Positions 1 to 64,000 of a stretch of DNA of 64,000 nt are shown piece by piece. Within the stretch, counting starts at the first letter, position 1, and each line of letters opens with the position of its first letter. This DNA comes from Zhaonella formicivorans (lineage in GTDB: Bacteria; Bacillota; DUOV01; Zhaonellaceae). The stretch is taken from NCBI RefSeq assembly GCF_004353525.1, contig NZ_CP085524.1:496001-560000 (forward strand). Reading direction: 5' to 3'. The notes beneath the pieces were generated by a model, which saw only the letters and a list, made by a program, of their open reading frames with translations, was not told the DNA's origin and ran no database searches. The position numbers and the translations under genes were made by a program.

Positions 1-1
1 A

Positions 2-1585
2 AAATATATAGTTACTAAGACATACAAAACCCCGCCAACTGAACATGCCTTTCTGGAGCCAGAAAGTGCTTTGGCTGTGCCGGATACTGACGGTGGCTTA
101 ACGGTTTACGTGGGTACACAAAGCGTATATCATGATAGGCATGGTATTGCGGATATTTTGGGGTTACCTGAAGAGAAAGTCAGGGTAATCAGCAAATATG
201 TCGGAGGCGGCTTTGGCGGAAAAGAAGACTTAAGCGTGCAGCATCATGCGGCACTGCTGGCTTGGTTCACCAAAAAACCTGTAAAATTAACCTTGTCCCG
301 TAAAGAAAGTTTGTTAGTTCATCCCAAGCGCCATGCCATGGAGATAGAATTAACGACCGGTTGTGATGCGGAAGGAAATCTCACCGTAATGATAGCTAAA
401 ATTGTTTCCGATACCGGGGCTTATGCTTCCCTTGGAGCGCCGGTACTGGAAAGGGCATGTACTCATGTGTCCGGCCCCTATCGCATACCAAATATAGAAT
501 TAACAGGGCTGGGGGTTTACACCAATAACCCGCCGGCGGGGGCGTTCAGAGGCTTCGGTGTGGCTCAATCCGCCTTTGCTTGCGAATCGAACATGGATCT
601 TCTGGCCGAACAAGTTGGTATCTCTGCTTGGGAAATCAGGTATAAAAATGCCTTAAGTCCCGGAGATACCATGGCCAACGGGCAGATTGCCGATGAAAGT
701 ACAGCCATTAAAGAAACACTTTTGGCGGTGCGCGATGTGTACAATAGCTATCCCTATGCCGGGATTGCCTGCGCACTGAAAAATGCAGGCTTGGGGGTTG
801 GGGTTCCTGACTTTGGTCGGGCCAAGCTAAAAATTTCAAATGGCAAAGTACTGGTTTTGACTGCCGCTCAGTGTATTGGACAGGGGCTAGGAACGGTAGT
901 GACCCAGATCGTTTGCGAAACTACCGGATTGCCCGAGGAACTGGTAGAAGTTGGCGCCCCTGATACCGCGCTGACGCCAGATTCCGGTCCGACCACAGCT
1001 TCCAGACAAACACTGTTTACAGGCGAAGCGGCCCGTCGGGCAGCTTTGAAACTGGCGGAAAGCCTGCGCTCATCATCCCTGGCTGAACTGGAAGGACAGG
1101 AGTTCTACGGGGAGTATGAAGGGGTAACGGATCCCATTGGTTCAACAAAAGCCAATCCTGTTAGCCATGTAGCCTACAGTTATGCCACCCATGTTGTAAT
1201 ATTAAACAACGAGGGCAAGGTGGAAAAAGTTGTCGCGGCCCACGATGTTGGCACTGCCATCAATCCCACTACCGTAGAGGGACAAATTGAAGGCGGCGTG
1301 GTGATGAGCCTCGGGTACGCACTAAAAGAGGACTTCCCGCTCAAGAACTCTGTGCCAACGGCTAAATTCGGTACCTTAGGTTTATTCAGGTCTACCGATG
1401 TACCGGAAATTGAAGTGATTTTAGTGAACAACAAGCCGTCAGAATTGGCTTACGGAGCTAAAGGGATCGGCGAAATATCCTCAATTCCTACCGCCCCGGC
1501 AGTAGCTTCTGCCTATTACAAATTTGACGGAGTGAGGCGCTACAGTTTGCCTTTAGAAAATACAGCATATAAACCCAAGAAATAA
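2..1585 (+). CDS. Molybdenum hydroxylase, molybdopterin-binding subunit (XdhD-like), 5'-truncated
   Basis: The reading frame is open from the first bases of the window, so the gene begins upstream; about 527 residues are present. The visible N-terminus carries the xanthine dehydrogenase family motif EHAFLEPE (residues ~14-21), followed by VGGGFGGKED (~67), GAFRGFGVAQ (~180) and, near the C-terminus, KGIGEISSIPTAPA with the active-site-type glutamate. This is the Mo-pterin subunit that hydroxylates purines or related heterocycles. Its place directly before ssnA, ygeY, ygeW and ygfK matches the E. coli xdhD neighbourhood, so I infer a role in anaerobic purine breakdown rather than CO or aldehyde oxidation. 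A first TTG at 71 lies inside the conserved fold and is not the start. Family call is firm; substrate is inference. Confidence 0.9.
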   Translation, partial: KYIVTKTYKTPPTEHAFLEPESALAVPDTDGGLTVYVGTQSVYHDRHGIADILGLPEEKVRVISKYVGGGFGGKEDLSVQHHAALLAWFTKKPVKLTLSRKESLLVHPKRHAMEIELTTGCDAEGNLTVMIAKIVSDTGAYASLGAPVLERACTHVSGPYRIPNIELTGLGVYTNNPPAGAFRGFGVAQSAFACESNMDLLAEQVGISAWEIRYKNALSPGDTMANGQIADESTAIKETLLAVRDVYNSYPYAGIACALKNAGLGVGVPDFGRAKLKISNGKVLVLTAAQCIGQGLGTVVTQIVCETTGLPEELVEVGAPDTALTPDSGPTTASRQTLFTGEAARRAALKLAESLRSSSLAELEGQEFYGEYEGVTDPIGSTKANPVSHVAYSYATHVVILNNEGKVEKVVAAHDVGTAINPTTVEGQIEGGVVMSLGYALKEDFPLKNSVPTAKFGTLGLFRSTDVPEIEVILVNNKPSELAYGAKGIGEISSIPTAPAVASAYYKFDGVRRYSLPLENTAYKPKK

Positions 1586-1604
1586 TTCGTCATGGAGAAC
1601 TAAT

Positions 1605-1689
1605 GTTAGTTGCGTGTTTTTAGTTGTTGGTTGCTAGTAATGAACGATTCATAATCAGTTTAACTGGCAACCAACAACTATCAACTAAC
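1605..1689. repeat. Nested stem-loop between xdhD-like gene and ssnA
   Basis: An inner perfect 14-bp stem (1621-1634 with 1667-1680) lies inside an outer 8-bp stem (1605-1612 with 1682-1689). The loop is AT-rich and no T-tract follows, so it is not a textbook terminator. It could be an mRNA processing or partial termination structure between two genes of the same strand. Confidence 0.6.
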
Positions 1690-1726
1690 AACCATGTCAA
1701 GTCACAACTATTAGTGAGGAGGTAAC

Positions 1727-3058
1727 ATGATGTTATTAGTTGGAAACGGAATCTTAATTACCCGGGATCCGGCCCAGCCTTTTTTCCAAGACGGCTGCGT
1801 GGCAATCCAAGATAATTTGGTGCTGGAGGTAGGCAGCACTGCTGAATTAAAAACAAAATATCCGCAAGCAAGGTTTATTGACGCCAAAGGCAGAGTGATC
1901 ATGCCTGGTTTGATCAATACCCACATGCATTTCTACAGCACTTTCGCCCGCGGTATGGCTTTAAAGGATGCCCCGCCGACAAACTTTAAAGAAATTCTGG
2001 AGCGGCTATGGTGGCGACTGGATAAAGTGCTCACACTGGAAGATGTTTATTACAGTGCTTTAGTGCCAATGCTGGATTGTATCAAAAACGGCACCACCAC
2101 TGTTTTTGACCATCATGCCAGTCCGGGAGCAGTCAGAGGTAGTCTCTTTGCTATAGCCGATGCAGCTAAAAAAGTGGGATTGCGCACCTGCTTATGCTAT
2201 GAAGTTTCCGACCGGGATGGGGAAGAGATAGCTGACCAGGGTATTGCCGAAAACGCAGAGTTCATTAAACATTGTGCCAGCGCTCAAGATGATATGCTCA
2301 AGGGAATGTTTGGGCTACACGCTTCTTTAACCCTTTCGGACCGTACCCTGGAAAAATGCCGGGAAGCCAATGAAGGCACAGGAGTAGGTTTTCATATTCA
2401 TACCGCTGAAGGGGTGGAGGATGTGGAAGACAGCCTCGCTAAATCAGGTAAGCGGGTAGTAGAAAGGTTGGCTGATTTTGGGATTTTAGGTCCTAAAACC
2501 ATAACCGCTCACTGTGTACATGTTTCCGAAAAGGAAATTGAATTGTTAAAAGAAAGCAAATCCAATGTGGTTCACAATCCTGAATCCAATATGGGGAATG
2601 CGGTGGGCTGTGCCCCTGTCTTGAATATGATGGCTAAAAATGTCCGGGTTGGATTAGGTACCGACGGTTATACTTCGGATATGTTTGAGTCATATAAAGT
2701 GGCAAATATTCTGCATAAATTTAACGCTAAACACCCAAGTGTAGCGTGGGTAGAGGCGCCAACCATGCTGTTTGAAAATAATGTTGCTATAGCCGCTGAG
2801 TATTTCCCGCGGACGGTAGGGAGAATTGTTCCTGGCGCTTATGCGGATGTGATCATTGTAGATTATAATCCGCCTACTGCTATGGGACCAGATAATCTAA
2901 ATGGGCATATTCTCTTTGGCATGAGTGGACGCTCTGTAGATACCACAATAATCAATGGAAAAGTGGTTATGGAAGAGAGACAGCTGGTAGGCATTAATGA
3001 AGCAGAAATCATTGCCAAAAGCAGGGAACTGGCCCAAAAAGTTTGGGAAAGATTTTAA
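1727..3058 (+). CDS. ssnA: SsnA-type amidohydrolase (aminohydrolase family, COG0402)
   Basis: A 443-residue metal-dependent hydrolase, close to the length of E. coli SsnA. The metal-binding GLINTHMHFY is at ~61-70, followed by HIHTAEG (~223), TAHCVHVS (~260) and the LGTDGY aspartate (~311), the ordered ligands of the cytosine/guanine-deaminase-like superfamily. It starts at ATG with a strong GAGGAGGT-type site. SsnA belongs to the gene set linked to anaerobic urate degradation, where it is thought to act on a ring or ring-opened purine intermediate; the exact reaction is not readable from sequence. It sits between the Mo hydroxylase and the regulator and probably belongs to the same regulon as ygeY-ygeW-ygfK. 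Confidence 0.85.
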   Translation: MMLLVGNGILITRDPAQPFFQDGCVAIQDNLVLEVGSTAELKTKYPQARFIDAKGRVIMPGLINTHMHFYSTFARGMALKDAPPTNFKEILERLWWRLDKVLTLEDVYYSALVPMLDCIKNGTTTVFDHHASPGAVRGSLFAIADAAKKVGLRTCLCYEVSDRDGEEIADQGIAENAEFIKHCASAQDDMLKGMFGLHASLTLSDRTLEKCREANEGTGVGFHIHTAEGVEDVEDSLAKSGKRVVERLADFGILGPKTITAHCVHVSEKEIELLKESKSNVVHNPESNMGNAVGCAPVLNMMAKNVRVGLGTDGYTSDMFESYKVANILHKFNAKHPSVAWVEAPTMLFENNVAIAAEYFPRTVGRIVPGAYADVIIVDYNPPTAMGPDNLNGHILFGMSGRSVDTTIINGKVVMEERQLVGINEAEIIAKSRELAQKVWERF

Positions 3059-3123
3059 TAAAAAAAATTACCCATTGCAGGAATTTTGAAATCAAGCTAG
3101 AATATATATAAGCATCGAAGAGA

Positions 3124-3221
3124 TGTTTGACATCTAGACAATATTCTTTGCAAGTTTATTCCAACGTAAGGGGTTTGCATAAAACCCCTTAGCAAAAAGA
3201 GAAGTTGTTTGACATCTAGAC
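3124..3221. promoter_or_regulatory. Two HutC-type operator copies upstream of the GntR gene
   Basis: The 16-mer TGTTTGACATCTAGAC occurs twice, at 3124-3139 and 3206-3221. Its core ATCTAGAC is one base away from the palindrome GTCTAGAC, which fits the GTnTAnAC consensus known for HutC-subfamily GntR repressors. The downstream gene encodes just such a regulator, so autoregulation is likely. Between the copies is a short inverted repeat (aaggggttt / aaacccctt, ~3168-3190). Confidence 0.65.
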
Positions 3222-3291
3222 GTGAAACAAATGTACAACCAAGCCGTGGGCAGATCCCTGAATGTTGGCAAAAATGAGCGAGGTGAGGTTA

Positions 3292-4023
3292 TTGGGAGTC
3301 TTTCAAGCCAGGCAGCCGCTCTACATTGAGATAGCTACCGAGATTAAGCGCAGAATAGTTGAAGGGGTTTATCCTGCAGGTACTCAGCTCGCTTCTGAGC
3401 CGGAGCTGGCCAGTGAATTTGGGGTGAGTCGCGGTACTCTCAGAGAAGCTCTGGGTATCTTAGAAAAGGAAGGTATGATTTGCCGCAAACATGGTATTGG
3501 TTCTTTTGTCGAAACACCCTCTAAAGTGGTGGCAGGAATTGAAAAGCTGGAACCTTTGGTTTCCACAATACGCAGGGCGGGCTTTGCAGCGGCAGACAAA
3601 GTGCTTAAAATCTATGAAGCTCCGTGTAAAGGATCTGTTGCTGAAAAGTTAAATATTGAAGAAAAAAGCATTTGCTATATAATTGAAAGTTTGCGTTTAG
3701 CTGATGGAATACCGGTGATTTATTGTTATGATGTGTTGCCGTCCTGGCTGATCAATGACCCCGCCACCTTGCAGTTGAGAAAAGAATGCGAGTGTATGGT
3801 GGAATTCTTGCGGCAATATGCTCAGACTAAACCCTTTAATTATGTTTCCACAGTGACTGCTGTAATTGCAAAAAGTCCAGTGGATGAATTATTACAAGTG
3901 AATAAAAGAACGCCTCTGATTATGATGGAGGGTGTGATGTACGACGAAAACGGGCGGCCCTTAAATTACGGACGACAGTACTTCCGCAGCGATAAATATC
4001 AGTTTACACTGGTCAGACAATAA
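3292..4023 (+). CDS. GntR-family transcriptional regulator, HutC subfamily (UTRA ligand domain)
   Basis: The N-terminus is a winged helix of GntR type (LASEPELASEFGVSRGTLREAL, followed by LEKEGMI). After it comes a UTRA-like effector domain (~70-240) with the family pattern of IESLRLADGIPVIY and a C-terminal FRSDKYQFTLVRQ. I chose the TTG at 3292 because GAGGTGAGG lies just upstream; ATG codons at 3262 or 3274 would add 6-10 residues but have poor ribosome sites. Two HutC-like operators lie in its leader and a third close match lies at 15485. It most likely senses a purine-pathway metabolite and controls this cluster; the ligand is unknown. Confidence 0.82.
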   Translation: MGVFQARQPLYIEIATEIKRRIVEGVYPAGTQLASEPELASEFGVSRGTLREALGILEKEGMICRKHGIGSFVETPSKVVAGIEKLEPLVSTIRRAGFAAADKVLKIYEAPCKGSVAEKLNIEEKSICYIIESLRLADGIPVIYCYDVLPSWLINDPATLQLRKECECMVEFLRQYAQTKPFNYVSTVTAVIAKSPVDELLQVNKRTPLIMMEGVMYDENGRPLNYGRQYFRSDKYQFTLVRQ

Positions 4024-4045
4024 ACTATAAACCGAGGTGATAGGA

Positions 4046-4219
4046 TTGAGTTTACCTGCTTACCAACCAACACAGGAAGTTAAGGCTGGCGAAAATACAG
4101 TTGCAGGCACTAAGCATCCTTATCGTTGCCAATGCGGTCAAGTACTCTTCAAAGCCTACAAGAAACCTGTAGGACTGCAAATTAAATGCCCTAGATGTAA
4201 AACATTGGTGGAATATTAG
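4046..4219 (+). CDS. Com-like small zinc-ribbon protein
   Basis: A 57-residue protein with two CxC/CxxC knuckles, YRCQCGQVLFKA and IKCPRCKTL. This pattern matches the Com family, named for the phage Mu Com protein that activates translation of mom mRNA by binding RNA. It starts at TTG 4046 with GAGGTGATAGG upstream; GTG 4037 overlaps that ribosome site and is less likely. It follows the GntR gene by 22 bases and ends before a terminator, so it is probably co-transcribed with the regulator. Its role here is unknown; an RNA-binding or metal-binding accessory function is possible. Confidence 0.7.
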   Translation: MSLPAYQPTQEVKAGENTVAGTKHPYRCQCGQVLFKAYKKPVGLQIKCPRCKTLVEY

Positions 4220-4240
4220 GGTCATGCACTTTTAAGCTAA

Positions 4241-4290
4241 GAACCCCAAATGCTGTACTTAAACTTAAAGTACGCGTTTAGGGTTTTTGT
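4241..4290 (+). terminator. Intrinsic terminator after the regulator/Com pair
   Basis: An outer stem (AACCCCAAA at 4242 with TTTAGGGTT at 4277) encloses a second stem (GTACTT at 4255 with AAGTAC at 4268), followed by TTTGTTTT. It separates the regulator pair from ygeY, which therefore has its own promoter in 4290-4380. Confidence 0.75.
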
Positions 4291-4390
4291 TTTAGCACAC
4301 GGGGAAACAAAGGGGGTTGTGGCGGAGAAGCACAGCTTTCATTTTAGCTAATTTACCGCTCAGTATAAACCATTTGAGGAGGAAGGAAGA

Positions 4391-5602
4391 ATGAGTTTGG
4401 ATTTCAAACAAATTTTGGCCAAAGCAGAAGAATACAAGTCCGATATGACCAAGTTTTTAAGAGATATGATAGCTATCCCCAGCGAAAGCTGTCAGGAAAA
4501 AGAAGTAGTTTTGAGAATTAAAGAAGAAATGGAAAAAGTGGGTTTTGACAAAGTAGAAATAGACCCAATGGGCAACATTTTAGGTTACATTGGTAATGGT
4601 TCCCGCCTAATTGCCATGGACGCTCATATTGACACCGTTGGCATTGGCGATATCAGCCTTTGGGAGGTAGACCCATATAAGGGCAAAGAAGAAGGCGACG
4701 TTATCTATGGCAGAGGCGGCAGTGACCAGGAAGGCGGCATGGCCTCCATGGTTTATGCCGGGAAAATCATTAAAGACTTAGGGCTGCTGGATGATTACAC
4801 CTTAGTAGTAGTAGGTTCCGTACAAGAGGAAGACTGCGATGGGTTATGCTGGCAATATATCATCAACGAAGACAAGCTGAAGCCAGAATTTGTTGTAAGC
4901 ACTGAGCCCACTTCCTGCCGTATTTACAGGGGCCACAGGGGGAGAATGGAAATCAAAGTAACTGTTAAAGGCGTAAGTTGCCATGGTTCCGCCCCGGAAA
5001 GAGGAGATAATGCTATTTTCAAAATGGCTCCAATCCTGATGGAGTTGCGGGCATTGCATGAAAACTTAAAGGATGACCCCTTCTTAGGGAAAGGCAGTTT
5101 AACAGTATCTGAGATCTTTTTCACTTCTCCGTCCAGATGTGCGGTTGCCGACAGCTGTACAATTTCTATTGACAGAAGATTAACGGCTGGTGAAGATGAT
5201 AAACTCGCTATACAACAGATTAAAAACTTGCCTTCTGTAAAAGCGGCTAATGCGGAGGTAACAATGTACACCTATGAGAGACCATCTTACACAGGTCTTG
5301 TATACCCAACTGAGTGTTATTTCCCCACATGGACTATTCCGGAAGACCATCCGGCTTGTCAAACACTGGTTGATGTTTACAAAGGTCTATTTGATGAAGA
5401 GCCTGTTGTAGACAAGTGGACATTCTCCACCAACGGTGTATCCATTATGGGAAGATACGGAATTCCTGTTGTTGGTTTTGGACCAGGCCATGAAAAAGAA
5501 GCTCATGCTCCTAACGAAAAACAGTTTAAGAGCCATTTAGTAAAAGCTGCTGCCATGTATGCCGCTATACCATTAATGTATGTTAAAAAATACGCTAAAT
5601 AA
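4391..5602 (+). CDS. ygeY: YgeY-type M20 family metallohydrolase
   Basis: A 403-residue M20/ArgE/DapE-like enzyme, the same length as E. coli YgeY. Metal ligands are visible in order: DAHIDTVG (~76-83), [10 protein letters not shown] (~113), the catalytic pair QEEDCDG (~145), STEPTSC (~175), and a late [11 protein letters not shown] histidine (~370). Family members hydrolyse amide or carbamoyl bonds of amino-acid derivatives in the cytoplasm. In the conserved purine cluster YgeY is expected to act on a carbamoylated or amidated ring-opened intermediate, next to the carbamoyltransferase YgeW encoded 57 bases downstream. The start ATG has GAGGAGGAAGG seven bases upstream. Family assignment is firm, substrate inferred. 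Confidence 0.9.
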
Positions 5603-5659
5603 TTAGCTCAAAAAGCTATTATTAAAAATAAATAAAAATCTTAAAAAGGAGAGGTTGAA

Positions 5660-6646
5660 ATGCAAACATCATTCAGAGGCAAACACCTTATCACCTTGCA
5701 GGAGTGGACAAAAGAAGAAATTGACACCCTATTAGACGTTTCCTATGACTTAAAGAGAAAATTTGCCATGGGTCAGCGTACCCCATATTTACAAGACCAA
5801 ACTGTTTTCCTGATGTTCTTCGAGCAGTCCACCAGGACAAGAAACTCCATGGAAGCAGGTATTACCCAGTTAGGCGGCCATGCTCACTTCCTGGACACCA
5901 GCAACATGCAAATTGCTCACGGAGAGTCGGCCAAAGATACAGCTATTATTCTTTCCAGCTATGGCCACGCCATCGCTTGCCGTAACTGCTTCTGGGAACA
6001 GGGCAACAAATATCTGAGAGAATTGGCTAAATGGTCAAGAGTTCCTGTAATCAATATGCAGTGCGATTTATATCACCCATTACAAGGTCTTGCTGACTTG
6101 ATGACCATTCAAGAGAAGTTTGGAAGAACAGAGCGAGTTAAAGTTTCCATTATCTGGACTTATGCCACCAGCCACAAGAAGCCAATATCTGTGCCATTAA
6201 CACAGTCTTTGCTTTTCCCAAGATACGCTATGGATGTAACTCTGGCTTATCCGAAAGGATACGAGCTACCGGATTGGGCAATCGAGCAAGCTAAGAAGAA
6301 TGCTGAGGAAAACGGTGGTACCTTCAGGATTACCCATGACCAAGAAGAAGCTTACAGAGATGCAGACGTTGTTATTCCCAAGAACTGGGGTAGCTGGGTA
6401 ACCAACCAGAGCACTCAAGTAGTGGATGACCTCTTAGAGGCTAACAAGCATTGGAAATGCACCGAAGAATTAATGAAGCTGACCTCTAAGAACAGCATTT
6501 ACATGCATGCACTGCCTGCAGACAGAAACAACGAGGTTGAAGACTCAGTAATCGACGGACCCCATTCTGTAGTTTATGACGAAGCTGAAAACAGGCTGCA
6601 TACTGCTAAAGCTGTAATGCTCTTAACCATGGGTGGCAGAAGCTAA
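5660..6646 (+). CDS. ygeW: YgeW-type carbamoyltransferase
   Basis: A 328-residue aspartate/ornithine carbamoyltransferase-fold protein. The carbamoyl-phosphate loop reads EQSTRTRNS (~52-60), followed by LGGHAHFLD and the C-terminal MHALPADRNNEVEDSV (~282), where the usual HCLP motif is HALP. In fermentative catabolism these enzymes run in the phosphorolytic direction, releasing carbamoyl phosphate for ATP formation; the carbamate kinase encoded downstream fits this. It is shorter than E. coli YgeW (about 396). It is spaced 57 bases from ygeY with its own ribosome site, so ygeY-ygeW are probably one transcript. It is not PyrB or ArgF by context, as no biosynthetic neighbours are present. Confidence 0.88.
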   Translation: MQTSFRGKHLITLQEWTKEEIDTLLDVSYDLKRKFAMGQRTPYLQDQTVFLMFFEQSTRTRNSMEAGITQLGGHAHFLDTSNMQIAHGESAKDTAIILSSYGHAIACRNCFWEQGNKYLRELAKWSRVPVINMQCDLYHPLQGLADLMTIQEKFGRTERVKVSIIWTYATSHKKPISVPLTQSLLFPRYAMDVTLAYPKGYELPDWAIEQAKKNAEENGGTFRITHDQEEAYRDADVVIPKNWGSWVTNQSTQVVDDLLEANKHWKCTEELMKLTSKNSIYMHALPADRNNEVEDSVIDGPHSVVYDEAENRLHTAKAVMLLTMGGRS

Positions 6647-6675
6647 CAATTTCGTTTGCTTAATCTTTGATACTG

Positions 6676-6714
6676 TAATAAGGCAAAGTGAACTAGTTTT
6701 GCTTTGCCTTATTA
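6676..6714. terminator. Perfect 13-bp stem-loop between ygeW and ygfK
   Basis: TAATAAGGCAAAG (6676-6688) pairs perfectly with CTTTGCCTTATTA (6702-6714) around a 13-base loop. No U-tract follows, so it may be a 3'-end or processing structure that lets some transcription into ygfK. Confidence 0.6.
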
Positions 6715-6785
6715 CACATTAGGATTAAAGATTTAGCGGTTTTAGTGCGTTTCGTTTTACTTTCTTTTTTTGGGGAGGGAAAAAG

Positions 6786-9700
6786 ATGAGTGATAAAATG
6801 AGAGCGATCCCTTTTAAGAAATTGTTAGACTGGGTATTCGAAGAATATCAAGAGTACGGGACTATTTTCGGCATACCCAAGGACAAGTTCTATAAAAAAG
6901 CAAGCGACAAGCAGATAAAATTATTCGGTGAATCCATTGGTACTCCCGTAGGTCCTGCAGCCGGCCCCAATACGCAACTGGCGCAAAATATAGTTGCTTC
7001 TTACCTTACCGGAAGCAGGTTTTTTGAGCTTAAGACGGTACAAATACTTGATGAACTGGAGTTCCCAAAACCATGTATCCGCGCAGAAGATGAATGCTAT
7101 AATACGGAGTGGTCTACTGAGCTCTCCATCCAAGGTGCATTTGAAGAGTACGTTAAAGCATGGTTTATTGTTCACATTTTGCAGAAAGAATTATTTAACT
7201 CCGATGAACGCACTTTTATGTTCAACATGAGTGTGGGCTATGACTTAAAGGGGATTCAAACACCTAAAGTAGACAACTTCATCGAAGGCATGAAGAATGC
7301 TTCGAACACCCCGATCTTTCAGGAGTGCAAGCAAGCCTTAAAGGAAGCAGTCAGCAGATTTAAATTTGTTGATGAAAAATATATCGACAGCATTTCCCCT
7401 AATATTTGTAATTCCATCACTCTGTCTACCATGCACGGTTGCCCGCCGGCGGAGATCGAGGCTATTACAAAATATTTACTCAGCGAAAAGAAACTGCATA
7501 CTTTTGTGAAGATGAACCCCACTTTGCTGGGATATGAGTTTGTCAGAAATACTTTCGATAAGATGGGTTATAACTATATTCAATTAAGAGAAGAGTCTTT
7601 TACCCATGATTTGCAGTACGATGACGGCGTTGCCATGTTAAGAAGACTCAAAGCATTTGCCAAGGAGCACAACAAGGAATTCGGGGTAAAACTTTCCAAC
7701 ACCCTGCCTTGCATGATTACTAAAGGAGAACTGCCAGGCGAAGAAATGTATATGTCAGGAAGGTCCCTCTACCCTCTGACTATAAATTTGGCTTTGAAAT
7801 TAGCTTCTGAATTTGACGGGGATCTGAAAATCTCCTATTCCGGAGGAGCAGACTTCTTTAATATCGCCCGCATCTTGGAAACGGGGATTCAACCGATTAC
7901 CGTAGCTACAACATTATTGAAACCTGGCGGCTACTTCAGATTTAAGCAGTTGGCAGAAGAATTGGAACCTTATCTGCAAAACAGCGAAGCTGGCAGGATA
8001 GATTTGGAAAAATTAAGAAAACTTGCTGAAAGCGCTTTTACAGATGCCAACCATCTCAAAGAAAAGCGCCTTGCCGGCAGCAGGAAGACGGAAAGGAAAC
8101 TGCCGCTCACTGACTGCTATATTGCGCCTTGTACTTTTGGTTGCCCCATCAACCAGGACATTCCCGAATATATCAGGCTGGTGGGCGAAGGAAGATACAA
8201 TGAAGCATACGAAGTTATTGTATCCAAAAACCCGCTGCCATTTATCACGGGAACAATTTGTAACCATAACTGCATGACTAAATGTACCCGTTTAGACTAT
8301 GACGAATCAGTGCTGATCAGGGAAATGAAGAGGATTGCAGCCGAGAACGGCTATAAAGCATTCCTTGATAAAATTGCACAACCGGTTACCAAGAGCTCTG
8401 CCAAAGTTGCCATTATCGGCGCAGGGCCATCGGGACTGGCAGCCGGTTATTTCCTGGCCCGGGCGGGAATGGATGTGACCATTTTCGATAAGAGGGAGAA
8501 AGCCGGCGGGACGGTGGAATACGTTATCCCTGACTTCAGGATTTCCAGAGAGGCAATTCAAAAGGACATTGAACTTATTAAGAAAATGGGAGTTAAATTT
8601 GAATTAGGGGTAAATGCCGACTTCTCCATTGAAAATCTGAAAGCCCAGGGCTATGACTATATCTACCTGGCTATCGGCGCAGGAAAAACCAATTCCCTGA
8701 AGCTGGAAGGCGACAGTGACCGTGTGATGGGAGCTATCCCCTTCCTGGAGCAATTCAACAAAGATAAGACTGCCATCAAGCTAGGCAAAAATGTGGCTGT
8801 CATCGGCGGCGGAAACTCTGCCATGGATGCAGCCCGTGCAGCTCTGCGGGTAGACGGTGTGGAAAATGTCTATATCGTCTACAGAAGAACCAAAGAGTTT
8901 ATGCCAGCAGACAGGGAAGAATTAAACCTGGCTCTGCAGGATGGTGTGATTTTCAAAGAGCTTTTAGCACCTCTATCGTTAAAAGACGGAATATTGAAAT
9001 GCCAGAAATTGGAACTAGGTGCACCGGACGCTTCCGGAAGGAGGAGCCCTGTGGCAAAAGAGGGTGAATTCGAGGAAATACAGGTTGATACAGCCTTAAC
9101 TGCCATCGGCGAGTTAGTGGATTACGACATTCTGAAGCAGAATGGCATAGCAGTTGATGCAAGAGGCAATATTTCAGTAAATCCCGACACATTTGAAACA
9201 AATGTAGAGAACGTATTTATCGGCGGTGATGCTCTCTTTGGGCCTTCCACCGTAGTGGAAGCAATTGCCCATGCTACAAAAGCCAGTAACGCCATTATTG
9301 CTAAAGAGAATCTGCCAAAAACTAAAGAGGCGGTCAAGGATATTGCTTTTGACAATGAGCGGAGACTGGCCGAGATTGCCGCTAAAAAAGGTGTGTTACA
9401 AGCAGTTACAGGGGAAGAAAAAGAGGCCGACAGGTGTCTGGAGTGCAATTACATCTGCAATATCTGCGCTGAGGTTTGTCCCAACAGGGCTAACATTGCC
9501 ATCCAACTTGAAGATGGCGTTTTCAAGAACCTCAACCAGATCATTCACGTGGATGGAATGTGCAATGAGTGCGGCAACTGTGCAACCTTCTGTCCCAACA
9601 GCGGGGCTCCTTACAAGGATAAACTGACCCTGTATTGGAGTGAAGAGGACTTTAACGACAGCACTAATTCCGGCTTCCTTTTGGTGCAAGCTGGAGATGA

Positions 9701-9839
9701 GCCTCTCTTTAAGGTTAGGATTGAGGGCAAGATTTCCGATGTTAAATTTAATGCCGGCGGCAAAGCAGAAAGTGATTTGGATCCGGGTCTTGCTGCCATG
9801 ATCTGGACTGCATTTAAGAAGTATCGTTATATGTTTTAA
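6786..9839 (+). CDS. ygfK: YgfK-type multidomain flavin/Fe-S oxidoreductase
   Basis: A 1017-residue soluble oxidoreductase. The first ~430 residues resemble a dihydropyrimidine-dehydrogenase-like barrel (NSITLSTMHGCPPAEIE, KMNPTLLG, ISYSGGADFFN). A GltD-type cysteine region follows (CYIAPCTFGCPINQDIP, then CNHNCMTKCTR). FAD-binding AIIGAGPSGLAAGY (~540) and NAD(P)-binding VAVIGGGNSAMDAAR (~672) come next. The C-terminus has ferredoxin cysteines CLECNYICNICAEVCPN (~882) and CNECGNCATFCPN (~923). YgfK was named as a putative selenate reductase subunit, but in this cluster it is expected to pass electrons to or from a purine or dihydropyrimidine-like intermediate. It is the signature gene of the urate-degrading cluster of anaerobes. 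Only 3 bases separate it from the small start region of the carbamate kinase operon partner. Confidence 0.9.
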   Translation: MSDKMRAIPFKKLLDWVFEEYQEYGTIFGIPKDKFYKKASDKQIKLFGESIGTPVGPAAGPNTQLAQNIVASYLTGSRFFELKTVQILDELEFPKPCIRAEDECYNTEWSTELSIQGAFEEYVKAWFIVHILQKELFNSDERTFMFNMSVGYDLKGIQTPKVDNFIEGMKNASNTPIFQECKQALKEAVSRFKFVDEKYIDSISPNICNSITLSTMHGCPPAEIEAITKYLLSEKKLHTFVKMNPTLLGYEFVRNTFDKMGYNYIQLREESFTHDLQYDDGVAMLRRLKAFAKEHNKEFGVKLSNTLPCMITKGELPGEEMYMSGRSLYPLTINLALKLASEFDGDLKISYSGGADFFNIARILETGIQPITVATTLLKPGGYFRFKQLAEELEPYLQNSEAGRIDLEKLRKLAESAFTDANHLKEKRLAGSRKTERKLPLTDCYIAPCTFGCPINQDIPEYIRLVGEGRYNEAYEVIVSKNPLPFITGTICNHNCMTKCTRLDYDESVLIREMKRIAAENGYKAFLDKIAQPVTKSSAKVAIIGAGPSGLAAGYFLARAGMDVTIFDKREKAGGTVEYVIPDFRISREAIQKDIELIKKMGVKFELGVNADFSIENLKAQGYDYIYLAIGAGKTNSLKLEGDSDRVMGAIPFLEQFNKDKTAIKLGKNVAVIGGGNSAMDAARAALRVDGVENVYIVYRRTKEFMPADREELNLALQDGVIFKELLAPLSLKDGILKCQKLELGAPDASGRRSPVAKEGEFEEIQVDTALTAIGELVDYDILKQNGIAVDARGNISVNPDTFETNVENVFIGGDALFGPSTVVEAIAHATKASNAIIAKENLPKTKEAVKDIAFDNERRLAEIAAKKGVLQAVTGEEKEADRCLECNYICNICAEVCPNRANIAIQLEDGVFKNLNQIIHVDGMCNECGNCATFCPNSGAPYKDKLTLYWSEEDFNDSTNSGFLLVQAGDEPLFKVRIEGKISDVKFNAGGKAESDLDPGLAAMIWTAFKKYRYMF

Positions 9840-9860
9840 GGGATGAACAGGAGGATTTTT

Positions 9861-10790
9861 GTGAAGACAGTAGTTGTAGCTTTAGGCGGAAACGCCATAC
9901 TCCAACCTAAACAAAAAGGAACTATTGAGGAACAGCGGGCTAACGTGGAAGTAAGCGCTCAAAACATTGTCAAGCTGGTCCAGGAAGGTTTCCGGGTTGT
10001 AGTAGCCCATGGTAACGGGCCGCAGGTAGGTAACATCCTGCTGCAAAACGCAGCTGCCAGGGAACATGTGCCTGCTATGCCTTTGGATGTTTGCGGCGCT
10101 GAAAGCCAGGGGCTGATCGGTTATATGATTCAACAGAGCATCTATAATGAGCTTAAGAAGCTCGGCATTGATAAAAAGGTAGTGACCTTGCTGACGCAGG
10201 TTGTGGTTTCCAAGGAGGATCCGGCTTTCCAGAACCCCAGCAAGCCGGTCGGAGCTTTTTATACTAAAGAGGAAGCAGAAAAGGGCATGGCTAAAGGTGA
10301 AAGCTGGATTGAAGACAGCGGTCGGGGCTGGAGGAAAGTTGTACCGTCTCCTAAACCGCAAGAAATTGTGGAACTTGATTTGATCAAAACTTTAGTTGAT
10401 GCAGGAGCTATCGTTATTGCCAGCGGCGGAGGCGGTATTCCAGTAGTAAAAGAAGGAGATAAACTGGTAGGCGTCGAAGCAGTAATTGATAAGGATTTGG
10501 CTTCCAGCTTGATGGCTAAGCAGTTGGGTGCCGATATCCTAACTATTGCCACAGACGTTCCTTATGTAGCGATAAATTATGGCAAGCCTGACCAGAAAAA
10601 CCTGGAACGTTTGACTGTGGACGAAGCCAAAAAATATTTGGAGGAGGGACAGTTCGGCAAGGGCAGCATGGGCCCGAAAGTTCAGGCCGCCATCAGTTTT
10701 GTGGAAAACGGCGGGGAAGCTATTATCGGCGCCCTGGCTGACTTGAGGGAGGCAGTAAAGGGAGAAAGAGGTACGAGGATAGTAAAATAA
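9861..10790 (+). CDS. arcC: Carbamate kinase
   Basis: A 309-residue amino-acid-kinase fold enzyme that makes ATP from carbamoyl phosphate and ADP. Visible signatures: VVALGGNAI at the N-terminus, VAHGNGPQVG (~47), VVPSPKPQEIVE (~165), ASGGGGIPVV (~190), KGSMGPKVQAA near the C-terminus. I chose GTG 9861 with AGGAGG at 9849; an upstream ATG at 9843 overlaps this ribosome site. It lies 21 bases after ygfK and is probably translated from the same mRNA. In E. coli the paralogue in this position is yqeA. It completes the logic of YgeW: carbamoyl phosphate released from the purine carbon skeleton gives ATP, ammonia and CO2. Confidence 0.92.
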   Translation: MKTVVVALGGNAILQPKQKGTIEEQRANVEVSAQNIVKLVQEGFRVVVAHGNGPQVGNILLQNAAAREHVPAMPLDVCGAESQGLIGYMIQQSIYNELKKLGIDKKVVTLLTQVVVSKEDPAFQNPSKPVGAFYTKEEAEKGMAKGESWIEDSGRGWRKVVPSPKPQEIVELDLIKTLVDAGAIVIASGGGGIPVVKEGDKLVGVEAVIDKDLASSLMAKQLGADILTIATDVPYVAINYGKPDQKNLERLTVDEAKKYLEEGQFGKGSMGPKVQAAISFVENGGEAIIGALADLREAVKGERGTRIVK

Positions 10791-10812
10791 CAGCTTAAAG
10801 TGGTTCCAGTAA

Positions 10813-10848
10813 CCCACTCTAATAAACTTGGAAGTTTATTGGGGTGGG
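10813..10848 (+). terminator. Stem-loop before 8-oxoguanine deaminase gene
   Basis: CCCACTCTAATAAACT (10813-10828) pairs with AGTTTATTGGGGTGGG (10833-10848) with a mismatch, closed by a 4-base loop and followed by TATTTATATTTT. It ends 27 bases before the next start codon, so it can act as a partial terminator or attenuator. Confidence 0.6.
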
Positions 10849-10875
10849 TATTTATATTTTAGGGAGGGTAGAAGT

Positions 10876-12243
10876 ATGACATCTTTACTGATTAAAGGTG
10901 CAACAGCCATTGTCACCATGGATGCCAAAAACAGCATCTATCGGGATGCAGACCTCTATATTGAGGAAGGTTGGGTTAAGGCTATCGGCAAAGATTTGTC
11001 TGGACAAAAATATGCTGCCGATGAAACAATCGATGCTCGGGGTAAAATAGTCTATCCTGGCTTGATCAACACCCACCATCATCTCTATCAGGTGTTGACC
11101 CGTAACTTACCCCGGGTACAGCAAATGGAACTTTTTGACTGGTTAAAGACTTTGTATCGTTTGTGGCGGGGCTTAACGGGCGAGATGGTCTATACCAGCG
11201 CTCTCGTTGGTCTTGGGGAATTAATCAAATATGGCTGTACTACAGCCAGCGATCATCATTATGTTTTTCCCCAGGGGCAAACGGAGTTGATAGACAGGCA
11301 GATTATGGCCGCCAGTGAACTAGGGATACGTTTTCATGCTTGCCGGGGGAGCATGTCCCGGGGAGAATCGGATGGCGGGTTGCCACCCGACAGCTTGGTG
11401 CAGAGCAAGGAGGAGATCCTGGCCGATTCAGAGCGGCTGATTAATGAGTACCACGACGCCTCACCTGGTTCCATGTGTCAGATTATCCTGGCGCCTTGTT
11501 CCCCATTCTCAGTTACACCTGACTTAATGCGGGAAAGCGCTGAACTGGCACGGCAATACGGGGTACGTTTGCATACTCACTTGGCTGAGACCCTCGATGA
11601 AGAAAATTACTGTTTAAGTACTGTAGGCATGCGTCCTTTAGAGTATATGACGAGCCTCGGTTGGGTAGGCAGTGACGTTTGGTTCGCCCATGGCATCCAT
11701 TTTAACAGCGCTGAACTTGACCTTTTAGCCCAGACCAAAACAGGGGTAGCCCATTGTCCCGCATCGAACCAGAAACTGGCCTCGGGAGTTGCTAAAATTA
11801 CGGAAATGCTGCAAAAAGGGGTTCCGGTAGGGCTGGCTGTGGATGGCAGCGCTTCCAATGATTGCTCCAACCTGTTAGCAGAGATAAGATACGCTTACCT
11901 GATGCACCGCCTGGTAAATAGCGCTGCTGCGCCTGCAGGTGCCCAAATCCTCTCCTTGGCTACCCGGGGCAGCGCAGAGCTGCTGGGCAGAAATGATCTT
12001 GGTTCCTTGGAAGTTGCTAAAGCTGGGGACTGCTTCCTGGTGGATATCAACTCCCTGGAATTTGCTGGGACTCTTGATGATCCTGCTGCTCTACCGGCTG
12101 TAGTTGGTATTAATCGTCCGGTGGATATGACCATTGTGGCAGGCAAGGTCGTTTACAAAAATGGAGTACTATTGGGTATTGATGAAGAAAAAGTGGTACA
12201 CGAAGCTAATAAAATGGCTTTAAAGTTAAGGGAATATGCGTAA
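10876..12243 (+). CDS. 8-oxoguanine deaminase (amidohydrolase, COG0402)
   Basis: A 455-residue amidohydrolase converting 8-oxoguanine to uric acid and ammonia if the family call holds. The 8-oxoguanine deaminase pattern is strong: PGLINTHHHLYQVLTRN (~60-76), then ELFDWLKTLYRLWRGLT, CTTASDHHYVFP, HTHLAETLDEENYC (~233), WFAHGIHF, AHCPASNQKLASG and AVDGSASND (~318). It starts at ATG 10876 with AGGGAGGG upstream; an upstream GTG-type start at 10828 runs through the stem-loop and is unlikely. It would feed oxidised guanine or guanine-derived xanthine analogues into the urate pathway of the neighbouring genes. Guanine deaminase or hydroxydechloroatrazine-type hydrolases are close relatives, but the NTHHHLYQ form favours 8-oxoguanine. 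Confidence 0.85.
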   Translation: MTSLLIKGATAIVTMDAKNSIYRDADLYIEEGWVKAIGKDLSGQKYAADETIDARGKIVYPGLINTHHHLYQVLTRNLPRVQQMELFDWLKTLYRLWRGLTGEMVYTSALVGLGELIKYGCTTASDHHYVFPQGQTELIDRQIMAASELGIRFHACRGSMSRGESDGGLPPDSLVQSKEEILADSERLINEYHDASPGSMCQIILAPCSPFSVTPDLMRESAELARQYGVRLHTHLAETLDEENYCLSTVGMRPLEYMTSLGWVGSDVWFAHGIHFNSAELDLLAQTKTGVAHCPASNQKLASGVAKITEMLQKGVPVGLAVDGSASNDCSNLLAEIRYAYLMHRLVNSAAAPAGAQILSLATRGSAELLGRNDLGSLEVAKAGDCFLVDINSLEFAGTLDDPAALPAVVGINRPVDMTIVAGKVVYKNGVLLGIDEEKVVHEANKMALKLREYA

Positions 12244-12245
12244 GA

Positions 12246-12432
12246 CAGCAGGTAATAAAACCTAGTAAGAAGCACGATTGGGAAGATTGTCGACAAACTA
12301 TATTAGCCTGCATGTATTATGGGGCGGGACTTGTTTCGCTCTAGGCCGGCAGCAAAGCTCTCGGTAACGGCGTGCCAGCTTGTCCAGAGCGAAATAATAC
12401 GTGCAGGCTTTATTTAAAACTAACCCCTGCTG
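12246..12432. repeat. Nested stem-loop element E1 between convergent genes
   Basis: Three nested stems: 12246-12252 with 12426-12432; a 15-bp stem 12306-12320 with 12394-12408 (one mismatch); and a perfect 9-bp stem TTTCGCTCT (12334) with AGAGCGAAA (12386). The apical loop is GC-rich. The left arm contains GTCGACAAA then TATTAGCC (12290-12308), a block repeated in the element at 33994. It occupies the whole gap between two convergent genes and may also terminate both. It belongs to a family of similarly built elements in this window. Confidence 0.6.
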
Positions 12433-12440
12433 TTTGAACC

Positions 12441-14432
12441 CTAGGGTTTCTTTCTGACTTCCACCCTGCAGTCGTAGAAAGTTGAGCCTTGCCCCATATC
12501 CGCTACCGTATCGCTCGTCAGGAAATTGGCGCAGGCCCCATCAGCGTGCCACCAGCCTTCCTCTAAAGATACAGCATCGGGCCTAAGGCCTGAGTTCAAT
12601 CTTGCTTTCAGGGTTAGGGCGCCACGGAGAGATCTTATTTCAACCCAATCTCCTTCAGCAATGCCCCTTGCCATTGCTGTATACGGGTGGATGTCAAGTC
12701 TGGGTTCCGGATTTAGGGTGCGAACCGCCATAATATTGGCAAACTGGGAATTAATCCGGTATTTGGAATGAGGTGTTAGTAAATAAAGTGGATATTGCTC
12801 TTCATCTACCTTATCTCCTGGTTCCATATATTCGGGCAAAGCAGGTAGTCCGTCCTTCAGCGCTTGCTTGGAATAAAATTCAAATTTTCCTGTGGGAGTA
12901 TTAAATTCCCTTGTGCTCCACGCTACCTGGTTAGCACCGACCGGACGTACCGGGCCTTCAGATAATCTTTCCATAGTTACTCCCTGCGTTTTGAGCGGCT
13001 CTATGGCATATTCAAGCCATTCTTCGATTGTCCGGGTAAAATATTGACCCAGGCCCATTCTTTGGGCCAGTTCAGAAAAAATCACTTCATCAGGTTTAGC
13101 TTCACCTTGAGGTGATATTACTTTTCTGCCCAGGATAATCATGTTATGCCAGGAGTTTTTATAAAGATTGTCTTCTTCCAAGTAAGTGGTGCAGGGTAAA
13201 ACTAAATCAGCCAGTTGGGCCGTGTCGGTCAAAAACTGATCAATGACCACTTTAAATTCAATTGAGTTAAAAGCCTCTACCACCTTGGAGGTATTTGGCA
13301 GCTGGCAAGCCGGATTGGCCCTGGTTACAAATACTGCCTTAATTGGAGGGTTGTCGGCCTTTAAAATACGGTCAGCAATAGCTGAATAAGGAAAGTGACG
13401 GCTGTGTTGGGCAAGCTCAGCACCGCTTAGCCCCGGATTCCAGCTCCGTACACTGTTAGCAAAATTCACTCCGCCGCCGGCAACCCCGATGCTCCCTGCC
13501 AAGGCGCCGAGAGCGTCTATGGCCCGGATGGTTTGGCCTCCGTTAGCGTGACGCTGCAGACCCCAGCCTAGTAAAAAGGAAGCGGGCTTATTTCCCGCCA
13601 GGATGCAGGCCAAGGACTCAATGTTTCCCACAGGTATCCCGCTCACGTCACTGGCCCAGGCAGGAGTATATCCGTTCACCATCCTTTGAAATTCTGCAAA
13701 ACCGTAGGTATGCCCTTTGATAAATGTCTCGTCGTAACGGTTCCAGGTTATGAGGAGATTCGCTACGGCCAGTGCGATAGCCCCGTCGGTGCCCGGTTTT
13801 GGCTGCAAGGTCAGTACAGGATTAAGAGGTGTCTTAACAGGTAAAGGATTGATTACAACCAGTTTGGCACCCCTGTCGCCTGCTTTTTTTAAGACGGGCA
13901 GCAAATGCTGGTTGGTTTTTTCCGGGTCCCTGCCCCAAAGGACGATAACGGAACTATTCAGTATATCCTCAGGGTCATGGGCTGCGTTACCTCCAAAATC
14001 ATAGCGCTGTGCAGCCAGCCCCGCGGAAAGGCATAGGCCTCCGGAAGGGTAAGTGCAGCCGCCTAAGGCGTTAAAGAACCGCCGGGCTAATGCTTTGAGA
14101 GCCCCCGAGGAGCCATAGTCATCGTAATGCAATATAGCCAAAGGTCCGTTTTGTTCTAAAATCTGTTCTAGCTTGCAGCAGATAAGGCTATAAGCTTTCT
14201 CCCAGGAAATTTTTTCCCAGCCCGATGCAGTTTTTCGCAAAGGCCAGAGTATGCGGTCCGGGTGATAAACTCTTTCCACATAAGCTTTGCCTTTGGCACA
14301 TAACCAGCTGCCTGTCTGGGGATGGGCCGGGTTGCCCCGAAGGGAACAGAGTTTTCCATTTTCTACTTCGGCGAGAACCGCACAGTTGTCGTAGCAATCC
14401 TGGGAACAACCGGTTAATCGTATGTCGGCCAT
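12441..14432 (-). CDS. Molybdopterin-dependent oxidoreductase (DMSO reductase superfamily)
   Basis: A 663-residue soluble Mo/W-bis-MGD enzyme. The N-terminus has a [4Fe-4S] site CSQDCYDNC then LCAKGKAYVERVYHPDR (~45), the usual Fe4S4 domain followed by the family RILWPLRK segment. Mid-protein IVLWGRDPEKTNQH, LLGWGLQRHANGGQT (~293) and the C-terminal molydopterin-dinucleotide domain (LLTPHSKYRINSQFAN, ~545) follow. There is no Tat signal, so it is cytoplasmic. The likely Mo-ligand region (GGLCLSAG) carries an ordinary cysteine and serine codon, no in-frame UGA. No electron-transfer subunits are adjacent. Formate dehydrogenase-like, polysulfide-type or hydratase-like members all share these motifs, so the substrate is undetermined. 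Confidence 0.85.
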   Translation of the reverse strand: MADIRLTGCSQDCYDNCAVLAEVENGKLCSLRGNPAHPQTGSWLCAKGKAYVERVYHPDRILWPLRKTASGWEKISWEKAYSLICCKLEQILEQNGPLAILHYDDYGSSGALKALARRFFNALGGCTYPSGGLCLSAGLAAQRYDFGGNAAHDPEDILNSSVIVLWGRDPEKTNQHLLPVLKKAGDRGAKLVVINPLPVKTPLNPVLTLQPKPGTDGAIALAVANLLITWNRYDETFIKGHTYGFAEFQRMVNGYTPAWASDVSGIPVGNIESLACILAGNKPASFLLGWGLQRHANGGQTIRAIDALGALAGSIGVAGGGVNFANSVRSWNPGLSGAELAQHSRHFPYSAIADRILKADNPPIKAVFVTRANPACQLPNTSKVVEAFNSIEFKVVIDQFLTDTAQLADLVLPCTTYLEEDNLYKNSWHNMIILGRKVISPQGEAKPDEVIFSELAQRMGLGQYFTRTIEEWLEYAIEPLKTQGVTMERLSEGPVRPVGANQVAWSTREFNTPTGKFEFYSKQALKDGLPALPEYMEPGDKVDEEQYPLYLLTPHSKYRINSQFANIMAVRTLNPEPRLDIHPYTAMARGIAEGDWVEIRSLRGALTLKARLNSGLRPDAVSLEEGWWHADGACANFLTSDTVADMGQGSTFYDCRVEVRKKP

Positions 14433-14638
14433 CAGGTCACCTCGAAATTTTTCTATAAAATTTTAAATCCCCTGCTACTCATTTTATCAAAAGAAGATTA
14501 ATTTGCTCCACTCTTTTTGGAATTTTATAAGGTCGGTTATCAACCGTGGTAAAAGATCATAGACTAGTTAAAGCTTCTTCTCTATAATAGTAATGGTAGA
14601 ATTGGGGAAAGGGTTGGCCAAGGAGGGCGTGTACAGAA

Positions 14639-15040
14639 ATGAAGGTAGTCAAGCTGTCTGCTCTTGGTGCATACCAAATAAAATATGAGTTGTTTCGCTA
14701 TGGTAATTACTATCAAAAAGATATTGCGGAAAAAAACCGGTTTTTTGATAAGTTGTACGTTTGTATCAATGAAGAAAATGACATCCTGGCTGCCGCTTAT
14801 ATGGGGCAAGAAAAAGGCGCCGTTTACTTTGATTGTATGTCAGTACGTAATGACTTAAAGGGCAAGGGGATAGGTACTTTTTTTGTGTCGGAAATAAAAA
14901 AAATATTTCCTACCATGCCTTTAAAAGCATTACCCCAGGAAAATTCAATGTCTTTTTGGCTGAATAACGGCTTTAAACACCAGCCCAATAGTTTTATTTT
15001 GGTTTATAACCCAACAAAAGAATCAATAGAAGCGCGGTAA
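14639..15040 (+). CDS. GNAT-family N-acetyltransferase
   Basis: A 133-residue single GNAT domain. The acetyl-CoA binding motif A is visible as VRNDLKGKGIGTFFVSEIKK (~70-89), and the late strand-loop FWLNNGFKHQPNSFILVY matches the family C-terminal half. It starts at ATG with AGGAGGG about ten bases upstream; a TATAAT at 14583 may be its -10 element. It stands alone between a minus-strand oxidoreductase and a minus-strand hydrogenase regulator, so the acceptor cannot be inferred. Confidence 0.72.
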   Translation: MKVVKLSALGAYQIKYELFRYGNYYQKDIAEKNRFFDKLYVCINEENDILAAAYMGQEKGAVYFDCMSVRNDLKGKGIGTFFVSEIKKIFPTMPLKALPQENSMSFWLNNGFKHQPNSFILVYNPTKESIEAR

Positions 15041-15157
15041 TTGCGCGTCATTGCTGAATGGCCTAGGGAATATAATTGTAAATAACAACCTATTTCAAAA
15101 ACAAGTATAGTGGTATAAAATTTTAGATGTTAGTGAACAATTTCACTTTTAGTTAAT

Positions 15158-15400
15158 TCAGTTTAAGTAACAGTAACTCACTGTGATCCCTGATAACTGT
15201 TTTAATTCACCGGCAAATTGTTGGATTTTCTCGTCATCAGCCTCCAGATGTAAGCTAATAATGCCGTTATGTTTGTTTAAACTAGGAGTTCCCATGCGAC
15301 CGAAAATGATGTTGCCGTATTTAGTGATGATCTCTTGCATTTCCGGGGCATTCTCGGCCCGATTTTCGATCAGAATGCCTAAGACAGCAATTTTTTCCAT
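15158..15400 (-). CDS. TM1266-type iron-only hydrogenase system regulator
   Basis: An 80-residue ACT-like/NikR-C-like small protein: KIAVLGILIENR at the N-terminus, then YGNIIFGRMGTPSLNKHNGIISLHLEAD. This pattern is the putative [FeFe]-hydrogenase system regulator family typified by TM1266, whose genes commonly sit with hydA or hydEFG. I chose ATG 15400, which has AAGGTGG upstream; a longer reading frame to 15454 adds a weak hydrophobic stretch. The [FeFe] hydrogenase lies 2 kb away on the other strand with an IS110 element between them, so the two may once have been adjacent and divergent. The sensed signal is unknown. Confidence 0.82.
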   Translation of the reverse strand: MEKIAVLGILIENRAENAPEMQEIITKYGNIIFGRMGTPSLNKHNGIISLHLEADDEKIQQFAGELKQLSGITVSYCYLN

Positions 15401-15484
15401 TACGGTAACCACCTTTTTAAGAATTACTACTTTTATAGCATTTTTGTTTACCACTCTATTTATACCTTTGAAAACATAAAAGAC

Positions 15485-15492
15485 GTCTAGAC
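15485..15492. promoter_or_regulatory. Perfect GTCTAGAC palindrome, candidate HutC-type operator
   Basis: GTCTAGAC fits the GTnTAnAC consensus of HutC-subfamily regulators exactly and resembles the two operators at 3124 and 3206. It lies 85 bases upstream of the minus-strand hydrogenase regulator and 29 bases before a 19-codon plus-strand frame (15521-15580) with a plausible ribosome site, possibly the remains of a gene interrupted by the IS110 insertion. Confidence 0.5.
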
Positions 15493-15595
15493 ATACCAGC
15501 TGGTTGAGAGAGGTTATTGAATGAGCTTAGCTGCAGCAATTCATATCGCAAAGGAGCATTCCTGTAATGAATTAAAATGAGCTTTGAAAAAAGAA

Positions 15596-15666
15596 GTACC
15601 TCCTGTTAACATACGAGGTGTCGAGGTGTCGATTAACTAGCGACCCTTAAATAACAGAGGAGGTAC
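15596..15666 (+). promoter_or_regulatory. Leader stem that masks the transposase ribosome binding site
   Basis: GTACCTCCTGTTA (15596-15608) pairs with TAACAGAGGAGGTAC (15652-15666), allowing a two-base bulge. The right arm contains the GAGGAGG ribosome site of the transposase (ATG at 15672). Read-through RNA would fold the site away, the protective arrangement known in other insertion sequences. The arm and its loop are also the candidate bridge RNA region. Confidence 0.6.
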
Positions 15667-15671
15667 TCAAT

Positions 15672-16954
15672 ATGAAGTATAACCAGAACTCAAGAATTTT
15701 GCAAATAACAGAAAAGACTTTAATCATTGGTGTAGATGTAGCTAGCGAGACAAATTACGCCAGAGCTTTCGATTACAGAGGCGTAGAACTAGCTAAGCTA
15801 CTAAAATTCAATAATGACAACAACGGCTTCAAGACATTTTCTGAGTGGGTAAAAAGTGTGGCAAAACAACAGCAGAAGCAGCAGGTAATGGTTGGGATGG
15901 AGCCTACGGGACACTATTGGTTTACCTTTGCCCAGCATCTTAAGGATCACCAGCTGAAAATAGTACTAGTGAATCCGTTTCACGTAAAGCGAAGCAAAGA
16001 ATTGGATGATAATAATCCGACCAAAAATGACCGAAAGGACCCAAAACCATTGCCATGCTGGTAAAAGACGGTCGATACATGGAACCGTACATTCCCGAAG
16101 GAATTTACAGCGATTTACGAAATGCAATGGAAACCCGCTTAAGATTAGTGAAGCAGCTTAACAGCATCCGAAACAGAGTTAAACGCTGGATAAGCATATA
16201 TTTCCCGGAGTTCAACAGAGTCTTTGGGGATTGGGAAGGCAAAGCAGCAATAGTAACGCTAAAAGAGTTTCCAACACCGGATAAAGTACTTGAAAAAGGC
16301 GTCGAAGGCATAGTTGCCAGCTGGAGAAAAGAAATCAGCAGAGCTGTTGGAGTTAGACGAGCCAGCCAACTAGTTGAGGCAGCAAAGATATCAGTAGGAG
16401 TACGAGAAGGATTAAGAGCAGCTCAAAATGAACTTGCCACACTACTAGAAGAATATGAAATGCTGCAGAGGCAATATGAAAGGACAATGGCTCTAATAGA
16501 AGAATTAGCCATGCAGATTCCCGGTATTGAAGAAATGCTAAAAATCAAGGGAGTAGGCCTCATAGCAGCAGCAGGGTTTATAGCTGAAGTAGGGGATATT
16601 ACAAGGTTTGAACATCCAAAGCAGGTACAGAAGCTGGCGGGACTAAGCCTGAAAGAAAATAGCTCAGGAAAGCATAAGGGCCAAACAACTATTAGCAAAC
16701 GAGGGCGAAAAAGGCTAAGATCGTTGTTATTTCAAGGGATTATGCCCATAGTGGCTAAGAACAACGAATTTAAAGAACTACACCAGTACTACACAACAAG
16801 GCCACAGAACCCGCTCAAAAAGAAACAGTCGCTAGTACTCTTATGCTGTAAGCTCATAAGGATATTTTACACCTTACTGAGAAAAGGCGTAGCTTATGAC
16901 CCACAAAAAATGATGAGTGATATAAGAAGGCAAGAATTACAGGAAGCCGCCTAA
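15672..16954 (+). pseudogene. IS110-family transposase, frameshifted
   Basis: The first part (15672-16064) holds the RuvC-like DEDD domain: IIGVDVASE, GMEPTGHYWF and the KNDRKD pair. The second part (16055-16954) begins MLVKDGRYMEPYIPEG and holds the Transposase_20 domain with KIKGVGLIAAAGFIAEVG and SSGKHKGQT, containing the expected catalytic serine. The two parts are in different frames joined near 16046, where one base appears lost after KNDRKD; a -1 shift on C_CCA_AAA (16040-16046) would give a continuous protein of normal length (about 427). Programmed frameshifting is not usual in IS110, so inactivation is the simpler reading. Confidence 0.85.
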
Positions 16955-16959
16955 AAAGC

Positions 16960-17080
16960 GCACCGCAACTGACAATGTTACATTTCATCCGTTTGCCAGT
17001 CAAGGGTAAAGACTGCGTCGCCGCTATCGCGGCCCCTTGACAGTCAAACTCCTGCAATGTAACAAGCAATCAAGCGGTGC
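16960..17080. repeat. Nested stem-loop element E2 after the IS110 transposase
   Basis: Stems: GCACCGC (16960) with GCGGTGC (17074); TGTTACATT (16976) with AATGTAACA (17056); GTTTG (16991) with CAAAC (17045); GTCAAGGG (16999) with CCCTTGAC (17034). The loop is GC-rich (GCGTCGCCGCTATCGCGGC). The GTCAAGG stem recurs in the element at 56151 and AGTCAAACTC recurs in the element at 33994. It starts six bases after the transposase stop codon and could be the right end or a structured RNA of the IS. Confidence 0.6.
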
Positions 17081-17381
17081 TGGAAATGTAAAAAAACCTT
17101 GCTTAATTAAAGATTACGTTCATTGACAAAGCGAGCCGGAATAGTCAGGTTGAAATTTATCCATAAGGGCATTTGACCCAGCAAAGGAGCAAGGCTGACA
17201 TCCACCTCATGGGCAGGCAGTACGAAGGAATTTAGGGGCACAGACCCTGTGAGACATGGGAGGTTTGCCACCGGAGAACAAGTGGATTACATGGCCGAAA
17301 TACGTTTAAAAGACGCATATTCTGTCGGTATACACTTGTTAATCCAGATATATACAAAAATAGGCATATTGTCCAAGAGGA
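17081..17381 (+). other. Non-coding region upstream of the hydrogenase, unassigned
   Basis: No supportable gene. A possible RNA fold at ~17201-17265 pairs ACCTCATG (17201) with CATGGGAGGT (17254), enclosing a CACAG/CTGTG hairpin at ~17240. I compared it by eye with glycine, Moco, c-di-GMP and fluoride aptamer consensus patterns and found no convincing match. One frame stays open from ~17206 to 17407 but has no ribosome site, no recognisable motif and no start, so I do not call a gene; it may be a relic left by the IS110 insertion. Confidence 0.4.
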
Positions 17382-17410
17382 TTGACTTTGTACAAATGAA
17401 AATCTAAGAT
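17382..17410 (+). promoter_or_regulatory. Vegetative-type promoter of the hydrogenase gene
   Basis: TTGACT (17382-17387) and TAAGAT (17405-17410) are separated by exactly 17 bases, close to the sigma-A consensus. It lies 52 bases before the hydrogenase start codon, with GAGGGAGGAG in between. Confidence 0.65.
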
Positions 17411-17461
17411 TAAGCGAGATTTTCAAAGAAAATTAAAGATTATAGAGGGAGGAGATTAGTT

Positions 17462-18910
17462 ATGGCAATATCTGAACTAGCGAAAATTCGTCGTGACGTT
17501 TTTACCGAGATAGCGCGGCTTGCTTTGTCCGGCAGGTTAAAGGAAATGCCCGATGCAACGAAAAAGATTATACCTGATGGTCCGGCCAGGTACCGTTGCT
17601 GCATTTATAAGGAAAGAGCTATTGTGGAGGAACGGCTGGTTTTAGCCAATGGAGGCAGAAACGGAAAAGGGGAGGAAATCAGCGCAGGGCCGGTAGTACA
17701 AATCCTGGAGACCGCTTGTAACGGTTGTTCCCTGGATAAGTTCACCGTTACCGACGCCTGCGTGGGCTGTGTAGCCCACCATTGTAAAAGCAACTGTCCC
17801 AAGGATGCCATCATGATAGTACAAGGCAGGGCCTATATTGACCAGAGCCGCTGTGTGGAATGCGGCAGTTGCCGGAGGGCATGTAAGTATGGGGCCATTA
17901 TTGAGCTGGCTCGTCCCTGTGAGAGGGCTTGTCCGGTCCAAGCTTTACATGTAGGCGAAGGACGTCTGGCCACAATTGATTACGATAAATGCATATTCTG
18001 CGGAAAATGCGTAGAAGGATGTCCTTTTGGTGCGGCTGCTGACGTTTCTTTTGTAGGACCGGTCTGCGAAGAGCTATATAAAAAAGAGAAAAAGCTATAT
18101 GCAATCCTGGCACCATCAATAGTCGGGCAGTTTGGTGTTAAAGTCACTATCGATCAAATTAAAGCGGCATTAAAATTACTTGGTTTTGCAGGAGTGATGG
18201 AGGCAGCCTGCGGGGCCGATGCTACCGTGATCAGTGAAGGGGAAGAGTTTCTGGAAACAGTGCCCAAGTCAAGGCCTTTTATGACAACATCCTGTTGCCC
18301 TGCCTTTGTGGAAGCTATTGCTAAGCATTTGCCGGAACATCAGAATAAAGTTTCCCATACCCCATCACCTATGGCTTTTGCGGCTAAAATGTTTAAAAAG
18401 GAAGATCCGGATGGGTTGGTTGTTTTTATAGGGCCCTGCATAGCTAAGAAACATGAAGCAACTAAAATTGAAGAAATGGACTACGTGTTAACTTTTGAGG
18501 AATTGTTTGCTATTTTCCATGCCGCCCAGATAAAGCCAGAGGAAGTTGTAGCCGAAGTAGCAAGCCTCGATGAAGCTTCCCGCGATGGGAGGGGTTTTGC
18601 CAAAGCCGGAGGAGTGGCCAAAGCAGTAGAAAATTACCTGCTGGAACGGGATAGCGGCCTTGATATTCACGTTATTGCCTGCCAGGGCATTGCGGAATGC
18701 CTGCAAACCCTCAAGGACATTGCTGCAGGTAAAATTTTTGCCAATTTAGTTGAAGGCATGTCCTGTACGGGTGGATGTGTGGGAGGGCCCGGAGTTCTCA
18801 ACCGACCGCAGATTGTAGGCAAGCAGGTGGAGAAATTGATGCAGGATTCATCTCTGCACAGCCCCTTGGAAAATACCAGAGCCTTGGAAATTCTGCATGA
18901 TGCCAAGTAA
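17462..18910 (+). CDS. [FeFe] hydrogenase, group B-like monomer
   Basis: A 482-residue cytoplasmic hydrogenase that reduces protons or oxidises H2. The N-terminal ~210 residues hold several ferredoxin-type cysteine clusters (CVGCVAHHCKSNCP, CVECGSCRRACKYG, CERACP, CIFCGKCVEGCPFG). The H-cluster motifs are TSCCPAF (~276), GPCIAKKHEA (~323) and MSCTGGCVGGPG (~432). TSCCPAF and the missing [2Fe-2S] N-domain place it near the group B1/B3 type rather than classical HydA1. It stands alone, with its own promoter at 17382 and a strong terminator at 18925, and no HydB/HydC partners, so electrons probably come from ferredoxin. HydEFG maturases are not in the window. Confidence 0.92.
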   Translation: MAISELAKIRRDVFTEIARLALSGRLKEMPDATKKIIPDGPARYRCCIYKERAIVEERLVLANGGRNGKGEEISAGPVVQILETACNGCSLDKFTVTDACVGCVAHHCKSNCPKDAIMIVQGRAYIDQSRCVECGSCRRACKYGAIIELARPCERACPVQALHVGEGRLATIDYDKCIFCGKCVEGCPFGAAADVSFVGPVCEELYKKEKKLYAILAPSIVGQFGVKVTIDQIKAALKLLGFAGVMEAACGADATVISEGEEFLETVPKSRPFMTTSCCPAFVEAIAKHLPEHQNKVSHTPSPMAFAAKMFKKEDPDGLVVFIGPCIAKKHEATKIEEMDYVLTFEELFAIFHAAQIKPEEVVAEVASLDEASRDGRGFAKAGGVAKAVENYLLERDSGLDIHVIACQGIAECLQTLKDIAAGKIFANLVEGMSCTGGCVGGPGVLNRPQIVGKQVEKLMQDSSLHSPLENTRALEILHDAK

Positions 18911-18924
18911 TAAGTTAAATGACA

Positions 18925-18964
18925 GCAAAAAGGAGTTTGGTTTTAGGACCAAACTCCTTTTTGC
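18925..18964 (+). terminator. Intrinsic terminator of the hydrogenase gene
   Basis: A perfect 17-bp stem (18925-18941 with 18948-18964) with a 6-base loop. The right arm ends in a T-rich run (CTTTTTGC), and the mirrored A-run makes it usable from the convergent minus strand gene as well. Confidence 0.85.
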
Positions 18965-19005
18965 CATGCATCCCCCAACTTGCAGAATTACAACTCACTT
19001 ACGAT

Positions 19006-20718
19006 TTAAGAGTTTTCTGCTGTAACTGCTATTTCTTCCTGGTGGCTAGGGTAGGAGATGGGGTAATTCAAATCTTTGGCAACTGGGAACCATGTTTTAA
19101 AACCACCGCTCAAATTTTTTACCCGGGTATAGCCTTTTTGCAGCAGTATCCTGGCTGCCACATAAGCCCTTAAGCCCACCTGACAGTAAATAATAATTTC
19201 CTTATCGCTGGGTATTTCCGCTAAACGCTTGCGCAGCTGGCCTAAGGGAATATTGATGGAGCCGGGAATAAAGCCAGCTTCTTGCTCTGCCTTTTCTCTG
19301 ACATCTAAAATAACTGTGTCCTCCCGGTTAAGATTAGCCAACTGGTGCCAGTGAATAATTTCCACATCGCCCCGCAGGATATTGCCGGCAACATAACCGG
19401 CAATATTGACCGGATCTTTAGCAGAGGAAAATGGAGGAGCATAGGCCAATTCCAACCCGCTTAAATCATCTACATTGGCCTTCAGTCTCAGAGCGGTAGC
19501 TAAAACATCGATGCGTTTATCCACGCCGTCCTGGCCGATTACCTGGGCACCCAAAAGCTCACCTTGCTCGCCAAAAAGAAGTTTAATGGTTAAAGGAGTG
19601 GCCCCCGGATAATACCCTGCATGGGAATTAGTATGGGTGAAGGAGGCAAAATACTTAATCCCTTGGCTTTGTAGCGTTTTTTCATTTTTTCCCGTGGATG
19701 CTACCGTAAGATCAAACACTTTGGCAATAGCCGTACCTTGTACACCGCCGTAAACTGTTGAACGCCCGGCGATAATGTCGGCGGCTAAACGTCCCTGGCG
19801 GTTAGCGGGTCCGGCCAGCGGCAGCCATGCTGGCTGCCCCGTGGAGAAATCGAAGGTCTCTATGGCATCACCAACTGCATAAATTGAAGGATCGGAGGTT
19901 TGGAAATATTCGTTTACCTTAATGGCTTCTTTTTGACCTAATTCCAGACCGGCATCTTTTGCCAGCTGAGTATCGGGCTTAACACCAATAGCCAGGATAA
20001 TTAGATCGGCTAAAATCTTTTTGCCGCTTTGTAAGATTGCCATTGTGCGATTTTCCTGAACATTAAAAGCTGCTACCCCGTCTTGCAGGATGAGATTAAC
20101 CCCTTTCTGGCGCAGGTGGTTATGAACAATAGCTGCCATTTCCCTGTCCAAGTTAAGCATCACCTGTTCTGCCATCTCTACTAATGTAACTTTAAAACCA
20201 CGCAGATGCAGATTTTCAGCCATTTCTAAGCCGATAAAACCGCCGCCTATAACGACCGCTTCACCGCAGGTCTTATTATCCACAGCTTGGATAATGGCAT
20301 CCATATCTGCCATATTGCGCAAAGTAAAAATGCGGGGACTGTCGATACCCGGAATTGGCGGGCGAAGAGGAGCAGCTCCCGGAGACAAAAGCAGAATATC
20401 GTAATTTTCCGTATAGGTTTTGCCGTTCACGTGGTTCAACACGGTTACCTCTTTCTTTTGCCGGTCAATGCATAGCACTTCGCTTCTTACCCGTACATCG
20501 ATACGAAAGCGGTTTTTCATGCTTTCTACTGTTTGAACCAGCAACTGCTGCCGCTCTGTAATGACTTTGCCCACATGATAAGGCAGACCGCAGTTGGCAA
20601 AAGAGATGTATTCCCCTTTTTCGAACACAATAATCTCGGCTTCCTCATTCAAACGACGCAACCTGGCGGCAGCGCTGGCACCGCCAGCTACGCCTCCCAC
20701 AATTAAAATTTTTTGCAT
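19006..20718 (-). CDS. CoA-disulfide reductase with C-terminal rhodanese domain
   Basis: A 570-residue flavoprotein of the CoADR/NADH oxidase/polysulfide reductase group. N-terminal FAD motif ILIVGGVAGGASAAARLRR, redox cysteine in SFANCGLPYH (C43), second dinucleotide motif AVVIGGGFIGLEMAENL (~155), FAD-binding IYAVGDAIE (~277), then a rhodanese domain (~455-555) with active cysteine IIYCQVGLRAYVAAR. Such fusions reduce CoA disulfide, CoA persulfide or polysulfide using NADH or NADPH, useful for sulfur handling in anaerobes. ATG 20718 with GAGGAGG upstream is preferred over the TTG one codon earlier. An ArsR repressor gene lies upstream on the same strand, likely its regulator. Confidence 0.9.
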   Translation of the reverse strand: MQKILIVGGVAGGASAAARLRRLNEEAEIIVFEKGEYISFANCGLPYHVGKVITERQQLLVQTVESMKNRFRIDVRVRSEVLCIDRQKKEVTVLNHVNGKTYTENYDILLLSPGAAPLRPPIPGIDSPRIFTLRNMADMDAIIQAVDNKTCGEAVVIGGGFIGLEMAENLHLRGFKVTLVEMAEQVMLNLDREMAAIVHNHLRQKGVNLILQDGVAAFNVQENRTMAILQSGKKILADLIILAIGVKPDTQLAKDAGLELGQKEAIKVNEYFQTSDPSIYAVGDAIETFDFSTGQPAWLPLAGPANRQGRLAADIIAGRSTVYGGVQGTAIAKVFDLTVASTGKNEKTLQSQGIKYFASFTHTNSHAGYYPGATPLTIKLLFGEQGELLGAQVIGQDGVDKRIDVLATALRLKANVDDLSGLELAYAPPFSSAKDPVNIAGYVAGNILRGDVEIIHWHQLANLNREDTVILDVREKAEQEAGFIPGSINIPLGQLRKRLAEIPSDKEIIIYCQVGLRAYVAARILLQKGYTRVKNLSGGFKTWFPVAKDLNYPISYPSHQEEIAVTAENS

Positions 20719-20828
20719 CAAGTTCTCCTCCTCATTTTTATTACACTTAATCTAAGGCATCAGTTCCGACTTCCCGGTTATATGCTGCAACTGTTTTTGA
20801 CTGAGGTCCAACTGGGGACTGTAAAAAG

Positions 20829-21116
20829 CTAGTTAAAAAGAGCCGAAATCAACTTTCTTACTTGCTCATCGGTTATGCTATAATAAACCTCAATACCTTG
20901 GCGCTGGGCAGTAATAAGACCGGACATGCGTAATTTGGATAAATGCTGGGAGATGGTAGACTGTGGCAAATCAAGACAATATTGCATCTTGCTGACGTTG
21001 CATGCTCCCGAATCCAGCAGGCCCTTGAGGATGCAGAGGCGTACCGGGTGAGCAATAGCTTTCAAGGTTTCCGCCTTAGCAGTGAGCATTTCCAGTTCAT
21101 TTTTAACGTTTTCCAT
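20829..21116 (-). CDS. ArsR-family transcriptional repressor
   Basis: A 95-residue winged-helix protein: LKAIAHPVRLCILKGLL, then LPQSTISQHLSKLRMSGLITAQRQGIEVYYSI, the ArsR recognition helix and wing. Only two cysteines are present (CILKG at ~24 and ACNVSKMQYC), so it may sense thiols or persulfides rather than metals; this is inference. ATG 21116 is chosen because GAGGTG lies seven bases upstream; a GTG two codons earlier overlaps that site. It precedes the CoA-disulfide reductase by about 110 bases and probably controls it. Confidence 0.85.
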   Translation of the reverse strand: MENVKNELEMLTAKAETLKAIAHPVRLCILKGLLDSGACNVSKMQYCLDLPQSTISQHLSKLRMSGLITAQRQGIEVYYSITDEQVRKLISALFN

Positions 21117-21340
21117 AAGATACACCTCACAATATGCGGGAATGCATTTATTTCCGCTTATCTAATTATTATAATACAACGATACACGTGAAAGTACAAT
21201 CGTTCACATAAATTCTTCAATCATTTTTCATATATCCATTAAAATTTATTTTAAACTATGGCCAGGATTATTATATATTATAGGTGATACTCCGATGTTA
21301 GCTGATTACATACAATTTCAAGATAAAGGAGACCGGGGTT

Positions 21341-21949
21341 TTGAAAAGCTTTGCTGAACTAAGAAAAGGAATTGAAAACTGCACTAAATGCTCGTTATAT
21401 AAGACCAGGACTAACGTTGTTTTGGATCGAAAGCCGCAGAAAACTGTTTTATTCCTGCTGGGTGAGGCTCCGGGGGGCCATGAAGATATGGTTTCCGGTG
21501 AGCCTTTCTCCGGAGAAGCCGGAAAAATTTTAACCGACTTTTTAGCCCAAATCGATTTGGACCGCAAACATTGTTATCTTGGGAATACTGTAAAGTGCCG
21601 TCCCACCAAGCCTTCCAGCCGGGGTAGATTCGGCCCCTATGCCAATCGCAAACCAACCTCGGCGGAAATTAAGAGTTGCTCTTCATGGGTAGAGGCGGAA
21701 ATAGGCCTCGTTAAGCCAAAGGTAATTGCCACGTTGGGCGGTGTGCCGCTAAGTACGATTTTAGGCAAACAGGCACGTCTCGAGGATTACCATGGGAAAT
21801 ATTTTTATTCGGCGAAATATGGATGCTTTATTTTTCCCCTTTATCACCCTGCAAGCATTATTTACCGCCGTCAGTTAGCCCAAACATATGCCCAGGATGT
21901 TTTCAAGCTAAAAGAATTTTTGCAGGAATTAAAAAAGCAGGGCAATTAA
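21341..21949 (+). CDS. Family 4 (Fe-S) uracil-DNA glycosylase
   Basis: A 202-residue base-excision repair enzyme that removes uracil from DNA. Type 4 motifs: CTKCSLYKTR at the N-terminus, GEAPGGHEDMVSGEPFSGEAGK (~44-65, catalytic E/D region), YLGNTVKCRP, and PLYHPASIIYRR (~165) in place of the usual HPAAxLR. Cysteines at ~15, 18, ~110 and ~160 are placed to bind the [4Fe-4S] cluster. Start is TTG with AAGGAGA upstream. Its stop codon lies inside a bidirectional terminator shared with the convergent DUF3243 gene. No operon partners. Confidence 0.88.
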   Translation: MKSFAELRKGIENCTKCSLYKTRTNVVLDRKPQKTVLFLLGEAPGGHEDMVSGEPFSGEAGKILTDFLAQIDLDRKHCYLGNTVKCRPTKPSSRGRFGPYANRKPTSAEIKSCSSWVEAEIGLVKPKVIATLGGVPLSTILGKQARLEDYHGKYFYSAKYGCFIFPLYHPASIIYRRQLAQTYAQDVFKLKEFLQELKKQGN

Positions 21950-21964
21950 ACCCTGCCTTTTTAA
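21932..21964. terminator. Bidirectional terminator between UDG and DUF3243 genes
   Basis: AAAAAGCAGGG (21932) pairs with CCCTGCCTTTTT (21951) around an 8-base loop. An A-run before and T-run after the stem let it work in both directions. It overlaps both gene ends. Confidence 0.8.
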
Positions 21965-22215
21965 TGTATTTTTCTGTTTTCAATAAGTTTAATCAGCATG
22001 CTGACTAAAGCTTCCTGCTCCTCAACGCCACCTACCGTCCACATTTCTTTTAGCAGGCGGTTTTCCGGGATGTCGGGCTTAATATTCTCCGCCAAAAAAT
22101 CCCCGAGTTTTGCTGCTGATTTGCTGATTAGTTTATTGGGTAGGCCAGCCGCCTTAGCTTTTTCCAGGGCAGTGCCTAGAGTATCCAACCATTGGTCAAA
22201 ATTATTTATTTCCAA
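21961..22215 (-). CDS. DUF3243 family protein (YmfJ-like)
   Basis: An 84-residue all-helical protein of the Firmicute DUF3243 family: W-xx-LG near the N-terminus (FDQWLDTLGTALEKAKAAG), KLGDFLAENIKPDIPENRLLKEMW, and VEEQEALVSMLIKLIEN at the end. No biochemical role is known to me. Start is TTG with AAGGAGG nine bases upstream. Confidence 0.8.
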   Translation of the reverse strand: MEINNFDQWLDTLGTALEKAKAAGLPNKLISKSAAKLGDFLAENIKPDIPENRLLKEMWTVGGVEEQEALVSMLIKLIENRKIH

Positions 22216-22366
22216 AAATGCAGCCTCCTTTTTCCCGTTTAAATTATTTTGTTACTTCTGCGGTCAACTATGCGACAAATATTTCACAAAAAGTAAATAG
22301 AAAATCACGAAAAATGTTTTAAAACCAGCGAAAAATAGCAAAATTATAAGTAAGGAGGGAAAATAA

Positions 22367-22543
22367 ATGCTGACTAGAGAAATGGGCGCAGTTAAAGTGA
22401 AGGCGATGGGACAATACATTCCTATTCCTCAAAAGAAAAGAAAAAAGCAACTCCCTGCCGTCGTAAAGGAGCGTTTAAATTATCCAACGGTAGAATCCTA
22501 TTTGGAAGAGGTAGTAAACCCAGTACAAGATGATAATATATAA
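22367..22543 (+). CDS. Hypothetical 58-residue basic protein
   Basis: A short frame with an excellent ribosome site (AAGGAGGG, 8 bases before ATG). The protein has a lysine/arginine-rich centre (PQKKRKKQLPAV, ~22-33) and an acidic C-terminus (SYLEEVVNPVQDDN). I do not recognise a family. It lies 70 bases before yqeY on the same strand and may share its transcript. The pattern of a basic patch followed by an acidic tail could mean nucleic-acid or ribosome contact, but this is speculation. Confidence 0.6.
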   Translation: MLTREMGAVKVKAMGQYIPIPQKKRKKQLPAVVKERLNYPTVESYLEEVVNPVQDDNI

Positions 22544-22613
22544 TCCACCTTTAACTGGGCAATAGTTTAAATTGGCTTCATTGTAAGTTACAATTAGTTA
22601 GGGGTGGTTAAAA

Positions 22614-23057
22614 ATGTCCGTGTTGGAACAATTGAACGAAGATTTAAAAACGGCTATGAAAAGCGGTGAAAAAGAAAAGGTATCTACAATCCGTATGGCC
22701 AAAGCAGCAATACAAAATGCAAAAATCAAAAAAGGCCAAGATCTAAGCCAAGAAGAGATTATAGAAGTGCTGTTTAAAGAAGTCAAGCAGCGGAAGGATG
22801 CTATACCGCAGTTTTCCGGACATCCCGACAAAGTGGAAGCTTTGGAACGGGAAATAGCAATCTTGAACCAGTACCTGCCACAGCTGATGGGGGAAGATGA
22901 GATTATGCGGGTGATCAGGGAAAGTATTGCTGTTCTTAATCCTGCCGGTCCCAAGGAAAAAGGCAAAGTAATGGGCTATTTGATGCCGAAGCTAAAGGGC
23001 AAAGCGGACGGGCAGGCAGTAAGTAGACTAGTTGATAAAGCTTTAACCGAATTGTAA
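22614..23057 (+). CDS. yqeY: GatB/YqeY domain protein
   Basis: A 147-residue YqeY-type protein: LNEDLKTAMKSGEKEKVSTIRM at the N-terminus, QRKDAIPQF, LNQYLPQLM and KGKVMGYLMPKLKGKADGQAVSRLVDKAL at the end. The fold matches the tail domain of GatB and is linked to tRNA-dependent amidation in the literature, though the free-standing protein has no firm role. In Firmicutes it often follows rpsU; here it does not. A clear terminator follows at 23069. Confidence 0.9.
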   Translation: MSVLEQLNEDLKTAMKSGEKEKVSTIRMAKAAIQNAKIKKGQDLSQEEIIEVLFKEVKQRKDAIPQFSGHPDKVEALEREIAILNQYLPQLMGEDEIMRVIRESIAVLNPAGPKEKGKVMGYLMPKLKGKADGQAVSRLVDKALTEL

Positions 23058-23068
23058 GTTTCTAACAA

Positions 23069-23098
23069 GACCGGCTTTGTTATGCCGGTCTTTTTTCT
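23069..23098 (+). terminator. Intrinsic terminator of yqeY
   Basis: GACCGGC (23069-23075) pairs with GCCGGTC (23084-23090), followed by TTTTTTCTTTT. Confidence 0.85.
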
Positions 23099-23234
23099 TT
23101 TACAGCTTTTCTAAGCCCCTCTCTCCAGCCGTTACCAGGCAAATTAAGTTTCCACTCAAGCACTTTTAAGCTGTAGGTGAATAATATGAGTTTAGGCGTG
23201 TAACAAAAATGCAGCTCTGCAAGGAGGGATAGGT

Positions 23235-24896
23235 TTGTACATAACAATTACAACCGATGTTTTAATAATTGGGGGCGGCAGTGCAGGTACATATGCAGCC
23301 ATTAAGGCCAAAGAAAAAGCCCCCGAGCTTAATGTCTTAGTACTGGAAAAAGCCCATATTGAACGTAGCGGCGCTATTGCCAGGGGGATGGACGCGGTGA
23401 ATAACGCTGTTGTTCCCGGCGTGGCAACACCGGAAAAATACGTGGAGGAAGTCACCAAAGCCAACGATGGTGTGTTGGATCAGGAAACTTGCTATGTTTT
23501 AGCCCGGCAAAGCTACCCGATGTTGTCGGAACTGGAAAGTTGGGGAGTCAAGTTTCCTAAAGATGAAAACGGAAACTTTATAGTCCACCATATTCATCCC
23601 GAAGGCAGATATACCGTACCTATGGATGCGGAGGACCTGAAAAAGATCTTGGCCCGGGAAGTTGTAAAACGGGGTGTGGAGGTTTTAAACAGGCATACCG
23701 TGACCAGCTTGCTGACCAGGGAAGGCAAAGTGACAGGGGCAACCGCGCTCAATACCAGGACCGGAGAATTTGTCGTTGTCAACGCCAAAGCGGTAGTTTT
23801 GACAACAGGCGCTGCCGGGCGTTTTGGGCTTCCTGCATCCGGTTACTTGACGGCTACCTACGAGTTTCCGGGTAACGCCGGGGACGGCTATGCCATGGCC
23901 TACCGGGCGGGGGCGGAGTTAACAGGTTTGGAATGTTTTCAGATTAACCCTCTTATTAAGGATTATAACGGACCTTCTTGTGGGTATGTGGTCAGCCCTT
24001 ACGGGGGGTACATGGCTAACGCTTTTGGCGAGAGGTTTACAACAACCGGTTACTGGTCTGGACACCTTTTGAGCAAAATAAAAGAGGAAATTGATGCCGG
24101 CCGCGGGCCGGTATATTTAAAAATGAACCATTTAGATGAGGAGACAATCCGTACCCTGGAAAATATCCTTTATGTTAATGAGCGACCAAGCAGAGGAAAA
24201 TTCAACGCCGGGCGCCGGGTAGATATCAGGGAGCATATGGTGGAGTTACATCTGAGCGAACCCACTTTATGCAGCGGTCACAGTTCTTCAGGTGTTTGGG
24301 TTAACGAGCGGGCTGAATCATCGGTGCCGGGATTGTTTGTGGCAGGTGATGTGGCATGCGTTCCGCATCAGTATCTGGCAGGTGCTTTTGTTTTCGGAGG
24401 TATAGCCGGGAGTAATGCAGCTGAATGGGCTAAAGAATTTTCCTGGCTTGAGCCCGACCCGGGGCAAATTGAGCAGGAAAGAGACAGGGTTTTTGCTCCG
24501 CTGCAGAGGAAGGAAGGCATCAAACCCGCGTTAATGGAGTATAAATTACGTAAGACAGTCAGCGACTACCTGTTTCCTCCGAAAACCGAGCATCGTTTGG
24601 ATATTGCCTTGGAACGCTTCCGTCGTTTTGCGGAAGAAGATTTGCCGATGCTCTATGCTGCAGACTTCCATGAGCTGGGGAAAGCATTGGAAGTGGAATG
24701 CATTCTGGATTGTGCTATTATGGCTGCGGAAGCTTCCAAGTACAGAAAGGAAAGCCGTTGGGGATTCCTGCATCTGCGTGCCGATTACCCTGAACGGGAT
24801 GATGCCAATTGGCTAAAGCACGTGATAATTAAAAAGAACCCGGCAGCCGGCAAAATGGAAATTTATACCAAACCGGTACGGGTTAGGGGGAGGTAA
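23235..24896 (+). CDS. AprA-like FAD-dependent oxidoreductase (fumarate reductase/APS reductase superfamily)
   Basis: A 553-residue soluble flavoprotein. FAD motif VLIIGGGSAGTYAAIKA (~10-26), LEKAHIERSGAIARGMDAVN (~40-58), VVLTTGAAGRFGLPASGY (~188), ECFQINP (~233), and FVAGDVACVPHQYLAGAFVFGG (~372), which with the two-subunit arrangement resembles the alpha subunit of adenylylsulfate reductase more than fumarate reductase. It is about 80-100 residues shorter than typical AprA. TTG 23235 with AAGGAGGG is the start. The next gene, 4 bases on, encodes a small ferredoxin in the position of AprB, and the following genes encode a sulfonate-type importer. I infer a role in the redox handling of sulfite or an organosulfonate; true APS reductase activity is unproven. 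Confidence 0.8.
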   Translation: MYITITTDVLIIGGGSAGTYAAIKAKEKAPELNVLVLEKAHIERSGAIARGMDAVNNAVVPGVATPEKYVEEVTKANDGVLDQETCYVLARQSYPMLSELESWGVKFPKDENGNFIVHHIHPEGRYTVPMDAEDLKKILAREVVKRGVEVLNRHTVTSLLTREGKVTGATALNTRTGEFVVVNAKAVVLTTGAAGRFGLPASGYLTATYEFPGNAGDGYAMAYRAGAELTGLECFQINPLIKDYNGPSCGYVVSPYGGYMANAFGERFTTTGYWSGHLLSKIKEEIDAGRGPVYLKMNHLDEETIRTLENILYVNERPSRGKFNAGRRVDIREHMVELHLSEPTLCSGHSSSGVWVNERAESSVPGLFVAGDVACVPHQYLAGAFVFGGIAGSNAAEWAKEFSWLEPDPGQIEQERDRVFAPLQRKEGIKPALMEYKLRKTVSDYLFPPKTEHRLDIALERFRRFAEEDLPMLYAADFHELGKALEVECILDCAIMAAEASKYRKESRWGFLHLRADYPERDDANWLKHVIIKKNPAAGKMEIYTKPVRVRGR

Positions 24897-24900
24897 CATT

Positions 24901-25098
24901 ATGAGCAGTAATTTCAAAGTGAACGAACAATGCAACGGCTGTGGGTTATGTGTGGAGATTTGCCCTATGGATGTACTCCGCATGAACGATGACAACAAAC
25001 CCTATATGAAATACGACGAATGCTGGTATTGTGACGCTTGCGAAAAGGATTGCCCTATGCAGGCAATTACCGTGGAGATTCCATACTTAGTCAGATAA
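24901..25098 (+). CDS. 2[4Fe-4S] ferredoxin, AprB-like partner
   Basis: A 65-residue dicluster ferredoxin: CNGCGLCVEICPMDVLRM (~11-28) and CWYCDACEKDCPMQAITVE (~41-59). It starts 4 bases after the flavoprotein stop with GGGGGAGG upstream, so the two are translationally coupled and likely form a complex in which the ferredoxin carries electrons to the FAD. It lacks the long C-terminal tail of true AprB (about 150 residues). Confidence 0.88.
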   Translation: MSSNFKVNEQCNGCGLCVEICPMDVLRMNDDNKPYMKYDECWYCDACEKDCPMQAITVEIPYLVR

Positions 25099-25115
25099 CG
25101 AGAGGGGAATGGTAT

Positions 25116-26228
25116 ATGTACCGGCGAAAATTTAGTTTACTTTTAACCGTTGTACTGTGCCTTATTCTCCTCACAGCGGGTTGCGGCAGCAAGCAACCCG
25201 CTTTATCCACCGGGCCGGGTAACCAACCACAGCAGGCCCAGGGCAAGGTAATCATCGGAATCGGTTATCAGGCCCCTACAGCCCAAACCTGGGGAGCATT
25301 AATTGTCAAAAACCTCAAGTTATATGAAAAATATCTCAGCAAAGTAGCCCCCGAAACCCAATTTGTAGTGGAATGGTTCAACTCCCCCTCGGGGCCGCCC
25401 CTGACCAATAATATGATTGCGGGTAAGCTGCAGCTTTCCTTTATGGGCGATATGCCCATCCTGATCAATGGGGAAAAAGGTCAAACTATGCGCAACTATC
25501 AATCGGTTTTTATTGCCTTTGACGGAAAAGGGGAAAAAGGCAAAAACCAAGCCTTGGTAGTTCCTAAAGACGGTGTTACCAAAGTAACGGATTTAAAAGG
25601 AGCTACAATTTCTACGGTAATTGGCTCCAGTGCTCACCGTATGCTTTTGGAAGTGTTGGACAAATACGGTTTGACAGAACAGGTCACCATTACCAACCAG
25701 GATGTCACAGTCGGCATGACAAGTATAGAACAGAATAAAATTGCCGCCCATGCCACCTGGGAGCCCTACCCCGGTTTGATGCTTTTCAAGGACAATGGCC
25801 GGATCCTAATCGATGGTACTGAAACTCAGGTTGATTATTTGGATGGAATAGTGGCTGACCGCCCCTGGGCAGAAGCAAACCGCAGCTACGTAGTGGCTTT
25901 TTTACAGGCTTTAATTGAAGCTCATAAATTTATTCGGGAACAGCCTGAAGAAGCTGCCCGAATTTTTGCCGAAGAATCGGGATACCCATTGGAAGTAGCT
26001 AAGCAAATGGTCAAAAGTATCCGTTTTGATGCAGCTATTTATGCTAAGGACCTGGAAACACTGCAAGGCAGCCGGGATTTTTTAATTAAGCTTGGAAAGC
26101 TTACCTCCCTTGACCTGGAAAAATTTGTAGACACCAGTTATTTGGAAGAGGCAGTCAAGAATTCGGGCCTTGAATATTTAACTGCAGATGAGCTTAAAGG
26201 CCAATGGGTTAAAGATAAGCTGTACTAG
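25116..26228 (+). CDS. ABC transporter substrate-binding lipoprotein, sulfonate/taurine type (SsuA/TauA-like)
   Basis: A 370-residue lipoprotein: positively charged start, hydrophobic stretch and lipobox LLTAGCGS (Cys ~24). The mature protein has the type II periplasmic-binding fold of the SsuA/NrtA/TauA group (IGIGYQAPTAQTWG, FFMGDMPILINGEKG-type region, TISTVIGSSAHRMLLEVL, AAHATWEPYPGLM). It would capture a small anion at the membrane surface and deliver it to the permease encoded next. ATG 25116 is used (GAGAGGGG upstream); longer frames overlap the ferredoxin gene. Ligands in this group include alkanesulfonates, taurine, nitrate and thiamine precursors; the ComA domain downstream argues for a sulfonate. 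Confidence 0.85.
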   Translation: MYRRKFSLLLTVVLCLILLTAGCGSKQPALSTGPGNQPQQAQGKVIIGIGYQAPTAQTWGALIVKNLKLYEKYLSKVAPETQFVVEWFNSPSGPPLTNNMIAGKLQLSFMGDMPILINGEKGQTMRNYQSVFIAFDGKGEKGKNQALVVPKDGVTKVTDLKGATISTVIGSSAHRMLLEVLDKYGLTEQVTITNQDVTVGMTSIEQNKIAAHATWEPYPGLMLFKDNGRILIDGTETQVDYLDGIVADRPWAEANRSYVVAFLQALIEAHKFIREQPEEAARIFAEESGYPLEVAKQMVKSIRFDAAIYAKDLETLQGSRDFLIKLGKLTSLDLEKFVDTSYLEEAVKNSGLEYLTADELKGQWVKDKLY

Positions 26229-26247
26229 GTCCTTGGAGGGTACGGAA

Positions 26248-27021
26248 ATGCCAAAAGTTGTTTTGCGCTTTATCAAGGTCAGTAGAAAATTTTGGGGAGT
26301 CGCCATCTTTCTGGCGACGTGGCAGTTGCTGGTTAGTTTCAACGTCATGTATCCTTTAATGTTCGGCAATTTACCGTCACCTGTACAAGTGGTAACTGCT
26401 TTATTAAAGCTGCTACAGGATCAAGGTTTCTATTATCATATTTTTAGCAGTTTCATCAGGATAGCTCTTGGCAGCGTTGCAGCTTTAGTGATAGCAGTAC
26501 CGCTGGGGCTGTTCATCGGTCTATCTGGCTGGGGGAGAGAAGTACTGTTTCCTGTTTTTGAGATGCTTCGCCCTATACCTCAGATTTCCTGGATTCCGGT
26601 AGCTATCTTGCTTTTTCCAACGGTAGAAGGCAGTATCCTGTATATAACGTTTTTGGGTGCCTTTTTCCCTATCTTAATCAATACAATTGCCGGGGTAAAA
26701 AGCATACCCCAGGTATTGTTGGATGCAGCTAAATCTATGGGGGCAAGGCACCGGCAAATTGTAACCAGAGTGGTGTTTCCGGCCGTTCTGCCTTTTATCT
26801 TTACCGGTTTTACTGTTGGCACAGGAGTATCCTGGATGAGTGTAATCGCTGCAGAAATGATCTCCGGTAAGTTTGGTATAGGCTATTTCACTTGGACTTC
26901 CTACACATTAATGGCCTATGCCGATACCATTGTGGGCATGGTTGTCATTGGGGCTATGGGTTCCCTCTGTTTCTCCATGATCCGCGGCGCTGAACGAAAG
27001 CTTGTGAAGTGGCGCTACTAG
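26248..27021 (+). CDS. ABC transporter permease, SsuC/TauC-like
   Basis: A 257-residue membrane protein with six predicted hydrophobic helices and the binding-protein-dependent permease EAA loop (DAAKSMGARHRQIVTRVVFPAVLPFI, ~155-180). Features such as MLRPIPQISWIPVAILLF are typical of the SsuC/TauC/NrtB group. ATG 26248 has GGAGGGT upstream and lies 19 bases after the binding-protein gene. It forms the importer channel with the ATPase encoded 17 bases downstream. Confidence 0.88.
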   Translation: MPKVVLRFIKVSRKFWGVAIFLATWQLLVSFNVMYPLMFGNLPSPVQVVTALLKLLQDQGFYYHIFSSFIRIALGSVAALVIAVPLGLFIGLSGWGREVLFPVFEMLRPIPQISWIPVAILLFPTVEGSILYITFLGAFFPILINTIAGVKSIPQVLLDAAKSMGARHRQIVTRVVFPAVLPFIFTGFTVGTGVSWMSVIAAEMISGKFGIGYFTWTSYTLMAYADTIVGMVVIGAMGSLCFSMIRGAERKLVKWRY

Positions 27022-27038
27022 GCAAAGAGGTGAAATGA

Positions 27039-28628
27039 ATGGCCATTAAAATTCATAAGGTTACAAAACACTACCCCTTAAAGAATAGACAAAAAAATAT
27101 AACTGCTTTGGAAGATGTTTCATTGGAGATAAATGACAAGGAGTTTATCTGCTTATTAGGTCCTTCGGGATGTGGCAAAAGCACTTTGCTAAAAATTCTG
27201 GGAGGTTTGGAAAACGCTGATTCTGGTCAGATCATAATTGATGGCAGAGAAGTAATCGGGCCCGGTCAGGACCGGGGTATGGTTTTTCAAGATTATGGTT
27301 TATTCCCTTGGAGAACGGTGCAAGGCAATGTGGAATTTGGCCTGGAGTTACGCAAGCTAGGACGCCGGGAAAGACAGGACATTTCCTCCAAATATTTAAC
27401 CATGGTGGGATTAAAGGGCTTTGAGCATGTCTACCCTTACCAGCTTTCCGGGGGGATGAAACAGCGGGTTGCCATCGCCAGGGCCCTTAGTTTAAATCCC
27501 AAGATCATTCTGATGGATGAACCTTTTGGTGCCCTGGATGCTTTCACACGCATGCAAATGCAGGACGAAATTACTTCTATTTGGGAAAAGGAGCAAAGGA
27601 CTGTAGTTTTTGTAACCCACGATATAGATGAAGCAGTCTACCTTGCCGACCGGATTGCAATTATGACACCTTCACCCGGTCGAATTAAAGCTGTGATTGG
27701 GATCCCGCTACCCAGGCCACGGGACAGGGCGAGTGTGGAATTTGCCGAGATCAGGGGAAGAGTATTTGCTCAATTTGAACAGCTGGTTAAAACAACGAAA
27801 AAAGAACTGACAGGTAATTTAGCTCCTGCTAAGAATAAAGCGGGCCACGGTTGGCGGGAAGTGTTGGAGTTTCCCCTGGCAGACAGGCAGGCTAAGCCTA
27901 GGGACAGCGGTCTAACTATGGTGATCGATACCGGTTTATGCCTTACGGAGACGAAAGAGCTTTTGGACATGGCTGCCAGGTATATCGATTTATATAAGCT
28001 TGGTTTTGGCACTTCATCGCTGTACTCAACCAAACTATTGGAGGAAAAGATCTCTTTGGTGCGTTCTTACGGTGTGGATATCTTTCCGGGGGGAACATTT
28101 TTAGAGGTAGCAGTCATGCAGCATAAATTGGAAGAATTCCTGGAATTGTGCCATTACATGGGTTATTCCTACATTGAAGTTTCCGATGGTACCATCGAGA
28201 TGGATAGTGCCACCAGGTCTTCAGCCATTAAACGGGCAAAAGAGGCCGGGTTTAAAGTAGTATCAGAAGTGGGGAAAAATGATCCTAATAGTCCGGCATC
28301 AATTGCGCAAATTATTCGCACTATCGAATCCGATTTGGAAGACGGTGTGGAAAAAGTCATTATCGAAGGGCGTGAATCAGGTCAAGGGGTAATAATTTAT
28401 GACTGTTACGGGAATATCATTGAGCCGGTGCTTGATTCCCTGATTTTGGGCGTGCGCGATTTAAACACCATTCTCTGGGAAGCCCCGTTAAAAAGTCAGC
28501 AGCAACATTTGATTGCACGTTTTGGATCCAACGTTAACCTGGGCAATATTCACCATCATGAGGTCTTGGCTGTAGAAGCTATGCGGGTAGGGTTACGAAG
28601 CGACACGCTCCGCAATGTTAGAACATAA
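27039..28628 (+). CDS. Fusion: sulfonate-type ABC ATPase (SsuB/TauB) + phosphosulfolactate synthase (ComA) domain
   Basis: A 529-residue two-domain protein. Residues ~1-255 are a complete SsuB/TauB ATPase: Walker [10 protein letters not shown] (~41), Q-loop [14 protein letters not shown] (~87), signature LSGGMKQR (~136), Walker [15 protein letters not shown] (~157). After a linker, residues ~285-525 match phosphosulfolactate synthase: [91 protein letters not shown]. ComA joins sulfite to phosphoenolpyruvate to make phosphosulfolactate in coenzyme M synthesis, or could run in reverse. The frame is uninterrupted and no internal start with a good ribosome site was seen, so the fusion looks real. 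It ends at a bidirectional terminator. Confidence 0.88.
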
Positions 28629-28637
28629 AAACACAAA

Positions 28638-28662
28638 AGCCTCTGGAAAGCCAGAGGTTTTT
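28638..28662. terminator. Bidirectional terminator between the ABC-ComA and pdxT genes
   Basis: CCTCTGG (28640-28646) pairs with CCAGAGG (28651-28657) with a 4-base loop, A-run before and TTTTT after. Serves both convergent operons. Confidence 0.8.
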
Positions 28663-28665
28663 ATG

Positions 28666-29271
28666 TTAGCTGTTTACAGATTTTTGATGCTGGATATAAT
28701 TTTTCACTTTTTTTATAAAATAACGATGAAAAGTCAAATCCTTAGTCAATTCGGGGTGAAAAGAAGTTGCTAACAGATTTTCCTGTTCTACAGCGATGAT
28801 TTTCCCGTCCAATTCTCCCAGCACTTCAACTCCTCTACCTACCGCTTCAACGTAAGGGGCGCGAATGAAGACCAGAGGTATTTTATTGGGGCTTATTTTG
28901 GGGAAAACTTGATAAGCTATAAAACTGTCCAGCTGGCTGCCGTAGCCGTTGCGCCGAACTGAAATATCCAACAGGTCCAAGTGGCTTTCAGCCTGATTTA
29001 CTATTTTCTTCGCCAGAAGAATAAGTCCGGCGCAGGTCCCCCAGATTGGCAAGCCCGCTTGGGCGCACCTTTTGACAGGTTCTTTCAGGCCAAAGTCATT
29101 CATCAGTTCGCCTATAGTTGTACTTTCACCCCCGGGGATTATTAACCCTTGAATGGCGTTAAGTTCTTCTGGCTTTTTAATACTCTTCGCTTCAATTCCT
29201 GGTAATTGCTGCAGCATCTGGAGGTGCTCCTTAACTCCCCCTTGCAGGGCAAGGACACCGATAGTTAACAT
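28666..29271 (-). CDS. pdxT: Pyridoxal 5'-phosphate synthase glutaminase subunit PdxT
   Basis: A 201-residue class I glutamine amidotransferase that feeds ammonia to PdxS for vitamin B6 synthesis. Motifs: GVLALQGGVKEHL, LIIPGGESTTIGELM (~48), the nucleophile in IWGTCAGLILLAKK (C~81), VFIRAPYVEAVG and the late SFHPELTKD histidine-glutamate pair (~170). ATG 29271 is chosen with GGGTGG upstream inside the end of pdxS; the frame runs to a GTG at 29280 that overlaps pdxS. Translational coupling to pdxS is expected. Confidence 0.95.
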   Translation of the reverse strand: MLTIGVLALQGGVKEHLQMLQQLPGIEAKSIKKPEELNAIQGLIIPGGESTTIGELMNDFGLKEPVKRCAQAGLPIWGTCAGLILLAKKIVNQAESHLDLLDISVRRNGYGSQLDSFIAYQVFPKISPNKIPLVFIRAPYVEAVGRGVEVLGELDGKIIAVEQENLLATSFHPELTKDLTFHRYFIKKVKNYIQHQKSVNS

Positions 29272-29273
29272 GT

Positions 29274-30152
29274 TTACCACCCTCTTTTGGCCATCCGGTT
29301 TTCTTCAATAATTTTATCTATTTCAATGCCAACCATGGGTTCACCCAAATCCTCAGAAACTTCTGCAATAATTTTAGGATCGTTATAATAGGTAGTTGCT
29401 CGCACAATGGCTTTGGCTCTTTTGGCAGGGTCGCCTGATTTAAAAATGCCTGACCCTACAAAGACACCGTCGCAACCCAATTGCATCATTAGTGCTGCGT
29501 CAGCCGGCGTGGCTATACCGCCTGCTGCGAAGTTTACCACAGGCAGTCTGCCATATTCAGCCACATATTCTACCAGGTGGAAGGGAGCTCCCATTTCTTT
29601 GGCAGCAGACATTAACTCTTCCTTTGGCATTAATTGCAGCTTACGTATTTCCGAGAGCATGGTACGCATGTGGCGCACTGCTTCTACCACGTTGCCGGTG
29701 CCGGCTTCTCCTTTGGTACGTATCATGGAGGCACCTTCTCCAATACGCCGGAGAGCTTCTCCTAAGTTCCGGGCGCCGCAAACAAAAGGGATTTTAAAAT
29801 CACGCTTATTGATGTGAAACATTTCATCGGCCGGAGTTAACACTTCGCTCTCGTCTATGTAATCAATGCCAATTTCCTGTAAAATTTGGGCCTCTACAAA
29901 ATGTCCAATTCGTACTTTAGCCATAACGGGAATACTAACTGCTGCTTTAATTTCTTTGATCAATTTTGGATCCGACATGCGGGCCACGCCGCCTTCTTTG
30001 CGGATGTCGGCCGGAACCCTCTCTAAGGCCATAACGGCTACTGCACCTGCCGCTTCCGCAATTTCAGCCTGCTCTGGAGTGGTCACGTCCATAATAACCC
30101 CCCCTTTTAACATTTGGGCTAGGTTTTTGTTTAATTCATAGCGGTCTGTCAC
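29274..30152 (-). CDS. pdxS: Pyridoxal 5'-phosphate synthase subunit PdxS
   Basis: A 292-residue (beta/alpha)8 enzyme that builds PLP from ribose 5-phosphate, glyceraldehyde 3-phosphate and ammonia. Conserved signatures: [49 protein letters not shown] (active lysine ~82), [28 protein letters not shown] (~131, second active lysine ~150 region), [20 protein letters not shown]. Starts at GTG with GGAGGT upstream. First gene of the pdxST operon, divergent from the pdxR-like regulator. Confidence 0.96.
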
Positions 30153-30180
30153 AATATTTACCTCCTTTAAATACTAAAAT

Positions 30181-30209
30181 TTGACAACTCCTTGAGATTT
30201 TGTTACAAT
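30181..30209 (+). promoter_or_regulatory. Sigma-A-type promoter of the pdxR-like gene
   Basis: TTGACA (30181-30186), a 17-base spacer, then TACAAT (30204-30209): a near-consensus vegetative promoter reading towards the regulator. It sits immediately before the operator repeats, so the regulator can control its own expression. Confidence 0.75.
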
Positions 30210-30213
30210 GTAT

Positions 30214-30296
30214 GTATCGATACAATTGCAATACATCTTGTTGCCAATACAATTATGACACCGATGAATTGTATTGTCAATGATATGGTAGGTGAA
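30214..30296. promoter_or_regulatory. PdxR-type operator repeats in the pdxS/pdxR intergenic region
   Basis: Perfect palindrome GTATCGATAC at 30214-30223, followed by direct and inverted copies of an ATACAATT/AATTGTAT word: ATACAATTGCAATACAT, CAATACAATTATGAC and GAATTGTATTGTCAA. Repeated half-sites of this kind are known for MocR/PdxR regulators in divergent pdxST regions. Confidence 0.65.
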
Positions 30297-30299
30297 AAC

Positions 30300-31793
30300 G
30301 TGGATTTGATTGAATCGATTCAATTAAACAAACAGTCAGATCAGCCTCTCTATTTGCAGTTATACGGCAAGTTGCAGAAATTAATCGAGAATAAACAGCT
30401 GCATGCTGACTACAAGCTGCCGCCCATTCGCAAACTGGCGGAACAATTAGGTGTAAACAGCATTACTGTGGTCAACGCTTACAAGCTTTTGGAACAAAAT
30501 AATTATGTTTATTCAAAAGTAGGTAGTGGCACCTATGTAGCGGAGTTAAAAGCAGGCATTAAAATGAATGCAGAAGAACTGACAGACGAGTTGCAGCCTG
30601 AAGAATTAAAACTCATGGATCAAGGTCAAATCCGGATAGGCCCCAATACCATCAACTTTGCCAGTGCCACCCCAACGCCGGAGCTGTTTCCGGTAGAAGA
30701 TTTTAAAAATGTTTTAAACGAAGTGCTGGAGAGGGACAAGGGTTTTGCTTTTGGATATCAGGAAAGCCAAGGTTTTTACCCGTTGCGGGAATCAATCGCT
30801 GTTTACCTGCGGGATTTTGGGAGCAGCATAGACCCGGGAGATATTCAGATCATTTCGGGCGCTCAGCAGGGTATTGATATTTTGGCCAAAGCGCTGCTGA
30901 ATTTTGGCGACTATCTGGTGGTTGAAAGCCCAACTTACACCGGAGCTATCGCCGCCTTTAAATCCCGGGGGGCGCAAATTATTGAAGTCCCTATCGAGCA
31001 GGATGGCATAAATATAGATTTACTGGAGGATAAGCTGAAAAAGCATCACCCGCGCTTTATTTATGTGATGCCCCATTTTCAAAATCCTACCGGATATTCT
31101 TATTCTTATGTTAAGAAGCGGGTTCTATTGGAACTAGCCAATCGTTATGATACGCTGATTATCGAGGATGATTATTTAAGCGAGCTGGATTACAGCGGTC
31201 AGGAACTTGCACCTTTGAAGGCGCTTGATGAGCAAAACCGGGTGATTTATATCAAGAGCTTTTCCAAGATCTTTATGCCCGGTTTACGTTTGGCGTTTCT
31301 TTCAGTACCTCAAACTATTTACGGGGAAGTGCTTGCTGCCAAACACACTTCCGATATATCTACCTCCGGTCTTATCCAGAGAGCATTTGATTTGTATTTG
31401 CGGAAAGGCATTTGGCAAAAGCATATTATGTACATGAGGGAAATTTACCAGGAACGCTACAATGCCATGGCCCAGGCACTGCAATCTTATTTGCCCCGGG
31501 AAATAGAGTTTTATCTTCCTGGCGGTGGGTTAACTTTTTGGCTGGCGTTGCCCCAGGGCTGCTCAGCCCAGGAACTATATCTGGAATGTGCCAGACGGGA
31601 TGTCTTGTTTGTGCCGGGTTCGGTATTTTACCCCACCTCCCGCTCCAGCAAGTATTTCCGCCTGAGTTTTGCCGCGGTTTATCCGGAGGCTATCGAAGAT
31701 GGCATACGCATTATAGGTAAAGCAGCTGAAAAACTGCTGGGTATAAATAATACAAAAGCGGAAGGTGCAAAAGGTTTTGCGCCGCTACTCTAA
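30300..31793 (+). CDS. pdxR: MocR/PdxR-family regulator (GntR helix-turn-helix + aminotransferase domain)
   Basis: A 497-residue regulator. Residues ~15-85 form a GntR winged helix (LPPIRKLAEQLGVNSITVVNAYKLLEQ); the rest is a fold-type I aminotransferase-like domain with VESPTYTGAI, DDYLSELDY and the PLP-lysine segment YIKSFSKIFMPGLRLAFL. Such proteins sense PLP and control pdxST, which lies divergently 150 bases away. GTG 30300 follows AGGTG at a good distance; an ATG at 30285 is possible and the longer frame from 30192 would overlap the promoter. The protein may act as a PLP-dependent activator or repressor; direction cannot be read from sequence. Confidence 0.9.
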   Translation: MDLIESIQLNKQSDQPLYLQLYGKLQKLIENKQLHADYKLPPIRKLAEQLGVNSITVVNAYKLLEQNNYVYSKVGSGTYVAELKAGIKMNAEELTDELQPEELKLMDQGQIRIGPNTINFASATPTPELFPVEDFKNVLNEVLERDKGFAFGYQESQGFYPLRESIAVYLRDFGSSIDPGDIQIISGAQQGIDILAKALLNFGDYLVVESPTYTGAIAAFKSRGAQIIEVPIEQDGINIDLLEDKLKKHHPRFIYVMPHFQNPTGYSYSYVKKRVLLELANRYDTLIIEDDYLSELDYSGQELAPLKALDEQNRVIYIKSFSKIFMPGLRLAFLSVPQTIYGEVLAAKHTSDISTSGLIQRAFDLYLRKGIWQKHIMYMREIYQERYNAMAQALQSYLPREIEFYLPGGGLTFWLALPQGCSAQELYLECARRDVLFVPGSVFYPTSRSSKYFRLSFAAVYPEAIEDGIRIIGKAAEKLLGINNTKAEGAKGFAPLL

Positions 31794-31806
31794 CCTGAAG
31801 AGCAGG

Positions 31807-31845
31807 ATGCTAAACGTCATTGGCGGCGTTTAGCATTTTTTTTAA
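31807..31845 (+). terminator. Intrinsic terminator after the pdxR-like gene
   Basis: ATGCTAAACG (31807-31816) pairs with CGTTTAGCAT (31827-31836), followed by eight T residues. Confidence 0.88.
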
Positions 31846-31920
31846 ACTTCAGACGGAATGGTTGGAGATAAACGGAATAAGGAATACTAAACAGAAATTC
31901 TTTCAGTAGGAGTCGGGTAA

Positions 31921-33168
31921 ATGAAAATAAGTATTCCTTATGGTAAAGGCTATGAGCAGGCTGAATTGCCTGCCGGAGTTGAAACAGAAGTTATAGATCT
32001 CCCGCAGAAAACAGGGGGGTTAAATAAGCGAGAGTTAATTGCCCAGGCCTTAGCAAATATTGATTTTGAAAAAATTGCTTTGTCTGATTCCCTGGCGGTG
32101 GTGGTTAGCGATGTATCGCGACCTGTGCCAAATGGGGAAATTCTGGAGCAGCTTTGGTCCCAACTGGAAAAATGGGGAATGACCAGGGAACGTCTGACTC
32201 TTTTTATTGCCTGTGGACTGCACCAAGCCCCCGGCCAGGAAGAAATAAAGCAGATAGTTGGAGAGTATGCCGCCCAAAACTTCAAGATTGTGGTACATGA
32301 AGCTGCTGAGCGCTATTTGCAGTATATAGGAAAAACCAGCAGGGGTACGCCAGTTAAAATCGATGCACAATTTTTGCAGGCTGAAGTCAAAATAGCTATT
32401 GGATTGGTGCAGCCTCACCAGATAGCGGGTTTCTCCGGCGGGGCAAAAAGCGTTGCCATTGGGCTGGGCGGAAAGGAAACCATAACTGCTAACCACGCTT
32501 TATTGGATCACCCTGCGTGTCGAGCCGGCAATATTCTGAACAACCCTGCCCGCCAGGAAATCGAGGAAATTGGGAGAATGAGCGGGTTGAATTTCCTCAT
32601 TAACGTAATTACAGATTCCTTTAAGCAGCCTGTATTTATAAATGCAGGCTGCTTAGTGGAGAGTTACACCGAGGCTGTGGAGTTTGCCAAGCAATTTTAC
32701 CGTGCGCCGGTGCAAGGAAAAAAAGACCTGGTCATTGTTTCTGCGGGCGGCTACCCTAAAGATTTAAACTTGTATCAGGCACAAAAAGCGTTAAATGCAG
32801 GGGTTCAGATCTTAAAGCCTGACGGTGTTGTTATTTTAGTTGCCAAATGCGAGCAGGGAGCAGGCAACCGAGATTTCATGGACTATCTAGGTAGATTTTC
32901 CTGCCCGGCTGAGCTAATAAAAACTTTTAAGCACGAGCCATTTTGTATTGGCCCCCATAAAGCCTATCTCTGGGCTAAAAAAGTAGCCCAGAACAGGGTG
33001 ATTTTAGTATCAGCTTTAGACAGTGCTGTCACCGGAAAGCTGATGGTGGAGTGTGCCCGCTCTTTGCAAGAGGCTTTGGCTAAAGCACAGGATAAACTGC
33101 GGCCAGGAGGCAAAGTAGGTATAATTCCTCACGCTTCCGGCATCCTGCCGGAACTTTTGATAAGTTAG
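31921..33168 (+). CDS. LarA-like nickel-dependent lactate racemase family protein (DUF2088)
   Basis: A 415-residue LarA-type protein. Diagnostic segments: VVVSDVSRPVPNGEIL (~63), CGLHQAPGQEE (~98, with histidine), and GLVQPHQIAGFSGGAKS (~160-176), which carries the histidine and lysine that hold the nickel-pincer cofactor in LarA; NHALLDHPA follows (~190). LarA homologues racemise or epimerise 2-hydroxyacids. The pincer cofactor genes larBCE are not in the window, so either they lie elsewhere or this homologue differs in chemistry. The gene is single, between two terminator-like structures. Confidence 0.85.
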   Translation: MKISIPYGKGYEQAELPAGVETEVIDLPQKTGGLNKRELIAQALANIDFEKIALSDSLAVVVSDVSRPVPNGEILEQLWSQLEKWGMTRERLTLFIACGLHQAPGQEEIKQIVGEYAAQNFKIVVHEAAERYLQYIGKTSRGTPVKIDAQFLQAEVKIAIGLVQPHQIAGFSGGAKSVAIGLGGKETITANHALLDHPACRAGNILNNPARQEIEEIGRMSGLNFLINVITDSFKQPVFINAGCLVESYTEAVEFAKQFYRAPVQGKKDLVIVSAGGYPKDLNLYQAQKALNAGVQILKPDGVVILVAKCEQGAGNRDFMDYLGRFSCPAELIKTFKHEPFCIGPHKAYLWAKKVAQNRVILVSALDSAVTGKLMVECARSLQEALAKAQDKLRPGGKVGIIPHASGILPELLIS

Positions 33169-33257
33169 CTTTACTAGAGCTTGATAGGAAGGAAATTAAG
33201 AAAAACCGGGGAATATGATGATTTAATCATTATAGCTTAGGACAGGCGGAGAGAACA

Positions 33258-33953
33258 ATGGCAATCTATGCACTGGCTGATTTACATCTTTCCTTTGCTC
33301 AAGATAAACCAATGAGCAAATTTGGGAAGGCTTGGGAAAATCACGCGGAAAAAATAAAAGTTAACTGGTTTAACACAGTCAAGGCGGAGGATACGGTTTT
33401 ACTCTGCGGCGATCATTCCTGGGCACTGAAGTTGGAGGAAGCTGTACCTGATCTGGAATTTATCGGCCAACTCCCTGGGCGCAAAATCCTGATTAAAGGC
33501 AATCATGATCTGTGGTGGCAAAGTTTAAAAAAAATGAAGCAGGTTTTGCCTGGGAGTATTGAGGTGGTGCAAAACACTTTCGAAGTAGTTGAAGGAAAAG
33601 CTATCTGTGGCAGCAGGGGGTGGATTTGCCCCAACGATGACAATTTTACCGCCCATGATTTGAAAATCTATGAGCGGGAGTTAATACGTCTGGAAAATTC
33701 TCTAAAAGCAGCTAAAGCATCCGGTGACAGGGAAATAATTGTGATGCTCCATTACCCTCCTTTTAATAACAGACAGGAACCTTCCGGCTTCGTGGAACTT
33801 ATGCATAGGTACGGTGTGCAAACTTGTGTTTACGGTCACTTGCATGGGGAAGTACAGCGGAGTGCAGTAACGGGGAATATCGGAGGTATAGAATATCATT
33901 TAGTAGCTTGCGACTATGTGAATTTTACCCCGGTGCTAATCACCGCAGGCTAG
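33258..33953 (+). CDS. Metallophosphoesterase (calcineurin-like)
   Basis: A 231-residue protein with all calcineurin-fold metal motifs: ADLHLSF (~6), CGDHSWAL (~50), IKGNHDLWWQ (~76), MLHYPPFNN (~165), YGHLHGEV (~195). The size and the DLHLSF start match the COG1768 group of uncharacterised bacterial phosphohydrolases. ATG with GGCGGAGAG upstream. No operon partner; followed by the repeat element at 33966. Substrate unknown. Confidence 0.85.
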   Translation: MAIYALADLHLSFAQDKPMSKFGKAWENHAEKIKVNWFNTVKAEDTVLLCGDHSWALKLEEAVPDLEFIGQLPGRKILIKGNHDLWWQSLKKMKQVLPGSIEVVQNTFEVVEGKAICGSRGWICPNDDNFTAHDLKIYERELIRLENSLKAAKASGDREIIVMLHYPPFNNRQEPSGFVELMHRYGVQTCVYGHLHGEVQRSAVTGNIGGIEYHLVACDYVNFTPVLITAG

Positions 33954-33965
33954 CATTCAACAGCA

Positions 33966-34275
33966 AAAGGTGCCTTGCGGCACCTTACAGACCGTCGACA
34001 AAGTATTATTAGCCCTCGCAAAATTGTAACCCTTGTACCGCTGCTCCAAAGACTATCGCCAAGAGCGCTTGCTGCTTAAGCGTTTGACTTCCAGCGGCAC
34101 GCGGTGACGCGACGTCCTATCGCTCCACCGCTCTCGCGGCGTCCGTGCCGCTCGTCCGCTTCCAGTCAAACTCTTCGCAGAGCGCTCTAGGGCTTGTCAT
34201 AATGTCGCAGCTACACACAATGGGTTATAATTTTTGCATTTGTCTACAAGCTGAAAGGTGCCTTGCGGCACCTTA
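33966..34275. repeat. Nested stem-loop element E3 flanked by duplicated terminator hairpins
   Basis: An identical 22-base hairpin word (AAAGGTGCCTTGCGGCACCT plus two bases) occurs at 33966-33987 and 34254-34275. Between the copies lie 266 bases with nested stems: GTCGACAAA (33994) with TTTGTCTAC (34239), one mismatch; a 15-base arm 34018-34032 with 34222-34237; GTTTGACT (34082) with AGTCAAAC (34164); AGCGGCACG (34093) with CGTGCCGCT (34144). The apical region is very GC-rich. The right hairpin copy with its TTTTCTTTTTTT tail is the terminator for the phosphoesterase, and the gap has no gene. Either an element inserted with a 22-base target duplication, or the terminator was duplicated. Confidence 0.65.
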
Positions 34276-34959
34276 TTTTCTTTTTTTGAATAATTTAAAG
34301 AAGAATGCCCCGGCAGCAAAACCGCCGATATGGGCCCACCATGCTACCATCTGTGCATTTCTGCCCACCCCAAGAGCTGTTAAACCATTCAACACCTGCA
34401 AGATAAACCATAGAAAGAGGAAAAAGACGGCCCGCACTTCGGTAATGGTCACAAAAAAGGCAATAGGAACCAAAGCCAGCACCCTGGCTTTGGGAAAAGC
34501 GAGGAAATAGGCCCCCAACACCCCGGCAATGGCGCCGCTGGCACCGATTGTGGGGACGCTGGAGTCGGGGTTGAAATAGATATGGGCCAGGCTTCCCGCT
34601 ATACCGGCAATCAGATAGAAAAGCAAGTACCTGAAATGCCCCAGTCTGTCTTCCACGTTGTCACCGAAAACCCAGAGATAGAGCATGTTACCTCCAATGT
34701 GTAAAAGGCTGCCATGAAGAAAAAGTGAAGTGACAAAGGGAAGGAAGGGTTCCCACTGCCCGCTCAAAAGCAGCCAAGGGGAGAGTTCAGCCATTTTAGC
34801 GGGGATGACACCGTAAGTTTGCAAAAAAGGCTCGAGCTCATCCGGGAAGAGCTGCAGTTGTTTATAGAAAACATAGATATTTAAAATGATAAGCGAGTAG
34901 TTTATAAAAGGAAAACTCTTTGGTCGTACACTGTCGCGCAACGGAATCAAAAATGCCAA
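34273..34959 (-). CDS. Rhomboid-family intramembrane serine protease
   Basis: A 228-residue membrane protein with six hydrophobic segments. The catalytic serine is in TIGASGAIAGVLGAYF (~131) and the histidine in WAHIGGFAAGAFF (~203). The HGSLLHIGGNMLYLWVFGDNVEDRLG block (~84-109) is the rhomboid L1/TM2 signature with the conserved asparagine. It cleaves membrane-spanning substrates within the bilayer; the substrate is unknown. The start is TTG 34959, preceded by GGGAG. Confidence 0.9.
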   Translation of the reverse strand: MAFLIPLRDSVRPKSFPFINYSLIILNIYVFYKQLQLFPDELEPFLQTYGVIPAKMAELSPWLLLSGQWEPFLPFVTSLFLHGSLLHIGGNMLYLWVFGDNVEDRLGHFRYLLFYLIAGIAGSLAHIYFNPDSSVPTIGASGAIAGVLGAYFLAFPKARVLALVPIAFFVTITEVRAVFFLFLWFILQVLNGLTALGVGRNAQMVAWWAHIGGFAAGAFFFKLFKKRK

Positions 34960-35103
34960 CTCCCTGCAGCTGATTATATTTTAGGATATGCAATTACCCG
35001 AATTTTATTGATTATAGTCTGTTACTTTAGCATAACCAAAAATTGGCGTCTTGGCAATCACTTGTTATTCTTAGAGCTTTTTGCTTTGTACTCTTTTTTT
35101 CTC

Positions 35104-36690
35104 TATAGGTCATGACATTGGAATACTTCTCATTCTAAATTTTTAAGTTTTAAACTTGGATCACAGATATTTTGACAGTTCAACCTTTAAAAAAGCATAA
35201 AAGTCCTGTTATCCACAATTTAGGCCTGTGAATATCTTTTCTAAAATTTATTATTCACTTATGATAGTGGCTAAACTGCAGCTACCAAGCTTCTCATTTT
35301 ATCTGCCTGCTTTTCTTTCACTCGTCCTAACGCCATAGCTAACATGACACATAATGCTAATCCACATCGCATTTTCATCTTGGCCATGCCCCGGATCGTA
35401 TGCAGTTCAAAGCCAAATGATACGTCAATACGGCTGTTTACTCGCTCAACGCTGGTGCGCTTATCGTATTCTTTTTCCCACTTTTGGCTTGCTCGATCGA
35501 TCGGCGTAAAGATTCTCCGATCTTCTGAAAGGGGTATACGTATCCCTTGTGCTACTGGGCATTGTTCCCGGCCTTTACATTCTATTCCGTAATGTTCGGC
35601 ACAGCATAGCTTCTTTAGTGTATTACGGTCTTTTTCAAATCCCCCACTGGGCATCTCCCGCCGGGTATTTGTCTTCGGGCAATAGCAGTATACATTACCT
35701 TTGTAGTTATAGACTACGTTTTCCTTTCCGCTCAGCAACCGTGTTTCTTCTCCGTCTTTCCACATATTACGGATATCGATGACCGGTTTGATTTGATACT
35801 TATCCCAGCACTTTTCAATAAGCTTTGTGTCATCATAACCCTTGTCTGCTGCTAGGGTCTCTGCTGTTTTCAATATCTCTGGTTGCCTCCGCTCTATTTG
35901 TTCAAGCATGGCATGACCTTCTTTAATATCCGAAGCCGAGGCTTTGGTAACTTTAAAGGCTACTGGTAGTTCATAAGTTGCATCTACGACTAAATGTAAC
36001 TTGTAGCCAAACCATTTGATGATCTTTTCCCATAGTCTGCCATCTTCGGTTACACCCTTGTATTCTTTTTTGCCATAATCGGCATCAGTATCTCGCCTGC
36101 CATCAGGTGTTTGATTCTTATTCTGCTGCTTAGCGTAAGACGAGATCGCTTTACTGTCGATGGCTAGACGCTTGCCGAATTCAGGCAAAATCTCTTGCAA
36201 CTGCTCAACGAGGCGATCTAAAATGTTATCGAGCTCTTCAGTATATTCGACTATGCTCTTTAAAAAACGTGTATAAACCCAAGCCGGAGGTACTGCCGTA
36301 CCTTTAAATCCACACATATCACGGAGTTGCCCGTTCCGGCCCAGTTCACGCCGTAATTTTTCTACGCTATCATGTTGAAATACTATTCCTGCAAGCACTG
36401 AATTCCACATCGCCCGCACTGGGTAATCATCCCGACCCTTTCCTCGCTTTGCTTCCAATAGCCGCATCAATTCTTCATCTGGCATGTACTCTAGTACGAG
36501 CCGCAATCGTTCTAAGTCACCCAGTCCTTCAATTTCGTTCCAGCTAAATAGCTTGAGTTGTGGTATAATAGCCATGCAGGCAACCTCCTTTTTGGGTTAA
36601 TGATTTGATCACTTACATTTTACCACTTAGGGGATTTGCCTGCCTTATTTTATTGCTTAGCTAAGTCTTAGGACATGAGGCTATAATTAG
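35104..36690 (-). mobile_element. DDE insertion sequence, IS5/IS1182-like (approximate limits)
   Basis: A transposase gene with about 165 bases of AT-rich DNA on the left and 115 on the right. Possible imperfect terminal repeats are TATAGGTCATGACAT near 35104 and, reading inward from the other side, TATAGCCTCATGTCCT near 36690. The limits are uncertain and no clear target duplication was seen. The surrounding gaps 34960-35103 and 36691-36868 hold no supportable gene. Confidence 0.55.
35271..36575 (-). CDS. DDE-superfamily transposase (DUF772/DDE_Tnp_1, IS5/IS1182-like)
   Basis: A 434-residue transposase. The N-terminal DUF772-type domain (YPVRAMWNSVLAGIVFQHDSVEKLRREL) is followed by the RNase H-like core: LAIDSKAISS (first Asp), ETLAADKGYDDT (second Asp) and DKRTSVERVNSRI (Glu). 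The YREY-like segment is replaced here by the TSVERVNSR form usual in this family. Length and frame are intact, so the copy may be active. Starts at ATG with GAGGTTG upstream. Confidence 0.88.
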   Translation of the reverse strand: MAIIPQLKLFSWNEIEGLGDLERLRLVLEYMPDEELMRLLEAKRGKGRDDYPVRAMWNSVLAGIVFQHDSVEKLRRELGRNGQLRDMCGFKGTAVPPAWVYTRFLKSIVEYTEELDNILDRLVEQLQEILPEFGKRLAIDSKAISSYAKQQNKNQTPDGRRDTDADYGKKEYKGVTEDGRLWEKIIKWFGYKLHLVVDATYELPVAFKVTKASASDIKEGHAMLEQIERRQPEILKTAETLAADKGYDDTKLIEKCWDKYQIKPVIDIRNMWKDGEETRLLSGKENVVYNYKGNVYCYCPKTNTRREMPSGGFEKDRNTLKKLCCAEHYGIECKGREQCPVAQGIRIPLSEDRRIFTPIDRASQKWEKEYDKRTSVERVNSRIDVSFGFELHTIRGMAKMKMRCGLALCVMLAMALGRVKEKQADKMRSLVAAV

Positions 36691-36868
36691 CCTTTATGGC
36701 ATGTATCTTGGGAGAAAATATATTTTTGTGTTTCTCTCATTCCTTGTCCCATCTGACTCCTGGAACATCGCAATTAGCTCTCTTAACAAAGGTTTAATCA
36801 AAACAGGAAGGGTTTTACTGCATTTAAGTCTAATTTAAGTAATCAGTTTAAGGGAAGGAGAGTTTACC

Positions 36869-37708
36869 ATAAAAAAGAAATTTATTGAATACTTAAAAAT
36901 CACCATCGGTATTTTTATCCTCGTGTTAGGGGTACAAGGGATAATTATCCCTACTCACCTGACATTGGGCGGGATCAGCGGCATTGCTATTTTGCTGCAT
37001 TACTTGTTCAATACTCCCGTTGGTCTGGTTAACTTGCTGTTAAACATCCCTTTGTACATTTGGGGATATTTTACTATTAATCGCGAGTTTATCTTTAAGA
37101 CTTTATATGCGGTTACTCTGTTTTCAATCTTAGTTGATTTACTTCAAGGGATAGACTTGATTAAAACACCAGACCCGTTTCTGGGCGCCGTATTTGGGGG
37201 TGTAGTAGTAGGGATTGGAGGGGGAATTTGTTATTCCCAAGGGGGCTCGGCAGGTGGTGCGGACATTATCTGTAAAGCCCTAAACCGTAAATATGGAATT
37301 GGCCTCGGCCAAGTTGGCATGCTCATCAACGTTGTTGTAATGGCCATGGTTGCTTATTTCGTAGGTCCTAAAGTAGCTATGTACACTCTCGTATCTTTTT
37401 TTGTCAGCTCGAAAGTTATCGATGCCATTCAGACCGGGCTGCCAACAAAAATCATCTTTATTATTTCAGAACGGGGTGAAACCATTACCCAGGCAATTGT
37501 AGGGGAAATTGGACGGGGTGTTACCGTTTTGAAGGGTGAGGGGGCATATACTCACCAGGCTAAAGAAGTGCTGATGTGCGCTGTCCATTGGGCGGATATC
37601 TACCGTTTAAAAAGGCTGGTTTCCGAAATCGACCCGGAAGCATTCATAATTATTGGGGAAGCCAGCGAAATTTTGGGTAAGGGATTTAAACCTGCAATAC
37701 AGAAATAA
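36869..37708 (+). CDS. YitT family membrane protein (DUF161/DUF2179), apparent ATA start
   Basis: A 279-residue membrane protein with about five hydrophobic segments and the C-terminal cytosolic DUF2179 domain (IFIISERGETITQAIVGEIGRGVTVLKGEG...). The GGSAGGADIICKALNRKYG loop (~110-128) is the family hallmark. The reading frame that gives a normal N-terminus (I-KKKFIEYLKITIGIFIL) begins at ATA 36869, 8 bases after GGAAGGAG. The first ordinary start in frame is GTG 36923, with no ribosome site, which would remove half of the first membrane helix. No ATG, GTG or TTG lies between the upstream stop (36836) and 36923. Transport role unknown. Confidence 0.85.
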   Translation: MKKKFIEYLKITIGIFILVLGVQGIIIPTHLTLGGISGIAILLHYLFNTPVGLVNLLLNIPLYIWGYFTINREFIFKTLYAVTLFSILVDLLQGIDLIKTPDPFLGAVFGGVVVGIGGGICYSQGGSAGGADIICKALNRKYGIGLGQVGMLINVVVMAMVAYFVGPKVAMYTLVSFFVSSKVIDAIQTGLPTKIIFIISERGETITQAIVGEIGRGVTVLKGEGAYTHQAKEVLMCAVHWADIYRLKRLVSEIDPEAFIIIGEASEILGKGFKPAIQK

Positions 37709-37810
37709 ATCAAAAAGTTACTGTGAGGACTGGCTCAGCAGGGGTGGGCATTTTAACAATTTTCAAGAAATCTACAAGTTTGTTCCCCGAGTTGAATATG
37801 ATAGCTGTGA

Positions 37811-37816
37811 TATAAT
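37811..37816 (+). promoter_or_regulatory. Extended -10 promoter element before lemA
   Basis: TGATATAAT gives an extended -10 hexamer TATAAT 66 bases before the TTG start of the LemA gene; no clear -35 is seen. Confidence 0.45.
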
Positions 37817-37881
37817 GATAGTGTGCGGCAAGCCGATAAAGCTTTTGGCAATTTTTTAATTAAATATGGGAGGGGAAGCAA

Positions 37882-38454
37882 TTGAAAAAAGGATTAATTA
37901 TTTTTGGTATAATTATCCTGGTCATTGGGTTGTTGGTATCTTCAGTTTTTGGCAGTTATAACAGCCTGGTTGCTTTGGAGGAACAGGTCAACGGCAGTTG
38001 GAGCCAGGTGGAAAACCAGCTGCAGCGCAGGGCTGACTTAATTCCTAACCTGGTTGAAACGGTGAAGGGTTATTCCATTCATGAACGTGAAGCTGTTCAA
38101 GCAGTAGCTGATGCACGGGCAAAGCTAGCAGGAGCCGGCAGCGTTAAGGAAAGGATTTCTGCAGAAAACGAGCTTTCCGGCGCCCTATCCCGCCTGCTGG
38201 TTGTTGTGGAAAATTACCCGAACCTGAAAGCCGATGCTAATTTCCGCCAGCTTGCCGATGAGCTGGCAGGTACAGAAAACAGGATTGCTGTAGCCAGGAA
38301 GGACTATAATGATGTTGTAAGAGTCTATAACAGCAAGATCCGGAGTTTTCCCACAGTCATATTTGCAGGTATGTTAGGTTTTGACAAGAAAGATTACTTT
38401 GAAGCTGCACCCGGTGCGGAAAGTGCTCCCAAAGTTGATTTTACTTCGAAATAA
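37882..38454 (+). CDS. lemA: LemA family protein
   Basis: A 190-residue protein with one N-terminal membrane segment (LIIFGIIILVIGLLVSSVFG) followed by an all-helical domain with the LemA signatures YNSLVALEEQVNGSWSQVENQLQRRADLIPNLVETVKGY and YNDVVRVYNSKIRSFPTVIFAGMLGFDKKDYFEA. Starts at TTG with GGAGGGGAAG upstream. LemA homologues are commonly paired, as here, with a TPM-domain protein gene; the biochemical role is not known. Confidence 0.92.
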   Translation: MKKGLIIFGIIILVIGLLVSSVFGSYNSLVALEEQVNGSWSQVENQLQRRADLIPNLVETVKGYSIHEREAVQAVADARAKLAGAGSVKERISAENELSGALSRLLVVVENYPNLKADANFRQLADELAGTENRIAVARKDYNDVVRVYNSKIRSFPTVIFAGMLGFDKKDYFEAAPGAESAPKVDFTSK

Positions 38455-38478
38455 AAACACTGAAGTAGGGAGAAAGAT

Positions 38479-39291
38479 ATGAAAAAATTAAAACTGTTGC
38501 TCCTACCCCTGCTTTTCATTTTGTTGCTTTCTTGGCCTGCCTGGGCCGCAGCTCCAATTCCACCGGCCCCGGACGAGAATGTTTATGTTCACGACTTTGC
38601 CGGGATGCTGGAAGCTGACCAAGCCCGTGACATCATGGCTGTGGGAGCGGCTTTGGAGCGGGCCGGCGGGGCAGAGGTGGTCGTAGTTACCGTTGACAGT
38701 TTAGGTGGCTACCCTATTGAGGAATATGCTAATGAGCTCTTTCGCTCTTGGGGCATAGGTGACCGGCAAAAAAACAATGGAGTTTTACTATTGGTCAACA
38801 AGGAAAACGTGTTGGCCGGACGCAGCGGCAGGGTAAGAATTGAGGTAGGGTACGGCCTGGAAGGGGCAATCCCTGATGGTAAAGCGGGCAGGATTCTGGA
38901 TGAATATGTGCTTCCGGCCTGGGAACCCGGCGATTACAGTACCGGTATCTATCAAGGGTATATGGCAATAGCTAAGCTTGTGGCCGATGAATACGGGCTT
39001 GACTTAAATAAAGAAGAGGCTCTTGCCCAGTTGGAAAGGTATAACGTAGACAGCGGTGGTGATGGGGAAGGCGGTTTCCCCGTGGAGATATTGATCTTTA
39101 TCATTGTCTTAATAATTATCGTCTCTATGAATAACCGGGGCGGCGGAGGACGGCGCCGTTATTTCAACAACGGTCCTTTCTGGGGTGGACCTTTTAGCGG
39201 TGGAGGTTTTGGAGGCGGCAGCTTCGGCGGGGGAGGAGGCTTCGGAGGCTTTGGCGGAGGCTCTTCCGGAGGCGGAGGCGCAAGTCGTTAA
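38479..39291 (+). CDS. TPM-domain (YgcG-like) membrane-anchored protein
   Basis: A 270-residue protein: signal peptide (KLLLLPLLFILLLSWPAWAA, cleavage after ~AWAA), TPM domain (~30-170) with VHDFAGMLEADQARDIM, ELFRSWGIGDRQKNNGVLLLV and YGLEGAIPDGKAGRIL, a C-terminal membrane segment (IEILIFIIVLIIIVSM, ~198) and a glycine-rich tail (GGGFGGGSFGGGGGFGG). TPM domains occur with LemA in bacteria and may help photosystem or membrane quality control elsewhere, but here only the pairing with LemA is certain. Ends at a strong terminator. Confidence 0.9.
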   Translation: MKKLKLLLLPLLFILLLSWPAWAAAPIPPAPDENVYVHDFAGMLEADQARDIMAVGAALERAGGAEVVVVTVDSLGGYPIEEYANELFRSWGIGDRQKNNGVLLLVNKENVLAGRSGRVRIEVGYGLEGAIPDGKAGRILDEYVLPAWEPGDYSTGIYQGYMAIAKLVADEYGLDLNKEEALAQLERYNVDSGGDGEGGFPVEILIFIIVLIIIVSMNNRGGGGRRRYFNNGPFWGGPFSGGGFGGGSFGGGGGFGGFGGGSSGGGGASR

Positions 39292-39303
39292 CAGCAAATC
39301 TTG

Positions 39304-39332
39304 GCCTTTGGGAGTTCCCAAAGGCTTTTTTT
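39304..39332 (+). terminator. Intrinsic terminator after the LemA/TPM pair
   Basis: GCCTTTGGGA (39304-39313) pairs perfectly with TCCCAAAGGC (39316-39325), then seven T residues. It separates this pair from the Wadjet operon. Confidence 0.88.
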
Positions 39333-39419
39333 CATCTATTAGTCTATTTGTTTATTATTTAAGGCATTTTGTGTTAAAATGTAGATATTCAAAGAAAACG
39401 GTTGCAATAAGGAGAAATT

Positions 39420-40844
39420 ATGGAGTTATTTGCCATAATACCGGAAAGACTGTTCAGCCTCCTGGCCAGTCCTTTGAAAGAGGACTATGCGGCTATCCTT
39501 TTCCGGATTTACGACCAGTATCAGATGACCAGTTTTGGCATGGAGCGGGAAGTAATTCTGGACATTATCCAGGATTACTTGGAAACAAGGGGAGCCCAGC
39601 CCAATTTTCTGGAATCCCTGGAAGAGGAACTTGCGGGGGGAGACGGGGATTCTTCTTTGCGCTCTAAAGCAGGGACTTTGTTGCGCAAACTGGAACAAAC
39701 AGGTTGGGTGAAAATTGAAATCTGGGCTAATTACAAGCAGTATATCAATCTGCCCGACTATGCCAGTAAAATTCTGGATACCTTGGATAAAATCCGGCAG
39801 AACAAACAGGTGGAGTACCAGAGCTATATTTATGCCGCCTACACCGCTGTAACTTCGGATGAAGCACTGCGCCAACCCCATCTGGCTTTGGAGAGAGCTT
39901 TCGAGGTTACCCAGGAGCTGGTCAATCACCTGAAGGCTTTGAACCATAACATTAAGAGGTATATGGAAAGAATGCTGGCCCAGGACAGGGCGGCAGATAT
40001 TTTACGTCAGCATTTCCATGAGTATAAGTTGGAAGTGCTGGATAAAGCATATCACCGCTTAAAAACTGCTGATAACGTGTCTCGCTACCGTCCGAAAATT
40101 ATATCCAAAATCAATGAATGGCTTAATGACCCGCTATGGGTGGAAGAGGTAGTGCGCCAGGAAGTACGTATGGAGAGGCAGCCCAATGAGGAGGAAGCCC
40201 GGGTTGAAACTTACCGTAAACTGGAAACCATTATCCAGGTTTACAGCGGTATGGATGAGCTGCTGGAAGAAATCGACCGCCGGAACAGCCAATACGCCAG
40301 CGCTTCACTGCGCCAGGTGGAGTACCTGCTGAGTTCCGGCAAAAACACGGAAGGGCAGCTGCTGGAGATCTTGAAATTTTTGGCAGCTTGCCAGCGGGAA
40401 AGGGAATTTGACAGCCAAAATATGGAGGATGTTAATAATGTCTTTAATTTGTTCAGCCAAGGTTTTTTGGACATAAACTCGCTGGCTGTGCCCAGAAGCC
40501 CGGCCCGGGAGCATGCCGGCGGTGAACTGCAGGAGCCGGAGGAAGACCCGGAAGTAAAGGAAGAGCGGCTGAAATCCTACCTTGAGCGCATGGCCAAGAG
40601 GATCACTAAAGAGAAAGTTAACGCCTGGATTTTGGAGCGCATGGGGAACAGGCAGGAAATTATGGCTAAGGAGCTGAGTATAGCAAGCATAGAGGATTAC
40701 ATTTACCTGATTTATACGGCTATTTTTGCAAACTCGAAAAAAGTGCAATACAAGATTGACCAGTGGAGCAAGGAGCAAGTTTTCTCCCACGGTTTTGCCT
40801 ACAGGGATTTCCGGATTAAGCGGAAAGGGTTGAAAGTGCTATGA
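39420..40844 (+). CDS. jetA: Wadjet defence protein JetA (kleisin-type, DUF5716-like)
   Basis: A 474-residue helical protein starting MELFAIIPERLFSLLASP, followed by YAAILFRIYDQY and long charged helices. It has the JetA family appearance and lies first in a four-gene operon with JetB, JetC and JetD homologues. In Wadjet systems JetA is the kleisin that bridges the SMC-like JetC heads. The N-terminal sequence fits the DUF5716 form of JetA, which suggests type III rather than type I, though I cannot run a profile search to confirm the subtype. It overlaps jetB by ATGA. Confidence 0.8.
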   Translation: MELFAIIPERLFSLLASPLKEDYAAILFRIYDQYQMTSFGMEREVILDIIQDYLETRGAQPNFLESLEEELAGGDGDSSLRSKAGTLLRKLEQTGWVKIEIWANYKQYINLPDYASKILDTLDKIRQNKQVEYQSYIYAAYTAVTSDEALRQPHLALERAFEVTQELVNHLKALNHNIKRYMERMLAQDRAADILRQHFHEYKLEVLDKAYHRLKTADNVSRYRPKIISKINEWLNDPLWVEEVVRQEVRMERQPNEEEARVETYRKLETIIQVYSGMDELLEEIDRRNSQYASASLRQVEYLLSSGKNTEGQLLEILKFLAACQREREFDSQNMEDVNNVFNLFSQGFLDINSLAVPRSPAREHAGGELQEPEEDPEVKEERLKSYLERMAKRITKEKVNAWILERMGNRQEIMAKELSIASIEDYIYLIYTAIFANSKKVQYKIDQWSKEQVFSHGFAYRDFRIKRKGLKVL

Positions 40845-41464
40845 ATATCGGAGAAGCTTTTCATAACCTGCGGAATCAAGAAAAAGAGGATTTTATCCGG
40901 GTAGCCAACCGGCTCCTGTCGACCACCTTTATTACCCGGAAAAATGAGCAAAACAAAAAGGATTATTATTTTTTGGAAAGGCACTACGAGCTGATGCGGG
41001 AATACTTTTCCCTTTCCGGTTGGGAGTTAATCCATGATCGTCCCCTGGGTGTTTTCCAGCTGGTGAACACATACGGCTTCAACCGGGAAAAATTGAAAAT
41101 GGAAGAAAGCATAATCCTGTTGATTATCCGCCTATGCTACGAGGAAAAAAAGCGTACCGAGTTAAGTTTAGCGGAGAATGTGCTCTTAACCACCAGGGAT
41201 ATTCAGGAACGTTACCTGGCCTTGAAGATCAGGGAGAAGCCTTTAGACCGCAAAGTTATACGGGAGACGATAAACATGTTAAAACGCTATAATATCCTGC
41301 AAAACCTGGACAGCGATCCTGCCGATCCCGACTGCCGGCTAGAGATTTTCCCCAGCTTGCTGCTGGCCGTCAGAGTTGAGGATATAAAAGAGCTATATGA
41401 CAAACTGGCTGCCTACGGCAGTGGCGAAAGCGGTATTCCGTCAGGAGGGGAGGAACCGGCATGA
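40841..41464 (+). CDS. jetB: Wadjet defence protein JetB (KITE-type)
   Basis: A 207-residue protein of mostly alpha-helical and winged-helix character (FIRVANRLLSTTFITRKNE, then FQLVNTYGFNREKLKMEESIILLIIRLCYEEKK). Position, size and ATGA overlaps with both neighbours (40841-40844 and 41461-41464) are those of JetB, the KITE subunit that binds the kleisin JetA in the condensin-like complex. No single motif is diagnostic, so the assignment rests on context. Confidence 0.78.
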   Translation: MNIGEAFHNLRNQEKEDFIRVANRLLSTTFITRKNEQNKKDYYFLERHYELMREYFSLSGWELIHDRPLGVFQLVNTYGFNREKLKMEESIILLIIRLCYEEKKRTELSLAENVLLTTRDIQERYLALKIREKPLDRKVIRETINMLKRYNILQNLDSDPADPDCRLEIFPSLLLAVRVEDIKELYDKLAAYGSGESGIPSGGEEPA

Positions 41465-44400
41465 AGGAATTGACCAAAATCAAACTCCTTAACTGGCATT
41501 ACTTCACTAATGAAACAGTAGACATCAAGGGCTCGGTCTTGTTCACCGGCGACAATGGCTCAGGCAAATCTACCATTCTAGATGCCATTCAATACGTATT
41601 GGTAGCCAATTTGAACCGCATTCGCTTCAACGTTTCCGCCCATGAAGAAACCCGACGCAACCTCCTTGGGTATTTGCGCTGTAAAACGGGGAGCGATACG
41701 GAAACAGGGGTGCGCTACCTGCGGCAAGGGGATGTCACTTCCGTAGTAGCCCTGGAGTTTTATGACACTGTGAAGAAAAAATACTTTATTGTGGGTGTTG
41801 CAGCAGATACCAGGGAAAATGATTCCCAGGTGGACAGCAGGTTCTTTAAAATTGAAGATGCCAGAATTGAGGACAAGCTGTTTACCGAAGGAAGAAAAGT
41901 CTACAGTGCCCGAACTTTGAAAGCACGTTGGGCTAACCTCAAAGCCGATGTTTATCCAACGGTGGAAAGTTATCAGAAAGCATTAACCCACAAGTTAGGG
42001 ATGCTGAGCGACCGCTTTTTTACATTGTTTGTCAAAGCTATTTCCTTCAAGCCCATCGTTGACCTGCGCAAGTTTGTCTATGATTATGTCTTGGATGAAA
42101 AGAAAATCAACATCGAGGCTATGCAGGAGAATTTCCGTCGCTACCGGGAATACGCGGAGCTGGCCCGGGTTACCAGGGCCAAGCTGGAATACCTGGAAAA
42201 AATATTTAGCCTGGGTGGGCAATTGAAAAACGAGCGGGAAAAAATTCTGGTGCAGGAATACATTATCCGGCGCGGGTATTATGAGGAGACCAGGCGGGAG
42301 TTGGAAAGCATCCGGAAGGCTCGCCGGGATACGGAACTTGCTTTGGACCTTACTGAAAAGCGCATTCAAGATTTGCATAAGGCTATCGAAGAAGGGGAAA
42401 ATCTCGTTACTGAATTGCAGATTAATTTAAGCAGAAACGAGGAGTATGTGGCTTACCAAAGCCTGGAGCAAAACCTGCGGGAGCAGGAAGCAAAGTTTGC
42501 GGAAGTCAGCAGGCATGTGGGCATGCTGCGCCGCATGAGCCAGGTGGAAAACGAGGCATTGAGCCAGGTGCAGGAGCTTTTCGGTTCTTTACTGAATGAA
42601 GATGATCGTCTGGCCCTGGAGGAAGGGCGCAGCTTTTTCCAGCAAATGGCCCAAGGCTTGGTTCCCGAAGATGAAGGGAAAGTTTTGAGCAGTTTAATCC
42701 GGACCCAGGAAGTGCAGAAGTCCTTGGAAAATAGAATGCGCCAGGAACTCTACACACTGGAAGCGAAGCTCAAAGAATTGGGCCAGGAAGAAGAGCAGAT
42801 CCAAACTGAACTAAAGCACCTGCGGGAGAAAAAATTAGTCTTCCGCAAAGAGGTTACAGCATTAAAAGAGCTTTTGCTCCGGAAACTTGGCCCCAAGGGC
42901 TGCAATCCCCAGGTGCTGTGCGAACTTTTGGAAATCCCCAACGAAAAATGGCAGGATGCGGTGGAAGGGTATCTCAATACCCAGCGTTTTGATTTGATTG
43001 TAGAACCGGAGCATTTTGACGGAGCATTAAAACTTTATGAACGTTATAAAAGGGAAAAGCAGATCCATGGTGTGGGTCTCGTCAATACGCAGCGCATGTT
43101 AGCTTATTTAAATGCCAGGGAGCGGGGATCGCTGGCGGAAGAAGTAACTGCCTCCAATCCCTATGCCCAGGGGTATGTGAATTTGCTCTTGGGCAGGGTG
43201 ATGAAGTGCGAGCGGGAGGAGGACTTGAAAAAATATAAGCGGGCCATTACTCCTACCTGTATGACCTATGGCAACCATACCGCCCGCCAGATAGATTTTA
43301 AAGTTTATGAAACTCCTTTCATCGGCCGGCGGGCCTTTGCCCGGCAGATTGAGCTCCGGGAAAAACGGCTGGAGGAACTGACTGAAGAAAAGCAGCAGTT
43401 GGAGCTTGCCAAAGATACTTTCTTTCGGGGAATCAAGCTGGTCAGCGGCAAGGAAGAAGGTTACTTCCAGGTTAAGCAGCACCTGGGCGCATTCCGGCAA
43501 AAGGCTGAGCTGGCAGAAAAAATTGCTCAAACCCGTCAGTCCCTGGAGAACTTTGATTTAAGCGGTATAGAGACCCTGCAGGCCCAACTGCAGCAGGCTA
43601 AAGATGAGTTGATTAAACTGAAAGGTCAGCATGCCAAATTCATCCGCGAAGCCGGACAGTTGGAAAATAATCTAAAAAATTATCACCAAAATGAAGATGC
43701 TATATCCCAGCAAATGGCCTACAGGGAGCAAGAATTGGACAGCTTTGTCCAGGAGAACCCTGATGCTGCGGCCAGGGGCCTGGCCCGTTACCCCAACGAG
43801 CTTAAACACAGGTCACCTGGTCAACTGGCCCGGGATTTCGAAGCCAACCGCAAAACACTGGAAACGAAATATAACAATCTGAAAAACGAACTGGTTAAAG
43901 AACTGGCAGGTTACAACAATGCCTATCATTTTGGGGGCTCCTTAGACCCGGACAACCTGGCTGATTTTGAAGCCGAAAGGCAGAAGCTGCTCGAGAGCGA
44001 GCTGCCTGAATACGAGGAAAGGATTAACCTGGCTAAAAACAATGCCGAACGGGAATTTAAGGAGAGCTTTATTTACAAACTGAAAGAGAATATCGACTTG
44101 GCCAAAGCTGAATTTGCTAAATTAAACCAGGCTTTGGCGGGGGTGCAGTTCGGGCAGGATAAGTATCATTTTCAGGTTATGCCCTCAACGGAATACAAGA
44201 AGTTTTACGATATGGTAATGGATACTGAGCAGTTGGATGCCGGCGGCTCTCTTTTTGAAGGGTCCTTTCATGCCAAACACCAGGAGGCCATGGACGAGCT
44301 CTTTGACCGGATTTTGCACCAGGATGCGGAGCAAATCAAAAGCAGCCTGGAATTATTCACCGACTACCGTACTTTCTTGGATTATGACATTAAGATTCAC

Positions 44401-44802
44401 CACGCTAACGGGGAGACTTCCACCTATTCCAAAGTTTGCCGGGAAAAGTCCGGGGGAGAAACCCAAACACCTTATTACGTAGCCATTGTGGCCTCGTTTA
44501 TGCAGCTGTACCGGGTGCGGAACAGCAATGACAGTATCAGGTTGATGATGTTTGACGAGGCGTTTAACCGCATGGATGGGGAGAGGATTGAAGCCTGCTT
44601 GAAATTTATCAGGCAGTGCGGGATGCAGGTGATTGTGGCTGCTCCCTCGGATAAGTGCGAGGTCATAGCGCCCCATGTTTCCACCACGGTGGTAGTCATG
44701 CGGGAAGGTCACGACACTTGGCTGACTGACTACAGGCAAATGCAGCTGCTGGAAGAGACCTGGCAGGATGAACAAAAGGAGAAGCTCTCAGCTGCGAGGT
44801 AA
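41461..44802 (+). CDS. jetC: Wadjet SMC-like ATPase JetC
   Basis: An 1113-residue SMC/SbcC-like ATPase. Walker A GDNGSGKST is at 30-38, the ABC signature KSGGETQTPYY at ~995 and Walker B LMMFDEAFNRMDG at ~1027-1039, separated by long coiled coils and a hinge region near the middle. It is the motor of the Wadjet loop-extruding complex that recognises small circular plasmid DNA. The frame is intact across 3.3 kb and the gene overlaps jetB by 4 bases, so the system looks functional. Confidence 0.9.
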   Translation: MKELTKIKLLNWHYFTNETVDIKGSVLFTGDNGSGKSTILDAIQYVLVANLNRIRFNVSAHEETRRNLLGYLRCKTGSDTETGVRYLRQGDVTSVVALEFYDTVKKKYFIVGVAADTRENDSQVDSRFFKIEDARIEDKLFTEGRKVYSARTLKARWANLKADVYPTVESYQKALTHKLGMLSDRFFTLFVKAISFKPIVDLRKFVYDYVLDEKKINIEAMQENFRRYREYAELARVTRAKLEYLEKIFSLGGQLKNEREKILVQEYIIRRGYYEETRRELESIRKARRDTELALDLTEKRIQDLHKAIEEGENLVTELQINLSRNEEYVAYQSLEQNLREQEAKFAEVSRHVGMLRRMSQVENEALSQVQELFGSLLNEDDRLALEEGRSFFQQMAQGLVPEDEGKVLSSLIRTQEVQKSLENRMRQELYTLEAKLKELGQEEEQIQTELKHLREKKLVFRKEVTALKELLLRKLGPKGCNPQVLCELLEIPNEKWQDAVEGYLNTQRFDLIVEPEHFDGALKLYERYKREKQIHGVGLVNTQRMLAYLNARERGSLAEEVTASNPYAQGYVNLLLGRVMKCEREEDLKKYKRAITPTCMTYGNHTARQIDFKVYETPFIGRRAFARQIELREKRLEELTEEKQQLELAKDTFFRGIKLVSGKEEGYFQVKQHLGAFRQKAELAEKIAQTRQSLENFDLSGIETLQAQLQQAKDELIKLKGQHAKFIREAGQLENNLKNYHQNEDAISQQMAYREQELDSFVQENPDAAARGLARYPNELKHRSPGQLARDFEANRKTLETKYNNLKNELVKELAGYNNAYHFGGSLDPDNLADFEAERQKLLESELPEYEERINLAKNNAEREFKESFIYKLKENIDLAKAEFAKLNQALAGVQFGQDKYHFQVMPSTEYKKFYDMVMDTEQLDAGGSLFEGSFHAKHQEAMDELFDRILHQDAEQIKSSLELFTDYRTFLDYDIKIHHANGETSTYSKVCREKSGGETQTPYYVAIVASFMQLYRVRNSNDSIRLMMFDEAFNRMDGERIEACLKFIRQCGMQVIVAAPSDKCEVIAPHVSTTVVVMREGHDTWLTDYRQMQLLEETWQDEQKEKLSAAR

Positions 44803-44808
44803 GGTTAG

Positions 44809-46083
44809 ATGGATTATGGTAAAAAAATCCTCAATTTGTTATTGGATAAATATGAGCGAAGCAGCCAAAGAATTAACGAAGAAGCGGTTAAACGCAGCAT
44901 CAGCATCAAAGTGAAGGAAACCTTCCCTCTTTATTATGACGACAGTACACCCCGTTATAAAGAGGAAATAAATGAGGCCGCTTTAGGTTTGGAACAGCAA
45001 GAATTGGTGCAGCTAATTTGGCAAAAGCATGAGGAAGGGAATATCCTGGAGAAGATCAGTTTAAATGCTCTGAACCTGGACAAAGCCTATGCGTTTCTGG
45101 GCAGGGTCTCCCGGGCAGATAAGGAGGGAGCCTGTTTAAAACTTTTAGACAAATATCTGCCGGATTTGGAGCCCTGGGCGCGGCAATTCGTACAGGAAAT
45201 AAGTACAAGGATAACAGAAGGAAAAGGGATTGCCGCTTATGTTGATTTGGACGATTTAGCGGCTTTTGAAAAAGTGCTCAAGGTTATGGCTGCTTTGCCG
45301 GAAATTAAGGAAGAAATCCCCAAGCGGGTTTTTAGCCTGCAACTGCTGCAAAACTCCAAGGCTTTGGAGCAGGTGGAAAATACGGTGATCAGAGTCCTTA
45401 AAGAATATCACCCTGCTTTGGCCGCTTGGGAAGAAAGAGAAGATGATAAAAAATCAATTTTGGCTGAGTTTGGAATAATCGACAGCCTCCAGTATGTTTA
45501 TTTTCATGGGCCATTAAAGGTAAGAGCCTCCGGTCAGGAAGCTGATTTAAACCTGTTCCAGCCGGCTGTAGGCTTGCCGGTGGAGTTTATCAAAAACATG
45601 GAGATAACTTATTTGGGAGCAAAAGTAGTATTAAGCGTGGAAAACCTGACCTCCTTTTACCAGCTGGCTAAAGCTCTACCGCCGCAAGTTTTTATGATTT
45701 ACCTGGGAGGCTACCACAACCGTTACCGGCGGGAGCTGTTTTTTAAATTGCAGGATTATTGCGTAAGAATGCAACGTCAGGTTTGCTTCGCCCACTGGGG
45801 AGATATTGATTACGGAGGGTTCTCTATTTTGGCAGACCTGCGACATAAAACGGGCCTGCCAATCAAAGCCCTGGGGATGGACAAAGGTGCTTTGCAACAG
45901 CACCTGGCAATGGCAAGTCCGTTTACAAAAAGCTACGGCAAGAAATTGGCAAACCTTTTGGAGAAGCCTGCGTTTAATGAATTCTATCCCACCATACGTT
46001 TTATGCTGGAAAAAGGAGTGCGGCTGGAGCAAGAGGCAATTGACATAGGATTTATTTTAGAACGCCTTAAAGAATTGTGTTAA
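44809..46083 (+). CDS. jetD: Wadjet nuclease subunit JetD (toprim-like, DUF2220)
   Basis: A 424-residue protein with a C-terminal toprim/DUF2220 domain. VVLSVENLTSFYQLAKALPP (~266, glutamate) and CFAHWGDIDYGGFSILADL (~326-344, DxD-type acidic pair) are the topoisomerase VI-like catalytic motifs. JetD cuts DNA once the JetABC complex has extruded a plasmid loop. It lies 6 bases after jetC and ends the operon; a terminator follows at 46202. Confidence 0.88.
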   Translation: MDYGKKILNLLLDKYERSSQRINEEAVKRSISIKVKETFPLYYDDSTPRYKEEINEAALGLEQQELVQLIWQKHEEGNILEKISLNALNLDKAYAFLGRVSRADKEGACLKLLDKYLPDLEPWARQFVQEISTRITEGKGIAAYVDLDDLAAFEKVLKVMAALPEIKEEIPKRVFSLQLLQNSKALEQVENTVIRVLKEYHPALAAWEEREDDKKSILAEFGIIDSLQYVYFHGPLKVRASGQEADLNLFQPAVGLPVEFIKNMEITYLGAKVVLSVENLTSFYQLAKALPPQVFMIYLGGYHNRYRRELFFKLQDYCVRMQRQVCFAHWGDIDYGGFSILADLRHKTGLPIKALGMDKGALQQHLAMASPFTKSYGKKLANLLEKPAFNEFYPTIRFMLEKGVRLEQEAIDIGFILERLKELC

Positions 46084-46440
46084 TGATCCTTTTTATGGTA
46101 GCTAATCATGGAACTCTATATGCAAATTTGTTGAGTAAGGAAATATACTACTGGTGGCAATGGTAGCTATATACGAGGGGTTTTTAATAATAGAAGATTT
46201 CAAGGAAGGGTATTTAACTGCCTTTCCTTTTTTGTTAAACTTTAATGAAGTTTCTGTGTAAAAAGTTGTTGAATTACAAAAGAAAAAGGAATTTCAGGAA
46301 GGAAATAACAGCCCTATGAAGTAATACTAATACCACAGTAGAGCTGTTTAAGAAGGTAACGGAAAAACATATAACAAGGAAAAGATAAAAATGGCTATAA
46401 AATGCTATTCCTTTAAACACGGAAAATGGCGGGGGGAACT
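46084..46440. other. Intergenic region between Wadjet and CRISPR-Cas operons
   Basis: Holds the Wadjet terminator (46202-46233) and AT-rich DNA that should carry the cas promoter; no gene or clear consensus promoter was recognised. Confidence 0.5.
46202..46233 (+). terminator. Intrinsic terminator of the Wadjet operon
   Basis: AAGGAAGGG (46202-46210) pairs with CCTTTCCTT (46221-46229), one mismatch, followed by a T-run. Confidence 0.8.
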
Positions 46441-48639
46441 ATGGAATATTATGCACATTCCGACAGTGAAAAAGATAAAAGCCAATGGCATTTGTTAAAA
46501 AAACATTTAGAGGACACTGCGAAACTGGCCGCAATGTTTGCCAAATCTTTCGGAGCGGAAAAGCTAGGATATATAGCCGGCCTTTTGCACGATATCGGAA
46601 AATACTCATATGAATTTCAACAACGTCTACAAGGTGCCAATAATAAAGTTGATCATTCTACGGCGGGAGCTGTAGAAGCAGAAATACAGTATAAAATTTT
46701 TGGCAGAATACTGGCTTATGTGATTGCAGGTCACCACGCGGGCCTTCCCGATTGGGGCAGCAAAGTCGATGAATCTTCCTTGGAAGGCAGGTTGGCCAAA
46801 GAATCGTTACCGGATTATAGTGCTTTTAAAAATGAGATTGACCTTCCAAAACCTGAAGAACTGTTTTTTCCTATAACTAAAGCACCTGTGGGCTATGGTT
46901 TTAGTGTCCAGTTTTTTATCAGATTTCTCTATTCAGCCCTTGTGGATGCAGATTTCCTTGATACGGAAAAGGAGCTGAACGTTGATAAATCATTCCTGCG
47001 TAGCAATCGAGCCTCTTTGGCGGATATGCTACAGGTTTTGGAGGCGTTTCTGGACAGGAAGTGTCATGATGCTCCTGATACGCTAATTAACAGGCACAGG
47101 GCACAGGTTTTAGCCAAATGTAGGGAGAAGGCTAGATTAGGGCCTGGGCTTTTTACTCTTACTGTGCCAACGGGAGGAGGGAAAACACTTTCTTCAATAG
47201 CTTTTGCGTTGAAGCATGCGGTTATGCATGGTATCGAGAGGGTCATCTATGTAATCCCGTATACTAGTATAATCGAACAAAACGCGGCTGTTTTTAGAGA
47301 TATATTTGGTGACGACAAGATCTTAGAGCATCACAGCAATTTTGCCTATCCCGAAAGTTTGAGGCAAACAGAAGCAGAGTACAATTCTACAGCCTCAGAA
47401 AAGTTGAAACTGGCTTCCGAAAACTGGGACATGCCTGTTGTTGTTACGACAAATGTCCAGTTTTTTGAATCTTTGTTTGCGTCAAGAAGTTCTCGGTGCC
47501 GGAAGCTACATAATATCGCCAAGAGCGTAGTGATTATTGATGAGGCACAAATGATCCCAACTGGTTTCTTAAGGCCATGCATCAACGCTCTGGCTGAACT
47601 TGTTGTCAACTACAATACCACGGTGGTTTTATGTACGGCTACTCAGCCAGCTTTTAGCAAATTTCTCCCCCCAGAAATCAGGCCACTGGAGATAATAGAT
47701 GATCCGGAAGGATTATATACGGCTTTGCAAAGGGTGAGAATTAGACACCTTGGAGAGCTATCTGATGATTCGTTGGCTAATAAACTTTTATCTCATAAAC
47801 AGGTATTGTGCATAGTCAATTCGAAAAAACATGCTAGGATTATATTTGAAAAAGTACGTAATGAAGGAGTCTTCCATTTGAGCACTCGCATGTGTCCCGC
47901 CCACAGGTCAAAAGTGCTTCAAACTATAAAGGAAAGGTTGAAAAAAGCACAGATATGCAGAGTGATATCCACCCAATTAATTGAAGCTGGAGTTGATGTT
48001 GATTTTCCAGTTGTTTACCGCAGCTTGGCAGGAGTTGACTCGATTGCTCAGTCAGCGGGAAGATGCAATAGGGAAGGTTTCACGGAAAAAGGCGAAGTGT
48101 ATGTCTTTACGCCGGAAAAACATGGTTTGCCTGCGGGCTGGCTCAGCAGGACGGCAGCAGTAGGAGAAGACGTTTTAAGGCAATATGAAGATCCTCTCAG
48201 CCTGGACGCAGTTAAGGATTATTTTACAATACTTTACAACATCGAAGGAGAAAAGTTGGATAAAGAAGGAATAATGGCCGAAATTAAAGAGCAGGAGAAG
48301 CTGTTAAAGTTCCCTTTCCGTTGCATTGCTGAAAAATTTAAGTTGATCGAAGATAACACAACTGCCGTAGTAATCCCATGGGACGATGAATGTAAGAGAT
48401 TATTGGAGGAAGCCAGGTGGAATGATTTTTCCGGCCAATACATCAGAAAACTGCAGTGTTATACCGTTCAGGTATACGAGGATGAATTTAAGGAGATGCT
48501 CCGGCTCGGAATCCTCGAGGCTATTGTGGGCAAGTTTTTTGTCCTTAGCGAAGAGGGTTATAAAGCTAATTACAGTATGGAAACAGGACTGCTACCCTGC
48601 ACCGAGAGCATGTTACTTAAAGAAACTTTGATTATTTAA
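46441..48639 (+). CDS. cas3: CRISPR-associated helicase/nuclease Cas3 (HD + helicase), type I-C
   Basis: A 732-residue fused Cas3 that degrades target DNA after Cascade binding. The HD nuclease domain is N-terminal: KKHLEDTAKL, AGLLHDIGKYSYEFQ (~44) and AGHHAGLPDWG (~97). The helicase has Walker A VPTGGGKTLSSIAF (~240), IIDEAQMIPTG (DEAx motif II, ~363), LCTATQPAF (~399) and QSAGRCNREG (motif VI, ~536). ATG 46441 with GGGGG upstream is used; an in-frame GTG-like start 5 codons earlier has no support. First gene of the cas operon. Confidence 0.95.
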   Translation: MEYYAHSDSEKDKSQWHLLKKHLEDTAKLAAMFAKSFGAEKLGYIAGLLHDIGKYSYEFQQRLQGANNKVDHSTAGAVEAEIQYKIFGRILAYVIAGHHAGLPDWGSKVDESSLEGRLAKESLPDYSAFKNEIDLPKPEELFFPITKAPVGYGFSVQFFIRFLYSALVDADFLDTEKELNVDKSFLRSNRASLADMLQVLEAFLDRKCHDAPDTLINRHRAQVLAKCREKARLGPGLFTLTVPTGGGKTLSSIAFALKHAVMHGIERVIYVIPYTSIIEQNAAVFRDIFGDDKILEHHSNFAYPESLRQTEAEYNSTASEKLKLASENWDMPVVVTTNVQFFESLFASRSSRCRKLHNIAKSVVIIDEAQMIPTGFLRPCINALAELVVNYNTTVVLCTATQPAFSKFLPPEIRPLEIIDDPEGLYTALQRVRIRHLGELSDDSLANKLLSHKQVLCIVNSKKHARIIFEKVRNEGVFHLSTRMCPAHRSKVLQTIKERLKKAQICRVISTQLIEAGVDVDFPVVYRSLAGVDSIAQSAGRCNREGFTEKGEVYVFTPEKHGLPAGWLSRTAAVGEDVLRQYEDPLSLDAVKDYFTILYNIEGEKLDKEGIMAEIKEQEKLLKFPFRCIAEKFKLIEDNTTAVVIPWDDECKRLLEEARWNDFSGQYIRKLQCYTVQVYEDEFKEMLRLGILEAIVGKFFVLSEEGYKANYSMETGLLPCTESMLLKETLII

Positions 48640-48660
48640 AAGAAAAGGGGGGAGATTGGC

Positions 48661-49329
48661 GTGGGTTATGGTATTCGCCTTTTGGTCTGGGGAGATTATG
48701 CCTGTTTTACCAGGCCGGAAATGAAGGTGGAAAGGGTTAGCTATGATGTCATGACTCCTTCTGCCGCCAGGGGGATCTTGGAAGCTATTCACTGGAAACC
48801 TGCAATCCGGTGGGTAGTTGACAGGATTCATGTGTTGAATGAAATTCGTTTTGACAATATACGTCGCAATGAAGTTGGGGACAAAATACCTGCTGGAAAT
48901 GTGAAAAAGGCTATAAAAGGAGAAATTGTTGAACTTTGCCAGTACGCCGCGGATGACCGGCAGCAGCGGGCCACCCTTTTATTAAGGGATGTTGCTTATG
49001 TTATAGAAGCTCATTTTGAGCTGACCGGTAAGGCTGGACCCGGAGATAAACCGGAAAAGCATTACAACATTGTGCTGCGTCGAGCCAGGCAGGGGCAGTG
49101 TTTTCACCAGCCTTACCTGGGATGCCGGGAATTTCCTGCCAGGTTTCGCCTTATAGAGGATGATGAGCCTTTTCCTCACTCACAATATCAAGGCAAAGAA
49201 AAAGATCTGGGGTGGATGCTTCTGGATATTGATTTTGCTGATCAGATGACTCCCAGATTTTTCAGGGCTCTTATGAAGGATGGAACCATCGAAATACCCC
49301 GGATGGAGGAAGGGGGGATAAGCAAATGA
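48661..49329 (+). CDS. cas5c: Cas5c (Cas5d), crRNA-processing subunit
   Basis: A 222-residue RAMP protein: LLVWGDYACFTRPEMKVERVSYDVMTPSAARGILEAIHWKP at the N-terminus, then HYNIVLRRARQGQCFHQPYLGCREFPARF. In type I-C Cas5 replaces Cas6 as the endoribonuclease that cuts the repeat and keeps the 5' handle. Starts at GTG with GGGGAGA upstream. Overlaps cas8c by 4 bases (ATGA). Confidence 0.93.
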   Translation: MGYGIRLLVWGDYACFTRPEMKVERVSYDVMTPSAARGILEAIHWKPAIRWVVDRIHVLNEIRFDNIRRNEVGDKIPAGNVKKAIKGEIVELCQYAADDRQQRATLLLRDVAYVIEAHFELTGKAGPGDKPEKHYNIVLRRARQGQCFHQPYLGCREFPARFRLIEDDEPFPHSQYQGKEKDLGWMLLDIDFADQMTPRFFRALMKDGTIEIPRMEEGGISK

Positions 49330-51119
49330 TTATTAATGCTCTTTTCCAATACTATGAAAGGTTGTTGGAAGACCAGGATTCAGGGGTAAGCAAGCCAGGA
49401 TACAGTAAGGCCAAAGTTTCTTATGCTATAGTGCTTTCTCAAACCGGCAAACTGGTTAACCTTGTAGATTTACGCGTGGAAAAAGGTAAAAAGCTTGTTC
49501 CACGGGATATGGATGTCCCACAGCAGGTAAAACGGACTTCTGGGGTATCAGCCAATTTTATGTGCGATAACTGTACGTATATACTAGGTCTGAAGCAAAA
49601 AGGGAAAAAGGATAAAAGTGAGAGGCTGAAAGAGGCATTTGATGCTTTTGTCAATCTACACCAGAAGATTCTTGAAGGAATAAACGATGCGGGAGCAGTT
49701 GCTGTATTAAATTTTTTGCGCAGTTGGGATGTAGCAAATGCTATAAACCACCCTAAAATAGTAGAAGCTTTGGATGACTTATTGGAAGGCGGTAACCTGG
49801 TATTCAGGCTGGAAGGGACAGAAGGCTATATCCACGAACGACCGGCTATCATGGCAGCATGGAATGCATTTTGTGGGGGCCAGGATTCAGAAGTAACAGG
49901 TCAGTGTTTAGTCACTGGTCATAAGTCGCCCATAGCCAGATTACATCCAAGTATCAAAGGGGTAACAGGGGCCCAGTCGAGTGGTGCTTCTTTGGTATCT
50001 TTTAATCTTGAAGCATTTACATCATATGGTAAGTCCCAAAGTTATAATGCACCGGTAAGCGAGCATGTCGCGTTCGGCTATACAACTGCTATCAATTACC
50101 TGCTAAACAGCGAAAAGCATAGGATACGCATAGGAGATACAACAACGGTTTTTTGGGCTGAACGTTCAACTAATGGTGTGGAGGAAGACCTACTGGGAGC
50201 TTTGTTTTTCCCCGCTGAAGGTATGAATAAAAATAATGAGGATGCTGAGCAAAAACAAATCATTAGAGATCCGCAGACAGTGCAGTTACTTCATGATATT
50301 TTTGCTAGAATTCGGGCGGGGACTCCGGTTAGTGCAGGCTTAACAGGTGTCGACCGCAATGTAAATTTTTATATTTTGGGACTTGCTCCCAATGCCAGCC
50401 GTCTTTCAGTCAGGTTCTGGCATGTTGATCACTACGGAAATTTTTTGGATAAAATAGGCCAGCACTATATTGACATGGCAATAATAAAGAGTTTTGCAAA
50501 CGACCCTGAGTTTATTTCAATTAGCATGATTTTAAAGGAAACAGCACCTTTAAGGGACGCAAAGAGGATTCCACCGCTTTTAGGTGGTGTATTGATGCGT
50601 TCAGTACTGACAGGTATGCCTTACCCTCAGGTATTGTATAATGCAATTCTCTCCCGCATTAGGGCAGACCAAGAAGTTAATTATGCCCGAGCAGCCATTA
50701 TTAAGGCCTTTCTGGTTAGGAAGCAGAGATATTACAACAGAGGAAATGAGGTGAAGTTTACGATGTCTTTAGATCCGCAAAACACAAACACAGCATACAG
50801 GTTGGGGAGGCTATTTGCCCTTCTGGAAAAAGCCCAGGAAGATGCCAATCCAGGTTTGAATGCCACGATAAAAGACCGGTATTTTGGTGCTGCATCGGCT
50901 ACACCTGGTTTTGTTTTTCCAATATTAATCAGACTGGCACAGCACCACCTAGCAAAAGCCGAGTACGGTCGTGCTATGGACAAACGTATCGAGGAGGTAA
51001 TTGGCGAAATTGACACCTTCCCTTCCCATTTCAATTTAGAGGAACAGGGACTTTTTGTGTTGGGTTATTATCACCAGCGTCAGGCGCTTTTTACAAAAAA
51101 TGAAAGAAAAGAGGGATAA
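49326..51119 (+). CDS. cas8c: Cas8c (Csd1), type I-C Cascade large subunit
   Basis: A 597-residue Csd1 family protein: PRDMDVPQQVKRTSGVSANFMCDNCTYILG near the N-terminus, CLVTGHKSPIARLHPSIKGVTGAQSSGASLVSFN (~190-225), TTVFWAER and RLSVRFWHVDHYG. The large subunit recognises the PAM and is needed to recruit Cas3. In type I-C the small Cas11 subunit is usually translated from inside cas8c; I did not assign its internal start here. Confidence 0.93.
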   Translation: MIINALFQYYERLLEDQDSGVSKPGYSKAKVSYAIVLSQTGKLVNLVDLRVEKGKKLVPRDMDVPQQVKRTSGVSANFMCDNCTYILGLKQKGKKDKSERLKEAFDAFVNLHQKILEGINDAGAVAVLNFLRSWDVANAINHPKIVEALDDLLEGGNLVFRLEGTEGYIHERPAIMAAWNAFCGGQDSEVTGQCLVTGHKSPIARLHPSIKGVTGAQSSGASLVSFNLEAFTSYGKSQSYNAPVSEHVAFGYTTAINYLLNSEKHRIRIGDTTTVFWAERSTNGVEEDLLGALFFPAEGMNKNNEDAEQKQIIRDPQTVQLLHDIFARIRAGTPVSAGLTGVDRNVNFYILGLAPNASRLSVRFWHVDHYGNFLDKIGQHYIDMAIIKSFANDPEFISISMILKETAPLRDAKRIPPLLGGVLMRSVLTGMPYPQVLYNAILSRIRADQEVNYARAAIIKAFLVRKQRYYNRGNEVKFTMSLDPQNTNTAYRLGRLFALLEKAQEDANPGLNATIKDRYFGAASATPGFVFPILIRLAQHHLAKAEYGRAMDKRIEEVIGEIDTFPSHFNLEEQGLFVLGYYHQRQALFTKNERKEG

Positions 51120-51122
51120 TAG

Positions 51123-51995
51123 ATGGCTGATATGATTAAAAACAGGTATGAGTTTGTGCTTTTGTTTGAGGTGGAAAATGGCAACCCTAACGGTGACCCG
51201 GACGCCGGCAACATGCCCCGCATTGACGCCGAGACTGGCCTTGGTCTGGTAACTGATGTCTGTCTGAAACGTAAAATCAGGAATTATGTGGATATTGTTA
51301 AGGGCGGTATAGAGGGTTATGACATTTATGTACGAGAAGGGGCAGTTTTGAACTCCCAGCACAGAAAAGCCTACGCTGCTGTAGGAATTGAGCCTAACAC
51401 TAAGGATAAAAAAATGCCTAAAGATGAAGAAGAGGCTAAGAAAATTACCAAGTTTATGTGCCACCACTTCTTTGATATTAGGGCTTTTGGTGCAGTGATG
51501 ACTACGGAGGTGAACTGCGGCCAGGTCCGGGGTCCTGTTCAACTTAATTTTGCCAGAAGTATAGACCCTATTGTTCAGCAGGAAGTAACTATCACTAGAA
51601 TGGCTGTAACTTCAGAAAAAGATGCCGAAAAGAAAGACAGGGAAATGGGACGTAAATATATCGTGCCCTATGCACTTTACAGGTTGGAGGGCTATGTTTC
51701 ATCCTATCTAGCACAGAAAACTGGTTTTAACAATGATGATCTTGAACTGCTCTGGGAGGCATTGGTCAATATGTTTGACCATGATCATTCTGCCGCCAGG
51801 GGTAAAATGGCTACCCGCAAATTAGTTGTGTTTCGGCATGAGTCAGCTTTGGGTAATGCGCCCGCGTATAAACTATTCGATCTAGTACAGGTTACCAGAA
51901 AAGTTCCTGTTCGCCCAGCCCGTTCCTATGATGACTATGAAGTTAAGATTAATCGCTCTCAGCTGCCCACCGGGGTTGATCTAATAGAAAAATGA
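51123..51995 (+). CDS. cas7c: Cas7c (Csd2), Cascade backbone
   Basis: A 290-residue Csd2 protein forming the Cascade filament along the crRNA. Signature NPNGDPDAGNMPRID (~20-34), KRKIRNYVDIVKGG, DIRAFGAVMT (~121), GPVQLNFARSIDP and DHSAARGKMATRKLVVF. Follows cas8c by 3 bases and overlaps cas4 by 4. Confidence 0.95.
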   Translation: MADMIKNRYEFVLLFEVENGNPNGDPDAGNMPRIDAETGLGLVTDVCLKRKIRNYVDIVKGGIEGYDIYVREGAVLNSQHRKAYAAVGIEPNTKDKKMPKDEEEAKKITKFMCHHFFDIRAFGAVMTTEVNCGQVRGPVQLNFARSIDPIVQQEVTITRMAVTSEKDAEKKDREMGRKYIVPYALYRLEGYVSSYLAQKTGFNNDDLELLWEALVNMFDHDHSAARGKMATRKLVVFRHESALGNAPAYKLFDLVQVTRKVPVRPARSYDDYEVKINRSQLPTGVDLIEK

Positions 51996-52669
51996 TGAAT
52001 TATGATACTTATGATGACGACAGCCTGCTGATGTTATCAGGAATACAGCACTTTGCCTTTTGTGAGAGGCAGTGGGCTCTGATCCATATTGAAAATCTGT
52101 GGGAAGAAAACATAAGGACTGTTGAAGGTAAACAACTACACGATAGAGTGGACGACCCCTATTTTACGGAAACACGAAACAGTGTCAAGGTAGAGCGATC
52201 AGTCCCTTTGGTATCCAGATCCTTGGGTTTATACGGTGTGGCTGACGTAATTGAATACTATCAAGATTCGGGCTCAGATGATTCTCTTAAAATCATTATT
52301 ATTGAATATAAAAGAGGTAAACCAAAACCCGATGATAGAGATGAAGTACAATTGTGTGCACAGGCGATCTGCTTAGAGGAAATGCTAGGATTAAAAATAG
52401 ATTATGGGTATTTCTTTTATGGAGAGACAAGGCACCGCTACAGGGTTGATTTTAATGAGGTGTTGAGGGCAAGGGTTAAACAATTAGCAACCAGAATGCA
52501 TAACTTGTATGAAAGAGGGGTAACTCCGCCGGCAGTAAAAGATAAAAGATGCAAGGGTTGTTCTATGGTAGATTTGTGTATACCTGCTCTTGCTAAAAAA
52601 AGAAATGTAGCTGACAATTATCTGAAACGTCTGGTGAAAGAAGCGGAAGAAGAATCAGCGGGAGAATAG
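51992..52669 (+). CDS. cas4: Cas4 nuclease of the adaptation module
   Basis: A 225-residue RecB-like exonuclease with an Fe-S cluster. FAFCERQWALIHIE (C~24) starts the cluster and KRCKGCSMVDLC (~190) ends it; catalytic residues lie in YGVADVIEY and IIIEYKRGKPKPDDRDEVQLCAQA (~103-126, DEK motif). It trims prespacers and selects those with the right PAM before Cas1-Cas2 integration. ATG at 51995 is an alternative start. Confidence 0.94.
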   Translation: MMNYDTYDDDSLLMLSGIQHFAFCERQWALIHIENLWEENIRTVEGKQLHDRVDDPYFTETRNSVKVERSVPLVSRSLGLYGVADVIEYYQDSGSDDSLKIIIIEYKRGKPKPDDRDEVQLCAQAICLEEMLGLKIDYGYFFYGETRHRYRVDFNEVLRARVKQLATRMHNLYERGVTPPAVKDKRCKGCSMVDLCIPALAKKRNVADNYLKRLVKEAEEESAGE

Positions 52670-52672
52670 TGT

Positions 52673-53704
52673 ATGAGAAAATTGTTGAATGTACTTTATG
52701 TTACAACTCCAGACGCCTTTTTGGCTAAAGACGGAGAAAACTTGGTAGTCAGATTACAGGACAAGGAAGTATTTCGCACACCCATTCATTACTTGGAGGG
52801 AATAGTGACTTTTGGCTATATGGGTAGCAGCCCGGCTTTATTAGGTTTGTGTGCAGAAAGAGGCGTTTCTTTAACTTTTCTGAACGAGCATGGTAAATTC
52901 CTGGCTAGTGTTTCGGGGCCGGTAAAGGGTAATGTACTACTAAGGCGCAAACAATACAGAATGGCAGATTCAGCAGGTGATTGTACAAAACTTGCTGCTC
53001 GGTTTATTATGGGGAAGATTGCTAACAGCAGAACAGTTTTAAGGCGTTTTATTAGTGACCATGGAGATAAATGTAATTTAAGTAGAATTGAGCGGATAAG
53101 CAAAGGGTTGGCCAAAAACATTGTCAAGGTAAGTAATGCTACTTCCCTGGAAGAAATTAGGGGTATAGAAGGAGAAACGGCAAGAGATTACTTTTCGGTA
53201 TTTGATGATATGATCTTAAATCAGAAGGAAAGCTTTTTCATGAAAGAGCGAAGCCGCAGGCCACCAATGGATAAAGTAAATGCCTTACTTTCTTTTTTTT
53301 ATACCCTGCTAGTTAATGAAAATAGGTCTGCCCTTGAAGCCGTTGGACTTGATCCATATGTAGGCTTTTTACACCGTGATCGACCGGGAAGGCCAGGGTT
53401 GGCCTTAGACTTGATGGAAGAATTCCGCCCTTATTTGGCGGACAGGCTTGCTTTGAATCTTATTAACCGTCGGCAAATAACAGGGGAAGATTTTGTAAAG
53501 AAGGAATCAGGAGGGGTAATTTTAAAAGAAGAGGCCAGGAAAACAGTTTTGGAGGCTTGGCAAAAAAGAAAAAGAGATGAGTTAACACATCCTTATCTAA
53601 ACGAAAAAATACCCGTTGGTTTATTGCCATATGCCCAAGCTTTGCTATTGTCCCGATATTTAAGGGGTGACCTTGATGACTATCCGCCCTTTGTCTGGAA
53701 ATAA
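52673..53704 (+). CDS. cas1: Cas1 integrase, type I-C
   Basis: A 343-residue integrase: YVTTPDAFLAKDGENLVVR at the N-terminus, IRGIEGETARDYF (catalytic Glu), VGLDPYVGFLHRDRPGRPGLALDLMEEFRPYLADRLALNLIN (His and Asp) and CxL-like RYLRGDLDDYPPF at the end. Inserts spacers at the leader end of the array. Starts 4 bases after cas4. Confidence 0.95.
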   Translation: MRKLLNVLYVTTPDAFLAKDGENLVVRLQDKEVFRTPIHYLEGIVTFGYMGSSPALLGLCAERGVSLTFLNEHGKFLASVSGPVKGNVLLRRKQYRMADSAGDCTKLAARFIMGKIANSRTVLRRFISDHGDKCNLSRIERISKGLAKNIVKVSNATSLEEIRGIEGETARDYFSVFDDMILNQKESFFMKERSRRPPMDKVNALLSFFYTLLVNENRSALEAVGLDPYVGFLHRDRPGRPGLALDLMEEFRPYLADRLALNLINRRQITGEDFVKKESGGVILKEEARKTVLEAWQKRKRDELTHPYLNEKIPVGLLPYAQALLLSRYLRGDLDDYPPFVWK

Positions 53705-53718
53705 GGAGGATTGACTCA

Positions 53719-54009
53719 ATGATGGTACTAATTACTTATGATGTGAATACAACAACAGAAGCTGGAAAAAAGAGACTCAGACATGTTGCCAAGCAATGTA
53801 TCAATTATGGACAGAGGGTTCAAAATTCTGTATTTGAATGCTTGGTGGACCCTGTTCAATTTGCGCAATTAAGGCACAGGTTGGAGGAGATAATAGATAA
53901 AGAAAAAGATAGTTTAAGGTATTATTATCTAGGTAATAACTGGAAAAACAGGGTTGAACATGTTGGAACCAGAGCAACTTTTGATCCTGAAGGGACTATT
54001 ATAGTTTAG
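53719..54009 (+). CDS. cas2: Cas2, type I-C
   Basis: A 96-residue ferredoxin-fold protein (VLITYDVNTTTEAGKKRLRHVAKQC, QNSVFECLVDPVQF, SLRYYYLGNNW). Forms the Cas1-Cas2 integration complex. Starts at ATG with AAGGAGG upstream, last gene of the cas operon, with the array leader directly downstream. Confidence 0.95.
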   Translation: MMVLITYDVNTTTEAGKKRLRHVAKQCINYGQRVQNSVFECLVDPVQFAQLRHRLEEIIDKEKDSLRYYYLGNNWKNRVEHVGTRATFDPEGTIIV

Positions 54010-54187
54010 GTAATAGTTTGTGCGAACCTGATGTTCACACGTTTTTCCACGGGCATCGCACTAATGTAAATTGAACGATGTTTCTATTAAAACATATACG
54101 AGCTTATATCTTGGGGTTACGTTGATTAAGTGTTTCGCTATTATAGAATAGCTAACCCTTGAGATAAGTTGCTTACTCGCAGGCGCA
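54010..54187 (+). promoter_or_regulatory. CRISPR leader
   Basis: 178 AT-rich bases between cas2 and the first repeat. The GTGCGAACCTGATG start resembles leaders of other type I-C arrays. Transcription of the array should start here, and new spacers should be added next to 54188. Confidence 0.8.
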
Positions 54188-54852
54188 GTCGCACCCCACG
54201 CGGGTGCGTGGATTGAAACAATTTTCAGATAGACCCATAGGGGTTGTTGTTTGGTCGCACCCCACGCGGGTGCGTGGATTGAAACATACGAAGATTGGTA
54301 AGATTCTAAGTCTTGGGCTAGTCGCACCCCACGCGGGTGCGTGGATTGAAACAAGTGAGCGCACATAAACGTAATAGGGAATATTTCGTCGCACCCCACG
54401 CGGGTGCGTGGATTGAAACTAAGAAATGCATTGAACTTGACCTTGACAAAGCAGTCGCACCCCACGCGGGTGCGTGGATTGAAACTTTGGCCCCGGTATC
54501 TTAAACACCGCTGGCGGAGGTCGCACCCCACGCGGGTGCGTGGATTGAAACTGTTGGAGCATATTTCATTTTAATAAACCAAAATTGTCGCACCCCACGC
54601 GGGTGCGTGGATTGAAACATACCAGGTATCATCAATTGTTTTGCCAGTTAATTGTCGCACCCCACGCGGGTGCGTGGATTGAAACCGCACAACAAAGGTA
54701 AAAAAGGTGTTGGTGGTTGGGTCGCACCCCACGCGGGTGCGTGGATTGAAACAAGTAGCTTTCTTTGAATTGCTTTAGCCATGCATGTCGCACCCCACGC
54801 GGGTGCGTGGATTGAAACTTTTGGAAATGGCACATCAGCAAATAGCTCTTAA
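54188..54852 (+). CRISPR. Type I-C CRISPR array, leader-proximal half (10 repeats)
   Basis: Ten perfect 32-base repeats begin GTCGCACCCCACGCG and end GTGCGTGGATTGAAAC; starts are 54188, 54254, 54321, 54388, 54454, 54520, 54587, 54654, 54721 and 54787. Nine complete spacers are 34-35 bases. The repeat has the standard type I-C palindrome (CACCCCACGCGGGTGCGTG). After the tenth repeat 34 bases (54819-54852) run into the IS3 element. Confidence 0.98.
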
Positions 54853-54916
54853 GCCCCCTAACTAGGTTGGACATCGTTTCTTAAGAAATGATAAACTTAG
54901 TGTAGGGGGAATTTTT

Positions 54917-55213
54917 ATGACCAGGAAAAAATACAGCGATGAATTTAAACAACAAATTGTCAAAGAAGCAATTGAAACTGGCAATATGTCCTTAGTGGCC
55001 CGGCAGCATGAAATTGCCAAATCAATGGTTGCCAAATGGGTAAAACAATATAAAAACCCTCCTGTGCCTAAAAATAATAAGAAAAAAACTATTGATAATA
55101 GTTACTATAAAGAACTTGAAACCGAGAACGATAAACTTAAAAAGCTCCTCGGCGAAAAAGATTTGGAAATAGCCATACTTAAGGATTTGTTAAAAAAAAC
55201 AAACCTTCGATAG
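54917..55213 (+). CDS. IS3-family transposase OrfA
   Basis: A 98-residue DNA-binding helix-turn-helix protein (RKKYSDEFKQQIVKEAIETGN, VARQHEIAKSMVAKWVKQY) followed by a leucine-zipper-like coiled coil (ELETENDKLKKLLGEKDLEIAILKDLL). Overlaps orfB through a -1 frameshift on the A-run at 55192. Confidence 0.92.
   Translation: MTRKKYSDEFKQQIVKEAIETGNMSLVARQHEIAKSMVAKWVKQYKNPPVPKNNKKKTIDNSYYKELETENDKLKKLLGEKDLEIAILKDLLKKTNLR
55192..55198 (+). other. Programmed -1 frameshift site of the IS3 transposase
   Basis: A_AAA_AAA in the orfA frame, within a run of eight A residues. Slipping back one base joins orfA to the orfB frame, which is open from here to 56145. Such A-runs are the standard way IS3 elements make the OrfAB transposase. 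Confidence 0.8.
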
Positions 55214-56145
55214 AAGATAAAGTAAGTATCGCCAACAAATGGATTAGCCGTGGTTACAAAGCAGTTTTGGTTCTAAAAATAGTAGGCCTTAGCCGCTCTA
55301 CGTACTATTATCGTATTTCAAGAACTGGCCTTACCAAACGTGTGGGAGGAGGAAGACCCTGCCCAGGTTACTCGCTAGATAAAGCCAACAACCAGATCAG
55401 CGATGAACAAATTAAGGAATGGCTAACAGAGCTTATCGCGGATGAAGGTTATGCCTACGGGTATCTTAAATTAACCTACGCCCTAAAGCGAAATTTCAGG
55501 CTTATAATCAACAAGAAGAAAGTCTACAGGCTATGTAAAGAACTGGAAATTCTTAGACCACAAAGAAAATTTAAACCATCGTTTCCACGCAAAATAGCTA
55601 AAAACCGGGTTATTACAGGGTCTAACCAGCTTTGGGAGATGGATGTTAAATATGGTTATATTGCGGGTGAAAATCGATTTTTCTTCCTGTTGAGTCTTAT
55701 TGACGTAGCCGACAGAAATATAATTGACTATCACCTTGGTCTTAGTTGCACAGCAGAAGATGCAGTCAGAGTGGTTAAATCAGCATTATTAAAACGCCAG
55801 CTTTATCAAGGTGGAAATAAGCCTGTAATTCGCTCAGATAACGGGCCGCAATTTATCAGCCATGTATTTGAGAAAGTATGTGAGGAACTAGGGATAGAAC
55901 ATGAACGGATCCCTTTTAAAACTCCAAACAAAAATGCACATATAGAAGCTTTTCACCGACTTTTAGAAGATGAATGCTTTAGCCGCTATGAATTTGCGGC
56001 CTATGCTGAGGTATATGAAGTAGTAGCACAATATATCAAGCGTTACAATAAGCAAAGACTTCACTCAAGCATCGGGTATGTGCCACCTGAAGAATTCTAC
56101 AAATACCTTAGAGATGGCGAAAAAGTCTTGAAAATTACAATTTAA
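55201..56145 (+). CDS. IS3-family transposase OrfB (DDE integrase)
   Basis: The frame continues from the frameshift (KPSIEDKVSIANKWISRGYKAVLVL...). The HTH_21-like part (GYAYGYLKLTYALKR) is followed by the rve integrase core: LWEMDVKYGY (first Asp), VIRSDNGPQF (second Asp) and NAHIEAFHRLLEDE (Glu), a complete DDE set. A TTG at 55267 could start a separate OrfB. Intact, so the copy may still move. Confidence 0.92.
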   Translation, partial: KPSIEDKVSIANKWISRGYKAVLVLKIVGLSRSTYYYRISRTGLTKRVGGGRPCPGYSLDKANNQISDEQIKEWLTELIADEGYAYGYLKLTYALKRNFRLIINKKKVYRLCKELEILRPQRKFKPSFPRKIAKNRVITGSNQLWEMDVKYGYIAGENRFFFLLSLIDVADRNIIDYHLGLSCTAEDAVRVVKSALLKRQLYQGGNKPVIRSDNGPQFISHVFEKVCEELGIEHERIPFKTPNKNAHIEAFHRLLEDECFSRYEFAAYAEVYEVVAQYIKRYNKQRLHSSIGYVPPEEFYKYLRDGEKVLKITI

Positions 56146-56150
56146 AACTA

Positions 56151-56271
56151 TTTGTTTAACCTGTAAGAATAAAATCTTATGGTTTAAGAAAGGGTCAAGG
56201 TCGCAACGCGGCGAAGCGAAACCTTGACGCACTTCTTAAACCATAAGAAAATAATCAACAGGTTAAACAAA
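56151..56271. repeat. Nested stem-loop element E4 inside the IS3 right end
   Basis: Perfect 14-bp outer stem TTTGTTTAACCTGT (56151) with its complement (56258); perfect 16-bp middle stem (56175-56190 with 56233-56248); GTCAAGGT (56194) with ACCTTGAC (56221). The loop CGCAACGCGGCGAAGCGAA is GC-rich. Shares the GTCAAGG stem with element E2. It starts six bases after the orfB stop codon, in the same place relative to the transposase as E2 has in the IS110. Confidence 0.7.
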
Positions 56272-56345
56272 GATGCAATCGTGTGAAATCGTGAGAAATT
56301 AAGAAACTTTGTCCAAAATTCGGGGGTCAATCCGATAGTTTTGCT

Positions 56346-57313
56346 GTCGCACCCCACGCGGGTGCGTGGATTGAAACCTCACAAAACCAAGCTGGGCTAA
56401 TCTTTTCTCTATGTCGCACCCCACGCGGGTGCGTGGATTGAAACCAGAAAAAGAAATTGTGAATGATATACCAAGCAATGTCGCACCCCACGCGGGTGCG
56501 TGGATTGAAACTGGAAGTGTCCGGAATGTAAAGGGGAGTGGTGGCGTCGCACCCCACGCGGGTGCGTGGATTGAAACATTTTGTGTTTTACTGTGTCTAC
56601 AACGGTGTTGTGTCGCACCCCACGCGGGTGCGTGGATTGAAACTCCTGGGTGCTAGGACTTACATATACCCTGTATGCGTCGCACCCCACGCGGGTGCGT
56701 GGATTGAAACGTTGTACGTGTATAGCTCCTGGGGGACTTTGCTTTGTCGCACCCCACGCGGGTGCGTGGATTGAAACCAATCCTTTGGAGTAGCAGGTGT
56801 TTGATCCAATTGGTCGCACCCCACGCGGGTGCGTGGATTGAAACCTGAAAATAAGCTACCAACTGTTAACACCTTCAAGTCGCACCCCACGCGGGTGCGT
56901 GGATTGAAACTACTGCTACGGTAAAATATTTTTGCTCGACATGAAGTCGCACCCCACGCGGGTGCGTGGATTGAAACGTAGATACAAATGGGAATTACAT
57001 TGGTTATACTTGGGTCGCACCCCACGCGGGTGCGTGGATTGAAACCTCAAACGGGAAACTATTTTTGCCCTATCGCATGGTCGCACCCCACGCGGGTGCG
57101 TGGATTGAAACCTGTCGTATAAAAAGAAGGAAAAAAGGAAAAAATGGAGTCGCACCCCACGCGGGTGCGTGGATTGAAACTAGATGAACGTTTTTCCGAC
57201 GACTCTTCGACGGAGTCGCACCCCACGCGGGTGCGTGGATTGAAACGCAAATAGGGCTGGTTTTAGGACAAAAAGGACTTTGTTGCACCCCACGCGGGTG
57301 CGTGGATTGAAAC
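56346..57313 (+). CRISPR. Type I-C CRISPR array, leader-distal half (15 repeats)
   Basis: Fifteen 32-base repeats start at 56346, 56413, 56480, 56546, 56612, 56679, 56746, 56813, 56879, 56946, 57014, 57080, 57149, 57215 and 57282. Spacers are 34-37 bases, and one (57112-57148) is strongly purine-rich. The last repeat has GTTGC in place of GTCGC, the decay expected at the old end of an array. With the other half the array has 25 repeats. Confidence 0.98.
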
Positions 57314-57614
57314 AATCATCCCAAGGGCATTTTGTTTGCTGTTGTACCCTTTACTACCATCAAATGAGCTGGCAACTGCATCTGGCGACCATTTTTCGTG
57401 CAGCTTTTACCTCTTTCGTATAGTTTGACTAAAACTTTGACAAAACGTATTTTAGACCCCATTCAACTTCTCCTATACTTCGCGAATTTTAAATCAATTC
57501 ATCTTTTCCATTGCCAGAAAGCGAACTATATAGGAGAATAGAAAAAGTACCCTTAAATTTCTCAGGCAGCTTACGTATAATATTTATAACGCTTACTTGT
57601 GCTGGAGGGGTATG
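57314..57614. other. Intergenic region after the CRISPR array
   Basis: No gene seen. A TATAAT at ~57575 is a possible -10 of the CAP-domain gene; no further repeat copies are present after 57313. Confidence 0.5.
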
Positions 57615-58865
57615 ATGAAATCTTTGATAAAGTTTGTAGCAGGCCTAGTTACAGGGATTTTTTTTACCGTATTAATGATGAATTCCGGCTGGGCGGCGGG
57701 TTTTATACAGGAGATCAAGGTGCAGATTTTGCCCCTAAAATATTATTTTGATGGTATGCAAAAGGGTAATTCCGATGGGCAATATTTTAACGGCAATAAA
57801 AATGTACCTTTGGGATTTATTTACGATGGCACTACATATGTACCTTTAAGGTTTATTTCAGAAGCTTTGGGGAAAGCGGTTGGATGGGATGCAAAAACAA
57901 ATACTATTTGGGTTGGTAAGAAACCTGAGATTAGACCGAGCTTACCAGCTACATTGATGCAAGGTACAAAAAATGTTGAAGCATATATTGGAATTTCAAC
58001 CAAGGCTTTAGTTGAAAAATTAGGGGAGCCCCAGCGTAAAGACCCGGGGGAATATGGGTTTGACTGGTGGATCTATAACAAAGATTATAAAAACTACCTT
58101 CAAGTCGGAGTGAAGGAAGATAAAGTAGTTGCTTTATATACTAATTCCTATAACTGGACAACCAATGGAATTAGCTTGGGGAGCGCAAGAGCAGACATCG
58201 AGCAAAAACTGGATTTGGTAAATAAAATAAATTTTACTTATCAAAACGCTGATTTTACTATAAGTGAGAGTGCAGAACAATTTCAAGAAAGGCCTATCAA
58301 AATTGAGAGTAATTTAGTTACTGAGTTTTTCTTTGATATTCATGATAATAACAGACTTGCCGCTGTACGGGTCCTTGATTTATATACTTTTATGAGTATG
58401 GCTGCAGGCAATTATAACATGCAGTGGACCTATTTCGGCAAGCAACCCTCTTTCGGAAAACCAAAACTTTCGGATGCCCAATTAGACGCTGTTGAAAGGG
58501 CTTATGAGCAACAGATTTTTGATTTGGTCAATGCGGTGCGTGCTCAAAAAGGACTGTCGCTGTTAAAATGGGATGAGAAAGTTGCTGATGTCGCCCGCTC
58601 CCATAGTAGAGACATGTTGGAACACAATTTCTTTTCACACACTTCACCTAATTCAGGACATTTAAGTGATAGGATGCAAAAGGCAGGAATAAAATACAGG
58701 ATAGTTGCAGAAAACATTGCTTACAATTATGTTGATGCCATTGCTGCCCATGAAGGGTGGATGAACAGCTTAGGCCACAGGACCAATGTTTTAAACAAGG
58801 ATTTTAAACATTTAGGGGCTGGCGTAGAAGGAAAATTCTATACGCAAAATTTTGTGACTTATTAA
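57615..58865 (+). CDS. Secreted CAP-domain protein with copper-amine-oxidase-like stalk domain
   Basis: A 416-residue exported protein. An N-terminal signal/anchor (FVAGLVTGIFFTVLMMNSGWA) is followed by a copper amine oxidase N-like domain (VPLGFIYDGTTYVPLRFISEALGKAVGWD, ~60-90), a CAP-associated region (~115-260) and a C-terminal SCP/CAP domain (~285-416) with LVNAVRAQKGLSLLKWDEKVADVARSHSRDMLEHNFFSHTSP, ENIAYN, and GHRTNVLNKDFKHLGAGV. ATG 57615 is chosen over ATG 57612 for its spacing to GGAGGGG. Similar proteins are found on sporulating Firmicutes' cell surfaces; the substrate is unknown. Confidence 0.87.
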   Translation: MKSLIKFVAGLVTGIFFTVLMMNSGWAAGFIQEIKVQILPLKYYFDGMQKGNSDGQYFNGNKNVPLGFIYDGTTYVPLRFISEALGKAVGWDAKTNTIWVGKKPEIRPSLPATLMQGTKNVEAYIGISTKALVEKLGEPQRKDPGEYGFDWWIYNKDYKNYLQVGVKEDKVVALYTNSYNWTTNGISLGSARADIEQKLDLVNKINFTYQNADFTISESAEQFQERPIKIESNLVTEFFFDIHDNNRLAAVRVLDLYTFMSMAAGNYNMQWTYFGKQPSFGKPKLSDAQLDAVERAYEQQIFDLVNAVRAQKGLSLLKWDEKVADVARSHSRDMLEHNFFSHTSPNSGHLSDRMQKAGIKYRIVAENIAYNYVDAIAAHEGWMNSLGHRTNVLNKDFKHLGAGVEGKFYTQNFVTY

Positions 58866-58938
58866 ATACTACTAGGCCTCCTCAAATTTTTTTAAGTCCA
58901 ACTTAAAATCTACCAGTGCAAAAAGCAGGATAATGTAG

Positions 58939-58944
58939 TATAAT
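58939..58944 (+). promoter_or_regulatory. -10 element of the xdhABC transcript
   Basis: TATAAT 60 bases before the purine aptamer. A -35 is not obvious (AGTGCA lies 18 bases upstream). The gap 58866-59357 otherwise holds the riboswitch and its expression platform. Confidence 0.45.
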
Positions 58945-59004
58945 ATCGAATGGGAAATATGTTATGAATTTGGCGTTGGATCAATTTAGGCAAGTGCATA
59001 ACTT

Positions 59005-59071
59005 CTTGTATATCCTCGGTAATATGGTCCGAGAGTTTCTACCGGGTAACCGTAAATAGTCCGGCTACAAG
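59005..59071 (+). promoter_or_regulatory. Purine riboswitch aptamer, guanine/xanthine class by its key cytosine
   Basis: The aptamer reads TATCCTCGGTAATATGGTCC, GAGAGTTTCTACCGGG, ACCGTAAATAGTCCGG and CTACAAG. P1 is CTTGTA (59005) with TACAAG (59066), extended by CAAGT (58991) with ACTTG (59076). J2/3 is GTTTCTACC; the two loop motifs TAATATGG and ACCGTAAA are those that form the loop-loop contact. The specificity base is C (in GGCTAC), which in this class selects guanine-type ligands rather than adenine. The base before it is G where A is usual. It lies upstream of xdhABC, so purines probably regulate their own oxidation. Confidence 0.88.
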
Positions 59072-59226
59072 AATAACTTGCCCTAAGCTGTTTAGCTGTT
59101 GGGTAGAGGATTTTTGAAGTCGCTCTTACGGCTTACCCACTTTTCTTAATAAGCCGGAGAAAAGGTATTATGTTATTTACTCCGTAATTAGCAATACAAG
59201 GGTCATCCCAGTACTCTTCGAAAACG

Positions 59227-59270
59227 AACCCCAAAATTTTCTTTAGGATAATTAGGGGGTTTTTATTTTT
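59227..59270 (+). terminator. Intrinsic terminator, probable riboswitch expression platform
   Basis: AACCCC (59227-59232) pairs with GGGGGTT (59255-59261) around an AT-rich loop, followed by TTTATTTTT. It lies between the aptamer and xdhA (ATG 59358). Another hairpin just after the aptamer (TGGGTA at 59100 with TTACCCA near 59138) overlaps CCCTAAGC-type pairing at 59081 and could be the switch itself. Confidence 0.6.
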
Positions 59271-59357
59271 ATTTTCAACCCTGACTAAAAAAGGGGGTTG
59301 GTTTCAAGAGATTTCATATGTAAATTTGCTCAGAAATCAAGAAATGGAGGGGAGAAA

Positions 59358-61649
59358 ATGACCTATTCAGTAGTCGGAAAAAGCATCAAAAGAGTTGATG
59401 CAGTTGCAAAAGTAACAGGTAGAGCAAAGTATGCTGATGATTTTTTTGAACGAGATACGCTGGTGGGGAAAATCCTGCGGAGCCCCTATGCCCATGCCGT
59501 GATTAAAAATATTGATGTAAGTAAAGCAAAGGCTTTACCAGGTGTAGAGGCGGTTTTAACTTATAAAGATGTTCCCCAAACCAAATTTGCCACAGCAGGG
59601 CACCCATATTCGCTTGACCCAAAGCATAGGGATAAGGAAGACCGTTCTATTCTGACTAATAAGGCGCGTTTTGTGGGCGATGCCATTGCTGCAGTAGTAG
59701 CAACTGATGAGTTAATTGCTGAAGAAGCATTGAAACTCATTGAGGTAGAGTATGAAGTCCTGGAACCACTTCTCACTCCTGAAGATGCGATGAAGGAGGG
59801 TGCACCCCAAATTCATGAAGGATGTGAGCGCAACATCCTTGCTTCTAATGGAAATGAATATGGAGATCTGGAGGCGGCTTTTCAAGAAGCGGACCATATT
59901 TTTGAAGGTGAGTATGAAACCAGCATTGTTCAACACTGCCATTTGGAAAACCAAGTAGCACAAGCTTACGTGGATACGGATGGGCGTATAGTAATTATTA
60001 CTTCTACCCAGATCCCTCATATTTGTAGAAGAGTGGTGGGACAAGCGCTAGGTATTCCTTGGGGCAAGGTGCGCATAATCAAGCCTTATGTGGGCGGCGG
60101 GTTTGGAAACAAACAAGAAGTGACAATCGAGCCATTAACTGCTGCCATGACTTTGGCGGTCGGTGGCCGCCCGGTGAAGTTAGAACTCTCCAGGGAAGAG
60201 GTAATGATTGACACCAGGACTCGCCACGCTTTTAAATTCAAAATCAAAACGGGATTGACAAAAGACGGCAAGCTGCTTGGTATTCATATTAAAACCATAT
60301 CCAATACCGGGGCCTATGCCTCCCATGGACATTCTATTGCCATGAGCGCAAGCAGTAAATTCCGGCCCTTGTATCCGGTAAAAGGTTTCAAATACGAGCC
60401 GTTAACTGTCTATACCAATCTGCCTGCAGCCGGAGCAATGCGCGGTTACGGTGCCCCTCAAATATTCTATGCATTTGAATGTCATCTGGACGACGTTGCC
60501 AGAAAGCTGAATATGGATCCTATTGAACTTCGCAAGAAAAACTTTGTTGAAGTCGGCTTTGTAGAACCCGTAAGCAAAAATAAGGTACTAAGCTGTGGGA
60601 TCCGGGAGTGCGTAGAAAAAGGCAAAGAGTTGATTAAATGGGAAGAGAAAAAAGCCCGGTATGTCAACCAAACAGGTACTAAACGTCGTGGTTTAGGTAT
60701 GGCGTGCTTCAGCTATGCTTCGGGAACCCATCCGGTCAGTTTGGAAATCGCCGGGGCGAGGATTGTTTTGAACCAGGATGGCTCTGTGCAGCTCCAAATC
60801 GGCGCCACGGAAATAGGTCAGGGCAGCGACACTGTCTTTGCTCAAATGGTGGCCGAAGTATTAGGAATTCCAATGGATATGGTCCATGTTATTTCCACGC
60901 AGGATACAGATATTACGCCATTTGATACGGGCGCATACGCCTCAAGACAGAGTTACGTTACAGGTATGGCTGTCAAAAAAGCGGCTTTAGAAGTCAAGGA
61001 AAAAATCCTCGATTTTGTCTGGGGTATGACAGATATACCTGCCCATATGCTGGATATTAGAGATGCCAATATAATTTACAAGCATTCCGGGGAAATTGTA
61101 ATGCCTTTGGAGAAAGCCGCAATGCAAACTTATTATGATACTGTTTTTGCGAAGCCGATCACCAGCGATACTACAAATAACGCCAGGATCAATGCTTATT
61201 CTTTTGGTGTAACGTTTGCAGAGGTAGAAGTAGATATAAAAACAGGCAAAATTCAGGTCCTGGAAATCTTTAATGTTCATGATTCGGGACAAATTTTAAA
61301 CCACCAATTGGCGGAAGGCCAGGTCCATGGCGGTGTAAGTATGGGGATTGGGTACGCGCTTTCCGAGCAGATGCTTTTTGATGAAAAAACAGGAAAGCCT
61401 CTCAATAATAATTTACTGGATTACAAATTGCCCACAATCATGGACACCCCTGATATCGGTGTGGCATTTGTTGAGACCTTTGATCCAACAAGTTCTTTCG
61501 GTCATAAATCTCTGGGTGAACCACCGGCTATTTCACCTGCACCTGCTATCCGTAACGCTGTTTTGGATGCCACCGGGGTCGAGTTTAACCGGCTGCCCAT
61601 GAACCCGCAGCGGGTGTTCGAGAAGTTTAAAGAAGTAGGATTAATCTAG
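59358..61649 (+). CDS. xdhA: Xanthine dehydrogenase, molybdopterin-binding subunit
   Basis: A 763-residue Mo-hydroxylase large subunit oxidising hypoxanthine or xanthine. VDAVAKVTGRAKYADDFF at the N-terminus, YVGGGFGNKQE (~247), GAMRGYGAPQIFYAFE (~357), EIGQGSDT (~491) and GHKSLGEPPAISPAPAIRNA near the C-terminus with the catalytic glutamate. ATG 59358 has GGAGGGGAG upstream; the longer frame from 59298 lacks this. First gene of an xdhABC operon under a purine riboswitch. Related large subunits act on aldehydes or nicotinate, but the riboswitch and the purine cluster favour xanthine. Confidence 0.92.
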   Translation: MTYSVVGKSIKRVDAVAKVTGRAKYADDFFERDTLVGKILRSPYAHAVIKNIDVSKAKALPGVEAVLTYKDVPQTKFATAGHPYSLDPKHRDKEDRSILTNKARFVGDAIAAVVATDELIAEEALKLIEVEYEVLEPLLTPEDAMKEGAPQIHEGCERNILASNGNEYGDLEAAFQEADHIFEGEYETSIVQHCHLENQVAQAYVDTDGRIVIITSTQIPHICRRVVGQALGIPWGKVRIIKPYVGGGFGNKQEVTIEPLTAAMTLAVGGRPVKLELSREEVMIDTRTRHAFKFKIKTGLTKDGKLLGIHIKTISNTGAYASHGHSIAMSASSKFRPLYPVKGFKYEPLTVYTNLPAAGAMRGYGAPQIFYAFECHLDDVARKLNMDPIELRKKNFVEVGFVEPVSKNKVLSCGIRECVEKGKELIKWEEKKARYVNQTGTKRRGLGMACFSYASGTHPVSLEIAGARIVLNQDGSVQLQIGATEIGQGSDTVFAQMVAEVLGIPMDMVHVISTQDTDITPFDTGAYASRQSYVTGMAVKKAALEVKEKILDFVWGMTDIPAHMLDIRDANIIYKHSGEIVMPLEKAAMQTYYDTVFAKPITSDTTNNARINAYSFGVTFAEVEVDIKTGKIQVLEIFNVHDSGQILNHQLAEGQVHGGVSMGIGYALSEQMLFDEKTGKPLNNNLLDYKLPTIMDTPDIGVAFVETFDPTSSFGHKSLGEPPAISPAPAIRNAVLDATGVEFNRLPMNPQRVFEKFKEVGLI

Positions 61650-61667
61650 GAAGGCGGTGACACATTA

Positions 61668-62552
61668 ATGTATAATATTCAAGGGTACTATGACCCAGAA
61701 ACAGTAGATGAGGCAGTAGCGCTTCTCGCCGATAATCCTAGCTTGAAAATCATCGCAGGCGGGACAGATGTTTTAATTAAAATGCACGGCGGACAACTGG
61801 AAAAAGCAGAGCTTTTAAGCATTAGAAAGCTAAAGGAGCTGGAAGATATAAAAAAACTAGAGGACGGTACTATCATTATCGGTCCTTTAGCCACTTTCAG
61901 CCAAATCTATAATGACCCGGTGATCAAGAAAAACATTCCGGTTTTGGGGGAAGCAGCTATTTCCATGGGAGGACCCCAAATCAGGAACATCGCAACTATC
62001 GGCGGGAACATCTGCAATGGCGCAACCTCTGCCGACAGTGCATCCACCTTGTTTGCCCTGAATGCCAAGTTAAAGCTAAGAACTAGTCAAGGGGAGCGGG
62101 TAATTCCCATTCAGGAGTTTTACCTGGGACCCGGCAAGGTTGATTTAAAACCTGGGGAGGTACTGACTGAGATAATCATTACGCCCGAAAACTATCAGGG
62201 CTTCGGTGGGCACTATATTAAATTCGCCATGCGCAATGCCATGGATATTGCTACTTTAGGCGTTGCTGTGCTGTGTAAAATCACAGAAAGTAAGCTGATC
62301 GAAGATGTGCGCATTGGCCTTGGGGTAGCGGCTCCTACGCCCATTAGATGCCAGGAAGCGGAGAGCTTCGCTCGGGGTAAAGCAATTTCTGAGGAAATTA
62401 TTGCGGTAATCGGTAAACTAGCAGTAAAATCGACCAAGGCCAGAACCTCATGGCGGGCTTCAAAAGAATACCGGGAGCACTTGGTGGAAGAGCTTACCCA
62501 AAGGGCTTTGAAGGCGGCCGTTCGTAATGCAGGAGGTGGGGAAGTTGCATAA
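61668..62552 (+). CDS. xdhB: Xanthine dehydrogenase, FAD-binding subunit
   Basis: A 294-residue FAD_binding_5/CO_deh_flav_C protein: YYDPETVDEAVALLADN, IIAGGTDVLIKMHGG (~33), GGPQIRNIATIGGNICNGATSADSASTLFALNAK (~103-136) and IGLGVAAPTPIRCQEAE (~222). It carries electrons from the iron-sulfur subunit to the acceptor. Starts 18 bases after xdhA and overlaps xdhC by 8 bases. Confidence 0.94.
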   Translation: MYNIQGYYDPETVDEAVALLADNPSLKIIAGGTDVLIKMHGGQLEKAELLSIRKLKELEDIKKLEDGTIIIGPLATFSQIYNDPVIKKNIPVLGEAAISMGGPQIRNIATIGGNICNGATSADSASTLFALNAKLKLRTSQGERVIPIQEFYLGPGKVDLKPGEVLTEIIITPENYQGFGGHYIKFAMRNAMDIATLGVAVLCKITESKLIEDVRIGLGVAAPTPIRCQEAESFARGKAISEEIIAVIGKLAVKSTKARTSWRASKEYREHLVEELTQRALKAAVRNAGGGEVA

Positions 62553-63006
62553 AAAAATATCCTTTACTGTAAATGGCAAAGCGGTAAGCTTAGAGGTGGA
62601 CATTCGTCAATCCCTTTTAGAAGTCTTGAGAAATATCCTAGGATACACCGGGGTCAAAAAAGGATGTGGTGTGGGGGAATGCGGGGCCTGCACCGTGCTG
62701 GTTGACGGTACACCTATTGACTCCTGCATTTATCTGGCAGTCTGGGCTGACGGGAAGAATATCACAACCATTGAGGGTTTAGCCAAAAACGGTGAGCTGA
62801 CCAAAGTGCAGAAAGCGTTCATTGAAGAAGGGGCCATCCAGTGTGGCTTTTGTACACCGGGCCTGGTGCTGACTACCACTGCCCTGGTCGAGAGCGGGAA
62901 AAAATATACCAGAGAGGAACTCAAGAGAGAGTTATCAGGTCATTTCTGCCGCTGCACAGGCTATCAAAATATCCTTAAGGCGGCTGAAAGGGCACTGGAA
63001 GAATAG
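62545..63006 (+). CDS. xdhC: Xanthine dehydrogenase, [2Fe-2S] subunit
   Basis: A 153-residue dicluster iron-sulfur protein. Plant-type cluster CGVGECGACTVLVDG (~42-56) and the second cluster CGFCTPGLVLTT ... CRCTGYQNI (~100-140) are complete. The start TTG 62545 follows AGGAGGT; an ATG at 62527 overlaps this site, so the TTG is preferred. Named by the E. coli XdhABC order. Confidence 0.93.
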   Translation: MHKKISFTVNGKAVSLEVDIRQSLLEVLRNILGYTGVKKGCGVGECGACTVLVDGTPIDSCIYLAVWADGKNITTIEGLAKNGELTKVQKAFIEEGAIQCGFCTPGLVLTTTALVESGKKYTREELKRELSGHFCRCTGYQNILKAAERALEE

Positions 63007-63013
63007 GGCTTGA

Positions 63014-63045
63014 TGGGGGGAATTGCGCCCCCCTTATTTTTTATT
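63014..63045 (+). terminator. Intrinsic terminator of xdhABC
   Basis: GGGGGG (63015-63020) pairs with CCCCCC (63028-63033), followed by TTATTTTTTATT. Confidence 0.85.
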
Positions 63046-63119
63046 CAGTCCAGCTACCACTTCCGTAAAATTTAACGTATAATAATTATGGAAAAACACT
63101 GGAGGGGAGGGGAGCAGGT

Positions 63120-63311
63120 TTGACAACAGTTCAAAACCGTCATTGTTATGCCCGCCTTTATCTGTGTGAAGAATGCCTACAACTGGCCGGGAAAAATCAT
63201 GAAGTTTACTTGGTCCCAATGGATAAAAAGCTAACAGGAAGATGCGAAGTCTGTGGCGAAACGAAAAAAATACAAGAGGTGTTCACCACTGCTTTTCATT
63301 ACGGCATATAG
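63120..63311 (+). CDS. Hypothetical small protein with two CxxC motifs
   Basis: A 63-residue protein with CEECLQLAG (~15) and CEVCGETKK (~42), a probable zinc ribbon. Starts at TTG with GGAGGGGAGG upstream. I recognise no function. It has its own ribosome site after the xdhABC terminator and is followed by a perfect 15-bp stem-loop. Confidence 0.7.
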   Translation: MTTVQNRHCYARLYLCEECLQLAGKNHEVYLVPMDKKLTGRCEVCGETKKIQEVFTTAFHYGI

Positions 63312-63312
63312 T

Positions 63313-63349
63313 ATTTAAGCCCTTAACCTTTATAGTTAAGGGCTTAAAT
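63313..63349. terminator. Perfect 15-bp stem-loop after the small CxxC gene
   Basis: ATTTAAGCCCTTAAC (63313-63327) pairs perfectly with GTTAAGGGCTTAAAT (63335-63349). No clear T-run follows on the plus strand (AGTTATTG), so it is a weak terminator or a 3'-end stabiliser. Confidence 0.6.
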
Positions 63350-63374
63350 AGTTATTGTTGCTGGCCTTCTGGGG

Positions 63375-64000
63375 GTAAGCGATAAATAATAGGGTGCATG
63401 AAAAAGATTAGCCCCGGCACAGCAGCCTTTGCCCGTACCGGAGCCCAGATAATCTATATATTTAACAATTTTTGTTATGACAATAATCAGGGAGATTCTC
63501 GGACCAAGGCATTAAGTCCTCAAGAAGCGAGGGACAATTCTTGAAGTCAAGTGTTGGCATTGTGCTGAAGATATGTACCAGATATTTAAAAATATTGAGT
63601 TTGTTAGCTTTGGCTGTCTCGACAATGCTGTAAACAATGGCACTGGCTCTGGCTCCTTTGGTTGTGTCGGCAAACAGCCAGGATTTCCTGCCGACTACAA
63701 ACGGCCTGATTGCGTTCTCAGCCCGGTTGTTGGACAATTCGATGCGCCCGTCTTCAAGAAATACGCCTAGTGAAGGTTTTTGGTTTAAGGAATAAGTTAT
63801 GGCCTCGGCAAGTTTTGAGCCTTGGAGAGGGTTCACGGTTTCAAGCCACGACAAGTAAGCCTCAAAGATAGGCCTGGACTGTTCCTGACGCTTAAGTTTC
63901 CGTTCTTCCGGAGTAAGTTCTGTTAAATTCTTTTCTATAGCAAAAAGTTGGTTGCAATATTCAAACCCAATGGCAGCAGTAGAACCCCGGATATCTCCGC
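63375..64000 (-). mobile_element. IS66-family element, truncated by the window end
   Basis: GTAAGCG at 63375 is the terminal motif of IS66-family inverted repeats, and the transposase frame reads inward from the window end towards it. The far end lies outside the window. Confidence 0.75.
63462..64000 (-). CDS. IS66-family transposase (TnpC), C-terminal part
   Basis: The frame is open through the window edge, so the gene starts outside; about 178 residues are visible. NNRAENAIRPFVVGRKSWLF carries the catalytic glutamate; SIVETAKANKLNIFKYL is the IS66 C-terminal signature, and the visible upstream part reads AAIGFEYCNQLFAIEKNL. The stop codon lies 87 bases inside the GTAAGCG end. Confidence 0.88.
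   Translation of the reverse strand, partial: GDIRGSTAAIGFEYCNQLFAIEKNLTELTPEERKLKRQEQSRPIFEAYLSWLETVNPLQGSKLAEAITYSLNQKPSLGVFLEDGRIELSNNRAENAIRPFVVGRKSWLFADTTKGARASAIVYSIVETAKANKLNIFKYLVHIFSTMPTLDFKNCPSLLEDLMPWSENLPDYCHNKNC

Follow-up and report, generated by a model that had tools for sequence, protein, structure and literature searches.

The xanthine dehydrogenase operon xdhABC in the 64 kb stretch of DNA analyzed here (the window) is preceded by a purine riboswitch of the guanine type, which is probably wired as a transcriptional ON switch for the operon. The riboswitch lies between xdhABC and the upstream gene, which ends at 58865. On sequence grounds it is a guanine-type purine riboswitch. 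Both the class and its mechanism are known, and the gene context is less usual. The features are summarized in Table 1. All three products of the operon score above the NCBIfam cut-offs for XdhA, XdhB and XdhC, and the preliminary description of this DNA was therefore correct that the aptamer precedes xdhABC. A promoter scan gave nothing on the plus strand.

RF00167 (Purine) is the sole Rfam match at or above gathering score in the whole window using cmscan. Bases are numbered as in the xpt aptamer. All three stems are kept, as are both kissing loops and U22, U47, U51 and C74, and the combination of C74 with the three uridines makes this an aptamer of the guanine type. The roles of these four as ligand-contacting bases are described in PMC3764141 and PMC9295807. 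Like guanine-I (RF00167), the RNA has all the conserved loops and junctions without insertions; it differs from guanine-I in having G73 for A73, in its predicted ON control and in preceding a catabolic operon. Two pairs are non-standard, C59014.A59034 at the base of P2 and A59048.A59058 in P3. The conserved loops and specificity cytosine that had been reported for this RNA are thus borne out by the score and alignment (C59065), as are two departures from consensus: G59064 lies before the specificity cytosine where the consensus has A, and J1/2 is UAU, with U instead of A at its last position. The consensus A73 is not treated as defining the guanine type, and position 73 is absent from the universally conserved nucleotides given in PMC3764141. 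Xanthine-I (NMT1) gave no match in the window at gathering thresholds, nor among the low-score matches in 59080-59365.

Table 1. Features of the xdhABC leader and operon. Positions are those of the window unless another locus is named.
Feature	Position	Strand	Basis or remark
RF00167 match	58986-59087	+	76.1 bits vs gathering 37, E 9.1e-12, full length 1-102
Purine riboswitch aptamer core (P1, P2, P3, L2/L3 kissing loops)	59003..59073	+	RF00167; own covariance model R1, 85.1 bits
P1	59003-59010/59066-59073	+	cmscan alignment
J1/2, UAU (U24 replaces A24; ends in U, not A)	59011-59013	+	cmscan alignment
P2	59014-59020/59028-59034	+	cmscan alignment
J2/3, GUUUCUAC	59035-59042	+	cmscan alignment
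P3	59043-59049/59057-59063	+	cmscan alignment
L3	59050-59056	+	cmscan alignment
J3/1, G59064-C59065 (consensus A-C)	59064-59065	+	cmscan alignment
G73 in xpt numbering, where A is usual	59064	+	cmscan alignment
Specificity cytosine C74	59065	+	cmscan alignment
T1, predicted hairpin competing with aptamer (P3 5' strand, L3, P3 3' strand, J3/1, P1 3' strand)	59044..59138	+	MFE, shuffles
Inner P4-like stem of T1	about 59079-59108	+	folding
U-tract of T1, TTTTCTT (interrupted)	59141..59147	+	sequence, folding
AAGGGTCATCCCAG, downstream of T1	59198-59211	+	sequence
AAGGGT, upstream part of second conserved element	59198..59203	+	all three genome leaders and G002:C8
T2, terminator-like hairpin, then T-rich sequence	59227..59261	+	alone -12.9 kcal/mol; conserved
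Second attenuator element (AAGGGTNANNNCA ... CCCC hairpin, T-tract)	59198-59261; L001 1721-1786; L002 1698-1760; L165 (G002:C8) 1122-1155		
xdhA, xanthine dehydrogenase molybdenum-binding subunit; ATG, GGAGGGG ahead	59358..61649	+	NF007426 1292.1 bits vs cut-off 916; NF043082 1256 vs 780
xdhB, FAD-binding subunit	61668..62552	+	NF007427 446.9 bits vs cut-off 287
xdhC, iron-sulphur subunit	62527..63006	+	NF043084 254.6 bits vs cut-off 217

The predicted ON control derives from the hairpin T1. The MFE structure of the leader contains T1 and has an energy of -47.4 kcal/mol, compared with -33.8 kcal/mol when P1 and P3 are forced. In T1, 24 nucleotides of the aptamer pair with downstream RNA, which was matched by 5 of 300 dinucleotide shuffles; none of 300 matched the energy when the downstream part was shuffled. 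These foldings leave out tertiary contacts and the ligand. As judged by folding, an intrinsic terminator can form only if P1 and P3 are given up. A simple scan of the leader for terminators was negative, which is expected given that the scan permits only loops of 3-8. With little ligand the downstream RNA would invade the aptamer by strand exchange, first at P1, next at J3/1 and finally through P3 into L3; T1 would form, and transcription would halt at 59141-59147. Bound ligand would stabilize the three-way junction and keep P1 and P3, T1 would then come too late, and transcription would proceed towards the operon. Guanine is the likely ligand, with hypoxanthine a possible one, and a surplus of the purine base would thereby switch on its own oxidation. 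We infer the ligand, the direction of control and the kinetics from sequence and predicted fold, and consider the ON direction well supported by sequence.

The arrangement can be compared with that of the Bacillus subtilis pbuE adenine switch, an ON switch with an intrinsic terminator. The two have the same scaffold, the same strand exchange from P1 through J3/1 and P3 into L3, and a P4 stem. In pbuE, P1 and P3 are lost when the terminator forms, and its formation requires an A-A mismatch near L3, which eases invasion (PMC7707468). An A.A mismatch in P3 near L3 is also present in the window (59048/59058). Since T1 has the pbuE layout, in which the terminator displaces P1 and P3 unless the junction is held by ligand, ligand should turn xdhABC on. 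Unlike pbuE, which has U74, the window RNA has the guanine-type C74; it precedes xdhABC rather than a purine exporter, which is the product of pbuE, and a second conserved terminator follows T1.

We folded 15 leaders, choosing the U-tracts by eye: five belong to the window's family, and ten come from the remaining 11 XdhA-linked leaders (L218 was left out). In all 15 the MFE structure has a hairpin with its 5' arm in the aptamer and its 3' arm ending at the U-tract. Eight of them were compared with shuffles. Five were clear; L240 and L002 beat the shuffles on energy but less so on pairs (30/300 and 41/300 respectively), and the hairpin of L236 was no better than shuffled sequence (127/300 on pairs, 117/300 on energy). 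A predicted hairpin that destroys the aptamer and runs into a U-tract, found in the window and in 15/15 folded leaders, supports the earlier suggestion of inverted, ON logic before a degradative operon. The terminator had been placed at 59227. There is indeed a hairpin at that position (T2), but the competitor of the aptamer is that at 59044-59138, which had been missed.

An automatic rule for T1-type hairpins was run on 26 hand-picked loci. It returned the T1 shape before all seven members of the amidohydrolase group of Bacilli, and no such shape in six G73 permease or purL leaders (L139, L117, L118, L080, L055 and L077). It failed to pick out the L219 leader (run as L195), and marked three leaders of purE (L103, L083 and L129) where OFF control would be expected. 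G73 occurs with both outcomes of the rule, which is imperfect and on its own is no proof of ON wiring. The Bacilli G73 aptamers with a likely ON hairpin before an amidohydrolase are L036, L037, L038, L042, L050, L086 and L133. The L036 amidohydrolase scores as a 5'-deoxyadenosine deaminase and also resembles deaminases of 8-oxoguanine and guanine; L050 and L133 carry XDH-like genes.

Homologues of XdhA (E up to 1e-150) were found in 58 of 398 phylum genomes. A purine riboswitch was detected with covariance model R1 at 12 of the 30 XdhA loci fetched; the model found none at the other 18, where the XdhA gene need not head its operon. The 12 leaders precede orthologous xdh operons, and eight have G73 while four have A73. 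The base varies even between near-identical leaders of the same gene, CACCTCGACTA (L215) compared with CACCTCGGCTA (L224 and L225). G73 is therefore poor evidence for a new ligand, because the base changes while the gene stays. In the open-licence papers searched, only PMC9295807 and one review dealt with purine riboswitches together with xanthine dehydrogenase, and a guanine-type switch before xdh may already be in print.

G73 is a minority state, a recurrent natural variant and not the rarity it had been taken for. Among 132 matches in 298 phylum genomes to a pattern for the J2/3-P3-J3/1 part, position 73 is A in 104, G in 27 and C in 1 (A and G counted by eye), and 17 of the 27 G73 sequences were judged to have an extra U before GGC. 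The G73 form occurs in at least 119 stretches of GTDB genomes, including Paenibacillus, Clostridium, Listeria, Sporolactobacillus and Moorella. From their flanks eight of the 119 look like chance (three Pectobacterium, L057, L101, L116, L137 and L141); L044, L090 and L094 have no ORF, and that of L074 is doubtful. The J1/2 sequence UAU is ordinary: 21 of the 55 distinct aptamers in the phylum set have U24.

The genes following the 119 listed G73 stretches were grouped by similarity, with names taken from cluster representatives. The largest groups are NCS2 purine permeases (49) and FAD-dependent proteins of unknown function (24). These are followed by amidohydrolases (7), purL (7), purE (6), xpt (4), nucleosidase-like genes (4), pbuX (2), purC (2), guaB (1) and guaA (1), and the remainder are chance, doubtful or unclassified. 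This is largely a guanine-sensing gene set, and similar genes lie under C. difficile guanine riboswitches (PMC11477304). The 24 loci with an uncharacterized FAD-dependent protein next are from Paenibacillus and Brevibacillus (e.g. L092 1454-3013 and L076 614-2191). The L092 protein contains PF21688, and both of the leaders examined in this group have a hairpin that competes with the aptamer and leads into a U-tract.

Nucleotide 73 pairs with the downstream arm in nine of the 15 folded leaders: four have A-U (all of them from the window's family), two have G-C, and three, the window among them, have G.U. It makes a local pair in L223, and is unpaired in five. In T1 of the window G73 would pair with U59120, where relatives have A-U or G-C. 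All the pairings are standard and come from few independent lineages, so that it is suggestive only that position 73 is common to pocket and terminator. T1 differs by just 0.6 kcal/mol when G73 is replaced by A73, so no large effect of G73 on the terminator is expected. A pairing of CCGGCU (59061-59066) with AGCCGG (59153-59158) was considered as compensation for G73 and rejected, as it is absent from the MFE structure and lies beyond T1. We regard G73 as probably a tolerated purine rather than a change of specificity. Given that it recurs before ordinary guanine genes and would be shared with the terminator, G73 alone should not be used to predict new ligands.

The altered junction had been read as a sign of another ligand. 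In that event G73, together with U24, would shift recognition to xanthine, urate or 8-oxoguanine, and the RNA would sense a substrate or product of xanthine dehydrogenase. The purine-oxidation context is in keeping with this, variants of the scaffold for xanthine, 2'-deoxyguanosine and 8-oxoguanine exist (PMC9295807), and U24 and G73 tend to occur together, G73 being present in 9 of 21 aptamers with U24 compared with 3 of 30 with A24 (Fisher p 0.016, which ignores descent). Xanthine-II (Hamal Dhakal 2022, PMC9295807) goes with xanthine dehydrogenase, dioxygenase and allantoinase genes and is, like the window RNA, predicted to be ON. But its signature is U51G with insertions in J2-3 and J3-1, and the window aptamer has U51 and plain J2/3 and J3/1 lengths, which rules out that signature. 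Moreover, G73 is common before NCS2 permeases, purL, purE, purC, xpt, guaB and guaA. It alternates with A73 before orthologous xdh operons while U22, U47, U51 and C74 are unchanged, and the L001 riboswitch has A73 before another xdh-like operon. A shift of ligand is thus unlikely.

A different possibility is that G73 marks a structural subtype. Unpaired extra nucleotides beside P3 occur in 18 of 21 aptamers with G73, compared with 8 of 41 with A73 (Fisher p 9e-7, ignoring descent), among 64 distinct phylum aptamers not selected on G73; the remaining two have C or T. The widening is similar to the insertions that PMC9295807 describes for guanine-II and xanthine-II. Because of this strong association with a widened junction in relatives G73 may mark such a subtype. 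The junctions of guanine-II-like RNAs may reach beyond Paenibacillus, given the link of G73 to extra nucleotides adjacent to P3 and, more weakly, to U24. If the window RNA were of this kind, a G73-C53 pair would extend P3, G46-C53 would be lost and guanine would be bound more selectively, with the same ON mechanism. In an isolated secondary-structure model the probability of C53-G73 is 0.68, compared with 0.02 for G46-C53, but that model leaves out the tertiary contacts by which G46-C53 forms. According to Hamal Dhakal 2022 (PMC9295807), guanine-II, predicted to be ON in Paenibacillus, keeps U51 and C74, as does the window RNA, and has an extra nucleotide in J2-3; the crossing G46-C53/U22-A52 pairs are absent from guanine-II structures (PMC13374515). 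Phylum sequences with the insertions described for guanine-II often carry G73. Guanine-II is set apart by a one-nucleotide J2-3 insertion together with a J3-1 insertion while U51 is kept. C54-G72 and G55-C71 can pair in the window, and with C54-G72 closed neither J2/3 nor J3/1 carries an insertion. A guanine-II-like fold is a reasonable alternative, and guanine-II also binds guanine, but we consider it rather improbable for this RNA.

Least likely of all is an ordinary OFF switch in which ligand favors termination at T2. Guanine-I riboswitches are usually OFF (PMC9295807), and the T2 hairpin is stable and has T-rich sequence after it. Yet T2 overlaps neither the aptamer nor T1, no antiterminator that would include P1 can be seen, the aptamer's competitor, T1, has its own U-tract, and the genes downstream are catabolic. 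A guanine-type ON switch operating through T1 is the reading we prefer.

The genome contains three purine riboswitches, all before purine-catabolic or uptake genes. One (L001/L167) precedes an xdh-like operon that also encodes an NCS2 permease and an amidohydrolase of the deaminase type, and another (L002/L168) a BMP-family ABC transporter; both have A73 and a T1-type hairpin. The T2 motif was found in four places only in a family-wide search of three genomes, i.e. these three purine leaders and, in looser form, one leader of the sister-genus genome G002, and a reversed control pattern had no match in the same search. A stricter pattern applied to 398 phylum genomes found the three leaders of the host genome only. 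A search of 59080-59365 for a known Rfam element (E up to 5) gave five sub-threshold matches, which were taken as chance, and folding the four T2 regions revealed nothing in common beyond the hairpin and a possible short GGGU/ACCC pairing.

T2 is not explained by the aptamer, since it does not overlap T1. As it lies between T1 and xdhA it must also be passed, and control may therefore not rest with the aptamer alone. T2 may act as a second checkpoint that responds to its own signal, or it may be a cassette copied along with the leader. The stretches between T1 and T2 are unalike between leaders, as judged by eye, which favors selection on T2, although four copies are too few to decide. We propose tentatively, as a possibility that is less than even, that all three leaders have a two-stage gate, comprising a purine ON riboswitch acting through T1 and a second attenuator, T2, with a signal of its own.

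The surroundings of the operon were inspected by eye. Three ORFs in 51992-57315 resemble cas4, cas1 and cas2, and CRISPR-like repeats after them, read as spurious ORFs, flank an IS3-type transposase at 54917-56145. The ORF directly upstream of the riboswitch (57597-58865) resembles a secreted CAP/SCP-domain protein with an N-terminal part like copper amine oxidase. The end of an IS66-type transposase lies on the reverse strand at 63462-63998, 456 bases past xdhC.

The G73 case separates a tempting change adjacent to the pocket from a real change of specificity. An aptamer of the guanine type, and not xanthine-II, is apparently wired ON for xanthine dehydrogenase, and the leaders of the XdhA homologues suggest that this arrangement is widespread in the host phylum, which seems to include Moorella. 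If the two-stage gate is real, expression of the genes would require purine and the second signal together.
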